Made by a program: the position numbers and the translations under genes. This document shows, piece after piece, positions 1 to 64,000 of a stretch of DNA of 64,000 nt. This DNA comes from Bacteroidales bacterium (lineage in GTDB: Bacteria; Bacteroidota; Bacteroidia; Bacteroidales; UBA932), in contig JAGBAO010000013.1 in assembly GCA_017938925.1 (NCBI GenBank), positions 1 through 64,000 of the forward strand, written 5' to 3'. The notes under the pieces were generated by a model that saw nothing but the letters and a program-made list of their open reading frames with translations, had not been told where the DNA came from and searched no databases. How positions within the stretch are numbered: the stretch's first letter is position 1; each line of letters begins with the position of its first letter.

Positions 1-71
1 CCAAATCGGCCTCTGAGTTATCTCAAAGACCGATTCATCATACTTTAATAGACTATATAAGACTATCTTTG

Positions 72-144
72 TGCTCCCCCAGGGGCTCGAACCCTGGACC
101 CCAACATTAAGAGTGTCGTGCTCTACCAACTGAGCTAGGGAAGC
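72..144 (-). tRNA. tRNA-Lys (anticodon CTT)
   Basis: The reverse complement folds into a full cloverleaf: a 7-bp acceptor stem with one T-G wobble, a D arm, an anticodon stem with loop CTCTTAA, a 5-bp T stem and loop TTCGAGC, and discriminator A. The anticodon CTT reads the lysine codon AAG. CCA is not encoded after the discriminator base. It is the distal member of three tandem tRNA-Lys genes, 43 bp beyond the next copy, and identical to it over the whole tRNA. Confidence 0.95.
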
Positions 145-187
145 TTTGCTTGAATTGCTTCAATATTTTTTGGGGCTTTCGCCTTTG

Positions 188-260
188 TGCTCCCCCAGGG
201 GCTCGAACCCTGGACCCCAACATTAAGAGTGTCGTGCTCTACCAACTGAGCTAGGGAAGC
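188..260 (-). tRNA. tRNA-Lys (anticodon CTT), second identical copy
   Basis: A 73-nt cloverleaf identical to the copy at 72-144, with anticodon CTT in loop CTCTTAA and no encoded CCA. The flanking text 'tttgtgctccccc' also precedes the other copy, so a few bases outside the tRNA were duplicated with it. It is the middle gene of the tandem and probably part of the same transcript. Confidence 0.95.
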
Positions 261-272
261 AGTATTTTTCCG

Positions 273-345
273 TGATTCGCTTGGGGCTCGAACCCAAGAC
301 CCCAACATTAAAAGTGTTGTGCTCTACCTACTGAGCTAGCGAATC
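273..345 (-). tRNA. tRNA-Lys (anticodon TTT)
   Basis: A cloverleaf with acceptor GATTCGC/GCGAATC, anticodon loop CTTTTAA (anticodon TTT, reads AAA and by wobble AAG) and discriminator A. It lies closest to the promoter and only 12 bp from the CTT copy. The anticodon arm is close to that of the CTT genes, while the acceptor stem differs. Confidence 0.95.
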
Positions 346-396
346 AATCCGTGGTCATTCTTGGGTCTCAAATGAGTTCCTTTCGAATTGGGACTG

Positions 397-427
397 CAAA
401 GGTACACTTTTTTTTGTAGTCTGCAAA
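397..427 (-). promoter_or_regulatory. Bacteroidetes-type promoter for the tRNA-Lys cluster
   Basis: On the minus strand a -33 box TTTG (427-424) is followed by exactly 19 nt and a -7 box TACCTTTG (404-397). This is a perfect match to the Bacteroidetes consensus TTTG-N19-TAnnTTTG. It lies about 50 bp upstream of the tRNA-Lys(TTT) gene. Confidence 0.85.
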
Positions 428-490
428 TTTTTCCCACAAAAAATGCTATCGAATAGCAGTTTTTACTCAGAAACTCCACTCATAAGGCGG

Positions 491-560
491 AAAGGTCGCC
501 CGACATTGCAAGGCAATGGCGGCACGCCCAGGGGGCTGTCGGCACGGCCGACTGGGGGAT
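491..560. repeat. 70-bp GC-rich hairpin repeat, copy 1
   Basis: One of two nearly identical 70-bp direct repeats (the other is at 637-706), differing only by compensating 1-base indels. Each contains two hairpins, CATTGC-AAG-GCAATG and GTCGGC-N-GCCGAC. Predicted reading frames across the region overlap on both strands and look like by-products of GC-rich sequence. It resembles an intergenic REP-like element. Confidence 0.7.
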
Positions 561-636
561 GATTCGGAGCGAAGCGACTGCGCCATCAGGCGCGCGACCG
601 GGCCGGGTATTTTGCCCGCAAAATACGGAAAGGCGA

Positions 637-706
637 AAAGGTCGCCCGACATTGCAAGGCAATGGCGGCACGCCCCAGGGGGCTGTCGGCAAGCCGACTG
701 GGGGAT
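637..706. repeat. 70-bp GC-rich hairpin repeat, copy 2
   Basis: The second copy of the 491-560 element in the same orientation. The spacer between the copies holds two further hairpins: GCGCC/GGCGC, and TATTTTGC-CC-GCAAAATA near 608-625. The whole 480-710 stretch is therefore dense in secondary structure and much richer in GC than its surroundings. Confidence 0.7.
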
Positions 707-767
707 AAACAAAATGACCGCCAGCCATCAGCTGACAGTCACCTAGTCCGATCAGTCAAATCTTTGA

Positions 768-983
768 CTATGCGTTGAGAGTGTAGTACTCACAAGACTT
801 TGCGCCCTTCACCTCAACCTCGACATTGAGCTTGCCCTCGCGAGCGAGCCATCCGAGAGCTGCAAAGAACTCAGCACTTGCAAGACCTGTCTCCTTCTTG
901 AGCTTGGTCTCAGTCATTCTGCCGTTTGTATTGAGCGCATTCCACACGAGACCTGCGTTGTTTCCGATGTTGTTGATTTCCAT
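768..983 (-). CDS. Small winged helix-turn-helix protein (DUF2582 type)
   Basis: A 71-residue protein resembling the Bacteroidetes winged-helix family PF10771 (DUF2582): an early NIGNNAGLVW motif, a central recognition region and a hydrophobic YYTLNA end. It is probably a cytoplasmic DNA-binding protein of unknown target. The ATG at 983 is preferred over an in-frame TTG three codons upstream because family members normally begin near this position. The leader carries a 6-bp hairpin (GCGACA/TGTCGC, 1014-1033). It stands alone between the hairpin repeats and the nuclease gene. The family assignment is by recall of its sequence pattern. Confidence 0.8.
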   Translation of the reverse strand: MEINNIGNNAGLVWNALNTNGRMTETKLKKETGLASAEFFAALGWLAREGKLNVEVEVKGAKSCEYYTLNA

Positions 984-1054
984 AATAATCAATCCACTTT
1001 AAAATTAAACTTTGCGACAGCCGAAATTGTCGCCTTACACTACTAATTCGGCGG

Positions 1055-1062
1055 CAAATATA
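1055..1062 (-). promoter_or_regulatory. Possible -7 box for the winged-helix gene
   Basis: The minus strand reads TATATTTG, a match to the TAnnTTTG -7 box, about 70 bp upstream of the ATG. No TTTG lies 19 nt further upstream, so only half of the consensus is present. Confidence 0.35.
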
Positions 1063-1231
1063 CACAAAATTTTTTATAACTAATTTTTACACAATGCATT
1101 AGCAACAGCAGCACATCAAACATTTTTGCCCATACAGCTAAAAAAACACTTACAATTTAAAAGCAAATTCAAATCATCCGACTTCATATATTAATTTGCA
1201 AGCCGATATATTACGATATGTTAATTTTTTG

Positions 1232-1239
1232 TAACTTTG
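1232..1239 (+). promoter_or_regulatory. Possible -7 box for the S1/P1 nuclease gene
   Basis: TAACTTTG matches the TAnnTTTG -7 box 28 nt before the ATG at 1268. The -33 position holds no TTTG. Confidence 0.45.
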
Positions 1240-1267
1240 TTGATTACGAATATTCAAATACTGACAT

Positions 1268-2074
1268 ATGAAAAGAATTTACCTGACACTACTAAGCATT
1301 TCAGTGCTTCTTAACTGCATTTCCGCCTATGCCTGGGGTCCCAAAGGACACGATGTGGTAGCTGCCATAGCTGAGCAGCATCTCACAAAAAAGGCAAAGA
1401 AAAACCTTGATAAGCTTCTTGACGGAAACTCCATAGTCTATTACTCTTCATGGATGGACAACATCCAGAACTCTCCATACTGGAAGGACGGCTACAACAA
1501 GACCAAGACCTGGCACTACGCCAACGTGGACAAGGGCGAGACTTATCAGACAATGAAGAAGAACGAGAAGGGAGATGTGGTTTCAGCACTGACCATGCTC
1601 ACTAAGGAACTCACCGAGAATTATGACAACCTCACAGACAGCATGAGGGTGGACTATGTGAAGATGATCATCCACATGGTCGGAGACCTTCACTGTCCGA
1701 TGCATGCCGGAAGACTGACTGACCGCGGCGGGAACGGATGCAAGGTGAAGTGGTTCGGTCAGAAGACCAATCTGCATTCGGTATGGGACAGCAAGATGAT
1801 CGACTCGGCACGCAAGTGGAGCTACAGCGAGTGGCGTGACCATCTCGACCGCAAGGACAAGAAATTCAAGAAGGCTGCTGTCCAGGGCACATACGAGGAA
1901 TGGTTCATGGGCACCGTGGAAAACGCCGCCGAGATCTACGACTATGTGGAGAGGCAGGAAAAGGCCGAGCCGAACCTTTCATATCAGTTCGTCTATGACT
2001 TCTCCCCTATGCTCGAAGAGCAGCTGCTGCTCGGAGGTCTCCGTCTGGCACACGTGCTGAACTCGATATTCTAA
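1268..2074 (+). CDS. Secreted S1/P1-type zinc nuclease (stand-alone copy)
   Basis: A 268-residue protein of the S1/P1 nuclease family, zinc enzymes that cut single-stranded DNA and RNA (some also remove 3' phosphates). A signal peptide of about 22 residues ends just before W23, which would become the N-terminal tryptophan that binds zinc in this family. All expected trinuclear-zinc ligands are visible: H28, D64, H83, H136, D140, H146, H170 and D174. It probably works in the periplasm or outside the cell. It stands upstream of the AraC regulator and is a paralogue of the nuclease at 15872-16735. Length is normal for the bacterial family. Confidence 0.9.
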   Translation: MKRIYLTLLSISVLLNCISAYAWGPKGHDVVAAIAEQHLTKKAKKNLDKLLDGNSIVYYSSWMDNIQNSPYWKDGYNKTKTWHYANVDKGETYQTMKKNEKGDVVSALTMLTKELTENYDNLTDSMRVDYVKMIIHMVGDLHCPMHAGRLTDRGGNGCKVKWFGQKTNLHSVWDSKMIDSARKWSYSEWRDHLDRKDKKFKKAAVQGTYEEWFMGTVENAAEIYDYVERQEKAEPNLSYQFVYDFSPMLEEQLLLGGLRLAHVLNSIF

Positions 2075-2147
2075 TCGCAAGGATTTCAAATTTTGACATA
2101 AGGACTTAGTTTTTAGGGCGCATTGCAAGGCATATCAAAAATTTAAG

Positions 2148-2155
2148 TATTTTTG
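2148..2155 (+). promoter_or_regulatory. -7 box upstream of the AraC-type gene
   Basis: TATTTTTG fits TAnnTTTG and lies 30 nt upstream of the ATG at 2186. The same octamer followed by TG recurs before the genes at 32943 and 39656, so it appears to be a common local promoter form. The -33 region is only TTG-like. Confidence 0.5.
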
Positions 2156-2185
2156 TGAGACTTTGAAAAACCGCAACACTAAACT

Positions 2186-3079
2186 ATGTCTCAAACCACT
2201 CGCAGAAAATACCTTACGATTAATCCCAGTGACCAAAAATGGGGGTTGACTATACATTCTGTCGGACACCAGGTCATATCAGAAAACGAAGCATACCCGC
2301 CACAGGTGCACCCTACCAGATATCTTTTCAACATTGAAAACGGGCGTATCCTGAACGAGTACCAGCTTCTGTATATCACCAAAGGCCGCGGAATGTTCTC
2401 CTCTGAATCAAGCGGAAGGTCACAAGTCAAGGAAGGCTATATGTTTCTTCTGTTTCCCGGGGAATGGCACACCTACAGGCCTGACCCGGAAACGGGATGG
2501 AACGAGTATTGGATCGGATTTGACGGAAGAATCATGGACGAGTGGGTCAAGGATGGCTTCTTCCACAAGGAGAGTCCGGTCTTCAACATAGGACTCAACG
2601 AAGAGATCATAGCACTTTACAAGCGCGCAATAATCATTGCAGAAGCACAGGAGGCCAACTATCAGCAGGCACTTTCAGGCATAGCATGCAACCTTGTCAG
2701 CATGGCCTTATATCTGAGCAGAAACCGAGATTTCAACAAGTCTGACGTCGCATCTCAGATGAATCAGGCAAAGATAGCCGTGCATGAGAACATCAGCGCA
2801 ATCACACCGGAAGAACTGGCCCGGATAACCTGCATGAGCTACTCAAAATTCAGAAAGATTTTCAAGGAATACACTGGTTTTGCCCCTTCACAGTACATAC
2901 AGGAGGTCAGGATAACCATGGCCAAGGAACTTCTGACAAACACATCGAAATCTATCAAGGAGATAGCCATAGAACTCGGATATGAGAACAAGGACTATTT
3001 CTTCACTGTTTTCAAGAAAGTGACAGGAAACACTCCCATCACCTACAGAAGACACACCCAGGGCGAAGACCTGAAATGA
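2186..3079 (+). CDS. AraC-family transcriptional regulator
   Basis: A 297-residue regulator. Residues about 20-150 form a cupin-like sensing domain (hydrophobic strands, a GEWHTY motif), and residues about 190-290 form the paired helix-turn-helix AraC domain with typical motifs (SYSKFRKIFKEYTG; IKEIAIELGY followed by YFFTVFKKVTG). The ligand is probably a sugar or breakdown product entering the cell. It is convergent with, and overlaps by 37 bp, the last gene of the SusC/D operon. It could control that operon or the rhamnose genes; the sequence does not decide between them. Confidence 0.9.
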   Translation: MSQTTRRKYLTINPSDQKWGLTIHSVGHQVISENEAYPPQVHPTRYLFNIENGRILNEYQLLYITKGRGMFSSESSGRSQVKEGYMFLLFPGEWHTYRPDPETGWNEYWIGFDGRIMDEWVKDGFFHKESPVFNIGLNEEIIALYKRAIIIAEAQEANYQQALSGIACNLVSMALYLSRNRDFNKSDVASQMNQAKIAVHENISAITPEELARITCMSYSKFRKIFKEYTGFAPSQYIQEVRITMAKELLTNTSKSIKEIAIELGYENKDYFFTVFKKVTGNTPITYRRHTQGEDLK

Positions 3080-4677
3080 CAGTTCACGAGCGGATTTGAT
3101 GAATTTCCGGCAATCTCGCCAGATCTGGAGCCAGCGGACACCGGTTCCGCTTCAACCGCAGGAGCCGTGAGTGACAGACAATTGGATATGATATTCGGAG
3201 CATCGGTTCCGGAATTGCTGGCCGACTCACCGATGAGGCCACCGACGTTATAAACTGCCGGAGTCCCTCCGACTGACACGCTGCCCTTGCTGACGCATGA
3301 ATCTATCGTAAGGACAGATTCTCCGGAATATGCTCTACCGATGATTCCACCGACGTTAAGGCGTCTTGTTGACTCACGTGCAGTCACGGAAATCTCTGCC
3401 AGGTTCTCGCAGCCGACAACCTTTCCACGGACCATATAGCCAACGATTCCACCGACATTGCAGTTCTCTTTAGCCGTCGATGTGTTTACAACTTTCAGAT
3501 AACCGCACACAGAGCAATTGTTTACAGAACCGATATGAGCATTGTTACCTCCCCCTGCAGAAAGTCTCTGAGCGAGGATGGCTGTCCACATAGTATCTGC
3601 CTGCGCAGGCAGCTGCACCTCTATCTGTGAATCCAGCCTCAGATTTCTCACTACTCCTCTGAGTTCATTGAACATAGGACATTTCAGGCCGGAAACTGTG
3701 TGTCCACCTCCGTCAAACGTTCCCTGAAACAGATTCAGCGGCGTATCCCAGCACCCTGATTCCACCACCACATCACTGACAAGGACTGCAGACAAGGTAT
3801 TCTCACCAGACTCTACCCTATTGCGGAATGAGGCAAGAGAGGCAGCATCAGAAATGACAAGAGAGGCAGATTCATGCGGTTCGAAAACGGTACGCGGACA
3901 CAGATATACGCTTCCCGCCGTGACCTTTACTCCGGAAAGAAGATGAATATGCATCGTCTGCCCATCCGATGCGACTATGGTCGCATCCAGGCCATTTGTA
4001 CAGGTCCCAGGCAGGACCGGGATATCCAGAAACCTTTCCTGCACGACCGAGAGTCTGCATTCAGAGCCTGGCGTATGACAGATAACATTCTGTCTGTCGA
4101 TCAGTTCTATCCTTGCTTCCTCCTTCCCTGAGGGAATGAGCACGCTTCCGGAGACCGGGTTCGAAGCAGATGACCTGAGACATACATGGGATATGACACA
4201 ATGGCTGCCATCATCCAAGAGAGGGACTCTGACTATGGCTGCGACATGCTTCAGACGCACAGTCTCGTTCTTGTCTGCACATCCATACATCGGAACCCTG
4301 ACTGTTCCTTCAGCGCCATGCAGAACCTGCATTGAAGACACTCTTGCCACATCTGAAGCGAGCCACTCACCGACCCTGACCTCGTATGGGGCAGTCAGGG
4401 AATCCCTGAAGGCAAATACAGCAGATGTCCCACCGGCTTCCCCTGCTTCAAGAGGATCCGACAGGATACCATTGACCGTTATCCTGTCACCTTCATTCCA
4501 CAACATGGAATATGAATCAGAATCACCCTCCGAAAGCATTGTCCGGGTATGCGTCTGAGGAAGCGAAACCTCCAGATACGTCTGCTGTTTCACTTGCGGA
4601 ACAGCAAGATTCTCTTCACACGAACACAGGAACAACACCTGAAGCAAGAGGCTCATATATACAGGGAATCGCTTCAT
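3043..4677 (-). CDS. Lipoprotein with fimbrillin-like N-terminus and GLUG-type repeats
   Basis: A 544-residue lipoprotein with lipobox LCSC (cysteine about residue 20). The N-terminal half (about 30-270) resembles Mfa-like/fimbrillin domains (acidic loop, WNEGDRITVNG, FAFRDS). The C-terminal third contains GLUG-like repeats with NVGGIVG, NVGGIIG and NVGGLIG cores, found in adhesins and surface structural proteins. It is the last gene of the minus-strand operon, 4 bp after the EEP gene, and is probably exposed at the cell surface. Binding target unknown. Its end overlaps the convergent AraC gene. Confidence 0.75.
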   Translation of the reverse strand: MKRFPVYMSLLLQVLFLCSCEENLAVPQVKQQTYLEVSLPQTHTRTMLSEGDSDSYSMLWNEGDRITVNGILSDPLEAGEAGGTSAVFAFRDSLTAPYEVRVGEWLASDVARVSSMQVLHGAEGTVRVPMYGCADKNETVRLKHVAAIVRVPLLDDGSHCVISHVCLRSSASNPVSGSVLIPSGKEEARIELIDRQNVICHTPGSECRLSVVQERFLDIPVLPGTCTNGLDATIVASDGQTMHIHLLSGVKVTAGSVYLCPRTVFEPHESASLVISDAASLASFRNRVESGENTLSAVLVSDVVVESGCWDTPLNLFQGTFDGGGHTVSGLKCPMFNELRGVVRNLRLDSQIEVQLPAQADTMWTAILAQRLSAGGGNNAHIGSVNNCSVCGYLKVVNTSTAKENCNVGGIVGYMVRGKVVGCENLAEISVTARESTRRLNVGGIIGRAYSGESVLTIDSCVSKGSVSVGGTPAVYNVGGLIGESASNSGTDAPNIISNCLSLTAPAVEAEPVSAGSRSGEIAGNSSNPLVNCHFRSSPWVCLL

Positions 4678-4681
4678 GACA

Positions 4682-5827
4682 TCAGAAATCTAGCAATGAA
4701 TACACCAGGAAATGATCCGAAGGGAAAATATAATCCCCGGCAGAACTGCGATATTTATTTCTGTCCACGCCATATGCAACCACATTGAAGCCATCGGACA
4801 GGATATGATCCGGACGGATCGTAAACAAGGTCTCGTTATCCTTGGCATTCATCGTGGTTATCGCTCTGCCGGATGTGATATAGGTCCCTTCCCGCAAGGA
4901 GACCTCCTCATAGGCATCTGTCCAGCGGTCCGACGACCGGAAAAGTTCAAAGGAAGCATCCCCTGCCGTCGCATTGAAATCGCCAAGGATTATCGAACGG
5001 TTCCCAGCCGAAACCATCCTGACGGCCTGTGCCAGGACAGTTTCGGCATTGGCGCACTGAGACCTCTCGTCCTTGACCACCTGACCCGCAGCATCCGTAT
5101 ATGAATAGGTCACGTCATTGTGCAGACAGAAGACATGAAAATCCTCGCCAGACTCCAAATGGGTAAAGAGAGCCCATACGCAGTGACGCTGTTCGTTACA
5201 GACATCAACTTCTTCTCCGGTCTTATGATCCCGTACAGCCGCTCCATCAAGTTCCTTGGGAGCAGTCCTGAACACGCCTGATTCCTTGAGTTCCACAACG
5301 TCCGGAGAATACAGAAGGCAGCAGGACAGGCTAAGAAGTCCGGAAGTCTGAGAAGAAGAAATCACAGGAGTTCCGTTCTTGTCAAAGATCACCTTCTCAT
5401 ATGAAGGTAAAAGACCAAATATATCAAACGACCTGCTGGACACCTCGTTTAGCCCTATTATATCAGGAAAGTCAGCCTTGATGCACTCTGCTACTGCCAC
5501 CGCAGCATTTTCCCATTTCAGGATTTCCTTGAGTTCCTCAGTCTTTGCGCCTTTGTCACCCGTCCTTCCGCTTGGAGACCATATATTATATGAAGCCACT
5601 TTAAGCAGAGGTTCGTCAGACACCTCCACGCATGGCATGTCATCCATGGAAATCCCCGGACAGCCGGAGGAATCCCTGTCGGAGGGGATTTCGACCGGAT
5701 CATCAGTCGGGTCATCCACTACAGGAAACTTCTCCCGACACGAGGTTATCGTGAGCAGGAGAAGCATGACATATTTTGTAGTCTTCAAGACTGCATTCAT
5801 TGCTGGCATATCTAATCTAATTGTCAT
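4682..5827 (-). CDS. Endonuclease/exonuclease/phosphatase-family lipoprotein
   Basis: A 381-residue lipoprotein (lipobox ITSC, C30) with an endonuclease/exonuclease/phosphatase (EEP) fold. Catalytic signatures are intact: N81 in the SYNI strand, E128 in GLNE, H236/N237, D283 and N285 in GDFNA, D340-H341 and the terminal S-D-H at 370-372. Family members cleave nucleic acid or other phosphodiesters such as phospholipids. Start alternatives at 5809 and 5800 give a more basic, shorter signal peptide; 5800 is attractive. It sits in the SusC/D operon, so an extracellular phosphodiesterase role is likely. The substrate is not determined. Confidence 0.85.
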   Translation of the reverse strand: MTIRLDMPAMNAVLKTTKYVMLLLLTITSCREKFPVVDDPTDDPVEIPSDRDSSGCPGISMDDMPCVEVSDEPLLKVASYNIWSPSGRTGDKGAKTEELKEILKWENAAVAVAECIKADFPDIIGLNEVSSRSFDIFGLLPSYEKVIFDKNGTPVISSSQTSGLLSLSCCLLYSPDVVELKESGVFRTAPKELDGAAVRDHKTGEEVDVCNEQRHCVWALFTHLESGEDFHVFCLHNDVTYSYTDAAGQVVKDERSQCANAETVLAQAVRMVSAGNRSIILGDFNATAGDASFELFRSSDRWTDAYEEVSLREGTYITSGRAITTMNAKDNETLFTIRPDHILSDGFNVVAYGVDRNKYRSSAGDYIFPSDHFLVYSLLDF

Positions 5828-5867
5828 TCCGGATCTCTCCGAGAGTGGAGATGACTCGGAATGACAA
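5821..5867. repeat. Inverted repeat of the CGGAATGACA family
   Basis: A perfect 11-bp inverted repeat, TTGTCATTCCG (5821-5831) and CGGAATGACAA (5857-5867), with a nested small hairpin TCTCC/GGAGA. It lies between the fimbrillin-like and EEP genes and overlaps the extreme 5' end of the longest EEP reading frame. Related sequence is found at 27521 and 32755. Confidence 0.7.
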
Positions 5868-5914
5868 TATATAAATTATTTTTTGACGGGACAAGCCGTC
5901 GTTTCATATCCGGT

Positions 5915-7918
5915 TTATTTTGCCACTCTTACGCAGCGGACGCACCCACCATGACGAGCATTCCACTTATATTCAGTAGAGGAACTTGTCGTACTAAAAG
6001 TTGAACTATTAGTCCAATATAGTCTGCAACCCATTCCCTGCTGAGCATTATTTGGATCAACCTCATCATACCAATAAACACTATATGAGCCAGTACCGGC
6101 CATTTTCTTAGCCTGTCCATCATTACCGTTTCTCATTCCTGCTCTAGGAAAAATCACTGATTGAGCAAGTGTAACTTGAGCAATGCTTGTATTTGTCCAA
6201 TTTGCAGCCTCGGGGTCTGAGGCGTCATATAGCTTTTGCATTTCTGATTTATTGATAACTCTGTAACCATACGGGCAAGGATTCGCGTTGGTTCGTGATG
6301 TCCAATTTGTTCCATCAGTACTATAGCCAGGGACCTTTCCCTCGTCAGCCATTGTTATAGGATATTTTGAACCTAACTCTTGAGTCACTCCATTGAAATC
6401 ACCCAAATATCCCCATGTTAAAACATTATTTATCGACGCTCCTGTATTTATAACAGACTTTTGACTCGCACCGGAAAATATTGTAGTTGATGTTTCATCA
6501 GTCGCTCCCCGTGAGCCAAGAATTGGATCTTTTCTACCCCACTGATAAAAATGTCCCTTACCACAAATCAAGGTTGAATTTAATTCTCCAGCTGAAGCTA
6601 CATCAAATTTATACGCTGCACCCAGATTGCGATCCATAATCACAACACCTTCCGCCATAATATCTTGAAGTCCTGATGTAAGCCATATATTCCAAGTCCA
6701 AGAAAGGTCATTATCTGCATCAACTACTCCCAAGATCACATTACCGTATTTATATCCCGATGGTATTGTAAAGAACAGTTTTCCATTTTCCATCTTGATA
6801 TCATTCATCATGGTTGTTGGAAGCGTTTCTGCAGTTGTACATGCATCACCAGAAGCCCACACCCAAGTTGCAGAAGTTCCGGTCACTTCCTCACCGTTCG
6901 GTTTCTTGGCATCAAACATATAAGTACCGGCAGACTGAACTACATAGCAGTTTGCATACTGCTTGTTCGGCGAAAGATTGATTGCCGGATCAGCCGCAAA
7001 TGTCAACGCAGAAGGAGTGATCTCCGCACGCTTGATAACCAGAGAATTGTTTGTCCCTACCTTCATGATATTGCCATCCATATCCTTGAACGTGAATACA
7101 AGATTATGAGTTCCCTCAGGAAGTCCGAAATACATGTCGGTTCCATTTTCCTCCAGCTGCACACCGCCAACCGTGACAGTCTCTTCATCTACAGTCTCCT
7201 TTGAAGTATATGTATATGTCAGCATATAATCCTTATTAGGATCGCCTGTTCCAAGCACGGTCATGAGCGGCTTTTCAGATGCATATGGCACCGAAGCGTT
7301 GCCGCTGATGATCTTGTCGGACTCAATCTTGACCTGAGCTATTTTAGCTGTACCCTTTACTGTCAGCTTGAGAAGTCCGCAGGTGTGCTTGAAACGAAGC
7401 AGCTCACCCTGCTGGGCATACGCAATGATCGGAAGAGAGGCAGGAAGGAAGCTATCTGTTCCATTCGGGCCGGCAACCATACGTATCTTAACCGTACCTT
7501 CACCATATCCTTCTCCTTCCGGTTCGAATTCCGCCGTAGCTGTACTTCTGTTAGGATATGAAGCTACGATTGTCTCAACTGTCGATGATGGAGTGTACTT
7601 ATTATCTGCATCCTCATCTGCAGTTATCCATTCAAAAACCGCTATACCATCTTCTACCGATGTACATTTGTATTTACAGTGACCATGATGATTGGTTTCA
7701 TCAACGATGCCATTGAACACAGAAATGACATCCCCCACTTCAAAAGAAAGCTGGGTGCCGTTAAGGTCCATCTTGGTCTCAGGGTCAATCACAGCCTTGA
7801 GTACAGGATAGTTGTTCTCCACTACGTCCTGAACAGGCTCATCAATGTGCTGCTCCTTGTTACATGCAGCTAAAGTCATGGCTGCTACAGCCAGAATTGA
7901 AATATAAATCTTCTTCAT
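5915..7918 (-). CDS. Fimbrillin-like lipoprotein with C-terminal FISUMP domain
   Basis: A surface lipoprotein of about 667 residues (lipobox LAAC). The N-terminal half has the fimbrillin (Mfa-like) pattern. The C-terminal part, from about residue 395, is a FISUMP domain (Fibrobacter succinogenes major paralogous, C-type-lectin-like), with MDRNLGA, FYQWGRKDP, NPCPYGYRV and a final CVRCVRV strand. The start at 7918 is chosen because GGAGG lies 8 nt upstream; the longer ATG at 7933 overlaps the previous stop (TAATG). It is probably a binding or adhesive component of the SusC/D system. Ligand unknown. Confidence 0.8.
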   Translation of the reverse strand: MKKIYISILAVAAMTLAACNKEQHIDEPVQDVVENNYPVLKAVIDPETKMDLNGTQLSFEVGDVISVFNGIVDETNHHGHCKYKCTSVEDGIAVFEWITADEDADNKYTPSSTVETIVASYPNRSTATAEFEPEGEGYGEGTVKIRMVAGPNGTDSFLPASLPIIAYAQQGELLRFKHTCGLLKLTVKGTAKIAQVKIESDKIISGNASVPYASEKPLMTVLGTGDPNKDYMLTYTYTSKETVDEETVTVGGVQLEENGTDMYFGLPEGTHNLVFTFKDMDGNIMKVGTNNSLVIKRAEITPSALTFAADPAINLSPNKQYANCYVVQSAGTYMFDAKKPNGEEVTGTSATWVWASGDACTTAETLPTTMMNDIKMENGKLFFTIPSGYKYGNVILGVVDADNDLSWTWNIWLTSGLQDIMAEGVVIMDRNLGAAYKFDVASAGELNSTLICGKGHFYQWGRKDPILGSRGATDETSTTIFSGASQKSVINTGASINNVLTWGYLGDFNGVTQELGSKYPITMADEGKVPGYSTDGTNWTSRTNANPCPYGYRVINKSEMQKLYDASDPEAANWTNTSIAQVTLAQSVIFPRAGMRNGNDGQAKKMAGTGSYSVYWYDEVDPNNAQQGMGCRLYWTNSSTFSTTSSSTEYKWNARHGGCVRCVRVAK

Positions 7919-7932
7919 GTTCATTTCCTCCA

Positions 7933-8124
7933 TTAGTTCCAGCCATTGAATTCATCTCCTAAAGTCAAGGTCTCGATAAAGTTGCTCTGAGGGTCATCAC
8001 TTGAACAGAGAACACCCTGAAGTTCAAGTTCTGCAACCTCTACAGCCGGAGTCTTATACTCAACAGCCGTGTCGTTGCCAGTTTTGATTTTCATAACGAT
8101 ATTGGTTTTTAGTTGTTGTTTCAT
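7933..8124 (-). CDS. 63-residue Bacteroidales peptide with VLCSS motif
   Basis: A small protein with the pattern YKTPAVEVAELELQGVLCSS then a short acidic, aromatic tail ending EFNGWN. Short proteins with the same 'Y-[ED]-[TS]-P ... V-L-C' layout commonly accompany fimbrillin or surface-lipoprotein genes in Bacteroidales; their function is unknown to me. There is no signal peptide. The ATG overlaps the SGNH stop (ATGA) and the stop overlaps an upstream ATG of the fimbrillin gene (TAATG), so translation is coupled on both sides. An internal ATG gives a 53-residue form. Confidence 0.65.
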   Translation of the reverse strand: MKQQLKTNIVMKIKTGNDTAVEYKTPAVEVAELELQGVLCSSDDPQSNFIETLTLGDEFNGWN

Positions 8125-9185
8125 TCAAACATTTCTGGAATATCCTTCTTCATCTGCTCCCAGAGTTTCTCCGCTCCTGCACGCGTAGGATGGACATTAT
8201 CCTTGCTCAGGCAATTGTCTGCCCAGCTGCCGTCCGGGGTGCTCTCAACAGCCTCAGCCCAGTCCAGGACACGGCATCCTCTCTCACGAGCATATTCTAT
8301 CTTCTTGGCATGCACACGCTTAGGAACGTACGGCACGGCCGTGATGACTGGAGTGATTCCTTTTCTCTTGCATGTGGTGAGGAAATCTTCCACACAGTCC
8401 ATCCATGAAGCATCCGCCTCATCACCGTCATTCTTATCATTCATTCCAAGCATCCATACAGCATACTTAGGTGTCCCGAACTTAAGGTCTTCAAAGAAGG
8501 CAGTCAGCAGATCTGCACTCTTGCCCCCTGGAAGATTGTCCACCATGTAGTTATCGAAACCAGCCAGGCGTGCATGATAGAGCCAGCGTGCCTGACCGTA
8601 ACTTGCATAACTGTCTCCATAGAACCAGAAATCCTTGTCAGCGTTGCAGCGGTCAAAAGAAAGGTTCACATCGGCAGGCGCTTCGCCTCCGTTACGGGCG
8701 AATGCAGCACCGCCTCCGAACCACTTGATGGTCCTTGACCACTTTCCGGTGGAAGTCGACACCTCCACAAAGGCGGTAGTGAAATCAGCTGTCACCTTGA
8801 TGCTGAGGTTTTCCCTGATATCCAGTCCATGCCTATATCCTTCACGGATATAGTTTCCAAGTTTCTTCTTCTTTTTTCCGTCCTGGTCCTTGTATTCCAC
8901 ATAATTGCATTCGCGCACAATCACATGGACCGGAGTGACCTCGATCCAATGGCCTCTGTAAACATCTTCACCGCCACGTCCCACCAAAAGAGATGAGAAG
9001 TCAGTGAATGTAAAATCGGCACTGAGAACAGTATTATATCTGACATAGTTCTCTCCCATTGCAAGAGTCGCTCCGGGCTTCAGGGTCGCCGTCTTAGACT
9101 CGACCGCTGCTGACAGCGTAGCCGCAGAGGCAAGGAGCCCTGCGACAAACACTGAAATGACTGTAATCCTTTTCATATAAATCAT
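8121..9185 (-). CDS. Secreted SGNH/GDSL-family hydrolase
   Basis: About 354 residues with an N-terminal signal peptide, a beta-rich N-terminal domain (about 30-170) and an SGNH hydrolase domain. The four blocks are visible: GDSY with nucleophile S182, the glycine block PGGKSAD, the asparagine block LGMND (N239) and the terminal DNVHP with D319 and H322. Likely a carbohydrate or lipid esterase (for example deacetylase) in the periplasm. ATG at 9185 overlaps the stop of the Ig-like gene (ATGA); an in-frame ATG at 9176 is an alternative with a cleaner signal peptide. Substrate unknown. Confidence 0.85.
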   Translation of the reverse strand: MIYMKRITVISVFVAGLLASAATLSAAVESKTATLKPGATLAMGENYVRYNTVLSADFTFTDFSSLLVGRGGEDVYRGHWIEVTPVHVIVRECNYVEYKDQDGKKKKKLGNYIREGYRHGLDIRENLSIKVTADFTTAFVEVSTSTGKWSRTIKWFGGGAAFARNGGEAPADVNLSFDRCNADKDFWFYGDSYASYGQARWLYHARLAGFDNYMVDNLPGGKSADLLTAFFEDLKFGTPKYAVWMLGMNDKNDGDEADASWMDCVEDFLTTCKRKGITPVITAVPYVPKRVHAKKIEYARERGCRVLDWAEAVESTPDGSWADNCLSKDNVHPTRAGAEKLWEQMKKDIPEMFE

Positions 9186-10594
9186 TGCCAATCTTTGAAT
9201 TCTTCACCTTCCGTCAGGTCTTCGACAGTCTCATTCACATCCTGGTCAGTCACCCTGACAAGACAGCTTGCAGAGACAACCTTCTCATTCTGCAGAGTAG
9301 GATCGTCTATACCTGTTATCGTTACGGTTATCGTTGCTTTACCCACCTTGACTCCCGTAACCTTGCCTTCCACAACAGTTGCTACAGAAGAATCTGATGT
9401 CTCCCACTGAATCTTGATGATCTTTGCGCCTGGGGTCACAGACGGAACGAGCATTATGTCCTTACCGATACGCACCACATATTTTTCATCAGGGAAAGAC
9501 ACAGAATCAATCGGGCCGCTTCCTGGAAGCACCGTCACCTGGCAAGTGGCCTTATATTCTCCTTCCACTGTAGTCACAGTGATGATTGCACTTCCCTCGC
9601 TATATCCTACTATTTCTCCTGTCTGACTGACGTTCACGATTTCAGGCGCAGATGAAGTCCATACCAGTCCGGTCTCATATGCATCGGACGGAAGAACAGA
9701 CGCCTGCATCTGCATGCGCTGGAAGAGGGCGAGTTCCACTTTCGAAGCCGCAAGTTCAACCCCGGTCACATGCGCCCTGACCTCAACCTGAGCTTCAGCC
9801 TTTGCACCGGCATAGCGGTCCTGTGCAGTGATCGCGACGGTTCCGGTCTTCAGTGCCTTGACCTTTCCCGTGGTCTGGTCCACAGAAACCCTTGACGGGT
9901 CTGATGAGGTCCACACAATGTCCTTATGAGTCACAGCTGCCGGTATATCAGCTGTAAGCTGGAGTTCTTCATCAAGCCAGAGCACAGACTTGGCCGGCAC
10001 GATCTTGAATGACTTGACAAAATTGCCGACCTCAACAACGCACGAATCACAGATATCCGGATTCACGTCAAGCACTGCCTTGACCATAGTCTTGCCTATA
10101 CCCCTTGCTTCAAGTGCACCATTGCTGACATAGACTACAGACGTATCTGCCGAACTCCACAGGAACTTAGGCTTATAAGCATTAGACGGATGCACATTGA
10201 CCTTGATAAGGGCATTCTTATTGGCAGCATCAAGAGTAAGAAGAAGATGATGCACATCAAACGATGCGGAATCCACCTCTGTGATCACTCTGACAGCACA
10301 GCCCTTGGTCAGCCCATCTGCCTTGGCATATATATAGGTCAGCCCGCCGCAGACACCATGGACAAGGCCGGACGCATCAACTGTAGCGATGCTGTCATTC
10401 TGCGAACTCCAGACAATCTGCGCAGTGGAGCCTTCCGGCTTGAGTGTCGCAGTCAGAAGAGTATCACCTCCTTCCGGAATGGACAACTCCGTAGAACTGA
10501 GGACAATGCCTGTCACCTTGACATCCTGCACGCATGAACTGAATGCAAGCAGCGCCAATGCGGAAAATAATGTATTTACGATAAGTCTTTTCAT
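9182..10594 (-). CDS. Lipoprotein with tandem bacterial Ig-like group 2 domains
   Basis: A 470-residue lipoprotein (lipobox FSSC, about residue 21) containing about four to five Big_2 (bacterial Ig-like group 2) repeats, each with the hallmark W-(S/T)-S-(S/N/Q)-(D/A)...V..V...G.V.....G.A.IT pattern. Such proteins act as extended surface spacers or glycan-binding partners of SusC/D pairs. The C-terminal tail EDLTEGEEFKDWQ resembles the end of the 63-residue peptide two genes on. The start overlaps the previous stop as TGATG. Probably a surface-exposed binding protein (SusE/F-like position). Confidence 0.85.
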   Translation of the reverse strand: MKRLIVNTLFSALALLAFSSCVQDVKVTGIVLSSTELSIPEGGDTLLTATLKPEGSTAQIVWSSQNDSIATVDASGLVHGVCGGLTYIYAKADGLTKGCAVRVITEVDSASFDVHHLLLTLDAANKNALIKVNVHPSNAYKPKFLWSSADTSVVYVSNGALEARGIGKTMVKAVLDVNPDICDSCVVEVGNFVKSFKIVPAKSVLWLDEELQLTADIPAAVTHKDIVWTSSDPSRVSVDQTTGKVKALKTGTVAITAQDRYAGAKAEAQVEVRAHVTGVELAASKVELALFQRMQMQASVLPSDAYETGLVWTSSAPEIVNVSQTGEIVGYSEGSAIITVTTVEGEYKATCQVTVLPGSGPIDSVSFPDEKYVVRIGKDIMLVPSVTPGAKIIKIQWETSDSSVATVVEGKVTGVKVGKATITVTITGIDDPTLQNEKVVSASCLVRVTDQDVNETVEDLTEGEEFKDWQ

Positions 10595-10980
10595 CAGTCT
10601 AATGGATTAGATGCTTGTGTTATGGATATGTCCGCAGTCTCTCCGTTATCACAGGTCAGTCTGATTACTGCTGTCCTTTCCGCTCCCGAGTCATTCTGAA
10701 GGACTCCGACATGAATATATGTCACTCCCGAGCCGGAATTCCTGTCGAGATAAGCCCAGTCGACTTCCTCAGTGAATTCCACCGTCCAGTCACCGGAATA
10801 ATATATGATCATGGCGTGAGAGGCCGTGGCGGCATTCACGTTATATTCAGTAAAAAGCCTGCACACCTTGTTCCCATCCTTGTCAGTGCGATATATTGTA
10901 GAATACTCCTCAACATATTCCTTGCTACAGGAAACTGCACCAAGAAGGAGTATCACAGCCGCTTTGATCAATACTTTCAT
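10594..10980 (-). CDS. Small BACON-domain lipoprotein
   Basis: A 128-residue lipoprotein with lipobox AVSC (about residue 18). Residues about 45-128 read as one BACON-like domain (SGDWTV, a WAYLDR strand, conserved R-x-A-x-I-R-L strand, ITQAS end). BACON domains are carbohydrate- or mucin-associated Ig-like folds. It lies 2 bp after SusD and overlaps the Ig-like gene by TGATG, so it is co-translated with the uptake system. Confidence 0.8.
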   Translation of the reverse strand: MKVLIKAAVILLLGAVSCSKEYVEEYSTIYRTDKDGNKVCRLFTEYNVNAATASHAMIIYYSGDWTVEFTEEVDWAYLDRNSGSGVTYIHVGVLQNDSGAERTAVIRLTCDNGETADISITQASNPLD

Positions 10981-10982
10981 AA

Positions 10983-12779
10983 TTATTCCTCCTGTTCTTC
11001 GTTATCACCTTCTGCTTCTACTGATGCCATTGCCTCGTATGCCGGATTTGAAAGAACCGGCTTTCCGGTCTCGTCGACAGTCAGGGCACATTCTGTGTCC
11101 GGTATCGGATAGTATTCGTGACATGGCTGGATGTTGGCCTGAAGATAATTCTTGGTTCCGGAAGGAGCATACTTCAAGGTCTCATCATACCATATTCCCC
11201 AACGCACGAGGTCATATTTGCGATGCAGCTCTCCTGCAAGCTCACGCGCCCTCTCATCACGGATGTGCTTCATCACGGTCTCCTCATCCATGCCGGTCAG
11301 AGGATCCACTGCCGCACGTGCGCGAACCTTGTTCAGATATGTCATCGCATCTTCATACAGCCCCTGCATGCATTTCACCTCCGCCATCATAAGAACGGCA
11401 TCTGCATACCGCAGGATCTTATAGTTATTGGAATCGTAATTCGCCACCATTCCCGGCACCCAGAACTTTTCACCGGCATACGGCCTGCCCTCAGTTCTGA
11501 TTTCCTTGAACGTCTGTCCATAGGTCTCGGATTCAGGATCCATATTTCCAAGTCCGAGCACATAACGGATGCGGCGGTCGATCTTTCCCTTGGAGTTATA
11601 TCCTCTCTGAAGCGCAAGCGTATCGATCTCGGCATTCCATCTCTGGGTATATTTGTTATAGGTGCCGAACTTCAGCGGAAGAGGATCGAAAAGACGGTCC
11701 TTATGGCAGTAGGTCGCGCTTGTGGTCTCCTTCTGTACAGCAGTGCTGTCCTTGGCATCACGGAAACATCCCATATGCCATGTCGCACGGACAACTGACG
11801 TGGACGGAATCTCACGGCCCCAATCAGGCATGTACACATCATCCAGGTAGCCCTCGAAAGTTCCGTCATTCCATGCTCCGACCACTCCTTCATCAACATC
11901 CTTGTTATCCCAGGTCTTGGCGATGTTTCCCGGATAGTATGTGCGGCAGAGTGTTCCCTGAAACTTTGTTCCTGCCGCATTCCAGGCATGCTGAATCTCG
12001 AAGATGCTTTCCCGGGTGTTCTTTATCGACCACCTCGTGTCATCCAGAGGATAGGCAGCCTCGCTGAACTCTCCGTATATATTCTCGAGAAGTCCCAGTG
12101 CGTATTCCGCCTCAGTCCAATCCTGATACCACATGGCGAACTTTGCCATCAGCATTGCTCCCAAGGCATAACCGGCCCTGTTGCCGGCAGCATCGCTTGT
12201 GCGCACCTGCGGGAGATAAGGCAGTGCATTCTCCTTCAGGTCGGTATAGAGTTCCTTTCTGATTTCATCTGCAGGCTTTCTTGGAAGAAGCCTTATCTGC
12301 TCCTGAACCTCAAGGTCCTTGACCATGCATGTGTAATACGGCACGTCACCGAAGAAATTGGTCAGATGATAATAATACAATGCCCTGAGCACTCGCGCTT
12401 CCGCTATCAGGGATGCCTTGGCATCGTCAGGAATGGAAGAGCCCCCTATACATTCGATGCATTCGTTGCATCGCATGATGGCCTGATAGCACTGTGTCCA
12501 GACCGTAGTTCCCACTCCCGGCTTTGAAGGTGAGATCTCACATTTAGGATCCGGAGTACTTGTGTTTACATACCACAGGTCAGTCGGCACCTCCACCGCC
12601 CAGCAGTAGTGGACCACATATATGTTCTTGATTGCCAGATAGCAAGCATCCACACAGGCCTGACATTGAGCGACAGTCTCATAGGAATTCTCCCGGTTGG
12701 TGAAGGAGTCATGATCTTCCTTCAGAGAGCATGATGCCATTACGCAGGCAGCAAGTATAATGTTAAGCAACTTTTTCAT
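10983..12779 (-). CDS. SusD/RagB-family outer-membrane nutrient-binding lipoprotein
   Basis: About 598 residues with lipobox MASC (C17 from the chosen start). The SusD/RagB family signatures are present: an N-terminal TPR-like helical half (AQCQACVDACYLAIKN region, LRALYYYHLTNFFGDVP motif) and a C-terminal NY-IRYADVLLM-like segment (NYKILRYADAVLMMAE). It binds the substrate above the SusC channel. It starts a few bases after susC; an ATG at 12788 is an alternative. The partner genes point away from a standard glycan and toward a phosphodiester substrate, but the ligand cannot be read from the sequence. Confidence 0.93.
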   Translation of the reverse strand: MKKLLNIILAACVMASCSLKEDHDSFTNRENSYETVAQCQACVDACYLAIKNIYVVHYCWAVEVPTDLWYVNTSTPDPKCEISPSKPGVGTTVWTQCYQAIMRCNECIECIGGSSIPDDAKASLIAEARVLRALYYYHLTNFFGDVPYYTCMVKDLEVQEQIRLLPRKPADEIRKELYTDLKENALPYLPQVRTSDAAGNRAGYALGAMLMAKFAMWYQDWTEAEYALGLLENIYGEFSEAAYPLDDTRWSIKNTRESIFEIQHAWNAAGTKFQGTLCRTYYPGNIAKTWDNKDVDEGVVGAWNDGTFEGYLDDVYMPDWGREIPSTSVVRATWHMGCFRDAKDSTAVQKETTSATYCHKDRLFDPLPLKFGTYNKYTQRWNAEIDTLALQRGYNSKGKIDRRIRYVLGLGNMDPESETYGQTFKEIRTEGRPYAGEKFWVPGMVANYDSNNYKILRYADAVLMMAEVKCMQGLYEDAMTYLNKVRARAAVDPLTGMDEETVMKHIRDERARELAGELHRKYDLVRWGIWYDETLKYAPSGTKNYLQANIQPCHEYYPIPDTECALTVDETGKPVLSNPAYEAMASVEAEGDNEEQEE

Positions 12780-12791
12780 ATCCTGCATAAT

Positions 12792-15700
12792 TTAGAATCT
12801 GATTGAAACATTTGCGACAATCCTTCTGGAAGTCGGATAGGAATTCTTGTCCACACGACGGAGAGTCGAGTCATCGGACTCAGTCGACACATCCGGATCA
12901 AAGCCCATATATTCGCTCCACAGCCAGAGATTCGAGCCTGAAACTCCCAGCGTCAGTTCCTTGAACGCCTTGAAGTTCTTCGGCATATTGAAGGTGTACT
13001 GCAGGGTAACGTCCTTGAGTCTGAGATATGAAGCATCATAGACCATATTGTCGCTTGGAAGAAGCCAGCGCGAAGAACCGGCAATAGGACGGTCCGAATC
13101 AGGATTCCTCACAGGATGCCAGTTGTCGAGCATGAAGCGGTACTGGTTCGTGTATGAGCCTCCTGCCATATAGAGTTCGGAGTAGTTGTAGATCTTTCCT
13201 CCGAGAGAATATGCAAGGAACACGGAAAGCCTGAAGTTTCCGATATGGAAACTGTTCTGGAGGCCTCCATAGACATACGGATCGGCATTGCCCAGATAAA
13301 CAAGGTCGGCCTGAGTGACCACACCGTCGCCGTCCTGATCGACATATCTCGGATGTCCGAGAGCGGTCGTAGGAGCTCCGAACGAAGTGCGGTAGGCATA
13401 TTTCTTCGTCTCAAGGTTTTCATTGTATTCGTCCACGCTGTGAACCACACCGCCATACTTGAAGCCCCAAAGCGAATTGAGAGGATAGCCGGCCTTGTAA
13501 CCATACATCATGTAGCCGTCTGGACTCTCGACGCTGGAGACAAAGCTTTCATGTCCTATATCACTGACCAGCTGAGTGTTATGCGAGATAGTAAATGTCG
13601 TTGTCCAGCCGAATTTCTTGCGTTCGACATTGCGGCTCTCGATCGTAAGCTCGGCACCGGTATTGGTAGTCAGTCCAAGATTTGCATAACGGGAAGTGAA
13701 TCCAGTGGATGCCGCAGTAGAGACGGTCAGAAGAAGATCCTGTGTACGTGAATGATATCCTTCAAGATTTATAGAGAGCCTGTTCTTGAAGAACGAGCCC
13801 TCGAGGGCAGCATTGAACTGGTCTGTAGTCTCCCAGGTCAGGTTCGGGCTGTCAAGACGCGAAATATAGAAGGAAGCACCCTGATTACCATCGAACATAT
13901 AACTTGAGGTTGTGCTCGAATATGCCAGCTGAGAGCGGTATGCCGCAATGGCATCATTACCAGTGCGTCCTGCACTCAGACGAAGGCTGAGGTCATCGAC
14001 CCACCTTGCCTTCTTGAGGAATATCTCCTTCTTCATGTTCCACTTGAAGGCAACTGAAGGGAAGAAACCCCATTTGCGGTTCTCAGCGAAATTGGAAGAG
14101 CCATCACCACGAAGAGTGGCTGTCAGATAATATTTGCTTCTGTAGTTATAGTTGACACGGCCGAAAACTGACTGACGCATGATGCGCTGGTATCCGGATG
14201 CTATCGTATATCCGTCCTTGGAAGCGATTGCGTTGAGATTGTTCCACTTGAATCCGTCGTGGATGATTCCTTTTGCAGTCACAGAGGTATTCTCCACAAT
14301 CTGCAGGTTTGCAGAATATCCGAGCATCGCCTCAAAGGCATGATGACGGGCGAACCTGGTATTGTATGTCGCCGTGTTCTCTGACGCCATTGTCAGCCTC
14401 TTCTGGGCATATTTGTATGCGTCCGCGCCCTCTTCCGGCTGGCGTTTAGGCAGTTCGTTAGGCCAGAAATGATATATGTCGGTATGCGCGTTTATAACCG
14501 AGTTCTGACTGTTGATGACAAGCCCCTTCATAGGCTTTATCTTGAATTCGGCCACACCCTGGTTCGTCCAGGAGGTGTCATAGAAATCCTCATACAGGAT
14601 AGATGCGCAAGGAGTGTTTATAAGCGACGCATTCTCGATGAACGGGTTCTGATTGTCGAACTCACCTATCACAGGCGGCAGATATATCGCTCCATTGCTG
14701 TACCCTCCGCCGCTGAACACAGCCTTGTTGCGGTCGCGCTTACGGTAGACAGTGCTGGCCTTGATGCCGAGTTCCAGCCATTTTGCAAGGTCCACATTGA
14801 AGTTCAGACGACCGGAAATCCTGTTCTGACCGCTGTCCTTCACGATTCCCTTCTCATCATAGAACGAAAGGGATGTGAAATAATAGTAGCTCTTGTCCTT
14901 GCCGGCGGCACTTACAGAATAGTTCTGATAAGGAGCCACACGGGTTATCGCTCCGATCCAGTCTGTGTCGGAGTCGTAGTTTTCTATGTCATACCTGATA
15001 TTCTGGCGGGAAGACTGTGAGCCGTTTCCATAGTACCAGTCATTACGGTAACGCGAGAATTCCTCGGCGTTCATCAGGTCCAGCTTCTTCGAAATCCATG
15101 AGACTCCCCCGACTGCCTTGGCCCTGATCACCGGTTTCTTGGTGGTGCCTTTCTTTGTGGTCACCATGATGACACCGTTTGAGCCACGGGATCCGTATAT
15201 CGCAGTTGATGATGCATCCTTGAGTACAGTCACGCTCTCGATGTCGTCAGGGTTGATGTCCCCGAAGTCTGAAACAGCATCCATCACTCCGTCGAGAATG
15301 ATGAGAGGCTCGTTGGAGGCAGTGATCGAGCGTGTTCCACGGACACGGATGGAAGTTCCCGCACCCGGTTCACCCGTCGTGCTCATGACATCGACACCAG
15401 CGATACGTCCCTGAAGGGCCTGATCAACCGAAGTGACGGGAGTGGATGAGATGTCGGACATCTTCACATTCGACACCGAACCGGTCAGGTCCTTCTTCTT
15501 TGCCGTACCATATCCGATGACCACCACATCATTCAGGACATTGGTTGCATCAGGAAGCAGGATCACATCCACAACCTTGCTGTCCTTCAGTTCGATCGTC
15601 TGAGTCGAGTATCCAATGAAGGAGAAGCTCAAGGTCTTGTCCGAACGTTTCAGAGTGACTGAATACTTTCCGTCAAGATCTGTCACAGCACCCCTCTTTC

Positions 15701-15860
15701 CGTCGGCAGATACAACTCCGGCTCCGATCAGAGGTTCGCCTGTCTCGTCGACCACCTTACCAGTTATCACCCGGCCCCCCCCGGCCGTCTGGGCCTGTAC
15801 CGAAAGTACGAAGGCGGCAGTCAGCAAGGATACAAGGAATAGTTTGAAGCGTATTTTCAT
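12792..15860 (-). CDS. SusC/RagA-family TonB-linked outer-membrane transporter
   Basis: A 1022-residue TonB-dependent receptor. A signal peptide ends at QAQ (about 24). A carboxypeptidase D-like/CNA-B domain follows (VITGKVVDETGEPLIGA), then the SusC motif VVVIGYGTAKKKDLTGSVS, a plug domain with the GSRGSNGVIMVTTKKG signature, and a beta barrel ending in VSIRF. It imports large ligands across the outer membrane with TonB energy. It lies 11 bp after the S1/P1 nuclease gene, in the same operon. Length is typical. Confidence 0.96.
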   Translation of the reverse strand: MKIRFKLFLVSLLTAAFVLSVQAQTAGGGRVITGKVVDETGEPLIGAGVVSADGKRGAVTDLDGKYSVTLKRSDKTLSFSFIGYSTQTIELKDSKVVDVILLPDATNVLNDVVVIGYGTAKKKDLTGSVSNVKMSDISSTPVTSVDQALQGRIAGVDVMSTTGEPGAGTSIRVRGTRSITASNEPLIILDGVMDAVSDFGDINPDDIESVTVLKDASSTAIYGSRGSNGVIMVTTKKGTTKKPVIRAKAVGGVSWISKKLDLMNAEEFSRYRNDWYYGNGSQSSRQNIRYDIENYDSDTDWIGAITRVAPYQNYSVSAAGKDKSYYYFTSLSFYDEKGIVKDSGQNRISGRLNFNVDLAKWLELGIKASTVYRKRDRNKAVFSGGGYSNGAIYLPPVIGEFDNQNPFIENASLINTPCASILYEDFYDTSWTNQGVAEFKIKPMKGLVINSQNSVINAHTDIYHFWPNELPKRQPEEGADAYKYAQKRLTMASENTATYNTRFARHHAFEAMLGYSANLQIVENTSVTAKGIIHDGFKWNNLNAIASKDGYTIASGYQRIMRQSVFGRVNYNYRSKYYLTATLRGDGSSNFAENRKWGFFPSVAFKWNMKKEIFLKKARWVDDLSLRLSAGRTGNDAIAAYRSQLAYSSTTSSYMFDGNQGASFYISRLDSPNLTWETTDQFNAALEGSFFKNRLSINLEGYHSRTQDLLLTVSTAASTGFTSRYANLGLTTNTGAELTIESRNVERKKFGWTTTFTISHNTQLVSDIGHESFVSSVESPDGYMMYGYKAGYPLNSLWGFKYGGVVHSVDEYNENLETKKYAYRTSFGAPTTALGHPRYVDQDGDGVVTQADLVYLGNADPYVYGGLQNSFHIGNFRLSVFLAYSLGGKIYNYSELYMAGGSYTNQYRFMLDNWHPVRNPDSDRPIAGSSRWLLPSDNMVYDASYLRLKDVTLQYTFNMPKNFKAFKELTLGVSGSNLWLWSEYMGFDPDVSTESDDSTLRRVDKNSYPTSRRIVANVSIRF

Positions 15861-15871
15861 AGGTATCTCCT

Positions 15872-16735
15872 TTATTGAAATATGGTATTAAGCAGGGCTG
15901 CCAGACGATAGCCGGCGTTCCTGAGCTGCGAGAATGCAAGTTCCCTCATATCTGCAGCATAGGAGCGAGGCACATCCGCCCCTGCCTTCACTTCATGAGC
16001 GATCCTGCAGCACAAGGCGCTGTCATATCCCCAGTCATATACATCACCTGCCGTTATTTCCGCGATGAAAGCATCGTCAGCGGTATCGATCAGGCGCGCC
16101 GCATCGGAGTAGCTCCACGGAATGATCGACGCAAGAAGATCGGAATCCCACATCGCATGGCGCTTCATCTTCTTGCCTTTGAACTTTATCTCGAAATTTC
16201 CGGTAGAATTCTCATCCGGATACTTGATATGGTCAGGGCAGTGAATATCACCCACAAGATGAACAATAAGCGCCACCGCCCTCTTCCTCATTTCCGGATC
16301 CATGGTCTTCCACTCAGCAAGATCAGCAGTCAGGTTCGCCACATCAAAACATGCATTCGTGCGGTAATAATTGTCGAAATTGTTTGTCCTGTACGGACGG
16401 CACTGCTCATCGACTGAGAAGATATGGCCATAATAGACAATATTGAGGGGAAGATCCCGGTCGAACTCAGTCACATATTTCGGACGCAGCTTCTGCGGAT
16501 CGTTGGTCGGCATGAAATCAAGAGGGAGAATCCACTGGCCTCTATATATGTCGGCATCACTGGCAACCGCTACGATAGAAAGACCCTCCAGACACTCCTG
16601 ACAGGCAGCCTTTGCCTGAGGTGTCAGATGATCTTCCGCAATCTTTGCGACCACGGCATGTCCTAATGCCGCCCATGCCCCTGCCTGGAACTGCAGGGCA
16701 AGCAGCAGTGAGAGAGTAAAAAGTATCCTTTGCAT
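15872..16735 (-). CDS. Secreted S1/P1-type zinc nuclease, first gene of the SusC/D operon
   Basis: A 287-residue S1/P1 nuclease with a 20-residue signal peptide that exposes W21. Zinc ligands expected in the family are present: W21, H26, D60 or D62, H104, H159, D163, H169, H193 and D197. Compared with the copy at 1268 it has longer loops between D62 and H104. As the first gene of an operon with SusC, SusD and an EEP phosphodiesterase, it probably degrades extracellular or periplasmic nucleic acid for uptake. Active site and length argue for a working enzyme. Confidence 0.9.
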   Translation of the reverse strand: MQRILFTLSLLLALQFQAGAWAALGHAVVAKIAEDHLTPQAKAACQECLEGLSIVAVASDADIYRGQWILPLDFMPTNDPQKLRPKYVTEFDRDLPLNIVYYGHIFSVDEQCRPYRTNNFDNYYRTNACFDVANLTADLAEWKTMDPEMRKRAVALIVHLVGDIHCPDHIKYPDENSTGNFEIKFKGKKMKRHAMWDSDLLASIIPWSYSDAARLIDTADDAFIAEITAGDVYDWGYDSALCCRIAHEVKAGADVPRSYAADMRELAFSQLRNAGYRLAALLNTIFQ

Positions 16736-16756
16736 ATCATAATATTTTACCAGTCA

Positions 16757-16786
16757 CAAATATAGAATTTTCAAACCTCCGGTAAA
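16757..16786 (-). promoter_or_regulatory. Candidate promoter of the nuclease-SusC/D operon
   Basis: The minus strand has a -7 box TATATTTG (16764-16757) 21 nt upstream of the ATG at 16735. A TTTA at the -33 position (16786-16783) lies 18 nt away, one base off the consensus spacing and sequence. The intergenic region is shared with the divergent DUF4434 gene. Confidence 0.5.
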
Positions 16787-16890
16787 TTTGTTTATTGCTC
16801 AACTAAGTTTCAATTATGACATAATTCCAATAGTGGCATTATTCAAATCCCGTCGGGCAAAAATCAAAGTTTCCGTCGGCTGTTTGAGAC

Positions 16891-16898
16891 TAAATTTG
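16891..16898 (+). promoter_or_regulatory. -7 box upstream of the DUF4434 gene
   Basis: TAAATTTG matches TAnnTTTG and ends 21 nt before the ATG at 16920. The -33 region is not consensus. Confidence 0.5.
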
Positions 16899-16919
16899 TA
16901 TCAGACAAACCGACAGTCT

Positions 16920-18002
16920 ATGACAGACAGAAGATCATTCATAAAGACCGGCGTAATGGGCGCGGCTGCTGCGATCGCGGCCCCGGGACTGCTGGGTTGC
17001 GGTTCATCCTCCACACCTGCATCCACGTCAGATGCCACCTGCAGCAATCTCCTGGTTCCCAAGGGAAACGCTCTGAAGATCACAGGTACCTTCCTGGATG
17101 AGATATCACACGACATTCCGCACCAGAACTGGGGCGAGAAGGAGTGGGACAGGGACTTTGCCCACATGAAGGCCATCGGCATCGACACTGTCATTGACAT
17201 CCGGTGCGGATATAAGAAATTCATAACCTATCCGTCCGGGCATCTCATCAAGAAAGGATGCTATATGCCGTCAGTTGACCTTATTGACATGTTCTGCCGT
17301 CTGGCTGACAAATACGACATGAAATTCTATTTCGGCCTGTATGATCCCGGCAAATCATGGGAACCTGAAAAGCTGAAGGCCGAAGTTGATGACAACAGGT
17401 TCGTAATCGATGAAGTCTGGGAAAGATACGGCAGGAAACATAAAAGTTTTGCAGGCTGGTACATAAGCCGTGAGATAAGCAAGAAACGTCCTGGGGCCGC
17501 TGAAGCGATGCAGGCGATGGGAAAGCATTGCAAGGAGGTGTCCGACGGACTTCCATGCTTCATTTCCCCTTGGATCAGCGGCAAGAAAGCGATACGTTCA
17601 TCAGAATCCAAACTAGCGAAAGACAGCGGGATAAGCACATCAGAACATGAAAGGAACTGGAACGACATCCTCAGCAGCCTCCAGGGAATAGTCGATGCTG
17701 TAGCGTTCCAGGACGGACACATAGACTATGACGAGCTGGATGCCTTCTTCGAGATAAACAAGAGACTCTGCGACAGATGGGGGATGGAATGCTGGACAAA
17801 TGCCGAGACCTTCGACAGGGACATGCCTATAAAGTTCCTTCCTATCAAGTTTGACAAGCTGAGGCTGAAACTGGAAGCCGCCAAAAGAGCCGGTTTTGAC
17901 AAGGCCATTACATTTGAGTTCTCACACTTCCTCAGCCCACAGTCCGTGTACGGAGCCGCAGGTAACCTTTACAACCGATACAGGGAATATTTCGGAATCT
18001 GA
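16920..18002 (+). CDS. Tat-exported DUF4434-type lipoprotein
   Basis: About 360 residues. The N-terminus carries a twin-arginine signal (DRRSFIKTG) whose hydrophobic stretch ends in a lipobox-like LLGC, so it looks like a Tat-dependent lipoprotein. The body resembles DUF4434 (PF14488), a TIM-barrel domain related to glycoside hydrolases: an early GTFLDE strand, WDRDFAHMKAIGIDTV, then GWYISREI and EGWTNAE-like acid residues. Start: the longer upstream frame lacks a signal, and the -7 box lies inside it, so the ATG at 16920 is chosen. It is convergent with the WbsX/GH99-like gene (5-bp gap). Enzyme activity is inferred, not shown. Confidence 0.75.
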   Translation: MTDRRSFIKTGVMGAAAAIAAPGLLGCGSSSTPASTSDATCSNLLVPKGNALKITGTFLDEISHDIPHQNWGEKEWDRDFAHMKAIGIDTVIDIRCGYKKFITYPSGHLIKKGCYMPSVDLIDMFCRLADKYDMKFYFGLYDPGKSWEPEKLKAEVDDNRFVIDEVWERYGRKHKSFAGWYISREISKKRPGAAEAMQAMGKHCKEVSDGLPCFISPWISGKKAIRSSESKLAKDSGISTSEHERNWNDILSSLQGIVDAVAFQDGHIDYDELDAFFEINKRLCDRWGMECWTNAETFDRDMPIKFLPIKFDKLRLKLEAAKRAGFDKAITFEFSHFLSPQSVYGAAGNLYNRYREYFGI

Positions 18003-18007
18003 AATTC

Positions 18008-19171
18008 CTATTCGACAGGGCCGAACACCTCTCTCACAGCCTCCAGCCACTGATAACCCCAGTAACGGTCAGGAAGAAGATAACTGCCTTCTATCCACTC
18101 GTTCCAGGCGTTGATCATCACGAACTTCGGCTGCTGCGGATGTGCATCGGCATATTTCTTTGCTTCAATAAGGAAGTTCTTGAAGGCTTCAGGAGAATGG
18201 TTGAACCTCGTGACATCGTTTTCTCCTTTGGCAGGGAAACGAGGAGTGTCGTCCCATCCTATCGAAACTGTCGGAAAGACAGGAATATCCATATACTCAG
18301 CCCAGTCGTTCCTTCTCACTATGGCTTTCTCACCGTGGACCATATAATCGGGGTCGAAGCCTCCCATATTATACCACGCCCAGCTGTCCGGCTTGAGGAA
18401 CATACGGTTCTCCACTCTCGGGATATTCTTCTCCTTGAAGCTGAAGCCGCCTCCATCCATCATCATATAGTGCATGTCGGGGAATCCGGCCTTGCGAACC
18501 TCCGAGCGCATGTATTCCATAGCCTCAAGTGCCTTATCCTGAGCGCCGAAGCTCTTGATGAAGTTCTCAACGCTATAGATCGCGAACACCGGGCAGCCAT
18601 CTATCTTCGTATAGTTAGGAAGAACGAAATACTGATTTATCACCCTGTCAACGATCTTCGGGAAGTCTCCCGGATCGATGGCGCCTTCCCACAGGATAGA
18701 GTCATCCTCGCCCCACTTGTGATAGTTCCAGTAGTTGTGCTTCACGTCGTGATTGGCCCACATGATGAAGAATTCCATCTTCTGATTTGACGGAGCCTTG
18801 AGAAAACCGTCATTGAGGGCACTCTCAAGATATGGGTAATGGTCGAACCAGTACCAGTCATATATAAAGGTATTCACGCCATATGCCAGCGCTGTCTGAA
18901 TCCATCTCTCGACAACAGCAGGATCATTATCCATCTCATAGCCCCAGAGAGGCTGCTTGGGCTGGTAGTGGCCAGGAAAGCGCGCATCACCTTTCTTAAT
19001 GACCTCCCACTCGCCTATTCCCTGTTCCCAGTTGGTCCTTCCAAGGGAGTCGTCATGGCAGGAAGGCCATACGAATGCACACACATGATATTCCTGTTCA
19101 CGTGTAGTCTCGACACATGAGACACAGAGAAGGATGGCGGCTGCCATCAGTATCAGACTAGCTCTTTTCAT
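18008..19171 (-). CDS. WbsX/GH99-like lipoprotein
   Basis: About 387 residues with lipobox CVSC. The sequence follows the WbsX family (PF14307), a TIM-barrel group related to GH99/GH71: FVWPSCHDD, WYWFDHYPYLES, FFIMWANHD, a MINAWNEW(I/G)EG motif near the C-terminus and a final WLEAV helix. Family members in Bacteroidetes glycan loci are thought to be endo-acting glycosidases; some were first annotated as glycosyltransferases. The start at 19171 fits the signal peptide; a frame to 19213 is longer. Convergent with the DUF4434 gene and divergent from GH3. Confidence 0.75.
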   Translation of the reverse strand: MKRASLILMAAAILLCVSCVETTREQEYHVCAFVWPSCHDDSLGRTNWEQGIGEWEVIKKGDARFPGHYQPKQPLWGYEMDNDPAVVERWIQTALAYGVNTFIYDWYWFDHYPYLESALNDGFLKAPSNQKMEFFIMWANHDVKHNYWNYHKWGEDDSILWEGAIDPGDFPKIVDRVINQYFVLPNYTKIDGCPVFAIYSVENFIKSFGAQDKALEAMEYMRSEVRKAGFPDMHYMMMDGGGFSFKEKNIPRVENRMFLKPDSWAWYNMGGFDPDYMVHGEKAIVRRNDWAEYMDIPVFPTVSIGWDDTPRFPAKGENDVTRFNHSPEAFKNFLIEAKKYADAHPQQPKFVMINAWNEWIEGSYLLPDRYWGYQWLEAVREVFGPVE

Positions 19172-19306
19172 TGCAGATATTTGATTTTCAGTGCAAAGTA
19201 AACGATTCATCACATACGAAACATTAAATTTTTGACGTATTCGATTTCATTTATGACATCAGATGCGGTAATTTCCTCAAAGAATTGCAATTTTGCATAA
19301 ACGAAG

Positions 19307-21604
19307 ATGACGACCATGAAGAAAAGCATCATACTGACTATGATCGCACTCGCTGCCGCCTGTGCATCATGCACCAGCACCGGATGGACTGAGACATCAA
19401 AGGAAGGATATAATCTGATCGTGCAAAGAAACGGATGCACACTGGGATATTCTCCGGCATCCGGTGTGTCCATCATCACTGAAGACGGATCGGCATTCAA
19501 GGATCTGAACAGGAACGGCACTCTGGATGTCTATGAGGACTGGAGGAAGTCTCCTCAAGAGCGGGCAGAAGACCTCGCCTCACAGCTCTCGATCGAAGAG
19601 ATCGCAGGACTGATGCTCTACAGCAAGCACCAGACAATTCCGCAGTACAGGGAATACGACCCGATGAAGTACACATACGGAGGAAAGCCCTGGCATGAAA
19701 GCGGGGCCGACACCGCCGCTCTTGCTGACAATCAACTCAAGTTCCTGAAGGAAGACCATCTGAGGCACATTCTTGTCGACCGCGTCGCATCCACAAGCGC
19801 GGCTGTCAGATGGAGCAACAACGTCCAGGCATACATAGAAGGAATGGGTCATGGAATCCCTGCGAACAACAGTTCCGACCCCCGCCACGAAACGCTGGCC
19901 ACAGATGAATTCAACTCAGGCTCGGGCGGAGACATTTCATTATGGCCTACGCCTATAGGGCTTGCAGCGACATTCGACCCGGAGATTGCCGGAGAATTCG
20001 GCAGGATCGCATCAAAGGAGTTCAGGGCGCTCGGAATAGCGACCAATCTTGCTCCTCAGGCCGAGATTGCCACTGATCCCCGCTGGAGGCGCTTCAGTGG
20101 CACATTCGGAGAAGACCCTCATCTTGCTGCGGACATGACACGAGCATATATAGACGGATTCCAGACAACTGCCGGAAAATCTGACGGATGGGGACATGAG
20201 AGCGTGAACTGCATGGTAAAGCACTGGCCGGGAGGAGGCAGCGGAGAGGGCGGCCGCGATGCTCATCTGAGTTTCGGAAAATATGCAGTGTTCCCCGGAG
20301 ACAACATGCAGACCGCAATAGACGTATTCAACGACGGAGCCTTCAACCTTGACGGTCCTACCGGTTCTGCATCGGCCATCATGCCCTACTATACCATTTC
20401 ATACGGGCAGGATCCTTCCGGTGAAAATGTCGGCAACAGCTACAGTTCATACATCATAAATGACCTGCTCAGGGGTAAATACCGTTTCGAGGGAGTGGGC
20501 TGTACGGACTGGGGTATCACCAGGGACTGCAAGGCAGTGGACATCCAGAGCGGAATGCCATGGGGCGTCGAAGATCTGAGCGTCGCAGAAAGGCACTACA
20601 GGATACTTCTTGCCGGAATGGACCAGTTCGGAGGCAACGATGACAAGAAGCCTGTGCTCGAAGCCTACAGGATCTGGTGCGAAAGACATGGAGAGGACAG
20701 CGCACGGGCAAGGTTCGAACTGTCTGCAAGAAGGCTGCTGCTGAACTTCTTCCGTACAGGTCTTTTCGAGAATCCATACCTTGATGCAGAAGAGTCCTGC
20801 TCTGTCGTGGGACACGAGGACTTCATGAAGAAGGGATACGAGGCACAGCTGAAATCTGTCGTGATGGTCAAGAATCACGATGGGGCGCTGCCGGTGAAGA
20901 GAGGTTCGAAGATATATATGCCTCAGCGCCAGTCTCCAAACATATACAATCAGAACGGAGTAATATCCGTCAAGGGAGAATTCGGTTATATGCTTCCACC
21001 GGAACTTGCTGGAGAATGTTACGAATTCACTCCTGATCCGGAAGAGGCTGATTTTGCGCTGGTACTCATAAGCGAACCGGTCAGCGGAAGGGGTTACGAC
21101 AAGGGATACAGGCCAATCAGCCTGCAATATGGAGAATATACGGCGACACAGGCAAGAAAGGTAAGCCTTGCTGGAGGAGACCCGCTTGAGAAGTCAGAAA
21201 ACAGAAGTTATCGTGGAGAAAGTGTCATAACGGAGAATGCAGCAGACATAGAACTGGTGAAACAGACCAGGGAAGCCATGGACGGGAAACCGGTCATTGT
21301 GGGTCTGGCATGCACTAAACCGGTAGTGGTTTCTGAATTTGAGCCACATGCAGATGCCCTGCTGATAACCTTCGGAGTTCAGAACAAGGTCTATATGGAC
21401 ATCATAAGCGGTGCCTTTGAACCTTCCGGCCTGCTTCCGATGCAGTTTCCGGCAGACATGAAGACGGTCGAAGAGCAGTTCGAGGACACGCCGCATGACA
21501 TGAAATGCCATGTGGACACAGACGGGAACGCATACGATTTCGCCTTCGGAATGAACTGGAGCGGAACAATCGAGGATTCAAGAGTCAAAAAATACAGAAA
21601 ATGA
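19307..21604 (+). CDS. Glycoside hydrolase family 3 lipoprotein
   Basis: A 765-residue GH3 enzyme with lipobox-like ASC near residue 22. An N-terminal TIM-barrel domain (about 80-480) has LAPQAEIATDPRWRR, KHWPGGG and the nucleophile motif CTDWG with D401. A C-terminal alpha/beta sandwich follows (SVVMVKNHDGALPV). An acidic NRNGTLDVYEDW loop near residue 70 looks calcium-binding. It probably removes beta-linked terminal sugars in the periplasm. It overlaps the next gene by ATGA, so it is coupled to the phosphatase-GH106 fusion, which suggests sequential attack on a rhamnose-containing glycan. A start at 19316 is possible. Confidence 0.88.
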   Translation: MTTMKKSIILTMIALAAACASCTSTGWTETSKEGYNLIVQRNGCTLGYSPASGVSIITEDGSAFKDLNRNGTLDVYEDWRKSPQERAEDLASQLSIEEIAGLMLYSKHQTIPQYREYDPMKYTYGGKPWHESGADTAALADNQLKFLKEDHLRHILVDRVASTSAAVRWSNNVQAYIEGMGHGIPANNSSDPRHETLATDEFNSGSGGDISLWPTPIGLAATFDPEIAGEFGRIASKEFRALGIATNLAPQAEIATDPRWRRFSGTFGEDPHLAADMTRAYIDGFQTTAGKSDGWGHESVNCMVKHWPGGGSGEGGRDAHLSFGKYAVFPGDNMQTAIDVFNDGAFNLDGPTGSASAIMPYYTISYGQDPSGENVGNSYSSYIINDLLRGKYRFEGVGCTDWGITRDCKAVDIQSGMPWGVEDLSVAERHYRILLAGMDQFGGNDDKKPVLEAYRIWCERHGEDSARARFELSARRLLLNFFRTGLFENPYLDAEESCSVVGHEDFMKKGYEAQLKSVVMVKNHDGALPVKRGSKIYMPQRQSPNIYNQNGVISVKGEFGYMLPPELAGECYEFTPDPEEADFALVLISEPVSGRGYDKGYRPISLQYGEYTATQARKVSLAGGDPLEKSENRSYRGESVITENAADIELVKQTREAMDGKPVIVGLACTKPVVVSEFEPHADALLITFGVQNKVYMDIISGAFEPSGLLPMQFPADMKTVEEQFEDTPHDMKCHVDTDGNAYDFAFGMNWSGTIEDSRVKKYRK

Positions 21605-24600
21605 AAGGTACATTGCTTACAGTTCTGATGGCAACGTGCTTATGCACAGCTGCTTCCGGACAAGAATACATAGACTACATTCTGGAAAACCGTGCCAGGG
21701 CAGCTGCTACCCTGCACTGTTACGAATATGCTCCAGAGAAATATACACCTGCTCCCAAAGGCTATACCCCTTTCTATATAAGTCACTATGGAAGACACGG
21801 GGCAAGGTATCATTCCAAACAGTCATATCTGGACAAGCCTATCACCTTACTGAAACAGATCGATTCCGCAGGGTTCCTGAACTCCAAAGGAAAGGAATTG
21901 CTGGATCAGCTCCTGACCATACAAAGTGAAAGCAAAGGTATGGCTGGCATGCTGACTGAAAAGGGTAAGAGGGAGCTGTACGATATCGGGCGTAGAATGG
22001 CGGATAACTATCCGGAAATATTCGGTAAGGATAAGGAAGTGTATGCAGCATCAAGCTATGTGCCGAGATGTCTCATCAGCATGACATCATTCTGCGACGG
22101 CCTGACATCCAAGACCGGAGAACTCGACATTTCTTATCACACCGGCGACCGTATCTACGCCTATCTGTGTCCGGAAAACGACAAGAGAAAATACAGGAAA
22201 CTGGCAGATGAGATGAAGGACAGACTTGCACCTGCCATTTCCGACCCACATGAATTCCTGGCCGGAATATGCACAGATACTGATGCAGCAACAGCCATTG
22301 CAGGAAACCCATATTCATTTGTAAGCGACATCTGGAGGGCCTGCTCCATCTCCAATGCCACAGACGCAGGAGAAAACTTCTTCAGATTCTTCTCTGACGA
22401 CGAACTCATTGCACAGTGGATTCTTAAGAACAATCACTTCTACTGCCAGTACGGGAATTCCCCGGAAGCAGCGACATCTGTATATGAACGTGCATACCCG
22501 ATTGTAGAAGATATAGTATTGAAGGCAGACGAAGCTCTTACCAGCGGGCGTGCCGCAGATCTGCGCTTCGGACACGACATGTGGCTTGTGCCACTCGCCT
22601 CATATATCGGATTGGAGGATTTCTCCGCCTCCGTTCCTTCTGAAACCGCTCATCTGCACTGGAACCTGACCAAGAACAGCCAGTTTGCATCCAATCTACA
22701 GATGGTGTTCTTCCGAAACAAGAAATCAGACATCCTGGTCAAATTCCTCTATAATGAAAGGGAGACCCTGATAAACGGTCTTAAACCTATCTCGGGCCCA
22801 TATTACAGATGGAGTGATGTGAGGGAGCATCTGCTCTCGCAATCTCCGCTGCACAAAGGATTCAAGAATCCCCCTATGAGTGCAAGACCGCAGGTATGGT
22901 GGCACTGGATGAACGGAAACATAACATCAGACGGACTGCGTAAGGATATAGAGTGGATGCATAGAATAGGACTTAGCGGATTTCATGTTTTCGATGCCGG
23001 AATCAACACGCCTAAGATTGTGGATTCCAGGCTTGAATATATGTCCGACAACTGGAAGACAGCATTTGCTGATGCAGTAAGACTGGCTGACTCCCTGAAT
23101 ATGGAGGTGACGATACCAAGTTCACCGGGCTGGAGTTCTACGGGAGGTCCGTGGGTCAGTCCTGAAGATGCCATGAAGAAGATAGTGTGGAGAGAGATGA
23201 ACATCGGCGGAGGCCGAAGATTCAAGGGTACACTGCCAGAGCCATATACTGTCAGCGGTAAATTCCAGAACATTCCTGTACTTGCAGAACATTCACATGC
23301 AAGCGGAGCTATATCGGAAAGATATTACACCGATGTGGCGGTGATTGCTGTAAAGAGGCCAGAAGCAGACAAGGACCTGGTACGTCTCGGAGCAGTCATC
23401 ACATCCAGCGGTGGAAACTTTTCATTGGAGCAACTGACAAACGGCAATCTGACAGACTACGGAAGACTGCCGGCACATGAGTCTGGGCACGCATGGATAC
23501 AATATGAATTTCCTGAGCCTCAGACAATCCGGGCACTTAGTGTAGTGAACGAGAATCCGCGACGCAGAGGACATTCCATACCTGCCTATTGTCTTGATTC
23601 TCTTCAAGTCAGCGACGACGGCATCAATTTCAGAACGGTATTTGGCATTCCAGTAGGCGATGCATTGAGGCAGACAATATCATTCGAAGGTATAACAGCA
23701 CGGTTTTTCCGCCTGAAACATAAAAATCCCAAGGCATATTTCCACTATTCCATGGGAACGCCGGATCCTGACCCGGAATACTCAGAAATTGCAGAATTCG
23801 TCATATATCCGGAGCTCCGGATCAACCACGTAGAAGAGAAGGCGGCTTTTGCAGCCGGACATGACCTTGCACTTTACCCCACATGTGCTGCCCATGATGA
23901 AGATGTCAGCACAGCAGTTATAGATATCACTGAATTTGTCAAGGACGGAGTGCTGGACTGGCAAGTCCCTGAGGGAGAGTGGACCATATACAGGTTCGGT
24001 GCATCTCTGACGGGCAAGAAGAACCACCCTGCTTCACCGGAAGCTACCGGTCTGGAGGTAGACAAGATAAATCCTGAAGCATGGAGAAGGTACTTCAGAG
24101 CATACCTTGACATGTATAAGGACGCTGCAGACGGTCTTCTCGGACAAAGAGGAATACAATATGTACTTACTGACAGTTACGAAGCCGGACATGTCAACTG
24201 GAGTCCTCGTCTTTTTGATGAGTTCCGCACGCGAAAAGGATATGACCCGGAAAAATGGCTCCCTGTCCTGACAGGAGTGATCATTGGTTCCACTGCAGAA
24301 AGCGAGAAATTCCTGCTTGACTGGAGAGATGTCATAGGAGAACTGTTCGAGGAGAACTATGCCAATCTTACGGAACTTGTACGTAAAGAATACGGGATGA
24401 AGGGATGCTTCATCGAGGCCCACGAAAACGGAAGATGCTTTGTCGCAGACGGCATGGCAATGAAGAAGACTGCCTCATATCCGATGTCCGCCATCTGGGT
24501 ACCGGGAAAGGTTGGAACTCCGGACAGAATTCCTGAGGGCAAGGCAGATATCAGGGAGTCCGCATCCGTTGCCAATATATATGGACAGAACATAGTGACT

Positions 24601-25974
24601 GCCGAATCTCTTACCTCAATAGGCTATGCCCAGCAAGCCTATTCATATTGTCCTGAAAATCTGAAACATACTGCCGACATAGAGCTTTCTCAGGGACTTA
24701 ACAGATTTGTCATTCACGAATCAGCGCACCAGCCGTCAGACAGCCACAAGCCTGGTGTCGGGCTCGGAGTTTACGGTCAGTGGTTCAACCGTCATGAGAC
24801 ATGGGCGGAGCAGGCTGAAGCATGGATTGACTATCTTTCGCGCAGCTGTTTCATGCTCCAGCAAGGAAGGGCAGTCAAGGACATACTCTGGTTCTATGGA
24901 GAAGACAACAATATCACAGGATTATATAGTCACTCATTCCCTGACATTCCTGAAGGATATGATTTCGACTTCATAAATCCAGAAGCGCTTCTTGAAGAAA
25001 TCAGTGTCAAGAACGGAAGATTGTGTTCGAGAACAGGTATGGAATATAGCGTTCTTTGCCTCGACCCTAATGCATCAGATCTTTCTCCGACAATGCTTGC
25101 CAGAGTCGAAGAACTGAAGTCCCAGGGAGTCAGGATATGCGGACATGAAAGCAAGGAGATAGCCTGTGCCTTAATGGCATGTGGCAGGGAACCAGACTGG
25201 ACATATAACGGCACAGATACATTGAAGGTTGTTCACCGAAAAATGTCCGATGGAGAAATATACTGGGTGAATTCGCCTATGGCTGAACATAGGGAAGCTG
25301 AAGTATCCTTCCGGGTTTCTGGTTTGAAACCGCAGATATGGGATCCGGTGTCAGGCGAAATACGCGATGTATCATACCGGATAAACAATGGAAGAACAGA
25401 TATCAGATTGAGTTTCTCGCCGGATGACGCATATTTCATAGTTTTCAGAGGAAAGGCGGAATCAGATTCTCTCATGATTCCCCAGTCTTCATGCAAGACA
25501 TTATCAGTCATCGACGGAGAGTGGAAAGTCATCTTTGAAGATTCTTTCAACGACAAATTCATAAGCACATTCAGCAGTCTGCATTCGTGGACAGAAGACA
25601 GCAATTCCAGCATCAGGTTCTACAGCGGTTCCGCAGTATATACCCAAAGAATAGCAGTTCCTGCACACGAAGGAAAGGTATTTCTGGATTTAGGGGATGT
25701 CCGCAACATTGCAGAAATATTTATCGACGGGCAGGAAGTATGCACACTATGGAAACGACCATTTGAGGCTGACATCACAGATCATGTCAACGGCAAGAGC
25801 GAAGTGGAATTGAGCATAAAGGTGACCAACCTCTGGGTGAACCGTCTCATCGGAGACTCCGCCAAAGAGTCTTCTGAACGGAAGTCTTACACCTCGAAGG
25901 CCTTCTATAAACCTGATGATCCGCTCCTCCCTTCAGGACTGCTTGGTCCGGTCAGACTGGTGGAGGAATTCTGA
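21601..25974 (+). CDS. Fusion: histidine acid phosphatase + GH106 alpha-L-rhamnosidase
   Basis: A 1457-residue two-enzyme protein. A signal peptide (about 20 residues) is followed by a histidine-type acid phosphatase/phytase domain to about residue 415, with the phosphohistidine motif RHGAR (R65, H66) and the HD proton donor (H325, D326). From about residue 418 a whole GH106 rhamnosidase follows (ARPQVWWHWMNGN opening, LTDSYEAGHVNW, TAESLTSIG, a sugar-binding C-terminal beta domain with YTSKAFYKPDDPLLPSGLLGPV). There is no second signal peptide at the junction. The start overlaps the GH3 stop (ATGA). GH106 removes terminal alpha-L-rhamnose, fitting the adjacent rhaBATD genes. Confidence 0.88.
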   Translation: MKGTLLTVLMATCLCTAASGQEYIDYILENRARAAATLHCYEYAPEKYTPAPKGYTPFYISHYGRHGARYHSKQSYLDKPITLLKQIDSAGFLNSKGKELLDQLLTIQSESKGMAGMLTEKGKRELYDIGRRMADNYPEIFGKDKEVYAASSYVPRCLISMTSFCDGLTSKTGELDISYHTGDRIYAYLCPENDKRKYRKLADEMKDRLAPAISDPHEFLAGICTDTDAATAIAGNPYSFVSDIWRACSISNATDAGENFFRFFSDDELIAQWILKNNHFYCQYGNSPEAATSVYERAYPIVEDIVLKADEALTSGRAADLRFGHDMWLVPLASYIGLEDFSASVPSETAHLHWNLTKNSQFASNLQMVFFRNKKSDILVKFLYNERETLINGLKPISGPYYRWSDVREHLLSQSPLHKGFKNPPMSARPQVWWHWMNGNITSDGLRKDIEWMHRIGLSGFHVFDAGINTPKIVDSRLEYMSDNWKTAFADAVRLADSLNMEVTIPSSPGWSSTGGPWVSPEDAMKKIVWREMNIGGGRRFKGTLPEPYTVSGKFQNIPVLAEHSHASGAISERYYTDVAVIAVKRPEADKDLVRLGAVITSSGGNFSLEQLTNGNLTDYGRLPAHESGHAWIQYEFPEPQTIRALSVVNENPRRRGHSIPAYCLDSLQVSDDGINFRTVFGIPVGDALRQTISFEGITARFFRLKHKNPKAYFHYSMGTPDPDPEYSEIAEFVIYPELRINHVEEKAAFAAGHDLALYPTCAAHDEDVSTAVIDITEFVKDGVLDWQVPEGEWTIYRFGASLTGKKNHPASPEATGLEVDKINPEAWRRYFRAYLDMYKDAADGLLGQRGIQYVLTDSYEAGHVNWSPRLFDEFRTRKGYDPEKWLPVLTGVIIGSTAESEKFLLDWRDVIGELFEENYANLTELVRKEYGMKGCFIEAHENGRCFVADGMAMKKTASYPMSAIWVPGKVGTPDRIPEGKADIRESASVANIYGQNIVTAESLTSIGYAQQAYSYCPENLKHTADIELSQGLNRFVIHESAHQPSDSHKPGVGLGVYGQWFNRHETWAEQAEAWIDYLSRSCFMLQQGRAVKDILWFYGEDNNITGLYSHSFPDIPEGYDFDFINPEALLEEISVKNGRLCSRTGMEYSVLCLDPNASDLSPTMLARVEELKSQGVRICGHESKEIACALMACGREPDWTYNGTDTLKVVHRKMSDGEIYWVNSPMAEHREAEVSFRVSGLKPQIWDPVSGEIRDVSYRINNGRTDIRLSFSPDDAYFIVFRGKAESDSLMIPQSSCKTLSVIDGEWKVIFEDSFNDKFISTFSSLHSWTEDSNSSIRFYSGSAVYTQRIAVPAHEGKVFLDLGDVRNIAEIFIDGQEVCTLWKRPFEADITDHVNGKSEVELSIKVTNLWVNRLIGDSAKESSERKSYTSKAFYKPDDPLLPSGLLGPVRLVEEF

Positions 25975-26010
25975 TTTCACAAAAACATCAGTCACATTAT
26001 CATTATTCAA

Positions 26011-26047
26011 AGTATGCAAAAACAACTAATCAATAACTTCGCATACT
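26011..26047. promoter_or_regulatory. Inverted repeat AGTATGC-N23-GCATACT, possible operator
   Basis: AGTATGC (26011-26017) and GCATACT (26041-26047) form a perfect 7-bp inverted repeat, 30 bp between half-site starts (about three helical turns), just before rhaB. The position suits a regulator of the rhamnose operon. A TAACTTCG near 26032 may be a degenerate -7 box inside it. Confidence 0.4.
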
Positions 26048-26058
26048 CACTGTAATTA

Positions 26059-27552
26059 ATGATAATGGCCACACACTACAATTATTTCGCAGTTGACCTT
26101 GGCGCGACAAGCGGAAGGACCATTCTCGCTTCCTTTGACGGGCACAAGGTATCCATGAGGGAACTGACCAGATTCCCCAATCCCATGATTCCACTCGGAG
26201 GGCATCTCTACTGGGATCTTCCGTTTCTATACAATGAAGTGCTGACGGGGCTTCGCAAAGTTGCAGCAGAAGGCATATGCATCGAATCCATAGGCATCGA
26301 CACCTGGGGCTGTGACTTCGCGTTCTTCGGAGCGGACGGACAGCTTCTTGGACTTCCCCACTGCTACCGCGACCAGCATACTGCCGGAGCCCAGGAGAAG
26401 TTCTTCGAGAAGATGCCTTCTGAGGAGGTCTACAATAGGACAGGAATACAGTTCATGGATTTCAACTCGCTTTTCCAGCTGGACACACTCAAGCGCAACG
26501 GATGTTCCGCACTTGAACACGCGGACAAGATACTGTTCATTCCTGACGCACTCATTTATATGCTCACAGGAAAGGCCGTCTGCGAATATACGGTAGCATC
26601 CACCTCACAGATGCTCAACCCCGTGACCGGAGATCTTGACCTTTCCATTCTTGAGACACTGGGCATTCCGCGTAAGAAGTTCGGAGTCATGACCCAGCCG
26701 GGAACAGTCGTGGGAGAGTTGAGCGCACAGGTTCAGGAGACTACCGGACTGGGAGCCGTTCCGGTGGTTGCTGTTGCAGGGCATGACACAGGCTCAGCAG
26801 TTGCTGCAGTTCCTGCGGAAGACTCCGAATATGCATATCTGAGTTGCGGCACATGGTCGCTGCTGGGAATCGAATCATCTGAGGCGATCATAACCGGAAA
26901 GAGTTTCAAGGAGAACTTCACAAACGAGGGTGGAATTGAGGGAACCACGAGGTTCCTGAAAAACATCTGCGGACTCTGGCTGTTCGAGCAGAGCAGGAAG
27001 GAGTTCAAGGATGTTCCTTCTTCCGTAGGAGAACTGGTCGCATTGTGCGAGAAGTCTTCATATGATGGGCTTATAAACCCTGACGCCCCTTGCTTTGCGG
27101 CCCCTGTATCCATGACAGCGGCCATCAGGGCATATTGCAGTGCTACCGGTCAGGCCGAGCCTCAGACTCCGGCAGACTACTGCCGCTGCATATTCAGAAG
27201 CCTTGCTCTGAGATACCGTCAGGTGGTGGAGATTCTCGAGGGCATGTGCGGATTCCCGATCCGCAAACTCCATGTCATAGGCGGCGGCTCGCAGAACAGG
27301 TTCCTCATGCAATACGCGGCAAACGCTCTGAACATGCCGGTCATCTGCGGTCCGGTTGAAGGTACCGCCCTTGGCAACGTCCTCATGCAGATGAAGGCAT
27401 CCGGCAGCGTGGATTCATTAAAGAGGATGAGGGAAATATCTGCTGCGTCTGTCGATCTTGTCACCTATATGCCTGTCGATGCTGACAGATGGAATAAGGA
27501 ATATGACAGATTTCTTCATCTGTCATCCGGAGCGAAGTCGAGGAATCTATAA
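26059..27552 (+). CDS. rhaB: Rhamnulokinase
   Basis: A 497-residue FGGY-family sugar kinase that phosphorylates L-rhamnulose to L-rhamnulose 1-phosphate. Visible motifs: the N-terminal phosphate loop AVDLGATSGRT, GIDTWGCDFAF, the DALIYMLTG region, GHDTGSAVAAVP and the C-terminal ATP-binding HVIGGGSQNRFL. It is first in rhaB-rhaA-rhaT-rhaD. The extreme C-terminus (HLSSGAKSRNL) is encoded by a dispersed intergenic repeat and is probably a recent extension. ATG at 26065 is an equally good start. Confidence 0.95.
   Translation: MIMATHYNYFAVDLGATSGRTILASFDGHKVSMRELTRFPNPMIPLGGHLYWDLPFLYNEVLTGLRKVAAEGICIESIGIDTWGCDFAFFGADGQLLGLPHCYRDQHTAGAQEKFFEKMPSEEVYNRTGIQFMDFNSLFQLDTLKRNGCSALEHADKILFIPDALIYMLTGKAVCEYTVASTSQMLNPVTGDLDLSILETLGIPRKKFGVMTQPGTVVGELSAQVQETTGLGAVPVVAVAGHDTGSAVAAVPAEDSEYAYLSCGTWSLLGIESSEAIITGKSFKENFTNEGGIEGTTRFLKNICGLWLFEQSRKEFKDVPSSVGELVALCEKSSYDGLINPDAPCFAAPVSMTAAIRAYCSATGQAEPQTPADYCRCIFRSLALRYRQVVEILEGMCGFPIRKLHVIGGGSQNRFLMQYAANALNMPVICGPVEGTALGNVLMQMKASGSVDSLKRMREISAASVDLVTYMPVDADRWNKEYDRFLHLSSGAKSRNL
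27521..27548 (-). repeat. Dispersed repeat inside the 3' end of rhaB
   Basis: On the minus strand this reads AGATTCCTCGAC, TTCGCTC, CGGATGACA. It is nearly the same as 32755-32782, and its last part matches the inverted repeat at 5821-5867. It encodes the last residues of rhaB and supplies its stop codon region. Confidence 0.65.
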
Positions 27553-27584
27553 ACAGAAGACAAATACAATAAAAGAATATCAAA

Positions 27585-28841
27585 ATGAAAGAAGCTAGAA
27601 TCCATCAGGCGTATGAAATCGCCAAGGAACGCTACGCTGAACTTGGCGTAGACACTGAAAAAGTACTTGAGCAGTTGCAGGACTTCCACCTCAGCATGCA
27701 TTGCTGGCAGGCTGACGACGTGAAGGGATTCGAGGTTCAGGCTGGTTCTCTCGACGGAGGTCTTGCAGTGACGGGAAACTATCCGGGCGCAGCGCGCAAT
27801 ATCGACGAACTCCGTGCAGACATTCTCAAGGCAAAGAGCCTCATCCCGGGAAGCTACAGACTCAACCTTCACGAAATCTACGGAGATTTCCAGGGCAAGG
27901 TTGTGGACAGGAACGAAGTGGGAGTGGAGCATTTCCAGAGCTGGATCGACTGGGCTGCCGAGAACAACACCCTGCTCGACTTCAACTCGACTTCATTTGC
28001 ACATCCTAAGAGCGGCAACCTGTCGCTCGCCAACCCGAACGAGGAAATCCGCCGTTTCTGGGTGGAACACTCCAAGAGATGCCGAGACATCGCTGACGCA
28101 ATGGGTAAGGCACAGAACGACCCATGTATCATGAACACATGGGTGCACGACGGATGCAAGGACGTGTCTGTCAACCATATGCTCTACCGCGAGACTCTCA
28201 AGAAGTCTCTTGACGAGATCTTTGCAGAGAAGAAGGACTGGATGAAGGACTGCATCGAAGGAAAGGTGTTCGGAATGGGCCTTGAAAGCTTCACGGTCGG
28301 CTCTCAGGACTTCTACACAGCCTATGCCGCGAAGAACAACGTGATGCTTACCATCGACACCGGCCACTATCATCCGACAGAAGTGCCGGGAGACAAGGTA
28401 TCCGCTGTCCTTCAGTTCGTTCCTGAACTCATGCTCCATGTGAGCCGCCCGGTACGCTGGGATTCCGACCATGTCACCATCATGGACGACACCACCCAGG
28501 ATCTTTTCTCAGAAATCGTACGTGCTGGTGCTCTTGACCGCGTACACTACGGTCTGGACTTCTTTGACGGATCGATCAACCGCATCGGAGCATATGTGAT
28601 AGGTTCACGTGCAGCACAGAAGTGCATGCTCAAGGCGCTTCTCGAGCCTCGCGAGCTCATCTCCAAGCATGAACTTGCAGGCAATACATTCCAGGTTCTC
28701 CAGCTCATAGAGGAAGGAAAGGCTATGCCTTGGAATGCCGTATATGACGAATTCTGCGTGCGCAACGGAGTTCCGGTGGGCAACGACGTGATCTGCGTCA
28801 TCGAGGATTACGAAAAGGCTGTCCTGTCATCCCGAGCATAA
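27585..28841 (+). CDS. rhaA: L-rhamnose isomerase
   Basis: A 418-residue isomerase that interconverts L-rhamnose and L-rhamnulose in the cytoplasm. The sequence is typical of RhaA: DFHLSMHCWQADDVKGFE, GNYPGAARN, LNLHEIYGD, FNSTSFAHPK and NTWVHDGCKD, plus metal-binding acid/histidine residues in LTIDTGHYHPTE and SDHVTIMDD. It lies 32 bp after rhaB in the catabolic operon. Length matches the family. Confidence 0.95.
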   Translation: MKEARIHQAYEIAKERYAELGVDTEKVLEQLQDFHLSMHCWQADDVKGFEVQAGSLDGGLAVTGNYPGAARNIDELRADILKAKSLIPGSYRLNLHEIYGDFQGKVVDRNEVGVEHFQSWIDWAAENNTLLDFNSTSFAHPKSGNLSLANPNEEIRRFWVEHSKRCRDIADAMGKAQNDPCIMNTWVHDGCKDVSVNHMLYRETLKKSLDEIFAEKKDWMKDCIEGKVFGMGLESFTVGSQDFYTAYAAKNNVMLTIDTGHYHPTEVPGDKVSAVLQFVPELMLHVSRPVRWDSDHVTIMDDTTQDLFSEIVRAGALDRVHYGLDFFDGSINRIGAYVIGSRAAQKCMLKALLEPRELISKHELAGNTFQVLQLIEEGKAMPWNAVYDEFCVRNGVPVGNDVICVIEDYEKAVLSSRA

Positions 28842-28852
28842 TTACTGTCATC

Positions 28853-29887
28853 ATGAACATAATCATAGGACTACTCATAATAGCCATAGGCGCATTCTGC
28901 CAGTCCAGCAGTTACGTCCCCATCAACAAGATAAAATCCTGGAGCTGGGAAAGTTACTGGCTCGTGCAGGGTGTATTCGCGTGGCTCATATTCCCTTTTC
29001 TGGGAGCCTTGCTGGCTGTACCTGCGGGTCACGGCTTGTTTGAACTGTATGCAGCGGCACCTAAGGCTTCACTTCTGACAGCATTCTTCGGAGTGCTCTG
29101 GGGAGTGGGAGGACTGACATTCGGACTTTCGATGAGATATCTCGGAGTTGCATTGGGACAGTCCATAGCACTCGGGACATGTGCCGGACTGGGAACCATA
29201 ATGGGTCCGGTGCTCCTGAACATGTTCTTCCCTGAACTTGGAGCGCTCTCCGCTCTTACTTCATCTGTTATCATCGGTGTGGTCGTGACACTTGTCGGGA
29301 TCGCAATCATCGGAGTGGCCGGCGGAATGAAATCCGCTTCACTTTCCGAAGATGAGAAGAAGGAGGCCGTAAAGGACTTCAACTTCCCGAAGGGACTGGC
29401 AATAGCGCTGCTGGCGGGATTCATGAGCGGATGCTTCAACGTGGGTCTGGAATTTGGCAAGGAACTCAACTTCGGAGAACTCACCCACCCGATGTTCAGG
29501 ACACTCCCTGCAACACTTCTTGTGACAGTCGGAGGATTCCTGACTAACGCTGCATACTGCCTCTTCCAGAATTCACGGAACAGAACTTTTGCGGACTATA
29601 AGGACGGAAAGCTATGGGCATCCAACATACTCTTCTGCGCCCTGGCCGGACTCCTGTGGTACAGCCAGTTCTTCGGACTTTCGCTCGGCCGCAGCTTCTT
29701 TGAGGCGGGCAGCGCAATGGACACACTGGCATTCTGCATCCTGATGGCCCTCAACGTGACTTTCTCCAATGTCTGGGGAATCATTCTCAAGGAGTGGAAA
29801 GGATGTTCAAGAAAAACTATTGTAGTACTTGTGACAGGAATCGCAGTTCTCATACTCAGCTCGTTCCTGCCTGAATTATTGAAATAA
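28853..29887 (+). CDS. rhaT: L-rhamnose/proton symporter RhaT
   Basis: A 344-residue inner-membrane protein with ten predicted membrane helices, of the RhaT branch of the drug/metabolite transporter superfamily. The N-terminus (GLLIIAIGAFCQSSSYVPINKIKSW), the helix-2 pair WLVQGVFAW and the GLTFGLSMRYLGVALGQS segment are characteristic. It imports L-rhamnose with protons. It starts 11 bp after rhaA and ends 1 bp before rhaD. Confidence 0.95.
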   Translation: MNIIIGLLIIAIGAFCQSSSYVPINKIKSWSWESYWLVQGVFAWLIFPFLGALLAVPAGHGLFELYAAAPKASLLTAFFGVLWGVGGLTFGLSMRYLGVALGQSIALGTCAGLGTIMGPVLLNMFFPELGALSALTSSVIIGVVVTLVGIAIIGVAGGMKSASLSEDEKKEAVKDFNFPKGLAIALLAGFMSGCFNVGLEFGKELNFGELTHPMFRTLPATLLVTVGGFLTNAAYCLFQNSRNRTFADYKDGKLWASNILFCALAGLLWYSQFFGLSLGRSFFEAGSAMDTLAFCILMALNVTFSNVWGIILKEWKGCSRKTIVVLVTGIAVLILSSFLPELLK

Positions 29888-29888
29888 G

Positions 29889-30701
29889 ATGAAATCGATA
29901 CTAGACAACCGTCCGGCCCTGTCAGCAGCAGTGTGGCAGGTGGCCGAGACAGCAGGCTATCTCTGGGAGAAGGGATGGGCCGAGAGAAACGGCGGAAACA
30001 TCACCGTGAACATCACCGAGCATGTGGACGAACAAATGCGTGCCATGCCGGCTATAAGCGAGCCAAAGGCAATAGGAACCATGCTCCCACACCTTAAAGG
30101 ATGCTGGTTCTACTGCAAGGGCACTCAGAAACGTATGCGTGACCTGGCACGCGATCCGATGGCAAACGGCAGCATAATCCGCATTCTTGATGACTGCGCT
30201 CACTACGAGATCGTGGCTGACCAGCCTGTAGCTCCGACATCTGAGCTTCCGTCTCACCTGAGCGTGCACAACTATCTTCTGGCCAAGGGATCTCCATATC
30301 GTGCTTCCCTTCACACTCATCCGATAGAGCTTGTTGCTATGACACATAGCCAGAAATTCATGCAGAAGGACGTGGCCACAAGACTTCTCTGGTCAATGAT
30401 TCCGGAGACCAAGGCCTTCTGCCCTCGCGGCCTGGGAATGGTTCCATACCTGATGCCAAGCGGAGTGGAACTGGCCGAGGCGACCATCAAGGCCATTGAT
30501 GACGACTATGATGTGGTGATGTGGGAGAAGCACGGAGTCTTCGCTGTGGACACGGACATCATGTCCGCATTCGACCAGGTGGATGTGCTCAACAAGGCAG
30601 CCCTTATATATATAGCATCCCGCAACATGGGCTTCGAACCGGAAGGAATGTCCGACGCTCAGATGCAGGAGCTCACCGACGTCTTCGGTCTGCCGAAATA
30701 G
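29889..30701 (+). CDS. rhaD: Rhamnulose-1-phosphate aldolase
   Basis: A 270-residue class II aldolase of the zinc-dependent adducin/aldolase fold that splits L-rhamnulose 1-phosphate into dihydroxyacetone phosphate and L-lactaldehyde. Zinc ligands H142, H144 (LHTHPIEL) and H215 (EKHGVF) are visible. The N-terminus has the family's GWAERNGGNIT motif. It is the last gene of the rhamnose operon and is followed by a strong terminator. Confidence 0.95.
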   Translation: MKSILDNRPALSAAVWQVAETAGYLWEKGWAERNGGNITVNITEHVDEQMRAMPAISEPKAIGTMLPHLKGCWFYCKGTQKRMRDLARDPMANGSIIRILDDCAHYEIVADQPVAPTSELPSHLSVHNYLLAKGSPYRASLHTHPIELVAMTHSQKFMQKDVATRLLWSMIPETKAFCPRGLGMVPYLMPSGVELAEATIKAIDDDYDVVMWEKHGVFAVDTDIMSAFDQVDVLNKAALIYIASRNMGFEPEGMSDAQMQELTDVFGLPK

Positions 30702-30740
30702 TCCCTCAGGGTGATATATAACCACCTGAGCCTCAACACA

Positions 30741-30785
30741 ATATAAAAAGTGCATGCCGCCCTTGGCGGCATGCACTTTTTATAT
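30741..30785. terminator. Bidirectional intrinsic terminator between rhaD and dnaK
   Basis: A perfect 21-bp stem (30741-30761 with 30765-30785) and a 3-nt loop. The GC core GTGCATGCCGCC is flanked by A5 on one side and T5 on the other, so it can terminate both the rha operon and dnaK transcription. Confidence 0.9.
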
Positions 30786-30820
30786 CTGGCAGATTATCAA
30801 AGAGTTATCTGCCGCAGCTT

Positions 30821-32716
30821 TTACTGCTCGTCAACGCCCTGGTCGTCAGCGCCGCCCTGCGGACCTGCCTGGCCGCCCTGGAACGGACCCTGAGCACCTG
30901 GCTGAGCGCCCTGAGCTGCCTTTGCCATATCCTCTGAAGCGGCATGCCATGCAGCCTCGAGTTCTGCGTTGTACTTGTCGATGTCAGCAAGATTCTGAGC
31001 CTTGACTGCCTCCTGGAGCTTGTTCTTTGCATCCTCGATTGCAGTCTTCTTCTCTGCAGGAATCTTGTCGCCATACTCCTTGAGGTTCTTCTCAGTCTGG
31101 AAGCACATTCCGTCAGCGTTGTTGATCTTGTCGATGCGCTCCTTCTCAGCCTGGTCGGCAGCCTCATTAGCCTTGGCCTCGTCCCTCATCCTCTGGATCT
31201 CAGCCTCAGAAAGTCCTGATGAAGCCTCGATACGGATGTTCTGCTCCTTGCCTGTAGCCTTGTCCTTTGCAGACACATTGAGGATACCGTTTGCGTCGAT
31301 ATCGAATGTCACCTCGATCTGAGGCACACCTCTTGGTGCCGGTGCGATTCCGTCAAGGATGAAGTTGCCGATGAGCTTGTTGTCCTTAGCCATAGGACGC
31401 TCTCCCTGGAGGACATGCACGTCCACTGCAGGCTGGTTGTCGGCAGCTGTAGAGAAGACCTGTGACTTCTTGGTAGGGATTGTCGTGTTAGCCTCGATGA
31501 GCTTTGTCATCACGCCGCCGAGAGTCTCGATACCGAGTGAAAGCGGAGTCACGTCGAGAAGGAGGACATCCTTCACGTCACCTGCGAGTACACCACCCTG
31601 GATTGCAGCACCCATAGCCACAACCTCGTCAGGGTTTACGCTCTTGTTCGGAGCCTTTCCAAAGAACTTCTCCACTACCGCCTGGATTGCAGGGATACGT
31701 GTCGAACCACCTACGAGGAGGACCTCGCTGATGTCAGATGCGCTGAGACCGGCATCCTGAAGGGCCTTGCGGCATGGCTCGACAGTTCTCTGGATGAGAT
31801 CGTCAGCAAGCTGCTCGAACTTAGCCCTTGTAAGAGTCTTCACAAGATGCTTTGGAACTCCGTCAACAGGCATGATGTATGGGAGGTTGATCTCAGTCGA
31901 AGTCTGGCTTGAAAGCTCGATCTTAGCCTTCTCGGCAGCCTCCTTGAGCCTCTGGAGAGCCATTGGATCCTTCTTGAGGTCGATTCCGCTGTTCTCAGCA
32001 GCGAACTCTGAAGCAAGCCAGTTGATGATCACCTGGTCGAAGTCGTCTCCACCAAGGTGAGTGTCACCGTTTGTAGAGAGCACCTCGAACACGCCGTCTC
32101 CAAGGTCCATGATTGAGATATCGAATGTACCGCCACCAAGGTCGTATACTGCGATCTTCATATCCTTGTGCTGCTTGTCAAGTCCGTATGCAAGAGCAGC
32201 AGCTGTAGGCTCGTTGATGATACGCTTTACCTCAAGACCTGCAATCTGGCCGGCCTCCTTGGTAGCCTGACGCTGTGAGTCTGAGAAGTATGCAGGAACT
32301 GTGATGACAGCCTCAGTAACTTCCTGGCCGAGATACTCTTCCGCAGTCTTCTTCATCTTCTGGAGAATCATTGCAGAGATCTCCTGTGGAGAATAGAGAC
32401 GTCCGTCGATGTCCACGCGAGGAGTGTCGTTTTCACCCTTGACCACCTTGTATGGCACGCGGGCGATGTCAGCTGACACCTGGCTGTATTTCTCACCCAT
32501 GAATCTCTTGATCGAGAACACGGTCTTGTGAGGGTTGGTGATAGCCTGACGCTTTGCAGGGTTACCAATCTTTCTCTCACCGCCGTCAGTGAATGCCACC
32601 ACTGAAGGGGTTGTTCTCTGTCCTTCGTTGTTGATGATGACGGTAGGCTCGTTTCCTTCCATCACTGCCACGCATGAGTTCGTGGTTCCAAGGTCAATTC
32701 CAATAATCTTTCCCAT
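30821..32716 (-). CDS. dnaK: Chaperone DnaK (Hsp70)
   Basis: A 631-residue Hsp70. The ATPase domain begins [18 protein letters not shown] and contains [21 protein letters not shown] and [12 protein letters not shown]. The substrate domain includes [16 protein letters not shown] and the helical lid. A Gly/Gln-rich tail ends GVDEQ in place of the usual EEVD-like acidic end. It folds and protects proteins with DnaJ and GrpE, neither of which is adjacent. It has its own transcription unit, convergent with the rhamnose operon. No consensus promoter was recognised upstream. Confidence 0.97.
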
Positions 32717-32754
32717 AATTTCTATATTTTTAACTTTATTAATTTTTCTTTTTC

Positions 32755-32782
32755 AGATTCCTCGACAAGCTCGGAATGACAA
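32755..32782 (+). repeat. Dispersed repeat in the dnaK upstream region
   Basis: AGATTCCTCGACAAGCTCGGAATGACA, about 40 bp upstream of dnaK. It shares AGATTCCTCGAC and the CGGA(A)TGACA core with 27521-27548. The rest of 32783-32930 shows only small hairpins (CGTCG/CGACG near 32811-32828; GCCA/TGGC near 32879). Confidence 0.65.
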
Positions 32783-32930
32783 TGCCATTCAAAACCTGCT
32801 CGGAATCAGACCGTCGTTTCGGACGACGCCAGGATAATAACGAAAGATGTGCCAAGCCACATTTTGAAAAAAGATATGCCAAAATGGCAGTTTTAGCGTG
32901 ACAACGTGCCTTGGATAATGACATATTTAC

Positions 32931-32938
32931 TATTTTTG
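32931..32938 (+). promoter_or_regulatory. -7 box of the pseudouridine synthase gene
   Basis: TATTTTTG (TAnnTTTG) lies only 4 nt before the ATG at 32943, so the transcript would be leaderless or nearly so if this is the promoter. No TTTG at -33; TTGG at 32911 is the closest. Confidence 0.45.
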
Positions 32939-32942
32939 TGAC

Positions 32943-33656
32943 ATGATATACAGAGAACTGACACAGCAGGAATTCGAAGACCTCGCTTCAAGAATATTAT
33001 ATGAAGACAATCACCTTCTTGTCGTGAACAAGAAGGTAGGGGAAATCGTTCAGGGGGACAAGACATCCGACGAGCCTCTGACCGAGACATACAAGGCATT
33101 CATCGCCCGGAGAGACTCGAAGCCGGGGCAGGTGTTCATGGGACTCCCCCATCGTCTGGACCGCCCGGTGAGCGGAATAACCGTCCTTGCCAAGACATCC
33201 AAGGCATTGGAACGCCTCAACGCGATGTTCCGTGATTCCGACGTGCACAAGTTCTACTGGGCACTTGTCTGTGCCGAGCCGAAGCCGTCGGAAGGGCATC
33301 TGGAAGACATGCTCTGGAGAAACGAAAAGCAGAACAAGTCTTACGTGTGCTGTCCGGGATCCGCCCGCAAGGATGCCAAGCAGGCTAAGCTGAATTATCG
33401 TCAGATAGGAAAGACTGACAGATACTGGCTGGTCGAGGTGGAACTCCTGACGGGCCGTCACCACCAGATCCGCTGCCAGCTTTCAAACCTCGGCTGCCCC
33501 ATCAAAGGCGACCTGAAATATGGAGCGCCACGCTCCAATCCTGATGGAGGAATCTCTCTCCACGCCCGCCGCATCACATTCGTGCACCCTGTAAAAAAGG
33601 AGCCCCTGACAATAGAGGCTCCCGTTCCTGACACCTGGAAAGGTGTCAATATCTAA
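32943..33656 (+). CDS. RluA-family 23S rRNA/tRNA pseudouridine synthase
   Basis: A 237-residue pseudouridine synthase of the RluA family, converting uridine to pseudouridine in RNA. The catalytic motif HRLDRPVSG contains the essential D73, and TGRHHQIRCQL is the conserved second block. It lacks an N-terminal S4 domain, as in short RluA/RluC-like members. The target site cannot be named. It is divergent from dnaK. Confidence 0.9.
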   Translation: MIYRELTQQEFEDLASRILYEDNHLLVVNKKVGEIVQGDKTSDEPLTETYKAFIARRDSKPGQVFMGLPHRLDRPVSGITVLAKTSKALERLNAMFRDSDVHKFYWALVCAEPKPSEGHLEDMLWRNEKQNKSYVCCPGSARKDAKQAKLNYRQIGKTDRYWLVEVELLTGRHHQIRCQLSNLGCPIKGDLKYGAPRSNPDGGISLHARRITFVHPVKKEPLTIEAPVPDTWKGVNI

Positions 33657-33663
33657 ATCCGCA

Positions 33664-34887
33664 TCAAGCTAGTTCAAACTCAATGTAGAACTCTCTCTCA
33701 GCCTTCACTGATCCATCCGCAGATACAATGGTGATACGGATCTTATGCAACTGGCCGTCGAAAAGTTCATCGACATTGGTGAATCTGATCACATATGAGT
33801 TCTGCATTGCTCCTGTTACAGGGAGATCGCTGAGTGACACTCCTGAGAAAGATGAGTCGGTAATCAAGATTGTACCACCTGTAGCCGTGGACATTCTTGT
33901 AGGATCTTCGTAATATTCAGATTCCGAAACTGGACGAAGATTCGGATCACTTATTACGGAATGAATTGTGCCCTGAGAAGGAGCCCAATGCTCCTCAACA
34001 TATGTCACAGAATAATCTGTTCCCCCAAACGTATAGTTCGCTTCATCCGTAAAATTCACATACACTATGTTTGCACCTGGTCTGAAAGTAAAGTTTTCGT
34101 CAGCGAATCTCAAGGCAGCAACACCTGATTCACTCTGACAAGCACTTCCGTATGATGATGCTTCCATTTGCAAAGCCGAAGCATTATCACCGGCATATCC
34201 ACGAGTCCTGCTCGTACCGGTATTTCCTCTATCATTCAGATACGAACTCAAGACTTCATAAGATGCAAGATCAACTGCACCATGTATGCATCCATCATAT
34301 CCGACAATTCCGAACCGGACATCCAGAGACTGATTCAGCACCTGCGCCCAACCCACAATATCCCTTGCAACAGCATCAGCCTCTTCACCCATACTTCCGG
34401 AATTATCCACAAGGAAAACGAAATCAGTCTGCACTGTGCCGACATTCTCATCTTCTTCATCCTCAGAAGTGTTGTATACATCGATACCTTTTGGCTTGCC
34501 GTCAACCTCCAGCCAGATATTCTGGCCAGGCTCACCTGTACCAAGAAGTGTAAGCCACATATCATCCGGATCTGTAGCATTCTCATCCTTTACTCCTGTC
34601 ATGGTCATTCGGATGATGACATCACTTCCTTCCACTGTGGCTTGGCACTGAACATTAGGGATGACTGCATTGATCTCGATATTCTCAATTTCAGGATTAG
34701 GCTCAGCCTGATCATCACTCGGAATACCGGCAATCGTACCTCCACCGCCACCGGAGCCTACAGACACGCCGGGTCCCGGACGTTCCTCATCAAACTTAAG
34801 CTGCTCCTGATCTGCGGTACCGCCTCCGCAGCCATACAGACATGCTGCCGCACCAAACACAGCAAGGGTCTTAAAAAATCTTTTCAT
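33664..34887 (-). CDS. von Willebrand factor A-domain lipoprotein
   Basis: A 407-residue lipoprotein (lipobox LYGC, C20) with a Gly-rich linker after it. Residues about 80-140 look like a small beta domain, then a vWA domain with an intact MIDAS motif DNSGSMGE (D161). vWA domains bind metal and mediate protein contacts. It is probably in the outer membrane or periplasm. It has a promoter of its own and is convergent with the pseudouridine synthase gene (7-bp gap). No partner genes suggest a precise role. Confidence 0.85.
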   Translation of the reverse strand: MKRFFKTLAVFGAAACLYGCGGGTADQEQLKFDEERPGPGVSVGSGGGGGTIAGIPSDDQAEPNPEIENIEINAVIPNVQCQATVEGSDVIIRMTMTGVKDENATDPDDMWLTLLGTGEPGQNIWLEVDGKPKGIDVYNTSEDEEDENVGTVQTDFVFLVDNSGSMGEEADAVARDIVGWAQVLNQSLDVRFGIVGYDGCIHGAVDLASYEVLSSYLNDRGNTGTSRTRGYAGDNASALQMEASSYGSACQSESGVAALRFADENFTFRPGANIVYVNFTDEANYTFGGTDYSVTYVEEHWAPSQGTIHSVISDPNLRPVSESEYYEDPTRMSTATGGTILITDSSFSGVSLSDLPVTGAMQNSYVIRFTNVDELFDGQLHKIRITIVSADGSVKAEREFYIEFELA

Positions 34888-34934
34888 AGCCGTTTTATAT
34901 TAAGATTACTTTTTCGATGAAAATTGCGAACCCT

Positions 34935-34967
34935 CAAAGATAAAAAGAAAAATCACACATTCGCAAC
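34935..34967 (-). promoter_or_regulatory. Candidate promoter of the vWA lipoprotein gene
   Basis: The minus strand has -7 box TATCTTTG (34942-34935), with a TTGC-like -33 about 21 nt away. It lies 47 nt upstream of the ATG. Confidence 0.5.
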
Positions 34968-34972
34968 CTTTA

Positions 34973-34986
34973 CGTAAATATTTACG
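34973..34986. promoter_or_regulatory. 14-bp palindrome CGTAAATATTTACG
   Basis: A perfect palindrome immediately upstream of the vWA promoter and just past the stop of the MBL-fold gene. It may be an operator or part of a terminator; no T-run follows it in the minus direction. Confidence 0.3.
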
Positions 34987-34988
34987 GA

Positions 34989-35783
34989 TCAAAGAGTATA
35001 CATCTGTGACGGATACTGTCTCGGGAGGCATCTCAGGGAAACTGTTCCCTTTTCGACTCCGATCTCGCTCAGGGCAGCTGCACTGCACTTATATGCAAGG
35101 TCGTGGGTGTTGTTGTTTTCGCTCAGATGGCACAGGAAGATGTTCCTGAGCCCGGGATGCCAGAAGCGGCGTATCGCTGAAGCGCACTCGTCGTTTGAAA
35201 GATGGCCGCATCCCTGAACGATACGCATCTTCAACTCGTATGTATAAGGGCCGCCCATCAGCATATCCATATCATAATTGGACTCGACAACCACTGTGTC
35301 AGCCTTGCGGGCAAACTCCACAGCCTCGTCGGTCATACGCCCCACATCGGTCATTATCACGAACTTATGGTCTTCCACCTCGATCGCATACCCGACTGTC
35401 TGGGTGGCATCATGAGGGACCACGAAATACCTTACCTTCATTCCGGCCACCTCATTCCACTCGCCCTCGGCCAGTTCGCGACGGCAAGGCCCGATCGTTG
35501 GTGCAGTGAATGTATGACGGGCCAGGGCCTGATGGATTGCCGGAGCAGTATATACCGGCTTGCTCAGTCTCTTGCAGAAAGAACCAAGGTGACGGATATG
35601 ATCAAGATGGTCGTGAGTGACGAGTACTGCCGAGAAGGAGTCCATATCCATATCATATTCCTGCAGCACCTTCTTCAGGCGACGCAGACTCACACCGGCA
35701 TCTATAAGTATGCCCCCTTTCTCCGTTCCGAGATAGTAACAGTTTCCGCAGCTTCCGCTGGAAAGGCTCATAAACTTGACCAT
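34989..35783 (-). CDS. YycJ/WalJ-like MBL-fold metallohydrolase
   Basis: A 264-residue metallo-beta-lactamase-fold protein. The N-terminal FMSLSSGSCGNCYYL and the metal motif THDHLDH (H57, H59, D61, H62) are typical of the YycJ group, which includes a 5' exonuclease linked to DNA repair and cell-wall signalling in Firmicutes. Further ligands are VPHDATQT and the IMTDVG strand. It is translationally coupled to the HAD gene (TGATG) and is cytoplasmic. Function here is inferred from the family. Confidence 0.85.
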   Translation of the reverse strand: MVKFMSLSSGSCGNCYYLGTEKGGILIDAGVSLRRLKKVLQEYDMDMDSFSAVLVTHDHLDHIRHLGSFCKRLSKPVYTAPAIHQALARHTFTAPTIGPCRRELAEGEWNEVAGMKVRYFVVPHDATQTVGYAIEVEDHKFVIMTDVGRMTDEAVEFARKADTVVVESNYDMDMLMGGPYTYELKMRIVQGCGHLSNDECASAIRRFWHPGLRNIFLCHLSENNNTHDLAYKCSAAALSEIGVEKGTVSLRCLPRQYPSQMYTL

Positions 35784-36451
35784 CAGCAGTTTCCCTCCAC
35801 ATCTTTACGCGAAACCTCAGCAATGGAAGGATCCTCCAACACCTCCGACAGCAGTGCCGCGAGATCGGTTCCCGGCTCATAATACACCGCTGGGAGTCCC
35901 GCTGCGACAGCCCCATCCACATTCTTCTGCGAGTCATCGATAAAGAGCATGTCCTCAGCCGGAAGTCCGATTTCCTCCATCACCCTCTGATAGAACTCAG
36001 CAGAAGGCTTGAGGGTCTTCATCTCAAAGGAGAGGAAGAGCTTGAGAAACACCTCTTTCAAAGGCGCGCCTGTCTGGTCAAACATCTTTGAAGCAAAAGG
36101 AAGGCATATAGAGTTGTTGTTGCTTAGCATATAAAGATCATAGTACTTAGCCATATGCTTGAGCATGACCGCCTTATATGGTTCGATGCCTACAAGTATC
36201 CTTGACATGCACAGGTCCACATCCTCCGCGGCAGATCCTGGACGCGAACCTGCAAGAACTATCCTGCGGAACTCGTCCGGCCGGAGACTGCCCTCTTCAA
36301 GTTCGCCCCATATGCCCTTCTGATGACAGGCATCGATGAGGTTGTCTATATCTTCAAATCCAAGAACAGTCTTGAAGGCTGTCTTGCATGCTTCAAGATC
36401 GAGATCCACAAGGACCCCACCCATATCGAATATTATTGCTTTTCTACTCAT
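35783..36451 (-). CDS. HAD-superfamily phosphatase
   Basis: About 222 residues. HAD motifs: nucleophile motif FDMGGVLVD (first Asp is residue 9), motif II LSNNN, motif III lysine in KPSAEFY and the acidic FIDDSQKN. The helical cap after motif I is of the small-molecule phosphatase type (YihX/epoxide hydrolase-like branch). Substrate unknown. The chosen ATG (36451) overlaps the 3' end of the TPR gene by 8 bp; a second ATG is two codons upstream. Confidence 0.85.
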   Translation of the reverse strand: MSRKAIIFDMGGVLVDLDLEACKTAFKTVLGFEDIDNLIDACHQKGIWGELEEGSLRPDEFRRIVLAGSRPGSAAEDVDLCMSRILVGIEPYKAVMLKHMAKYYDLYMLSNNNSICLPFASKMFDQTGAPLKEVFLKLFLSFEMKTLKPSAEFYQRVMEEIGLPAEDMLFIDDSQKNVDGAVAAGLPAVYYEPGTDLAALLSEVLEDPSIAEVSRKDVEGNC

Positions 36452-38456
36452 CTTCACAGTATTTCTTGATCACCCCGTATGCATCCTGCACGCCCAGTTC
36501 TCCCGCACGCGACAGGTCTATACACCCTTTCTCCTTGTCTTTCAAATAGATAAGCACAAGTCCACGATTGAAATAGGCATCTCCCATATAAGGATACAGT
36601 TCGATTGCCTTGGAATAGTTCTCGATGGAGCTTATATGCTCGGAAGAGAGGCAGTAAAGATTGCCGAGGTTATAGTATATATATGGTATATCCGGTAATA
36701 TTTCAGCTGCGGCCTTCATGTCCCTTATTGCGTCGGAATAGTCGTACTGACGGGACACCTGGTCCTTCACGCGGGCCCTTGTGTTGCCTGAGTCGTCCAT
36801 CGAAAGCACCTGGACATTGCTCTCGATGGAAGAAATGAAGTCAATCATCTCCGCACGCAACGCGCCCCTGTTTATATGATAGAAGGATGAATACAGACTT
36901 TCTATCGTTCCTGAGCCCTGAGCCTCCTCGACTGCACGGCCGTAGTAATTCAGAGACGAGTTGAACTGCTTTGAGTTATAGTCATACAAGGCTCTCAGGA
37001 AATAATCCTCAGCGGAAGGCTCGTCCCCGGCCCATGCAGCCTTCTCCACAGCATCAAGCACGTCAGCCGCCACTGCCGTGTCATCATTTCTAATGGCCAC
37101 ACCCACTGGCATGGCCCTCTCGAAACGTGCGACTAGGGCATTTTCATAACCTCTGTCCAGAGCATAGCTGGTGTCATCCTTGGTTCCTGTCAGGACAAAC
37201 CTGTACAAAGGTCTGAGCCTGATGTCTATGTCACGGTGCTGGAGAAGCTCGTCGTTGAAGTCCTTCTTTGCAAATTCTGCATCCAGAGCAAGCAGAGAAC
37301 TGTATTTCTTCGTCGTGTCGGCAAAAGATGTCTCGTCAGAAGCATTCTTTTCCCTATATTCCTGCACCTTCTTCTGAGCCGTGTCGTAATCCTTCTTCGA
37401 GGCCTTGAAATCGCCCATCATATTCTTGACATAGGCTCTGTTCATATATGCCTTGGCAAAGTCCGGGTAGAGTTCGATCGCCCTGTCATAATCCTCCAGG
37501 GCATCCTGATACATTCCCATCTCGATGAAGATGGAAGCCCTGTTGAAATACGCAAGAACATTCTCAGGATTGATGTTCAGCACACGGTCCATATCGGAAA
37601 GGGCATCCTCATAGGCACCCAGCTGTGCGCTTATCAGACCTCTGTTGTAGAGGGTCAGGGCATTGCCCGGCTCATCCTTCAGCACACGGTTCAGGTCCGC
37701 CATCGCCTCGTGGTACTTTTCCTGTTCATAGTACATTATGGCCCTGTTGAAATATGCGAAGGTGTTGGTCGTGTCAAGTTCTATGGCCTTGTCCATGTCG
37801 GCTATCGCCAGATCATAGTTCTTCTGAGATGCATACAGACGGCCTCGGCGGACATAGCCCTCAGGGTCGAAGCGGTCGAGCTTTATGGCCTTGTTGTAGT
37901 CATTGACCGCCTTCAGGGTGTCGCCCAGGAAAAGGTAGCTGGCACCTCTGTTCAGATATGCAGAGGGGTCCTTGGGTGCCTTTCGGATATATCTGTCAAA
38001 GTCCTTCACCGCCTTCTCGAACTGCTGCGAGAGGAAATATGTCACTCCCCTGCTGAAATACAGTCCTTCCGATCCAGGACGCAGGTCTATCGCCGTCTGA
38101 AGATCGGCCAGAGCAGCATCATAGTTTCCGAAACGGCTTTCAGTGATGCCACGATAGTGGTATCCGGAAGTGAATACCGGATTCAAGCGCACTGACCTGT
38201 CGAAGTCCCGTTTGGCTCCACGAAGGTCTCCAAGATTGTATTTGGCAATTCCGCGGAAGAAGAAGGTCCAGTAGTCGGATGTATCAAGCTGGGAGAGGAT
38301 GTTGAAGTTTTCAATCGCAAGGGAATATTTCCCGTCAGCCAGGGCATGGCGTCCGCGCATGAAGAAGACGTCCTTGTCATATTGGGCATACGATATCTGA
38401 ACTCCTGCCATAACCAGGAGCAGGATGACCATAATATGTCTCATAAACCTGCGCAT
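36444..38456 (-). CDS. Tetratricopeptide-repeat protein with signal peptide
   Basis: About 670 residues with a signal peptide ending at SYAQ. It consists almost wholly of 34-residue TPR units (repeated A-Y-x-N-R-G/A, Y-x-x-A-x-x-D-x-x-x-A-I patterns), at least ten before residue 400, then a charged linker with KKY and NDELLQHRD, then a second TPR block. TPR arrays bind partner proteins; this one is periplasmic or membrane-anchored. The start at 38456 is chosen because the longer frame begins with a highly basic non-signal segment. Overlaps the HAD gene. Confidence 0.85.
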   Translation of the reverse strand: MRRFMRHIMVILLLVMAGVQISYAQYDKDVFFMRGRHALADGKYSLAIENFNILSQLDTSDYWTFFFRGIAKYNLGDLRGAKRDFDRSVRLNPVFTSGYHYRGITESRFGNYDAALADLQTAIDLRPGSEGLYFSRGVTYFLSQQFEKAVKDFDRYIRKAPKDPSAYLNRGASYLFLGDTLKAVNDYNKAIKLDRFDPEGYVRRGRLYASQKNYDLAIADMDKAIELDTTNTFAYFNRAIMYYEQEKYHEAMADLNRVLKDEPGNALTLYNRGLISAQLGAYEDALSDMDRVLNINPENVLAYFNRASIFIEMGMYQDALEDYDRAIELYPDFAKAYMNRAYVKNMMGDFKASKKDYDTAQKKVQEYREKNASDETSFADTTKKYSSLLALDAEFAKKDFNDELLQHRDIDIRLRPLYRFVLTGTKDDTSYALDRGYENALVARFERAMPVGVAIRNDDTAVAADVLDAVEKAAWAGDEPSAEDYFLRALYDYNSKQFNSSLNYYGRAVEEAQGSGTIESLYSSFYHINRGALRAEMIDFISSIESNVQVLSMDDSGNTRARVKDQVSRQYDYSDAIRDMKAAAEILPDIPYIYYNLGNLYCLSSEHISSIENYSKAIELYPYMGDAYFNRGLVLIYLKDKEKGCIDLSRAGELGVQDAYGVIKKYCEDE

Positions 38457-38459
38457 CGA

Positions 38460-38467
38460 CAAAAATA
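38460..38467 (-). promoter_or_regulatory. -7-like box overlapping the TPR gene start
   Basis: The minus strand reads TATTTTTG ending 4 nt before the ATG at 38456. If used, the message is leaderless or translation starts at the next ATG (38444). Confidence 0.3.
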
Positions 38468-38560
38468 TTTCCTTATGCTGCTTATTTTTCCTAATTTTGG
38501 CGGCCCGAATTCGGGCACGCACAAAAAGCCAACTTACAAAGATAATCATTTCCCGCGCGT

Positions 38561-39583
38561 ATGCAGACAAAAATGTTCAAAAATTCCATCAGACCTGTCA
38601 TAGCAATGCTTTTGGCAGTGTTTTTCTGCATGAGCGGACGCGCGCAGGGAAGTTCGGGCCTCAGTTCCTCCGCAGCAAGGAACCTGGTCTGGGAGAAGAA
38701 ACTTTACAGACATGTGGAATTCCTTTCCGACACCCTGTGCCAGGGACGCGGGACTGGAACGCGAGGAAGCATCGAGGCTGCGTTCTGGATCGAAAGAGAA
38801 TTCAGAGACGCCGGTCTGATGAAGTTCGACAGCACGTTCACCAAAAGGATATATGCCGGCCAGGGGCTGCTCGGACGCAACATCATAGGTTTTCTTTCCG
38901 GATCGCTGAAGTCGCCGAAGGACAGGTATGTGATTGTCGCGACTCATTTTGACCATATAGGCCAGCTCAACAGGACAACCTATCCTGGAGCTGATGCAAA
39001 TGCATCAGGCATTGTAGCTATGACCAGTCTTGCAGAGATGTTCTCGATGATGAGGACGCTTGGAAAAGGATATGACGGGAACATCATATTCGTTGCATTC
39101 GACGCCAAGGAAATGAGCATGGCAGGCTCATCCGACTTCTGGCGCATGCTCAAGGATGGTGAACTTTCCGACCCTGTCACGGGGAAGGTCATAACACCGG
39201 AAAAGATAAGCGTAATGGTCAACATCGACCAGATCGGAAGCAGCATGTCACCGCTTCACAAAGACAGGCCGGACTATATGATAATGCTCGGCAAACACTC
39301 TCTGAAACCTGTCCAGAGGGAGATACTCGACTACTGCAACCGTAGCACCGGACTCCATATGGACCTGGACTACACATATTACGGAAGCAAGAACTTCACT
39401 GACATATTCTACCGCCTGTCAGACCAGCGAATCTTCATTGACAACGGCATTCCGGCAGTCCTGTTCACATCCGGAATCACTATGAACACCAACAGGACCA
39501 GGGACACCGCCGACACTCTTGACTATGAAGTGTTCAAAAAGAGGATATATCTTATATTCGAGTGGCTCGAAAAGATGCTTTAA
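38561..39583 (+). CDS. M28-family peptidase-like protein with altered active site
   Basis: A 340-residue exported protein (signal peptide ending at GRAQ) with the M28 aminopeptidase fold: THFDHIG (H129, D131), YPGADANASG, IIFVAFDAKEMSMAGS, NIDQIG (D223) and a C-terminal GIPAVLFTSG...DTADT block. Several residues expected from the family are changed: the bridging Asp of GA(N/D)DNASG is A146, the catalytic Glu of the EE pair is K183, and the C-terminal zinc His appears replaced by Asn around 309-311. It may be a non-catalytic pseudo-peptidase. It is monocistronic, divergent from the TPR gene. Confidence 0.75.
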   Translation: MQTKMFKNSIRPVIAMLLAVFFCMSGRAQGSSGLSSSAARNLVWEKKLYRHVEFLSDTLCQGRGTGTRGSIEAAFWIEREFRDAGLMKFDSTFTKRIYAGQGLLGRNIIGFLSGSLKSPKDRYVIVATHFDHIGQLNRTTYPGADANASGIVAMTSLAEMFSMMRTLGKGYDGNIIFVAFDAKEMSMAGSSDFWRMLKDGELSDPVTGKVITPEKISVMVNIDQIGSSMSPLHKDRPDYMIMLGKHSLKPVQREILDYCNRSTGLHMDLDYTYYGSKNFTDIFYRLSDQRIFIDNGIPAVLFTSGITMNTNRTRDTADTLDYEVFKKRIYLIFEWLEKML

Positions 39584-39597
39584 TCAGGATTTTTTCC

Positions 39598-39605
39598 TAT
39601 TTTTG
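39598..39605 (+). promoter_or_regulatory. -7 box of the glycosyltransferase operon
   Basis: TATTTTTG fits TAnnTTTG, 50 nt before the ATG at 39656. Between them is a small hairpin GTGCGC-ACCC-GCGCAC (39612-39627) in the leader. Confidence 0.45.
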
Positions 39606-39655
39606 TGGGTTGTGCGCACCCGCGCACGACGGACAGCTTTCAACTGGCAGAGCAA

Positions 39656-40831
39656 ATGATAAGAGTCGCATTCATACATAATAACTTTCCGGCTGGCGGT
39701 GCCGAGCGAATCACCATGGATATCGCCGCTTACCTCAGCACTCAGGAAGGCAGGTATGAATCATACGTCTATGCATCCCGAATCGCTTCCGACAAACTTC
39801 CTGAAGACACAGGAAGCACGCTCACAGTCAGAAAGATACCGACAGACAAGATCCCGTTCAGAAAGGCTGCCGCCATCAGGAAGCTGATACAGGAAGACAG
39901 GATAGACATCCTCGTGCAGGTCGTCAAAAGGGTGAAGGGAATCGGACAGATAAGAAGACGGACCGGATGCAAGGTGGTGTTTGCCAACCACGGAGTCCCT
40001 TTCTGGGAGGAGCATGCCATCATACACCGCAGGCGGAACAATCCGGCCAAAAAGATATTCTGGAAGCTTCTGGGAAAGAAGATATACCTCGATATGGGAA
40101 GGGCCCGCAAGCTTGCCGTGAGGAGAAGCCTCAGGAACTATCAGGACTGCGATGCATACACCGTTCTGTGCGAGTCATACAAAAGGCAGATATGCCGTGA
40201 ACTCGGAATCAAACCGGACGCCTCTCGTGTCGTAAGCATATACAATCCGGAAAGGAGTCTCCCTGAGGTGAACTACGACAAGAAGAACATCGTGCTTTTC
40301 TGCGGAAGGCTGAACGCACAGAAGCGGGTATCAAGGCTCTTGAGGATATGGGCCAAGGTGCAGGACGAACTGCCTCACTGGCACCTGAAGATAGTCGGAG
40401 ACGGTCCGGACAGGCCCATGGCAGAATCCATGATCAGGGAACTGGGGCTGCAGAGGGTAAGTCTTGAAGGATGGCGGAGCGACACGGCAGCATACTACCA
40501 AGAAGCATCAGTCCTGTGCCTGGTCTCGCAGTATGAAGGCTGGCCTCTTGCCCTGACTGAAGCCCAGGCCAACGGGGTGATTCCCATTGCGTTCGACTGC
40601 TGTGACGGTGTGAGGGAGATTCTGTCTCCGGAGGGCGTGCACGGATTCACAGTAGAGCCGTTCAACGAAGACGCTTTCGCCCGGACGCTGGTCAGGGTGG
40701 CCGGAATGAGTGAAGAAGACAAAACGGAAATAAGGAAAAACATTGTCAGGAGGATAAGGAACTTCTCGCCAGAAAACACGGCAAGAGAGTGGGCCCGGCT
40801 TTTTGACAGACTATATAATGAGAAAAGATGA
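39656..40831 (+). CDS. Family 4-type glycosyltransferase
   Basis: About 391 residues with the GT-B fold. The N-terminal PAGGAERI loop binds the acceptor side. The C-terminal Rossmann domain has VLFCGRLNAQKR, KIVGDGPD and the retaining-enzyme signature SQYEGWPLALTEAQANGVIPIAFD. It probably adds a sugar to a lipid-linked or surface glycan in the cytoplasm. The GTG at 39605 was rejected as it overlaps the -7 box. Its stop overlaps the ABC transporter start (AUGA), which suggests joint work in envelope biogenesis. Confidence 0.85.
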   Translation: MIRVAFIHNNFPAGGAERITMDIAAYLSTQEGRYESYVYASRIASDKLPEDTGSTLTVRKIPTDKIPFRKAAAIRKLIQEDRIDILVQVVKRVKGIGQIRRRTGCKVVFANHGVPFWEEHAIIHRRRNNPAKKIFWKLLGKKIYLDMGRARKLAVRRSLRNYQDCDAYTVLCESYKRQICRELGIKPDASRVVSIYNPERSLPEVNYDKKNIVLFCGRLNAQKRVSRLLRIWAKVQDELPHWHLKIVGDGPDRPMAESMIRELGLQRVSLEGWRSDTAAYYQEASVLCLVSQYEGWPLALTEAQANGVIPIAFDCCDGVREILSPEGVHGFTVEPFNEDAFARTLVRVAGMSEEDKTEIRKNIVRRIRNFSPENTAREWARLFDRLYNEKR

Positions 40832-42657
40832 AGCAATTCTGGAAGGTACTGAAGCGGTTCGCCGCCCCATATAAGAGATTTCTTGCAGGTTCGGTGATAC
40901 TCAACCTGCTTTCGGCCATATTCAACATATTTTCGTTCGCCCTGCTGATCCCCATCCTGAACATTCTGTTCAAGATGGATACGACGGTCTATGAGTTCAT
41001 GCCATGGGACGGGACTCCGAGCAAGGAGCAGCTGATGAACAACATGTATTTCTATGTCAGCCAGCTGATCGAGAAGTGGGGAGGCTCCACCACCCTGCTG
41101 ATTCTTGGCTGCGTCTTCGGAGGAGTCACCCTGCTCAAGACATCCTGCTACTTTGCCTCATCAGCAGTCATGGTACCTCTCAGGACGGGCATTGTGCGCG
41201 ACATAAGGACTATGGTCTATAACAAGCTCCTCAGCCTTCCTATGGGTTTCTTCAACAAGGAGAAGAAGGGTGACATCATAGCAAGGATGAGCGGAGACGT
41301 GAACGAGATCGAGAACTCCATCATCAGTTCTCTGGATATGCTGATAAAGAACCCTATCCTTATAATCTGCTATTTCTCCGCCCTCATTTTCCTCAGCTGG
41401 GAACTCACCCTGTTCACCCTGACCGTGGTTCCTCTGATGGCATGGGGGATGAGCGCAATCGGAAAGAAACTCAAGAGGCGTTCGCTCGAGGCACAGGAGA
41501 AATGGAGCGAGACCATGGCCCAGCTTGATGAAACCCTCGGAGGTCTGCGGGTGATCAAGGCGTTCATCGCAGAAGACAAGATGAAGTCCCGCTTTACCCA
41601 GACCGCTGACGACTATCGCAGGGCTTCGGCCAAAGTCGCTGTACGCCAGGCTTCCGCCCATCCTGTCAGCGAATTCCTGGGATCCGTGATGATCATGATT
41701 GTCCTTTGGTTCGGCGGCACCCTGATCCTGAGCGAAAAGGCGCCTATCGATGCCTCGACCTTCATCTACTACATGACGATCCTTTACAGCGTACTTACGC
41801 CGTTGAAGGAGTTCTCCCGTGCAAGCTACAACATCCCTAAGGGACTTGCATCAATGGAAAGGGTGGACAAGATCATGAACGCAGTCAATGACATCACCGA
41901 GCCTTCAGTTCCTGCTCCTATGAAGGGGTTCAACGAAGAAATAAGGTTCAAGGGAGTTACATTCAGTTACGAAGAAGGAAAGGAAGTTCTCCGCGACATC
42001 GACCTGACTGTTCCGAAAGGCAAGACGGTGGCACTGGTCGGACAGTCCGGATCCGGAAAATCGACTCTTGTGGACCTCATTCCGAGATATTACGATGTCG
42101 ATAAGGGATCCATCACCCTGGACGGCACCGACATCAGGGATTTCCGAGTAAAGGACCTGCGCAGCCTGATAGGCAACGTCAATCAGGAAGCCATCCTGTT
42201 CAACGACACCATATTCAACAACATAGCCTTCGGCGTGGAAGGTGCGACCATGGAGCAGGTTGTGGCTGCGGCGAAGATCGCCAACGCCCACGACTTCATC
42301 ATGGAGAAGGAAGAGGGCTATCAGACAAACATCGGAGACCGCGGAGGAAAGCTCTCCGGAGGCCAGAGACAGCGCATCAGCATTGCAAGAGCCATCCTCA
42401 AGAACCCTCCTGTACTGATTCTTGACGAGGCCACATCTGCTCTCGACACGGAATCGGAAAAGATTGTCCAGGAAGCACTTGACAGGCTCACCTCGACCCG
42501 AACCACCATTGCGATCGCCCACCGTCTGTCCACAATCAGGAACGCGGACGAGATCTGCGTGATGCATGAGGGCAGGATTGTCGAGAGAGGACGCCACGAG
42601 GAACTCCTTGCCAAGGACGGATACTACAGGAAGCTCAACGACATGCAGGCACTTTAA
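40828..42657 (+). CDS. MsbA-like ABC exporter (fused permease and ATPase)
   Basis: A 609-residue half-transporter: six membrane helices (about 1-330), then an ATPase domain with Walker A GQSGSGKST, signature LSGGQRQRIS and Walker B LILDEATSALD, and an H-loop IAHRLST. The permease coupling segment LPMGFFNKEKKGDIIARMS is typical of lipid/LPS exporters of the MsbA group. It likely flips lipid A or another lipid-linked molecule. It is coupled to the upstream glycosyltransferase by ATGA. Confidence 0.93.
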   Translation: MKQFWKVLKRFAAPYKRFLAGSVILNLLSAIFNIFSFALLIPILNILFKMDTTVYEFMPWDGTPSKEQLMNNMYFYVSQLIEKWGGSTTLLILGCVFGGVTLLKTSCYFASSAVMVPLRTGIVRDIRTMVYNKLLSLPMGFFNKEKKGDIIARMSGDVNEIENSIISSLDMLIKNPILIICYFSALIFLSWELTLFTLTVVPLMAWGMSAIGKKLKRRSLEAQEKWSETMAQLDETLGGLRVIKAFIAEDKMKSRFTQTADDYRRASAKVAVRQASAHPVSEFLGSVMIMIVLWFGGTLILSEKAPIDASTFIYYMTILYSVLTPLKEFSRASYNIPKGLASMERVDKIMNAVNDITEPSVPAPMKGFNEEIRFKGVTFSYEEGKEVLRDIDLTVPKGKTVALVGQSGSGKSTLVDLIPRYYDVDKGSITLDGTDIRDFRVKDLRSLIGNVNQEAILFNDTIFNNIAFGVEGATMEQVVAAAKIANAHDFIMEKEEGYQTNIGDRGGKLSGGQRQRISIARAILKNPPVLILDEATSALDTESEKIVQEALDRLTSTRTTIAIAHRLSTIRNADEICVMHEGRIVERGRHEELLAKDGYYRKLNDMQAL

Positions 42658-42660
42658 GGT

Positions 42661-43056
42661 ATGGACAGAAAGTTCAGGAAGATATCGACGGTCTTGTTCT
42701 GCAGCTATATTGTTGCAGTCGTGCTTTTGTGCGTGATCCGCACGGACAGCCTGCCTGAGCTTCCTAAATCTTTCCTGGGCATTCCGTTGGACAAGATCAT
42801 GCATTTTGTCATGTTCCTTCCTTTCCCTGTTCTGGGCTACACCACATTCTACCCTACTGAGCAAGGTAACTGGCGAAAATTTGCCGTACTCGGCATCATG
42901 TGCGTGCTGGGTTTCGCCTTTGCCAATTCCACAGAAAGGCTACAGGCGCTCACCAGTTACAGGGCATGCGAAACAGCCGACCTTATCGCAGATGCCATCG
43001 GAATCTGCACCGGAGCTCTTGCTGTCGCCATTCATATCATCGTGACTCACAAATGA
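42661..43056 (+). CDS. VanZ-like membrane protein
   Basis: 131 residues with four hydrophobic helices and the VanZ-family pattern (an LDKIMHFVMFLPFPVLGY loop and an RACETADLIADAIGICTG segment). The role of the family is obscure; some members alter glycopeptide susceptibility. It starts 3 bp after the ABC exporter and overlaps the golvesin-domain gene by ATGA. Confidence 0.8.
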   Translation: MDRKFRKISTVLFCSYIVAVVLLCVIRTDSLPELPKSFLGIPLDKIMHFVMFLPFPVLGYTTFYPTEQGNWRKFAVLGIMCVLGFAFANSTERLQALTSYRACETADLIADAIGICTGALAVAIHIIVTHK

Positions 43057-46000
43057 AAAGGATATACATATATATACTGGCTTATCTTCTGAGCGCCGCC
43101 TCGACGTACGCCCAAAGCGAGATTGTGACGGATTTCAAGCCTGCCTGCGACTCACTTGCAGTGCTGTTGCAGGAAAGGACCTCCGTGCATGGAACACTCG
43201 AACTCAAGACTGTCATGCGCAGAGGCTCGTCACTCGACTTCTATTTCACTGAAAGCCTGGGAGACTTCCCATGGAAATCAGGCGACCCGAGGTGGTTCAA
43301 GAAAGCTCTTGGCGGACTTTTCCCTGATAAATACAGCCGTTACAAGGTCGGAGAAATATATAGCAGGCGAGTCGATCTGGACAATCTTGTGACATCACGC
43401 GTCAGCATGGACGGAAGGCCTTCTGATTTCAGGCATCGTCTCAAGAAGCCTCAGAGCAGCCCATCCATTGTCACGGCCCTCGATGCGAAGAATTACAGCA
43501 AAGGACTGGACAACAGACATATAGCCCTGTGGCAGAGTCATGGCAGGTACTTCGAGTCCGGAGCAGAACAGTGGATATGGCAGAGACCTTGCCTGTTTCA
43601 GACATGCGAGGACATGTTCACCCAGAGTTTCGTACTTCCGTTCCTTGTGCCGATGCTGGAGAATGCAGGGGCGTATGTGATGCTGCCGCGCGAGAGGGAC
43701 ACGCAGGTCAATGAGGTCGTAGTGGACAACGACAGCACATGGGTAGTCGCACCGGTCATTGATGTAGCTGGATGGGAAGGTGCCGTGCGCGGAACCGGCA
43801 TATACAGCGAAAAGGGATCATGGAAGAATGCGGGAACTGGCTTTGCTGATCCAAAGGAGACTTATTCTGATCTTGACAATCCTTTCACAATGGGAACCGT
43901 CCGCTCCATCGAATGCATCCCTTACGGAAAGAAGGCCGGACATGCCTCTGCACGATGGACGCCTCAGATTCCATCCAGAGGAAGATATGCCGTATATGTA
44001 TCATATAAGAGTCTTCCAAACAGCTGCACATCAGCATGTTACTCTGTGCACCATCTCGGAGGCGTCAGCACCTTTGCCGTCAATCAGAAGATGGGCGGGG
44101 GGACATGGATATACCTGGGAACCTTCGAATTCGCAGAAGGGTCGCAGGGATATGTGACACTGGACAACAGGACTCCGGAAGGATGGAGACATGCTCCGGG
44201 AAGCGTCGTCACTGCCGATGCAGTGAGGTTCGGAGGAGGAATGGGCAACATGGCTCGTGGCGAGGTGCGGGACAGTGCCGGAGTGGTGATCGCAGAACCT
44301 TATGTATCAGGACTTCCACGTTCAGCCGAGGCGGCAAGATACTGGCTCCAGTGGGCCGGTGCGGACACTACGATATGGCATCAGAACGAAGGCAGGAGCG
44401 ACTACAGGGACGATTTCATGTCACGAGGAGACTGGGTGGCATGGATGAGCAAGGGATCGCGTGTCAACCCTTCCAGGGAAGGAGGAATGGGGATTCCGTT
44501 CGACCTCTCGTTCGGCTTCCACTCCGATGCGGGCGTGACCCCGAACGATTCACTGATAGGCACGCTTGCCATATACACACTCAAGTCGGAGCATAAGCAG
44601 AAGCTTCCTTCAGGAGAAGACAGGATGACAAGCCGTGAATTTGCCTCGCTTGTCCAGGACCAGATCGTCCAGGACCTGCGCAGCAGCTATGACACTCTGT
44701 GGTCACAAAGGTCCATCTGGGACAGAGGATACCGCGAATCAAGGACTCCTTCATGCCCGTCGATGCTGCTGGAACTCCTTTCACATCAGAACTTTGCGGA
44801 CATGAAATACGGTCTGGATCCCTCGTTCAGATTCGCCGTAAGCCGTGCAATATATAAAGGAATGCTCAAATACATGGGCAACCGTTACGGGTACGAATAT
44901 ACAGTGCAGCCGCTTCCGGTCGGTTCGATGTCCGTCGCATTTCATAGCAACGGAAGCAGCAAGGTTGTCATAAGCTGGAAGCCTGTCGAAGATCCTTCCG
45001 AGCCTACTGCAGATGCCGAAGGCTATATGCTCTATACCAGAACTGACGACGGCGGCTTTGATTGCGGGCGCGACTTGAAGGGAGCCGTAAAGCATGCGGA
45101 CGGAAGGCTTTATCATGAAGTGGATATCAAGCCGGGACACATATACAGTTTCAGGATCGCGGCATACAACGACGGAGGAATCGGTTTCCCTTCAGAGACC
45201 GTCAGCATAGGCATACCTGCCGGTGCTTCACTCAAAGAGACTGTACTGGTAGTCAACAACTTCGACAGAGTCAGCGCACCGGTTTTCTTCGACACTCCGA
45301 CATACGCCGGCTTTGACAACTCCCGTGACAGCGGAGTCCCATACTGCAGCGACATTGCATATATAGGTCAGATGCACGAATTCAGACGCGACAGGGAGTG
45401 GGTCAGCAACGACAACTCCGGATTCGGAGCCTCATACCGGGACCATGCAGGCAAGACCGTGGCAGGAAACACATTCGACTATGCATACGTGCACGGCAAG
45501 GCCCTGATGAAAGCCGGACATCCTTTCTTTTCATGCAGCAATGAAGCCTTCTGCTCTGACAGCAGCCTCAGATCATCTGCATGGGCGGCGGACCTTATAT
45601 GCGGAAAGCAGGTCACCACATCGGTCGGCAGCGGTATGCAGCAGAAATACGCCGTGTTCTCCCCTGCCATGCAGCAGGCGCTTTCCGACTTTGCTTCTGA
45701 CGGAGGAAATATCCTTGTCAGCGGCTCATACATAGGCACAGACCTCTCCGACAGCATATTCCCGGTTCAGAAAGACAGCCTGCTTGCAATTCAGTCCGTG
45801 AAGTTTGCAGCAGATGTCCTCGGTTACAGATGGAGAGCCGGACAGGCAAGCAGAAGGGCTGAAGTCAAGGCTGTACGCAACTCCTATGCGGACTTCGGAG
45901 AGCTTTCGGGAGCCGGATTCCACAATCAGATCAATCCGGAATGCTACTGCGTGGAATCCCCTGACGGCCTGACACCTTCAAGTTCAGCAGGACAGGCACT

Positions 46001-46154
46001 TTTGAGATACACCGACACAGGAATAACTGCGGGAGTCGGATTCCAGGGCAAGTCCCATAAGGCGGCATGCTTCGGATTCCCGATCGAGACTCTGCGCGAC
46101 GAGAATGATATAGACAGCATAATCAGAATAACCCTAGAATTTTTCAAGAAATGA
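43053..46154 (+). CDS. Large secreted amidase-like protein with golvesin and FnIII domains
   Basis: About 1033 residues with a signal peptide (STYAQ). An N-acetylmuramoyl-L-alanine amidase (Amidase_3-like) domain appears split: IALWQSHGRYF, WQRP, ED and LVPMLENAGAYVMLPRERDTQ form the first part, and FGFHSDAGVTPNDSLIGTLAIYT the last. A golvesin-type beta domain (YAVYVSYKSLPNSC ... VTADAVRFGGG) sits between them at about 290-430. A fibronectin type III domain follows (about 625-725), then a C-terminal domain with GGNILVSGSYIGTD. Homologues are often called xanthan lyase, probably misleadingly. Coupled by ATGA at both ends. Confidence 0.75.
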   Translation: MKRIYIYILAYLLSAASTYAQSEIVTDFKPACDSLAVLLQERTSVHGTLELKTVMRRGSSLDFYFTESLGDFPWKSGDPRWFKKALGGLFPDKYSRYKVGEIYSRRVDLDNLVTSRVSMDGRPSDFRHRLKKPQSSPSIVTALDAKNYSKGLDNRHIALWQSHGRYFESGAEQWIWQRPCLFQTCEDMFTQSFVLPFLVPMLENAGAYVMLPRERDTQVNEVVVDNDSTWVVAPVIDVAGWEGAVRGTGIYSEKGSWKNAGTGFADPKETYSDLDNPFTMGTVRSIECIPYGKKAGHASARWTPQIPSRGRYAVYVSYKSLPNSCTSACYSVHHLGGVSTFAVNQKMGGGTWIYLGTFEFAEGSQGYVTLDNRTPEGWRHAPGSVVTADAVRFGGGMGNMARGEVRDSAGVVIAEPYVSGLPRSAEAARYWLQWAGADTTIWHQNEGRSDYRDDFMSRGDWVAWMSKGSRVNPSREGGMGIPFDLSFGFHSDAGVTPNDSLIGTLAIYTLKSEHKQKLPSGEDRMTSREFASLVQDQIVQDLRSSYDTLWSQRSIWDRGYRESRTPSCPSMLLELLSHQNFADMKYGLDPSFRFAVSRAIYKGMLKYMGNRYGYEYTVQPLPVGSMSVAFHSNGSSKVVISWKPVEDPSEPTADAEGYMLYTRTDDGGFDCGRDLKGAVKHADGRLYHEVDIKPGHIYSFRIAAYNDGGIGFPSETVSIGIPAGASLKETVLVVNNFDRVSAPVFFDTPTYAGFDNSRDSGVPYCSDIAYIGQMHEFRRDREWVSNDNSGFGASYRDHAGKTVAGNTFDYAYVHGKALMKAGHPFFSCSNEAFCSDSSLRSSAWAADLICGKQVTTSVGSGMQQKYAVFSPAMQQALSDFASDGGNILVSGSYIGTDLSDSIFPVQKDSLLAIQSVKFAADVLGYRWRAGQASRRAEVKAVRNSYADFGELSGAGFHNQINPECYCVESPDGLTPSSSAGQALLRYTDTGITAGVGFQGKSHKAACFGFPIETLRDENDIDSIIRITLEFFKK

Positions 46155-47476
46155 CCGCACGTGAAGCCGAGATCATCGAACTGATCAGAAAAGAAGTTAA
46201 GCCGGCTCTTGGTTGTACAGAGCCCATTGCTGTGGCGCTTGCTGTTGCCAAGGCTATGGAAATCGCCGGGCAGCATTGCCACCCTTCAGATACTGACTGG
46301 AGAGTCAAGGAAGGATATTCGCTGCTGATAGAGGTCAGCGGCAACATCCTGAAGAACGGCATGGGAGTGGGAATCCCGGGCACCGGAATGGTGGGTCTGC
46401 ATATAGCTGCGGCCCTGGGTGCCGTCTGCGGAAAGTCCTGCTACGGCCTGGAAGTTCTTCACGACCTTGACGCGGCTTCAATTGCCAGGGCAAAGGAGAT
46501 GGTGGAAACGGAGCTCGTCACAGTCGGGCTTGCAGAGACCGACCACAAGCTTTATGTCAAGGCAAATGTGAATATTGAAGGTCAGCATTGTGCATCTGTT
46601 GTCATTCAGGACAACCACGACAGCATAGTGGAGACAACATTCGACGGCGAGATCCTTTTCAGTGCCTCGGACTGCACGGAGTCAGCTGAAACCGAACAGA
46701 AGACAACTCTCGACTACAATCTTTCGGTCAGGGAGATATTCGATTTCGCACGTACTGTTGCATATGACGACATAGCCTTCATCCTTGAATCACGCACCCT
46801 GAATCTGGCGCTTGCAGAAGAGGGCATGAAGGGGCACTATGGTCTGCGCGTCGGCCACTCCATCAGTCTGGAATGCAACAGAGAGGTGTTCGGCGGGGAC
46901 TTTCTGAGTTATGCCATGTCTCTGACAGCAGCTGCCTCTGACGCCAGAATGGCAGGATGCACCCTGGCTGCGATGAGCAACTCCGGCAGCGGGAACCAGG
47001 GCATCACAGTGACCATGCCGGTGATCGCCTATTCATTGAGGTACGGAACATCTGACGAGCAGCTCGCCCGCGCACTGGTGCTGAGCCATCTTGTCGCGAT
47101 CCACATCAAGGGATACCTGGGCAAACTGTCTGCTCTGTGCGGCTGCGTCATAGCATCGACCGGGTCAGCCTGCGGACTTGTGTACCTTCGTGGAGGAGAC
47201 TATGAGCAGATCTGCGCAGCCATAAAGAACATGATCGGAAACATCACCGGGATGGTGTGCGACGGAGCCAAGGTAGGCTGTGCGATGAAAGTAGCCTCAG
47301 GAGTCTCCAGTGCCCTCCAGTCAGCAGTCCTGGCCCGTGAAGGAATCTGCATCTCCGAGCACGACGGCATAATCGAAAAAGACATAGAAAAGACCATCCG
47401 GAACCTCGGCCGCATCGGCTCCGTAGGCATGCAGAACACCGACAACATGATTCTGGACATCATGGTTTGCAAATAA
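46151..47476 (+). CDS. L-cysteine desulfidase / serine dehydratase alpha-like protein (UPF0597)
   Basis: A 441-residue enzyme of the CyuA/YhaM family, iron-sulfur proteins that break L-cysteine into pyruvate, ammonia and sulfide. Motifs: KPALGCTEPIAVALAVAKA near the N-terminus, and the glycine/cysteine-rich SNSGSGNQGITVTMP, GCVIASTGSACG and GMVCDGAKVGCAMKVA, providing the Fe-S cysteines. It overlaps the golvesin-domain gene by ATGA, the last gene of the run from 39656. Confidence 0.88.
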   Translation: MTAREAEIIELIRKEVKPALGCTEPIAVALAVAKAMEIAGQHCHPSDTDWRVKEGYSLLIEVSGNILKNGMGVGIPGTGMVGLHIAAALGAVCGKSCYGLEVLHDLDAASIARAKEMVETELVTVGLAETDHKLYVKANVNIEGQHCASVVIQDNHDSIVETTFDGEILFSASDCTESAETEQKTTLDYNLSVREIFDFARTVAYDDIAFILESRTLNLALAEEGMKGHYGLRVGHSISLECNREVFGGDFLSYAMSLTAAASDARMAGCTLAAMSNSGSGNQGITVTMPVIAYSLRYGTSDEQLARALVLSHLVAIHIKGYLGKLSALCGCVIASTGSACGLVYLRGGDYEQICAAIKNMIGNITGMVCDGAKVGCAMKVASGVSSALQSAVLAREGICISEHDGIIEKDIEKTIRNLGRIGSVGMQNTDNMILDIMVCK

Positions 47477-47500
47477 TGCCGGACAACAACTACAAGAAAT

Positions 47501-47557
47501 CGGGTGCTACATGAAAACGGTGATATCGTGTAGCACCCGTATGATTTTCTGAATTTT
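47501..47557 (+). terminator. Probable terminator after the cysteine desulfidase gene
   Basis: An 11-bp perfect stem CGGGTGCTACA (47501-47511) and TGTAGCACCCG (47529-47539) with a 17-nt loop, followed after about 5 nt by the T-rich ATTTTCTGAATTTTTG. Confidence 0.6.
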
Positions 47558-47732
47558 TGATAACGATTTTGAGGCGGATGGTACACGAAAAAGGGGAAAT
47601 CATGTACAACCCGATGATCTTGACCCTGATTTAAAGAAGATCGAACGGATTGTGCATGCATCCATCATGCCTCAGCCAACCCGTCACTTAGAGCAGGATG
47701 CCTTCTATGACCTATATGGCATCATTGACTGA
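47553..47732 (+). pseudogene. Possible coding remnant (about 60 codons)
   Basis: An open frame without a good start but with protein-like character in its second half (PDDLDPDLKKIERIVHAS, then MPQPTRHLEQDAFYDLYGIID, stop at 47730-47732). It lies in the 454-bp gap between convergent genes. It could be the 3' end of an old antitoxin- or element-related gene, but I do not recognise it. GTG codons offer only weak starts. Confidence 0.3.
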
Positions 47733-47850
47733 GTAACCTGATGATCAGTTACCCCTTTACTCTGCCTCTAATTCATCATATGCTCCCAGGGGGATATTGA
47801 CCAAAGTAACCGGTTGCGCAGTTGCGAAAAATATATCTCGGCTAACTTTC

Positions 47851-47892
47851 TAAAAAAAATAATCAGGTGCTATTTGGGAGATAGACACCTGA
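47851..47892 (-). terminator. Intrinsic terminator of uvrB
   Basis: A hairpin TCAGGTGCTAT (47863-47873) with ATAG-A-CACCTGA (47881-47892), 11 bp with one bulged A. On the minus strand it is followed by ATTATTTTTTTTAG. It lies 39 bp after the uvrB stop. Confidence 0.75.
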
Positions 47893-47930
47893 TATTTGAA
47901 TTTGGGAATGAACCATCCCGTATTACGCAC

Positions 47931-50075
47931 TTAAACCTTCCAGACCTTGAGGTACTGCTGGAGGGCCCACATTTCGTCGCGGTATCTGGCGGCGGCCATG
48001 AAGTCGAGGTCGGCTGCGGCCTTCTGCATGTTGCGCTTTGCCTGCTCGACAGCCTTCTCCACCTGCGGTCTTGACATTGACCTGATCACAGGATCCTGGA
48101 GGACGGCTGCGAGGTCTGCCTGAACATATCCGTCCACATACGCTGAATTGGTCTCGCGCTTGGAGTCGTGGCCCAGACCGACGCTGACCGATCCCCTTCC
48201 GAGGTCTGTAGGGTCAGGGATATATGTAGGATCGTCGTATGAATTCGCTGCACTCACCTTTCCTGTGACGCTGTTGTCCAGACGCGGATTGCGCAGGGCG
48301 TTCGGCTTGACCGCCACCTGGGTAGGAGTGATTCCGTTGAGCTTGTTATATTCCATCTGCTTGGTGCGGCGACGGTCTGTCTCATAGATGGTCTGCTGCA
48401 TGGAATCCGTGATCGTGTCCGCATACATTATCACCAGACCGTTCACATTTCTGGCAGCACGTCCTGCAGTCTGCGTCAGAGCGCGTCCGCTTCGCAGGAA
48501 ACCTTCCTTGTCGGCATCCAGGATCGCCACCAGAGAGACAGTCGGGATATCGAGTCCCTCACGCAGGAGGTTGACTCCCACCAGCACGTCGAAAAGTCCG
48601 TTCTTGAAATCCTCGATGATCTCCACCCGTTCTAGAGTGTCCACATCAGAATGGATATAACGGCAGCGCACACCCACATTCGTGAAATACTTCTCCAGTT
48701 CCTCCGCCATCCTCTTGGTCAGTGTGGTCACCAGCACCCTCTCGTCAAGTTCCGCACGCCTTCGTATCTCCTCCAGAAGATCATCCACCTGATTCTTGGT
48801 CGGACGCACCTCAATAGGAGGATCCAGAAGTCCTGTCGGGCGCACAACCTGCTCGACCACAAGGCCTTCCGACCTCTGCAGTTCATAGTCTGCCGGAGTC
48901 GCGCTGACGAACACCTTCTGCCCGGTTATCGCCTCGAACTCCTCGAACTTGAGCGGCCTGTTGTCCGCAGCAGCCGGGAGACGGAAGCCATAGTCCACAA
49001 GGACCGACTTTCTCGAATGGTCACCGCCGTACATGGCCCTGATCTGAGGCAGGGTCACATGACTCTCATCAATGAAGGTTATGAAATCCTTAGGGAAATA
49101 GTCTATCAGACAGAACGGACGCATCCCCTCGTCGCGGCCGTCGAAATATCTCGAATAATTCTCTATGCCGGGGCAGTATCCCATCTCCTTGATGAACTCC
49201 AGGTCATATTCCACCCTCTGCTTGAGACGCTTGGCCTCCAGATGCTTGCCGATCTCATTGAAGTACTCGCACTGGGCCATCATATCGTCCTGGATCTGGC
49301 TGATGGCCTTCGTGCTCCGCTCCTTGGTGGTCACGAAGTTGCCGGCAGGATATATGGAAATTTCGTCAATCTCTTCCAGAAAGGCACCGGTCATAGGGTC
49401 GATTATGGAAATCTGCTCCACATCGTCGCCGAAGAACTCTATGCGCACGGCGTTCTCGCCATAGCCTATGCAGATGTCCACGGTGTCGCCCCTGACACGG
49501 AATGTTCCTCGCTTGAAATCAGTCTCAGTGCGTGAGTACAGCGCATCCACAAGCTGGTACAGCAGGCGCGTCATACTCCTCTGCTCTCCCCTCTTCACGT
49601 GCACGGTCTGCGCATGGAAATCCGCAGGATTGCCAATACCATAAAGGCATGACACACTGGATATTACGATAACATCCCTCCTGCCGGAAAGCAGCGCAGA
49701 GGCGGCACTGAGCCTCAGTTTCTCGATCTCGTCGTTGATGCTCAGGTCCTTTTCTATATATGTATCCGTCACAGGGATATAGGCCTCAGGCTGATAGTAG
49801 TCGTAATATGAAACGAAATATTCCACGGCGTTGTTCGGAAAGAACGACTTGAACTCGCCGTAGAGCTGTGCTGCGAGGGTCTTGTTGTGGCTGAGGATAA
49901 GGGCAGGACGCTGAAGTTTCTCGATGACGTTAGCCATGGTGAACGTCTTGCCGGAGCCGGTCACTCCGAGAAGAGTCACGGCATCCACGCCACTGTTCAA
50001 GGCTTCGCATATTCCCTTTATCGCCGAAGGCTGGTCGCCGGACGGCTTATATTCCGAGTCTATCCTGAATTTCAT
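47931..50075 (-). CDS. uvrB: Excinuclease ABC subunit B
   Basis: A 714-residue UvrB, the damage-loading helicase of nucleotide excision repair. Walker A GVTGSGKT spans residues 37-44, the DNA-gripping beta hairpin [12 protein letters not shown] follows, then [14 protein letters not shown], helicase motifs V-VI ([26 protein letters not shown]) and a C-terminal UVR motif that contacts UvrA/UvrC. Slightly longer than many UvrB proteins owing to an insert of about 40 residues before the UVR motif ([17 protein letters not shown] region). Own promoter and terminator. Confidence 0.97.
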
Positions 50076-50079
50076 ACTA

Positions 50080-50087
50080 CAAAGTTA
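50080..50087 (-). promoter_or_regulatory. -7 box of uvrB
   Basis: The minus strand reads TAACTTTG, 4 nt upstream of the ATG at 50075, implying a very short or absent leader. Confidence 0.4.
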
Positions 50088-50099
50088 CAGTATTTTTAT

Positions 50100-50107
50100 T
50101 ATCTTTG
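50100..50107 (+). promoter_or_regulatory. -7 box of the Fe-S scaffold gene
   Basis: TATCTTTG (TAnnTTTG), 42 nt before the ATG at 50150. The -33 box is not evident. Confidence 0.5.
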
Positions 50108-50149
50108 CGTGATTTTGAAAACAACGTTTTATAAAACAATAGTACTATT

Positions 50150-50851
50150 ATGGTTTATTCACACGAAGTGCAGCAGATGTGCTGCGTAAAGAAGGGACCT
50201 AACCACGGTCCGGCTCCAATTCCTGAAGAAGGAAAGTGGGTAAAATCAAAGCAGATCACTGATATCTCAGGCCTTACTCACGGTATCGGCTGGTGTGCTC
50301 CTCAGCAGGGTGCATGCAAGCTTACCCTCAACGTTAAGGAAGGTATCATCCAGGAGGCTCTCGTGGAGACTATCGGCTGCTCAGGTATGACTCACTCAGC
50401 TGCAATGGCATCTGAGATCCTTCCTGGCAAGACTCTCCTTGAGGCTCTCAACACTGACCTCGTTTGCGACGCTATCAACACAGCTATGCGCGAGCTCTTC
50501 CTCCAGATCGTTTACGGACGTACCCAGTCAGCTTTCTCTGAGGGTGGTCTTATGATCGGTGCAGGTCTTGAGGACCTCGGAAAGGGACTCCGTTCACAGG
50601 TTGGTACACTCTACGGTACTCTCGCAAAGGGTCCTCGTTACCTCGAGATGGCAGAGGGTTACATCAAGACTCTCGCACTCGACAAGAACGACGAGATCTG
50701 CGGCTACCAGTTCGTCCACCTCGGACGCTTCATGGACCTCATCAAGAAGGGCGTTGACGCTAACGAGGCTCTCAAGCAGGTAACAGGAACTTATGGCCGT
50801 TTCTCTGAGGAGGCCGGTGCAGTTAAATACATTGACCCACGTCACGAATAA
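50150..50851 (+). CDS. NifU-like iron-sulfur cluster assembly scaffold protein
   Basis: A 233-residue protein of the IscU/NifU-like scaffold fold: the cysteine-bearing loops CAPQQGAC and TIGCSGMTHSAAMASE and a C-terminal domain after about 150. Scaffold proteins assemble Fe-S clusters before transfer. Codon choice is strongly skewed to CTC, GGT, ACT and GAG compared with neighbours, a mark of very high expression. It lies 15 bp before the GGGtGRT gene, an arrangement I recall as conserved in Bacteroidales. Confidence 0.85.
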   Translation: MVYSHEVQQMCCVKKGPNHGPAPIPEEGKWVKSKQITDISGLTHGIGWCAPQQGACKLTLNVKEGIIQEALVETIGCSGMTHSAAMASEILPGKTLLEALNTDLVCDAINTAMRELFLQIVYGRTQSAFSEGGLMIGAGLEDLGKGLRSQVGTLYGTLAKGPRYLEMAEGYIKTLALDKNDEICGYQFVHLGRFMDLIKKGVDANEALKQVTGTYGRFSEEAGAVKYIDPRHE

Positions 50852-50866
50852 TAAGGAGGAAAGACT

Positions 50867-51877
50867 ATGATTAGAGAAGTAAAATTCGAAAGCCAGGATC
50901 GCCGTATGGCTCAGATCCTCGCAGTGCTCAACGAGAACGGTATCGCTTCTGTAGAAGAGGCAAACGCAATCTGCGACCAGTATGGTCTCGACCCTTATAT
51001 GACATGTGAGGAGACTCAGCCGATCTGCTTCGAGAACGCAAAGTGGGCTTATGTAGTGGGATGTGCAATCGCTCTCAAGAAGGGTTGCAAGAACGCAGCT
51101 GAGGCAGCTGAGGCCATCGGTCTCGGTCTCCAGGCATTCTGTATCCCTGGTTCGGTTGCTGACGACCGTAAGGTTGGTCTCGGCCACGGTAACCTCGCAG
51201 CAATGCTCCTCCGCGAGGAGACAAAGTGCTTCGCATTCCTCGCAGGTCACGAGTCATTCGCAGCAGCTGAGGGTGCAATCAAGATCGCAGCAAAGGCTGA
51301 CAAGGTCCGCAAGGAGCCTCTCCGCGTGATCCTCAACGGTCTCGGCAAGGACGCAGCTCAGATCATCGCCCGCATCAACGGCTTCACATACGTACAGACT
51401 GAGTTCGACTACTTCACAGGTGAGCTCAAGGAAGTACGCCGCATCCCTTACAGCGACGGTCCGCGCGCAAAGGTCAACTGCTACGGTGCAGACGACGTAC
51501 GCGAGGGTGTAGCAATCATGTGGCACGAGGGTGTTGACGTATCAATCACTGGTAACTCAACCAACCCTACACGTTTCCAGCACCCTACAGCTGGTACTTA
51601 CAAGAAGGAGCGCGTGCTCGCAGGCAAGCCATACTTCTCAGTAGCATCAGGTGGTGGTACAGGCCGTACACTTCACCCAGACAACATGGCTGCCGGTCCT
51701 GCTTCATACGGTATGACAGACACCATGGGCCGTATGCACTCTGACGCACAGTTCGCAGGTTCTTCATCAGTTCCAGCACACGTTGAGATGATGGGATTCC
51801 TCGGCATCGGTAACAACCCTATGGTAGGTTGCACTGTTGCTTGCGCTGTTGACGTTGCTACTGCGCTTAATAAGTAA
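50867..51877 (+). CDS. GGGtGRT protein (function unknown)
   Basis: A 336-residue protein named after its signature, here ASGGGTGRTLHP near residue 265. Conserved-looking cysteines occur early (ICDQYG, MTCEE, PICFEN, VGCAI, KKGCKN) and late (VGCTVACAVD). An SD-like AGGAGG lies 7-12 nt before the ATG. It shares the same extreme codon bias as the scaffold gene. The tie to a Fe-S scaffold and the cysteines suggest a role with Fe-S clusters, but this is inference. Confidence 0.85.
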   Translation: MIREVKFESQDRRMAQILAVLNENGIASVEEANAICDQYGLDPYMTCEETQPICFENAKWAYVVGCAIALKKGCKNAAEAAEAIGLGLQAFCIPGSVADDRKVGLGHGNLAAMLLREETKCFAFLAGHESFAAAEGAIKIAAKADKVRKEPLRVILNGLGKDAAQIIARINGFTYVQTEFDYFTGELKEVRRIPYSDGPRAKVNCYGADDVREGVAIMWHEGVDVSITGNSTNPTRFQHPTAGTYKKERVLAGKPYFSVASGGGTGRTLHPDNMAAGPASYGMTDTMGRMHSDAQFAGSSSVPAHVEMMGFLGIGNNPMVGCTVACAVDVATALNK

Positions 51878-51899
51878 TCTGACTTACTTTATAATAGAT

Positions 51900-51939
51900 A
51901 AACTCCTGTAGTCTAAATGATTACGGGAGTTTTTCTTTT
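51900..51939 (+). terminator. Intrinsic terminator after the GGGtGRT gene
   Basis: An 11-bp stem AAACTCCTGTA / TTACGGGAGTTT with one T-G pair and a loop of about 10 nt, followed by TTTTTCTTTT. It marks the end of the core region; 51940-52118 holds nothing I recognise. Confidence 0.85.
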
Positions 51940-52118
51940 GTGGTAGATTGAGGATTGCTGAGGTCTCTGACACTTGTTTCCGCTATCTTTTATGGGTTGC
52001 TATAGACAATGGAAGTGAGGTCAGAGAGTGCAGAAATCTGAATTATGCAGTAGTGTTCTTTATCTGAGAAAAGCATCTGTGACAGGATGAGAATTGGCTG
52101 AAAATGGCAGTTTTCCAG

Positions 52119-52174
52119 AGGACATCATGCTGCCACTTTCGCATTTTTCAAAAAGTGGCAGCAAAAAGTGTCCT
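52119..52174. repeat. Long interrupted inverted repeat upstream of the integrase
   Basis: A 12-bp perfect inverted repeat TGCTGCCACTTT (52128-52139) and AAAGTGGCAGCA (52152-52163), enclosed by a second one AGGACA (52119-52124) and TGTCCT (52169-52174). No T-run follows, so it is unlikely to be a terminator. Position just outside int suggests an element-end (att) or int regulatory site. Confidence 0.6.
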
Positions 52175-52219
52175 AAATCGCTGGTTTATTGAGAATTACG
52201 CTCCGCAAACTTTATTTTT

Positions 52220-53425
52220 ATGGAGAAACATTGCAGTACAATCAGCTTTTGGTTGAAGAACAGAACAGACAAAAACGGGAAGTCTCCTATCACTATGATC
52301 ATTGGTGCAAATGGAGAAAGAGCAGAATTTCAGACAGGTAGAAAGATTGAACCTGAGAATTGGGATAATGGCAAGCAACAGGCAAAGGGCAAGACATCAG
52401 AAGCCAAGCTCCTCAACGCTTACCTGAACCAACTGAGGAACAAGGTCTATCTGAAAGAAATTGAACTGATGCAAAGGGGCTTCCTCATTACTGCGAAACT
52501 TCTGCGTGATGCAGTAACGGATAAGGTTGAAGCCCTTAACGAAAAGACCTTGTTCCAAGTCTTCACGGAGCATAACGAGGAACAGAGAAAGCTGGTAGGT
52601 AAAGGACTATCAAAGGCAACCTATTGGGTGTCTGAATACACCTACAGATTATTAAAGGAGTACGTGGAGCAGAAATACAAGCGATCAGACCTGTTCCTGC
52701 GTGAACTCAACATAGGGTTCATTCAGTCCTTTCACACCTTTCTGTTAACAGACAGAGGAATGTCGCAGAACTCCTCTACCAAGCATTTGAAACTGTTGAA
52801 GAAGATTATCAATATAGCTATAGCGAACTCCTATATGACATTCAATCCGTTTCTTACATATAAGGTAGAGCGTGAACCTGTGGAGATAGATTTTCTTGAT
52901 GATGAAGAACTCCGCAAGATCATCAACTTTGACACCCCTCTGCCAAGACTGGAGCGGGCTAAAGACATGTTCTTGTTCGGATGTTTCACAGGCTTATCAT
53001 ATATTGACATCAAGACATTGGCTCCTGAACATTTTGAAAAGGATGGTGCAGGGCGAATATGGATCAAGAAACGCAGAGTAAAGACAGGCGTACTGTCAAG
53101 GATTCCGCTACTCCCTGTTGCGAAACTGATATTGGAGAAATACAAAGGAGGTGACAAGCTCCTGCCAATCCAAGACCCAGCAGACATCAATAAATATCTG
53201 AAAGACATTGCCATACTCTGCAAGATCAACAAGCGGATTACATTCCATACAAGCCGCCACACCTTTGCCTCTACAGTGACATTAGCTAACAACATATCGC
53301 TGGAAGTGGTCTCAAAGATGATGGGGCATACCAATACACGAATGACCACGCATTACGCGAAATTGGTTGACAAGTGCATTGCTGAGCAGATGGATAAACT
53401 TACTGATACGTTCTCTATGGCATGA
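52220..53425 (+). CDS. Tyrosine recombinase/integrase, IntDOT-like
   Basis: A 401-residue integrase with the three-domain layout of Bacteroidetes conjugative and mobilizable elements: arm-binding domain (about 5-90), SAM-like core-binding domain (about 105-200) and catalytic domain. Catalytic residues: H343-x-x-R346, H370 and nucleophile Y379. The first catalytic arginine position reads CFTGLS with S260, as in IntDOT of CTnDOT, where serine replaces arginine. It marks the likely left end of the island and is followed by its own terminator. Confidence 0.92.
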   Translation: MEKHCSTISFWLKNRTDKNGKSPITMIIGANGERAEFQTGRKIEPENWDNGKQQAKGKTSEAKLLNAYLNQLRNKVYLKEIELMQRGFLITAKLLRDAVTDKVEALNEKTLFQVFTEHNEEQRKLVGKGLSKATYWVSEYTYRLLKEYVEQKYKRSDLFLRELNIGFIQSFHTFLLTDRGMSQNSSTKHLKLLKKIINIAIANSYMTFNPFLTYKVEREPVEIDFLDDEELRKIINFDTPLPRLERAKDMFLFGCFTGLSYIDIKTLAPEHFEKDGAGRIWIKKRRVKTGVLSRIPLLPVAKLILEKYKGGDKLLPIQDPADINKYLKDIAILCKINKRITFHTSRHTFASTVTLANNISLEVVSKMMGHTNTRMTTHYAKLVDKCIAEQMDKLTDTFSMA

Positions 53426-53440
53426 CAGTTTATAATTTCC

Positions 53441-53474
53441 ACTCCACTTGTTCGCTGACAGGTGGAGTTTTTTC
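53441..53474 (+). terminator. Intrinsic terminator of the integrase gene
   Basis: An 11-bp stem ACTCCACTTGT / ACAGGTGGAGT with one wobble and a 6-nt loop, followed by TTTTTT. Confidence 0.85.
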
Positions 53475-53475
53475 G

Positions 53476-53483
53476 TACCTTTG
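53476..53483 (+). promoter_or_regulatory. -7 box for the gene at 53500
   Basis: TACCTTTG (TAnnTTTG) immediately after the integrase terminator, 16 nt before the ATG. TTCG at 53451 is the only -33-like sequence. Confidence 0.5.
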
Positions 53484-53499
53484 AGAAAATTACAGAATC

Positions 53500-54348
53500 A
53501 TGAGGAAACAGATTACATGGGAGGAAGCCAATTTATTTGATTACATCAATGAGATAGAATACATATACGTTCCTGATATTGATGATTACCAATATCTAGC
53601 TAATGTCAGCAAAGGTGGTCAGACCTCCGAAAATGCAAGAAAGATAGAAACTCCTGTCTTTGGCTACAGTGAGATAGTTGCCATATTCAAGAACAGATAC
53701 AATGAGGGTAAACTGTTGAAGCAAACTCTTTATAAAGATTATTTGAAGACAGTAGGGCACTTGTTGAAAGATCTTGACTTGGATGCTGAAAAATTCTGGT
53801 GTCTGTTCCTATTTGCTCTTGATTACTGCAACAGCCTATTCTATGAAGGACTGACCATAAAGGCTACCCCAATGGAACAGTTACAGGCTTTAGCGAATAT
53901 GATAGCTAATGCAGATGAACCTATGCTTCTGAATCTAAAGGTAGGTAAGAAGAAAATGAGCGTGGAATCTCCTGTTGTTTTACAGTTCGTGGCAGATGCA
54001 ATCAAGAATCAGTTGGAAACAGCTGATCTCAAACCATTATATATAAGGGAACAGGAGGAAGAAGCAAGGCAGATAGCAGATTCTCCAATCATCGTTTACT
54101 TCGCGAAAATTCTTCTCAGTTTCTTCGATACGCAAGACCATATAAAACAGAAACGAAAGAAAGGCGCGAATTTCTCCACAAAAGAAATGGACTTAGTAGG
54201 TAAGTTGGTCTATTTCTCAGGTCTTGCCACTAACAAGAGTTGGATTGATGTAGAGAACGAAACTCTGAAAGCGTTTCTCAAACAATACAAAGATTATCAA
54301 TATCCAAACAACATAAGCAGTGTTTATCCGGAATTTGTAGTCTATTAA
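53500..54348 (+). CDS. Hypothetical protein in the island (282 aa)
   Basis: No family recognised. It is a soluble, mostly helical protein with no signal peptide or membrane segment, an acidic N-terminus (YIYVPDIDDYQYLA) and a Lys-rich stretch near residue 215 (IKQKRKKG). It has its own -7 box and terminator, so it is a single-gene unit between the integrase and the triple promoter array. Likely a mobile-element accessory protein by position only. Confidence 0.7.
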   Translation: MRKQITWEEANLFDYINEIEYIYVPDIDDYQYLANVSKGGQTSENARKIETPVFGYSEIVAIFKNRYNEGKLLKQTLYKDYLKTVGHLLKDLDLDAEKFWCLFLFALDYCNSLFYEGLTIKATPMEQLQALANMIANADEPMLLNLKVGKKKMSVESPVVLQFVADAIKNQLETADLKPLYIREQEEEARQIADSPIIVYFAKILLSFFDTQDHIKQKRKKGANFSTKEMDLVGKLVYFSGLATNKSWIDVENETLKAFLKQYKDYQYPNNISSVYPEFVVY

Positions 54349-54367
54349 ACTACAGCACTTTACAACG

Positions 54368-54416
54368 AATCCGTTATTCATTTTTCCGCAAGGGGAATAG
54401 AATAGCGGATTTTTTT
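54368..54416 (+). terminator. Intrinsic terminator after the 53500 gene
   Basis: A 12-bp stem AATCCGTTATTC (54368-54379) and GAATAGCGGATT (54400-54411) with one wobble, followed by TTTTTT. The 3' arm lies inside promoter module 1. Confidence 0.7.
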
Positions 54417-54464
54417 ATTCCCGAGAGTGGGTCACTATTATCACTATACTTGCACCGTCAAACG
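54392..54464 (+). promoter_or_regulatory. Promoter module 1 of 3 (GGGGAAT / ATTCCC / TATACTTG)
   Basis: GGGGAATAGAA at 54392, ATTCCC at 54417-54422, a -7-like box TATACTTG at 54445-54452, then GCACCGTCAAACG. Distances are 53 bp from GGGGAAT to the -7 box and 28 bp from ATTCCC to the -7 box, identical in the two other modules. Confidence 0.65.
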
Positions 54465-54485
54465 ATGTGAGATAGATGAGCGTTG

Positions 54486-54558
54486 GGGGAATAGAAAACG
54501 GCAAAATTTTATTCCCAAGAGACAGGCGAAAAGCGACATATATTTGCATCGTCAAACG
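54486..54558 (+). promoter_or_regulatory. Promoter module 2 of 3 (GGGGAAT / ATTCCC / TATATTTG)
   Basis: GGGGAATAGAA at 54486, ATTCCC at 54511-54516, a consensus -7 box TATATTTG at 54539-54546, then GCATCGTCAAACG. The geometry is the same as in module 1 while the sequence between the conserved blocks differs. Confidence 0.7.
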
Positions 54559-54633
54559 GTAAGAGTTCTTTGAAAGTCAGACAGGAAAACGGATTGCTTC
54601 CGCTACTATGAAGATTCCTCCGAAGAACAGTAA

Positions 54634-54706
54634 GGGGAATAGAAATCCGCAAAAATTCATTCCTGACAGAACGGTCAAATCTGACTTACCTTTGCATCGT
54701 CAATCA
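54634..54706 (+). promoter_or_regulatory. Promoter module 3 of 3 (GGGGAAT / ATTCCT / TACCTTTG)
   Basis: GGGGAATAGAA at 54634, ATTCCT at 54659-54664, a consensus -7 box TACCTTTG at 54687-54694, then GCATCGTCAATC. It is the closest module to the gene at 54793, leaving a leader of about 90 nt. Confidence 0.7.
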
Positions 54707-54792
54707 GAAACAAGGGCGCCCGTTGAAGATTGAGACAGAACAATTATTTAACCTTTAAAACCTAATGCTGTACAGGTCAAGCGTAAAATATT

Positions 54793-55761
54793 ATGAATAA
54801 TACAATGTCAAACAATACAGTAACTAATGCAGTTGTAGTTAATAACACTAATAACGAGAATATGGTAAATAACAATTCAGAGGTGGCGACCCCAAACGCA
54901 GAAGAAACTCCGTTCAGAACAGTTAAGGCTCAGATACAGGGCGAGGTGCAGGACATTATACTTGCACGCCACAAATACAGCATGGAGGGGCTTAAGGCTT
55001 CCCAGCAGAAGCAGTTGGAACTCATTGATAAATCCAAGATGCTGGGAGTAATCTTCCACCTCGCAACAGCAGAGGTGTTCTATGAAGCAGGAATTGCGCT
55101 TCGTGATCTTGATAATAACGAGATTCCAGCTGGTACAGAAAATGTGTTTGTTCCTGTTGAGACAGCTGATACATTCTATCGTTTTACAATCGATGATGTT
55201 TTGGAGAATGTTGAAGTTCATACTTTCGCTAATGTGCAGGAGTTTGCGGAGGTAACAGGTACAACTACACTGTTCAGCAGAGGACTTACCTCTAAGGAGA
55301 AGATTGGTGTAGCGGCACTTGCTACAAACGATGAAGTTTGTAATGCGATTTTTGACCTCGCACTTGAGGGCAACATGCCAGCGAGCACAGCACAACTTTA
55401 TTTGGGCGTACAGGTGAAAGGTGTAACAACCGCGATGATGGCAACAGGCTATAAGCCGAAAGACATTGAAGGACTTGGTAGAACATATGCGGAGGCCAAG
55501 GAACTGTTTGAGAGAGTTAGCGCTGTGTTTGGCGTAAATGAAGCCAAAAAGAGGTACGCTGTACGCGCAATCAATTATCTACAGAAGTCTGAGGGCATTA
55601 GTCTGGAACAAATCCACAATGCGCTGGAGACAATCCCAGCTAATGAAGTGGCAAAAGCCAAGCTGATGAACTGTGGCGAGAAAGAAACTTGCATTGTAAC
55701 AGTGCTATTGATCTGGATAAAGTCGCAGGAGAACAAGAGAATGTTCGTGCCAGCTGCCTAA
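54793..55761 (+). CDS. Hypothetical island protein with Asn-rich N-terminus (322 aa)
   Basis: No family recognised. The first 35 residues are low-complexity and rich in Asn, Thr and Val. The rest is a soluble, mainly helical protein with an apparent beta region (about 110-160). It has no signal peptide. It is preceded by three promoter modules, pointing to strong or controlled expression. The last about 20 residues (TVLLIWIKSQENKRMF) look unlike the rest, so a frameshift near the end is possible. A terminator hairpin follows. Confidence 0.75.
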   Translation: MNNTMSNNTVTNAVVVNNTNNENMVNNNSEVATPNAEETPFRTVKAQIQGEVQDIILARHKYSMEGLKASQQKQLELIDKSKMLGVIFHLATAEVFYEAGIALRDLDNNEIPAGTENVFVPVETADTFYRFTIDDVLENVEVHTFANVQEFAEVTGTTTLFSRGLTSKEKIGVAALATNDEVCNAIFDLALEGNMPASTAQLYLGVQVKGVTTAMMATGYKPKDIEGLGRTYAEAKELFERVSAVFGVNEAKKRYAVRAINYLQKSEGISLEQIHNALETIPANEVAKAKLMNCGEKETCIVTVLLIWIKSQENKRMFVPAA

Positions 55762-55773
55762 TTCAGAACAATG

Positions 55774-55798
55774 GAAGCCCATCAAAAGGGTGGGCTTC
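55774..55798 (+). terminator. Terminator-like hairpin after the 54793 gene
   Basis: A perfect 8-bp stem GAAGCCCA / TGGGCTTC with a 9-nt loop. The following TATTACCCC is poor in T, so termination may be partial. Confidence 0.5.
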
Positions 55799-55948
55799 TA
55801 TTACCCCTAAAAATCCGCAAAATCAATCTCTAATGTTCGTAAAAGCTGTGTTCACATTAGGGGGTGCAGGGTGTTCAATTTAGTTGGGCTACATACTAAC
55901 AACTAATATACTAATACCTATTGTTTATATATATAGTGGAAGAAGTCC

Positions 55949-56548
55949 ATGACCCAGTACAGAAAAATAACTGAGCTTCTGGCAGGGAGATTAAAGCCTA
56001 AAGAAGCATACTTGTTCTATTGTCTGGCTCTGAAGTCTGACTTTATAACTAATGAATCATATATCACGCAGGAAAGTTTAGCTAAGTTTTATGGAATCAA
56101 GGATGTTGACCAGATCCGTGAATGGCTATATATGTTCCAATCAAAAGGCTTGCTGACTATTATAAAAAGTAAAGTCAAGGGGCGATACGGAACATTCCGT
56201 AAATGCAAGTACATATTGAACGCAGAACACTACAATCTGGTTTCTGACCTCTTGAAAGAAGAACCTATCAGCAGTCAGTTGAAAGGATTTCTGATATTGC
56301 TGAAATGCAAATGTCTGAATTGTACGAATACAACAAAATTCAGTCAGAACCAATTAGCTAAAGAATTGGGAATATCCGCAGGGGCAATTTCCCAATATAT
56401 GAAAGATGCGATAGATAATGCTTATGTAAGTAAGGATGAGAAAGGAATCCACTTGTTGAGAGAGGATATTTTTCTAAAGGCTAAGACAGAATTTCGTAAA
56501 GTCAAACCAGCAAAGCCTAAAGAAAAATTAGTTATCCTCATGGACTGA
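55949..56548 (+). CDS. Helix-turn-helix protein, possible replication/transfer regulator (199 aa)
   Basis: It appears to hold two winged-helix segments: residues about 35-95 (YITQESLAKFYGI, DQIREWLYMFQSKGLLTI) and 125-165 (FSQNQLAKELGISAGAISQYMKDAID). Such tandem wHTH proteins in mobile elements include replication initiators and transcription regulators; no specific family was recognised. It is rich in Lys, ends basic, and has no signal peptide. Confidence 0.7.
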   Translation: MTQYRKITELLAGRLKPKEAYLFYCLALKSDFITNESYITQESLAKFYGIKDVDQIREWLYMFQSKGLLTIIKSKVKGRYGTFRKCKYILNAEHYNLVSDLLKEEPISSQLKGFLILLKCKCLNCTNTTKFSQNQLAKELGISAGAISQYMKDAIDNAYVSKDEKGIHLLREDIFLKAKTEFRKVKPAKPKEKLVILMD

Positions 56549-56551
56549 TGC

Positions 56552-56592
56552 AGAGCCGTAGGTAAGCAATTACTTATGGCTCTTCATTTTTA
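56552..56592 (+). terminator. Intrinsic terminator after the helix-turn-helix gene
   Basis: A 14-bp stem AGAGCCGTAGGTAA / TTACTTATGGCTCT (two G-T pairs) with loop GCAA, followed by TCATTTTT. The stem begins 3 bp after the stop codon. Confidence 0.8.
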
Positions 56593-56948
56593 ATGGGTGC
56601 AGGAGCAGACCGCCCGAAAATTTCCAAAATTGGATTCATGGCTTATTGGTTGAAATTTCAGAACATATAACCCATACTGAAATTTTTACTGCATTAGCTA
56701 ATATGATATAGAATGACAGATTAGTTACAAAATCCCCTCCTCTTGTTTGCTGAAAATCCCCCCTGTGCTTCGCTCGTGAGTGGACATGCTGATTTCTCCG
56801 CCCCTTGAAAAACTATAGAAAAGAATGCTTTCAGAAAGTAGCGAGTTATATTCATAAAAGGTACTTGAGTAAATATAAACTAGTAATCTGATAAGGAACT
56901 AAATATTTACAGCAGAATTAGTTAATAACAATTTAATCATTTACCATT
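56593..56948. other. Intergenic region of the island, 356 bp
   Basis: No gene or consensus promoter was found. It contains a C-rich patch (AATCCCCCCTGTGCTTCGCTCG, about 56749-56776, then CTCCGCCCC) in otherwise A+T-rich DNA. In similar elements this kind of patch can mark a replication or transfer origin, but there is no diagnostic motif here. Confidence 0.3.
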
Positions 56949-57887
56949 ATGAACGAAATTACCTTAGATTCACCAAGCGTGAACTTCCTTGAAGCGAACA
57001 CCAACGCTATCACTCTCGAAGAACTTGCGGAACAGTGCGTAGTGCCTACTTGGGCTAACCAAGAGCTGACTATCTCACATCAGGACTTCATTCAGACCGT
57101 ACACGATGCCGCTTGCAACATCTTCGCAGGAGAGACCGTGAACACTCCGGAGATTCGTGTCTCTCACATTGTCCGTGGTCGCATCCCATCTGCACTTGGG
57201 AAGCGTTCAAGCGAACTTCTTGAATCAGAGAAGACACAATTTTATCAACGGTTGGCGTTTGCCTTTACTATCCCTAGCATACATGAGTGCATTGAGGGTC
57301 AGCGTCTGGAACTCTGCATTGGAGGTGTCCGCAACTATTCTGATTTGAACCTCTACCGTGCCAATCGCGGAATGGAGAAGTTCACCATCTTCATTGGCTG
57401 GCGTGTGAATGTCTGCTCTAATCAGGTTCTCACAGGTGAGGGCGTGAGCTTGTCTCTTGAAGTGATGTCAGTACATGACCTTTATAAAGGTGTGATGGAG
57501 TTGTTCAACGGTTTCAACATGGATAGAGACATTGAACTGTTGCAGACCCTTACGCAGACAAGGCTCACAGAATCGCAGTTCGCACAGATCGTTGGCAGGA
57601 TGAGACTTTATCAGGCATTACCTAGCTACTTGCAGCGTAGAGTTCCGAAGCTTCTCATCACTGACAGTCAGATTAACAACGTGTGCCGTGACTACTACAA
57701 CAATCCGAACTTCGGAGCGAAGGACAGCACGATATCCATGTTTGACTTCCACAATCTGCTCACGGAAGCGAACAAGAGCAGCTACATAGACAGCTATGTT
57801 CAGCGTGGCATCAATGCTACAGAAGTGACCGTAGGAATCTGCAAGGCTTTGCAGGGAGATTCTGAATACTCTTGGTTCTTGGGCTAG
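56949..57887 (+). CDS. DUF3871-family protein
   Basis: A 312-residue protein matching the DUF3871 family (PF12987), typical of Bacteroidetes conjugative and mobilizable elements and usually near RadC. Visible family features: a conserved ETVNTPEIRVSHIVRGR block, GIRNYSDLNLY-like strand, and FIGWRVNVCSNQ. Function unknown; it has a helical C-terminal region after about 180. A terminator separates it from radC. Confidence 0.85.
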   Translation: MNEITLDSPSVNFLEANTNAITLEELAEQCVVPTWANQELTISHQDFIQTVHDAACNIFAGETVNTPEIRVSHIVRGRIPSALGKRSSELLESEKTQFYQRLAFAFTIPSIHECIEGQRLELCIGGVRNYSDLNLYRANRGMEKFTIFIGWRVNVCSNQVLTGEGVSLSLEVMSVHDLYKGVMELFNGFNMDRDIELLQTLTQTRLTESQFAQIVGRMRLYQALPSYLQRRVPKLLITDSQINNVCRDYYNNPNFGAKDSTISMFDFHNLLTEANKSSYIDSYVQRGINATEVTVGICKALQGDSEYSWFLG

Positions 57888-57905
57888 GAGTGCATTTACC
57901 TGTCA

Positions 57906-57940
57906 GAGAGGGCATCCGCTTGGGTGTCCTCTTTTTTATT
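57906..57940 (+). terminator. Intrinsic terminator after the DUF3871 gene
   Basis: A 10-bp stem GAGGGCATCC / GGGTGTCCTC (two G-T pairs) with a 4-nt loop, then TTTTTTATT. Confidence 0.8.
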
Positions 57941-57954
57941 AACCTGTTAACTAA

Positions 57955-58413
57955 ATGACAATGACAACAGATTTCAAGGTGGCAGAGGTGCAACTGTCCT
58001 ATAAAAACAATGTTCCGTACGATAAGCGGACAAAGGTGCGTGATGCGAAGGACGCATACAAGGTGATGCTGAAAACCCACAATGATGATACACTTGACTA
58101 TATAGAGACTTTCAAGGTTCTCTATCTGAATCAGAACAATCACGTTCTTGGTTGCAGAACCATTTCTGAGGGAGGGCTGGCTAGTACCTGTTGCGATGTC
58201 CGTACAATCCTGCAAGGTGCGCTACTGACCAATGCTGTAGCTATTATTCTCGCACACAATCACCCAAGCGGAAATGTCAAGCCAAGCACGGAGGACATCA
58301 ATACCACAGCAAAGATTACCAAAGCAGCTAAACTCTTAGATATTTCTGTGCTAGACCATATCATCTACACACGGGAGAATTGCTACAGTTTCGCTGATGA
58401 TGGAGAAATCTAA
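57955..58413 (+). CDS. RadC-family JAB/MPN-domain protein
   Basis: A 152-residue RadC-like protein consisting of the JAB1/MPN metalloprotease-like domain only. The zinc motif is complete: HNHPSGNVKPSTED (H-x-H-P-x7-S-x2-D). It is carried by many mobile elements and phages; despite the name, a DNA-repair role is not established. It is shorter than chromosomal RadC, lacking the helix-hairpin-helix N-terminus. An in-frame ATG two codons downstream is an alternative start. Confidence 0.88.
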   Translation: MTMTTDFKVAEVQLSYKNNVPYDKRTKVRDAKDAYKVMLKTHNDDTLDYIETFKVLYLNQNNHVLGCRTISEGGLASTCCDVRTILQGALLTNAVAIILAHNHPSGNVKPSTEDINTTAKITKAAKLLDISVLDHIIYTRENCYSFADDGEI

Positions 58414-58433
58414 AATACTCACTTTCATTATTA

Positions 58434-58491
58434 GTGAATGTTTCTCTGATTATCAATGAGTTACAAAATTGACTATCTAAGGAACATTCAC
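58434..58491. repeat. Inverted repeat GTGAATGTT-N40-AACATTCAC
   Basis: Perfect 9-bp arms (58434-58442 and 58483-58491) in the gap between radC and the second recombinase, ending 32 bp before its ATG. A smaller hairpin TCACT/AGTGA overlaps the left arm. Possibly a recombinase or regulator binding site. Confidence 0.5.
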
Positions 58492-58523
58492 TTTTGTTTG
58501 TTTAACCACAAAACCGAACATTT

Positions 58524-59111
58524 ATGAGCTTGAAATACTCAACCACAACCGCAGACTATCTTGTCTGGTCTGATGCGATGAACCTTATCCGCAAATTAGC
58601 TAAAGATGGTAACTACAAGATATCGCTTCTTATCGCTCTTGGCTGCTTCACAGGATTACGAATCTCTGACATCCTAGCTCTGACATGGGAACAGATTCTG
58701 AACACCGAGGAATTTACCATAACGGAGAAAAAGACAGGAAAGAAAAGAGTTCTCCGCTTGAATCCTCAACTGCAACAGCATATACAGGAGTGTCACGAAC
58801 ATATCCAACCTTTGAAAGATACCTCATACATCTTGGTAAGTCAGAAAGGCACAGTCTTTACGATCCAGCGAATCAACGTAATCCTGAAAGAGATAAAGAA
58901 GAAATACCGCTTGAAAGTGAAGAACTTCAGCTGTCACTCACTCCGCAAGACCTTTGGCAGACAGGTTTACAACATGAACAGCGAAAACTCCGAACTTGCC
59001 CTAGTCAAGCTGATGGAACTGTTCAACCATAGCTCTGTAGCCATTACCAAAAGATACCTAGGTTTGAGACAGGAGGAGATTCTACAGACTTATGACTGTT
59101 TGACATTCTGA
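58524..59111 (+). CDS. Minimal tyrosine recombinase (catalytic domain only)
   Basis: A 195-residue site-specific recombinase lacking arm- and core-binding domains. All canonical catalytic residues are present: R46 (FTGLRISDI), H138 and R141 (HSLRKTF), H169 (FNHSS) and Y178. Compact recombinases of this type in Bacteroidetes act on element or invertible DNA. It is flanked on both sides by perfect inverted repeats with spacers of 40-41 bp (58434-58491 and 59120-59176). Confidence 0.9.
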   Translation: MSLKYSTTTADYLVWSDAMNLIRKLAKDGNYKISLLIALGCFTGLRISDILALTWEQILNTEEFTITEKKTGKKRVLRLNPQLQQHIQECHEHIQPLKDTSYILVSQKGTVFTIQRINVILKEIKKKYRLKVKNFSCHSLRKTFGRQVYNMNSENSELALVKLMELFNHSSVAITKRYLGLRQEEILQTYDCLTF

Positions 59112-59119
59112 TTTTACAT

Positions 59120-59176
59120 GGGCGACATTTTTTGAACAGAAATCCTTTTATAAGGTCTGGTAAAATTTTGTCGCCC
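59120..59176. repeat. Inverted repeat GGGCGACA-N41-TGTCGCCC
   Basis: Perfect 8-bp arms (59120-59127 and 59169-59176) directly after the recombinase stop. Both arms are followed inward by T- or A-rich tracts. A terminator with so long a loop is unlikely; it may be a recombination or regulatory site. Confidence 0.5.
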
Positions 59177-59204
59177 TTGAAATTACACATTCACATCTTT
59201 TTGC

Positions 59205-59212
59205 TAACTTTG
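59205..59212 (+). promoter_or_regulatory. -7 box for a small transcript
   Basis: TAACTTTG (TAnnTTTG), 19 nt before the small ORF at 59232. The -33 box is not evident. Confidence 0.5.
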
Positions 59213-59218
59213 TCGCAA

Positions 59219-59472
59219 TTCCGATCCAGCAATGGCAAGGAAGGACATTTTGAACAAAAAGGTGTTGTTGAAATCATCTTCATAGGTAAATTCTCGCAAA
59301 ATTTTCCAAGACACGATGATGATAGCAGTAGCACCACATCATTTGATATGTACAGCCCGTAGTGGCTTTCCGCATATCCTTTGGTGTGGGCTATTGTTTT
59401 ATCCTGTGTCTGAGGCAATGCGAGAAGCCTACCTATAGGATGAAACAATAAGTTCCCACACCTTCTTTTTTA
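59219..59472 (+). ncRNA. Probable structured small RNA with a long terminal hairpin
   Basis: From a start near 59219 the transcript would end in a long hairpin: GGTGTGGG (59383-59390) with CCCACACC (59455-59462), an internal loop (1 x 4 nt), then a 14-bp stem TATTGTTTTATCCT (59392-59405) with AGGATGAAACAATA (59437-59450, one T-G pair). A small apical stem AGGC/GCCT has loop AATGCGAGAA. TTCTTTTTTAT follows, so it also looks like an oversized terminator. No protein of normal length fits here. Confidence 0.5.
59232..59285 (+). CDS. Possible 17-residue peptide
   Basis: ATG-led short frame encoding a very basic peptide (MARKDILNKKVLLKSSS), placed correctly after the -7 box at 59205. No SD is apparent. 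It could be a leader peptide for the structured RNA that follows. Too short to trust on sequence alone. Confidence 0.3.
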   Translation: MARKDILNKKVLLKSSS

Positions 59473-59516
59473 TCCGCTTTCATCTGGGAATTGGATAGCA
59501 TATAGAGTTATCTATT

Positions 59517-60041
59517 ATGGCAAATTTGATCACACCTCAGAATTTATGGTCTGAGATGCTGAAATTCAAACATTTGTTAGGAGTCAAACATGGTTACACT
59601 ATTCCGTTCTTAGTTGGTGCATATTATAAATATGGTTTTATTAAAGAGAATGAATTGTTGTCTTCCATTTGCATAGAACGCCTGATAAACAACATATTAG
59701 AATCCATATCACCTGAACGCCCCGTAAAGATTTTTAACTGCGAGAATCTCGAGCATGAACTTGTTTTGCAATATTTAGCAACAGGTCTTAATGAGGAAGA
59801 AGTAAAATATCTAATGAGTTGGGAAAGCAATATTCATAATAAGATATATTGGCATTACAGGGAAACCGAGATTACAGATTTTGATTCTTTGATACAATGG
59901 ATATGGAATAAACCTACTACAAGAGGGAACATCCCATATAGTGAATTAATTTCCTCTAAACGCTTTAGCTGTGATATGGGTTCATGGGATAACTTTAATG
60001 AAAAAGAAGAAAGTTTCCTAAATAATCTGAACACACATTAA
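59517..60041 (+). CDS. Hypothetical cargo protein (174 aa)
   Basis: No family recognised. It is soluble and helical, rich in Trp/Tyr near residues 120-150 (KIYWHYRETE, LIQWIWNKP). The gene is distinctly A+T rich, as are those after it. It begins the cargo part of the island, 45 bp past the U-rich end of the structured RNA. Confidence 0.65.
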   Translation: MANLITPQNLWSEMLKFKHLLGVKHGYTIPFLVGAYYKYGFIKENELLSSICIERLINNILESISPERPVKIFNCENLEHELVLQYLATGLNEEEVKYLMSWESNIHNKIYWHYRETEITDFDSLIQWIWNKPTTRGNIPYSELISSKRFSCDMGSWDNFNEKEESFLNNLNTH

Positions 60042-60074
60042 ACATTATAAATCTAAATAATTGGCACTACTAAA

Positions 60075-60632
60075 ATGGCAAGGTTACCAAAAGATTTTAT
60101 TAGTAGGATATATGGAATTGAAGGAAGTACGAGATGGGATCCATATAAAGATTTAAATGAAGTGTTAAACATAATAGGAATTATGGCTAAACGAGATAAG
60201 ATTCCATATGCAAGAGTACTCATACCTCCCTCAAAAGTAAAAACATATTATTATGAGGATATGGAATATTATGTTCCAAATTATTGGAGGGATTGTCTGT
60301 ACGAAGATTTGGAAACAGGAGATTATTATATCATAAGTCCAGACCCGAAGAATAAAAATTACCCTTCGAATAGTGTTTATTCTTGGATTGCATTTAAGGT
60401 CACTGGACTTACAGATGGAATCCGTTACTGTAGCAGAGATGATTCCGGTAAACTCACAAAGGAAATATTGTACCATTCAGGAAGTTTCATTGACCTAATC
60501 AAAAGATGCAACCTAAATGAAGTGTTAGACACATTAGCAAAGAACCAGAAGCCAATTGTTATCAAAGTTTTGCGCAGACTATATAGTCCTGAACGAGAAG
60601 ATAGGGGTGCTGTTTGTCAGTTTGATATTTAG
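60075..60632 (+). CDS. Hypothetical cargo protein (185 aa)
   Basis: No family recognised. It is soluble with many Tyr/Asp pairs and a central beta-rich part (VKTYYYEDMEYYVPNYW ... DYYIISPDPKN), and ends in a basic helix (VIKVLRRLYSPERED). It lies 33 bp after the preceding gene and is probably transcribed with it. Confidence 0.65.
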   Translation: MARLPKDFISRIYGIEGSTRWDPYKDLNEVLNIIGIMAKRDKIPYARVLIPPSKVKTYYYEDMEYYVPNYWRDCLYEDLETGDYYIISPDPKNKNYPSNSVYSWIAFKVTGLTDGIRYCSRDDSGKLTKEILYHSGSFIDLIKRCNLNEVLDTLAKNQKPIVIKVLRRLYSPEREDRGAVCQFDI

Positions 60633-60677
60633 CACTCTATACAGGAGAAGTAAACATTATATATAACCACATTGATT

Positions 60678-60869
60678 ATGACAAGAAAAGCCAATAAAGC
60701 CATTGTCAAAAAGTTACTTACTTTTAGTCTGTTGTTTTTGAACATTCTGCCGATACTCGCATATCCTCGTGATGATACGGATAGCGGAACATCTGGCATC
60801 ACCTTAATTATAGTAATTGTTCTGTTCATTATCGGGGCAATGAATGCAAAGAAGGACAAAAGGAAATAG
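60678..60869 (+). CDS. Small membrane protein (63 aa)
   Basis: A 63-residue protein with a basic N-terminus, one hydrophobic segment (about 13-30; it may be a signal peptide), a short acidic loop (PRDDTDSGTSG), a second membrane helix (about 42-56) and a basic KKDKRK end. The ATG at 60678 replaces an in-frame TTG two codons earlier. It lies 5 bp before the PLD gene. Single-pass or two-pass membrane partners are common beside toxin or defence genes, but the role here is unknown. Confidence 0.6.
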   Translation: MTRKANKAIVKKLLTFSLLFLNILPILAYPRDDTDSGTSGITLIIVIVLFIIGAMNAKKDKRK

Positions 60870-60874
60870 GATAT

Positions 60875-61642
60875 ATGGCGAACAATACTGAAGTCATTTT
60901 TGAAAACATAGAGCAACGCATTATCAAAGAAATCAGCGAGGCTCATTATGCGATATTCGTTTCTGTTGCGTGGTTTACAAACAAGAAGTTGTTTAATGCC
61001 TTACTTAAAAAGGCAAAAAATAACTGCTATGTCTCGATTATCATTCAGTTGGATGAGATTAACTCACAGTGCGGAATAGATTATAATCAGATTCAGATCG
61101 GGCGATCAGAATGCTTCAAGATTTCTAAGGACGCTGAACTTTTGCATGATAAATTTTGCGTAATCGATTTCCAAAAAGTAATCACAGGGTCTTACAACTG
61201 GACTTATAAAGCATCACAGAATAGTGAGAACATTCTTATTTTGAATGACCCATCTGTTGCCTCTCAATATATAAGCAGGTTTGAACAACAGAAAGCGAAG
61301 TTCCAAGGTTCAAGCATTCAACCAAAGTCTGTAACATCAGTTAGCTCCAATATCGTTAATATTAGTTCCCCAACGACTACAACAATTCAGAAGAACGCAG
61401 ATATCAAAGAAACGCCTAAACCCAGACTTTGCACATTTTGTAAAAAGGAGCTAGGATATAATGATTCATACTGCCAACACTGCGGGACACGTCACGATGG
61501 ATTGCCAAATAAATCTAGGTTCGTAGTGACTTGCAAAAAATGTTCACGAAAACAGGAGGAAGCTCTAATTGATGCCGTGTGTACAAAGTTTTGTAATTAT
61601 TGCGGTAGTGATCAATTAGAATGGAAGTACAACAAATGCTGA
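60875..61642 (+). CDS. Phospholipase D-like nuclease with C-terminal zinc ribbons
   Basis: A 255-residue protein. Residues about 5-145 form one PLD-like domain with a single HKD motif (H91, K93, D98) followed by GSYNW, as in dimeric nucleases of the Nuc/Zucchini type. A low-complexity Ser/Thr linker (about 150-180) leads to two zinc ribbons, CTFC/CQHC and CKKC/CNYC. It is cytoplasmic. It begins 5 bp after the small membrane protein and ends 11 bp before a second zinc-ribbon gene. Probable DNA or RNA cutting enzyme; defence function is inferred from the neighbouring AbiGi-like gene. Confidence 0.8.
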   Translation: MANNTEVIFENIEQRIIKEISEAHYAIFVSVAWFTNKKLFNALLKKAKNNCYVSIIIQLDEINSQCGIDYNQIQIGRSECFKISKDAELLHDKFCVIDFQKVITGSYNWTYKASQNSENILILNDPSVASQYISRFEQQKAKFQGSSIQPKSVTSVSSNIVNISSPTTTTIQKNADIKETPKPRLCTFCKKELGYNDSYCQHCGTRHDGLPNKSRFVVTCKKCSRKQEEALIDAVCTKFCNYCGSDQLEWKYNKC

Positions 61643-61653
61643 AATAATGAATT

Positions 61654-62853
61654 ATGCCAAAAATAATTATAGATTATAAATATGAATTATGGACTGGCGT
61701 AAAAGCCCATTGTCCAATATGCAACAGAACATTCACCGGATGGTACTGTCCTACTTGTGGCTTACCCAAAAAGAATAGCAAATATGCTCCACACAAATAC
61801 GGGGGGCTTCATAATTGTGGTCATTACCATTTTCGTCCAGAGTTCACTTCTTTTGAGAAATTTCAGTTATGTTGCGATTGCTATGCTGCCAATCCATCAG
61901 ATGCAAAATACTGTAAGAACTGTGGTAAGAAAATAACATCTTGGTTGTCTAAAGACGCTCATGGGTGGGTAGATCTTGGTTTATCGGTGCTATGGTCAAC
62001 AGAAACTATGGAGGGTTTATATTTTTGGGGTGATTGCTCAGAGTTAAATCATTCCACAGACATTAGTTGTTTTGAGAAAAATAGGATAAATAAAAAAAAC
62101 TATCTAGGAGACGTAGATAGTGTTGGTTATGATATAGCGACACAAAAATGGGGTGAAAGGTGGAGAACTCCAACAAAAGAGGAGTTTGAAGAATTAATGA
62201 TAAAATGCAAATGGGAAAAATGCATTGACCCCAAATCGGATCAACATGCATTAAAAGTAATTGGTCCCAACGGCAAATCAATCATCTTGCCTGTAACAGG
62301 ATATGCAGGATGTAATCAAAAGCCTAAGATAGAAAGGAATAGCTTATCTGGCTTATTAGGAATACCAACAGTGCCTATCTCCCCTGAATCAATTTATTCG
62401 ACGTGCCGTTTTTGGACATCATCCGAGGATGAGACAAACCCAGAACGCGCTTTTGTTTTTTCATATAATGGATATGGTAGTTTTACCAAAACGCTTACTG
62501 CTAAAGAGAAAAAAGAGATAGAGATTGAAAACGCTAGATATGCTAGAAAGTCAGAATCGAATCTTAATTTTTATTTGGATTCCTGGTTGAACCCCGAAGA
62601 AATGATGCGCAAACAGCGCCAAGAAAGACAAAAGGAAGAAGAAAGAGAAATACTACGAGCTATGGGAGACGATACTCAAGAAAGAGCGGACAACATTAAA
62701 AAAGACCTCGAAAGAAGACGAAAATTATGGTTAGACACGCCTGTAAAATTTGAATATAATAATAAATTAAGAAATACACTGAGGCCTTTAAGGAAACACT
62801 CTGGTTATGCTATACGTCCTGTAGCTGATAAAAAATGGCAAGGCAAATTATAA
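61654..62853 (+). CDS. Zinc-ribbon protein with FISUMP-like domain and coiled coil
   Basis: A 399-residue protein with no signal peptide. Residues 1-100 carry paired-cysteine knuckles (CPIC/CPTC and CCDC/CKNC). About 105-290 and the extreme C-terminus (GYAIRPV) form a FISUMP/DUF1566-like domain of C-type-lectin-like fold (WVDLGLSVLWSTE, RTPTKEEFEEL, FWTSSED, LPVTGYAG). A long charged coiled coil (about 295-360) is inserted before the last strand. A cytosolic FISUMP protein is unusual, since these domains are mostly at the cell surface. Likely a partner of the PLD-zinc ribbon protein. Confidence 0.7.
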   Translation: MPKIIIDYKYELWTGVKAHCPICNRTFTGWYCPTCGLPKKNSKYAPHKYGGLHNCGHYHFRPEFTSFEKFQLCCDCYAANPSDAKYCKNCGKKITSWLSKDAHGWVDLGLSVLWSTETMEGLYFWGDCSELNHSTDISCFEKNRINKKNYLGDVDSVGYDIATQKWGERWRTPTKEEFEELMIKCKWEKCIDPKSDQHALKVIGPNGKSIILPVTGYAGCNQKPKIERNSLSGLLGIPTVPISPESIYSTCRFWTSSEDETNPERAFVFSYNGYGSFTKTLTAKEKKEIEIENARYARKSESNLNFYLDSWLNPEEMMRKQRQERQKEEEREILRAMGDDTQERADNIKKDLERRRKLWLDTPVKFEYNNKLRNTLRPLRKHSGYAIRPVADKKWQGKL

Positions 62854-62881
62854 CAAACAACTGAACTGCAATTTTCATAAT

Positions 62882-63685
62882 ATGGGATTAAGTTCTAATA
62901 TCTTGTGGCATCAAACCCAAAAGGATGCTTTGAAGAAAATATTAAAACAAAAAAGTTTCAGATATTCATATAGCTTGGAGCATGTTGAAGCTAAGAATGA
63001 TACATTGGAATGTGCTTTTCCAATGCTTAGTCTTTGCGATATCCCTTTTGCTGACATAGAAGATTATTTAACTAAATATGGAGGCAACTCTATTGGATTG
63101 TCAAGAGAGTGGGGGAAAAGGCACGGAATAACACCTGTTGTTTATTGTGACCCTTCGTCAAGTTTATTAAATGACAGCCTTGGTCTTATTCGTCATAATA
63201 TGGATAATGGACTTGATATATTTGTTGCAAAATTATTCTCACATATTAAAAACCATGAGGGTAAATTGCCAAAATACAATTATAAAAAGTACAGATTTTA
63301 TGATGAGCGTGAAGTGCGAATAACTCCTTCGCTGGATGATTTGGATAGATTCGGGCACAGTCCTGTTCTGCTGAAGCGTGAGTACACAACCTATAAAGCC
63401 CGCAATAGTAACAGGTCATTACTGTCAAACAAATTGACCATTCCATTCTCCTATAATGACATTCGATATTTTATATTAAGAAATGAAGATAGCATATCTG
63501 AAATTAAGGAGATTCTGTCAAAGGAAATAAACTTAAGCGAATCAAATATTGGGTTCTTTACCATTAAACAAGTTAGAGAAGACATCATAGGAGCAAATCA
63601 TAACGAAACTGATACATTAGTAAAAATTAACATCAATAATAATTTAGACAACTTCCCTCCTATTGTTGAGAAAATAAATCTATAG
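62882..63685 (+). CDS. AbiGi-like abortive-infection protein
   Basis: A 267-residue protein resembling the AbiGi family (PF10899), one half of the lactococcal AbiG phage-resistance pair. The N-terminal pattern LWHQTQKDALKKILKQKSFRYSYSLE, then AFPMLSLCDIP and YGGNSIGLSREWGKRHGITPVVYCD, fits the family. The usual partner AbiGii is not in view. It lies 28 bp after the zinc-ribbon/FISUMP gene and 7 bp before a lipoprotein gene. Confidence 0.75.
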   Translation: MGLSSNILWHQTQKDALKKILKQKSFRYSYSLEHVEAKNDTLECAFPMLSLCDIPFADIEDYLTKYGGNSIGLSREWGKRHGITPVVYCDPSSSLLNDSLGLIRHNMDNGLDIFVAKLFSHIKNHEGKLPKYNYKKYRFYDEREVRITPSLDDLDRFGHSPVLLKREYTTYKARNSNRSLLSNKLTIPFSYNDIRYFILRNEDSISEIKEILSKEINLSESNIGFFTIKQVREDIIGANHNETDTLVKININNNLDNFPPIVEKINL

Positions 63686-63692
63686 GAACATT

Positions 63693-64000
63693 ATGATGAA
63701 AAGACTTTTCTTCCTGCTTGCATTGATAAGCCTTTTAGCCTGCAACTGCCAGAATAATTCAAACAGAAGAAACATAATTGATGCTCCTGCTATAGATACT
63801 ACTTCTTATGCCGCAACGAATGAAGATGCAGAAAATGAAGTTACTGAGGATAGTACAAGGGAAACCCTCAATGACATTCGTTTTGATGGATGGACTAAGA
63901 AGGAGTGGGCTGACAATGAATATATCCGTGCAGTCAGGAAATACATAGATGCATATAATAAGGGAGAAATTGAAAATCCCGATCTTGATAAATACAAACA
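63693..64000 (+). CDS. Lipoprotein, truncated by the window end
   Basis: The 5' part of a gene open to the last base (about 102 codons). A signal peptide with lipobox LLAC is followed by an Asn/Glu/Asp-rich linker and a helical segment (WTKKEWADNEYIRAVRKYIDAYNKG). Second ATG at 63696. It follows the AbiGi-like gene by 7 bp. No family recognised from the visible part. Confidence 0.7.
   Translation, partial: MMKRLFFLLALISLLACNCQNNSNRRNIIDAPAIDTTSYAATNEDAENEVTEDSTRETLNDIRFDGWTKKEWADNEYIRAVRKYIDAYNKGEIENPDLDKYK

Follow-up and report, generated by a model that had tools for sequence, protein, structure and literature searches.

Near the end of the window (the whole 64,000 nucleotide stretch of Bacteroidales DNA analysed), genes for a PLD nuclease, a 399-aa zinc-ribbon and C-type-lectin-like protein and an AbiGi-family protein were found to be carried by an integrated element that spans 18.35 kb (51714-70064 of the contig). 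We read these cargo genes as two unrelated, probably defence-type modules, a PLD/lectin effector-sensor pair and a stand-alone AbiGi, an interpretation that is held with even confidence.

The integrated element and its cargo

The element is bounded by 166-bp direct repeats that stem from the 3'-terminal part of the GGGtGRT gene (Table 1), and has a G+C content of 39% against 50% for the chromosome. The five genes from the small membrane protein to the lipoprotein lie in the order and single direction described in the initial annotation, and the ORF calls agree with its gaps of 5, 11, 28 and 7 bp. The five-gene boundary is an arbitrary cut in about 10 kb of mixed cargo genes: a same-strand run begins at 59517 and reaches 69434, its widest gaps being about 170 bp. 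The small membrane protein matched no family above cut-off in a Pfam-type profile search, the two genes at the head of the run gave nothing with Pfam/NCBIfam at E ≤ 1 or PHROG at E ≤ 0.001, and promoter and terminator scans gave a signal at about shuffle level. The domains annotated earlier were recovered for the PLD protein with its zinc ribbons, for AbiGi and for the lectin-like region, but the label 'FISUMP' lies below the Fib_succ_major Pfam model.

Table 1 Features of the integrated element, in contig coordinates
Feature	Position	Strand	Details
attL-type direct repeat	51714..51879	.	3' end of GGGtGRT gene (50867-51877)
Tyrosine integrase adjoining attL	52220..53425	+	Arm-DNA-bind_5, Phage_int_SAM_5, Phage_integrase; PHROG integrase 4.6e-41
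Winged-helix, replication-initiator-like protein	55949..56548	+	weak RepL and HTH matches
DUF3871 protein	56949..57887	+	PF12987 2e-142
RadC-like JAB protein	57955..58413	+	PF04002 3.6e-39
Short second tyrosine recombinase	58524..59111	+	PF00589 4.4e-20
Two cargo genes, unknown family	59517-60041, 60075-60632	+	head of same-strand run
Small membrane protein	60678..60869	+	ATG 60678, alternative start TTG 60672; from sequence
PLD nuclease, 255 aa	60875..61642	+	PLDc_2, HKD motif, C-terminal double zinc ribbon
Zinc-ribbon/C-type-lectin-like protein, 399 aa	61654..62853	+	cytosolic
AbiGi-family protein, 267 aa	62882..63685	+	PF10899, PADLOC AbiGi, predicted ADP-ribosyltransferase fold
Lipoprotein	63693..64253	+	window holds 63693..64000; gene extends beyond window end
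Second repeat copy	69899-70064		beyond window; 160/166 identical to 51714..51879

Conservation of the gene set

The PLD, 399-aa and AbiGi genes had also been proposed to form the three-gene core of a defence cassette. In a BLASTP comparison of 139 relative loci (46 + 20 + 73 loci; E ≤ 1e-3; queries were the ORFs of contig positions 58000-77000), not one locus had homologues of two element genes together. Lack of co-occurrence elsewhere was the outcome named in the initial annotation as refuting its proposal, and the conserved core was rejected. As BLASTP has no sight of remote lectin-domain kin, the PLD and Fib_succ_major genes of loci L088 and L184 emerge as pairs by profile comparison only, and partners may be missed where flanks end at contig edges, as many do among the wide flanks taken for 32 of the PLD places, 14 FISUMP loci and 15 of the 16 AbiGi places (G480 left out). 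A SIR2 gene at L152 weakly matches a gene outside the element and was left out of the count.

A single three- or five-gene defence system, with the PLD, zinc-ribbon-FISUMP and AbiGi proteins acting together, is considered most unlikely. The tight same-strand spacing speaks for it, as does the fact that PLD and AbiGi both have relatives among defence proteins; besides the BLASTP count, it is opposed by the lack of a constant AbiGi neighbour in 47 loci and by similar spacing that extends into unrelated cargo on both sides. The genes appear instead to form separate modules of a defence type, and the exact three-gene cassette matters less because it is unconserved.

The PLD protein and its relatives

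The PLD protein matched PLDc_2 (3.5e-21) and has one intact HKD motif (HDKFCVID) in a domain at residues about 16-138, with H91, K93 and D98 invariant in the PLD relative set A3. Single-HKD Nuc-type enzymes work as dimers, and this predicted nuclease, with a single HKD like theirs, would be expected to do the same. Its C-terminal tail contains four CxxC pairs (residues 186-243), making a double zinc ribbon. The PLD domain is 43–53% identical to those of the six closest PLD-coil-J-domain proteins (best E 5.2e-44), and 50% identical to that of the L088 protein (E 7.3e-41).

Neighbours that combine a common N-terminal adapter with a domain of sensor type (FISUMP, TPR, WG or LRR) in one fused protein were found at 14 of 21 coil-J loci, FISUMP occurring in two of them (L088 and L184). 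These PLD-coil-J and adapter-sensor pairs were defined from loci L087-L092, L142, L181, L184-L189 and L227; in leave-one-out runs the adapter profile recovered 6/9 at E ≤ 1e-3, L091 only at 0.042, and LRR and gyrase-type partners were not recovered. No adapter match was obtained at the other seven coil-J loci: L226 has an LRR neighbour, L183 and L187 have vWA-type neighbours and then a phosphatase-type gene (that of L183 gave nothing in Pfam at 0.001), visual inspection suggests that L102 and L136 are truncated, and L182 and L191 have no such neighbour. At L092 a lipoprotein-like FISUMP gene lies 0.6 kb from the adapter gene. Neither the coil-J region nor the N-terminal adapter is present in the PLD and 399-aa proteins of the window.

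The 399-aa protein and its pairing with the PLD protein

Four CxxC motifs (Cys 20-90) provide the two N-terminal zinc-ribbon pairs of the 399-aa protein, and a C-type-lectin-like domain of FISUMP/Lcl_C type begins at about residue 101. A charged, helix-like insert interrupts this domain at about residues 280-360, and a closing stretch follows at about 385-393; no signal peptide was seen by eye. PF09603 (Fib_succ_major) gave no match, the nearest model being Lcl_C (0.0035, 18.1 bits v 34.9 cut-off), which was matched at E ≤ 0.01 by 12/12 alignment members including the window protein. Comparison of the lectin-like domain with true Fib_succ_major proteins by hhalign gave 92% probability (E 5.8e-7), and no match to solved structures was found at E ≤ 0.01. 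DGR-driven variation of this gene was considered and rejected, with no template repeat in 77 kb and a single RVT_1 match in the same genome, below cut-off and on a different contig.

The initial annotation had taken the shared zinc ribbons as a sign of partnership. The ribbons proved no more alike than chance, the score of their alignment being reached by 104/500 Cys-fixed shuffles, which gives no support to homologous tags; the partnership itself gained from PLD kin that stand beside FISUMP partners. At the level of sequence a PLD and zinc-ribbon-lectin partnership is supported here because the nearest PLD relatives adjoin cytosolic sensor-type partners, and it is favoured because both proteins carry double ribbons absent from the relatives examined: four-CxxC tails were found in none of 68 PLD relatives and N-terminal ribbons in none of 16 FISUMP relatives. 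These same points, with FISUMP-bearing partners beside PLD kin in two independent loci, argue against the PLD, FISUMP-like and solitary AbiGi genes being chance neighbours on a mobile element with no functional link. This explanation is rated unlikely, though it would fit the mixed co-directional cargo run, the dissimilar ribbons and the finding that no window pair occurred a second time.

In the effector-sensor reading, the first module (60875-62853) would be a zinc-ribbon variant of the PLD-coil-J and adapter-sensor pairs. The C-type-lectin-like domain would be the sensing part in the cytosol, the zinc ribbons on both proteins may keep the two partners joined or position them on nucleic acid, and a ligand bound by the lectin domain would free or assemble the nuclease.

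The AbiGi-like protein

The AbiGi-like protein resembles AbiG of Lactococcus (AbiGi/AbiGii) in its family assignment, with matches to PF10899 (5e-20, above cut-off) and PADLOC AbiGi (3.5e-29). It differs in falling far short of the NCBI AbiGI equivalog model, with 28.2 bits where 300 are required, and in having no gene matching PF08843 (AbiEii/AbiGii) on its own contig C16. The earlier remark that the gene occurs without AbiGii needs a correction, since two PF08843 genes are present elsewhere in the genome (92% complete), on contigs C21 and C5. Among 47 AbiGi loci no neighbouring family recurred in more than four, and absence of a constant partner appears to be the usual state. Of the 14 genome loci, at least four have BREX or restriction genes beside AbiGi; row L086, judged by eye to be a LysM-type protein of 505 aa, was excluded from this set as a false match.

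The structure model (pLDDT 86.7) has an ADP-ribosyltransferase (ART) fold, with DarT and Tpt1/KptA as best fold matches. This predicted fold is shared with DarT of DarTG and with Tpt1/KptA, and a conserved His of the first strand and Glu of a later one may correspond to theirs; no match to DarT/Tpt1 was found at sequence level, nor to solved structures at E ≤ 1, and, as a difference from DarTG, no macrodomain (DarG-type) match was found among the element genes scanned. H10 is conserved in 47/48 AbiGi ORFs, and E142, E144 and R146 each in 48/48, a pattern that seems a better fit to an active site than to a binding scaffold. Kinship with DUF2971 is not claimed: despite N-termini of similar appearance, the hhalign figure was 2% (three DUF2971 rows only). 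DUF2971 genes lie close by in two PLD loci, L093 and L100.

Pfam names the AbiGi family antitoxin, and the protein could be imagined to keep in check a toxin of the cargo, be it the PLD nuclease or a different one, the ART-like fold being catalytically dead or coincidental. A published screen in E. coli (PMC3985639) reports no toxicity of AbiGi expressed alone, in agreement with this idea. It is nevertheless thought very unlikely, as AbiGi relatives have no common partner, no AbiGi homologue was found among the PLD loci, and the near-invariant H10 and invariant E142/E144/R146 would suit an active site better. As a stand-alone module (62882-63685), AbiGi would act during infection as an ADP-ribosyltransferase of DarT-like type, using NAD+ to modify nucleic acid or protein. 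The defence role initially suggested for the locus is backed, in the case of AbiGi, by some of its neighbours and by the predicted fold, and stays putative.

Comparison with known systems

The AbiGi phage-resistance family has been known since the 1990s. If the fold prediction is true, this family, labelled 'antitoxin', could be tested as an enzyme that uses NAD+, and its ability to stand alone would have an explanation. The PLD-adapter-sensor pairs, if true, would be a compact bacterial case of one effector with many interchangeable recognition domains, including the lectin type found in hypervariable sensors of other systems. Among the open-access matches listed (titles and abstract starts), no prior report was found of AbiGi as an ADP-ribosyltransferase or of the PLD-J/adapter pairs, for which no published name was found.

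The PLD domain is similar to those of DISARM DrmC (3.2e-8) and Dpd DpdK (2.2e-6); the locus differs in that no DISARM or Dpd partner was present among the neighbours scanned and the protein is far below the NCBI equivalog cut-offs. As in the coupling of conflict systems by effector-associated domains (EADs), the same type of small non-enzymatic domain is found on the putative sensor and effector neighbours, but EADs of neighbouring genes are closely related to each other according to PMC7159879, and the ribbons here are not alike beyond chance. No ternary-system core gene was seen near the locus. With DGR-diversified C-type-lectin sensors (PMC10907252, PMC4159848), the 399-aa protein shares a DUF1566/Lcl_C, Fib_succ_major domain and proposed ligand binding, and differs by the missing template repeat.

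More tentatively, the whole AbiGi family might comprise stand-alone DarT-like effectors, carried by phages or located next to BREX and restriction systems, and the PLD-coil-J proteins a modular conflict system of Bacteroidota and some viral contigs, of which the window would hold a ribbon-swapped version. In that version the zinc ribbons on both partners would stand for the J-domain and the adapter. In the system at large, PLD-coil-J or coil-J-only proteins would be joined by way of a common adapter to exchangeable sensors (FISUMP lectin, TPR, WG, LRR, gyrase-type propeller). The 399-aa protein gave a single ribbon-only match in genome contigs (Ferroplasma), another in viral contigs, and no plasmid and one phage record. 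The AbiGi and PLD window proteins found nothing on viral contigs as single queries; scans with their alignments found 32 AbiGi and 28 PLD loci there, and 24 plasmid and two phage records were matched by the PLD protein.

Integrated element and its cargo

The window forms bases 1-64000 of a 505-kb contig, on which the 3' end of a GGGtGRT gene recurs downstream. The resulting direct repeats of 166 bp differ at only six positions (160 of 166 identical), the left one is adjoined by a full-length tyrosine integrase, and the 18 kb between them are low in G+C (38.9%, against 50.5% before and 51.2% after). The natural reading is that the region bounded by the repeats is an integrated mobile element of 18.35 kb, with the genes considered here as part of its cargo. 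Further cargo includes a SprT-like metallopeptidase; two other products, a membrane protein resembling M50B and a sigma-like protein, are assigned weakly. A similar C-terminal GGGtGRT fragment was seen in a further genome of this genus (G986), and may be the remnant of a different element inserted there.

Positions of features in the element and in relative loci (L numbers)
Feature	Sequence	Positions
Integrated element	own contig (C16)	51714-70064
GGGtGRT gene	C16	50867-51877
Left direct repeat	C16	51714-51879
Right direct repeat	C16	69899-70064
Co-directional gene run	C16	59517-69434
Small membrane protein gene	C16	60678-60869	
PLD nuclease gene	C16	60875-61642
Gene of the 399-aa protein	C16	61654-62853
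AbiGi-like gene	C16	62882-63685
Lipoprotein gene	C16	63693-64253
Further cargo	C16 (L023)	65838-68312 (7839-10313)
GGGtGRT fragment, G986	C19	3320-3487
PLD protein with two-CxxC tail and two large genes	L098	1708-8465
Kinase-like protein	L104	7329-9044
BREX cluster with AbiGi-family gene	L077	1-14000
Tandem AbiGi-family genes	L200	4045-5834
PLD gene amid PP2C and kinase genes	L137	3596-8225
PLD-J, vWA-type, phosphatase-type genes	L183, L187	~6300-9550

Domains of the encoded proteins

The five genes are present as first described, with intergenic gaps of 5, 11, 28 and 7 bp, yet they constitute no natural unit, since the same-strand run extends beyond them. As read in the sequence, the PLD protein has a single HKD motif and a tail bearing four CxxC pairs, and the 399-aa protein carries four CxxC pairs within residues 1-90 followed by a C-type-lectin-like domain, which is interrupted by a charged insert. 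The latter protein is probably cytosolic, as no signal peptide was apparent by eye. The Pfam Fib_succ_major (FISUMP) model gave no match to it, and Lcl_C gave E 0.0035, under the cut-off. Lcl_C was matched at E <= 0.01 by all 12 members of its alignment, and the profile of these 12 matched true Fib_succ_major proteins (92% probability, E 5.8e-7). The AbiGi family assignment is firm (PF10899, 5e-20; PADLOC, 3.5e-29), and its predicted ADP-ribosyltransferase fold is a side result that deserves follow-up.

Conservation of the gene set

Whole genomes were searched gene by gene for relatives, every count including the own genome. Within the family, 38 of 149 genomes had relatives of the 399-aa protein, nearly all matches starting at the lectin domain. 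PLD relatives occurred in 2 of 199 genomes of the family and 89 of 393 of the order, many of the weaker order-level matches being distant PLD proteins, and at E <= 1e-12 in 16 of 395 genomes of the phylum. A PLD match on a plasmid of Hymenobacter, together with gene types such as DUF3871, suggests a host within Bacteroidota. AbiGi relatives were present in 5/199 (including a spurious one, G063) and 12/393 genomes of family and order, respectively.

The initial annotation had proposed the PLD, zinc ribbon-FISUMP and AbiGi genes as the core of a defence cassette. When ORFs of the contig from 58000 to 77000 were compared with those of 139 relative loci (46 + 20 + 73; BLASTP, E <= 1e-3), none of the loci had homologues of two element genes, a count for which wide flanks were fetched for only some matches, several loci stop at contig edges, and BLASTP is blind to the remote kinship of the window lectin domain with Fib_succ_major genes in L088 and L184. 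The initial observation is upheld, but not the cassette proposal in its original form.

The strongest case for linking the two genes as a pair is that both neighbours carry zinc ribbons. The four-CxxC tail was found in none of 68 PLD relative ORFs, two CxxC pairs in the tail only in L098, and N-terminal ribbons in none of 16 FISUMP relatives, two of which have cysteines in a signal-like stretch. Against such a link, the ribbons of the two proteins align no better than Cys-fixed shuffles (104/500 reach the score), and no second copy of the pair was found. The PLD gene of L098 is beside two large genes, by eye one methyltransferase-like and one ATPase-like.

PLD-coil-J proteins and their neighbours

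The nearest PLD relatives in the order, from six genomes, match at 43-53% identity over residues 4-160. They are ~450 aa long and consist of PLD, a coiled region and a J-domain (the DnaJ match of the L088 protein, 8.8e-6, was just under the cut-off), so that a coil-J region stands where the window PLD has zinc ribbons. Neighbouring genes encode TPR, WG, LRR, Fib_succ_major, gyrase-type propeller and primase-exonuclease proteins, many with a common N-terminal stretch, the adapter, which occupies the place of the zinc ribbons in the 399-aa protein.

An adapter profile was built on nine neighbours from seven loci, and leave-one-out recovered 6/9 at E <= 1e-3, one weakly and two not. In unseen loci L181-L192, chosen by coil-J match, it matched nine of 146 ORFs (E <= 1e-3), all adjoining coil-J genes. 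A larger set of 936 ORFs, including these 146 and viral-contig loci, gave ten matches at E <= 0.01: to those nine it added only a WG-repeat protein of L227, which adjoins a PLD-J gene on a viral contig. Across 1795 ORFs in total, the profile matched the nine building members and ten new proteins, all encoded on the same strand as a coil-J gene and one to three genes away. An adapter partner was present in 14 of 21 coil-J loci. The PLD part is absent from five of the 21 coil-J proteins (L185, L186, L188, L189, L191); four of these five are beside adapter proteins, hence their effector may have been lost or may be encoded at another place.

A PLD-J gene with tandem FISUMP-adapter genes was found in two independent loci, L088 and L184. 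FISUMP matches number 77 across ten coil-J genomes (28 in the richest), and at ~3500 genes per genome such a match is roughly estimated to fall beside a given gene in ~0.4% of cases on average and 2-3% in the richest. The recurrent PLD-J/adapter-sensor pair is a second side result that deserves follow-up. A PLD-coil-J or coil-J-only protein is paired with a cytosolic partner, in which the adapter is fused to FISUMP, TPR, WG, LRR or another domain, in L087-L092, L142, L181, L184-L189 and L227.

Proposed working and other loci

The most likely working would be a lectin-type sensor and a nuclease effector held together by the ribbons, with the AbiGi enzyme as a separate component alongside; both would be cargo protecting the host of the element or the element itself. 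Complex formation, ligand, catalysis and defence role are all putative. The logic of the scheme is akin to effector-associated-domain coupling (PMC7159879) and to the lectin-type antigen sensors of conflict systems (PMC10907252).

Among other loci, the kinase-like protein of L104 has, by eye, a FISUMP-like C-terminal domain past a membrane stretch. AbiGi-family genes were seen between pglX and pglZ of a BREX gene cluster (L077) and as a tandem pair on one viral contig (L200). In L137 the PLD gene is amid PP2C and two kinase genes, matched by the PADLOC PP2C and STK_OB models. In L183 and L187 a PLD-J gene precedes a vWA-type gene and then one of phosphatase type, which matches PP2C_2 in L187 and lacks a Pfam match in L183; the order resembles TerY-P modules.
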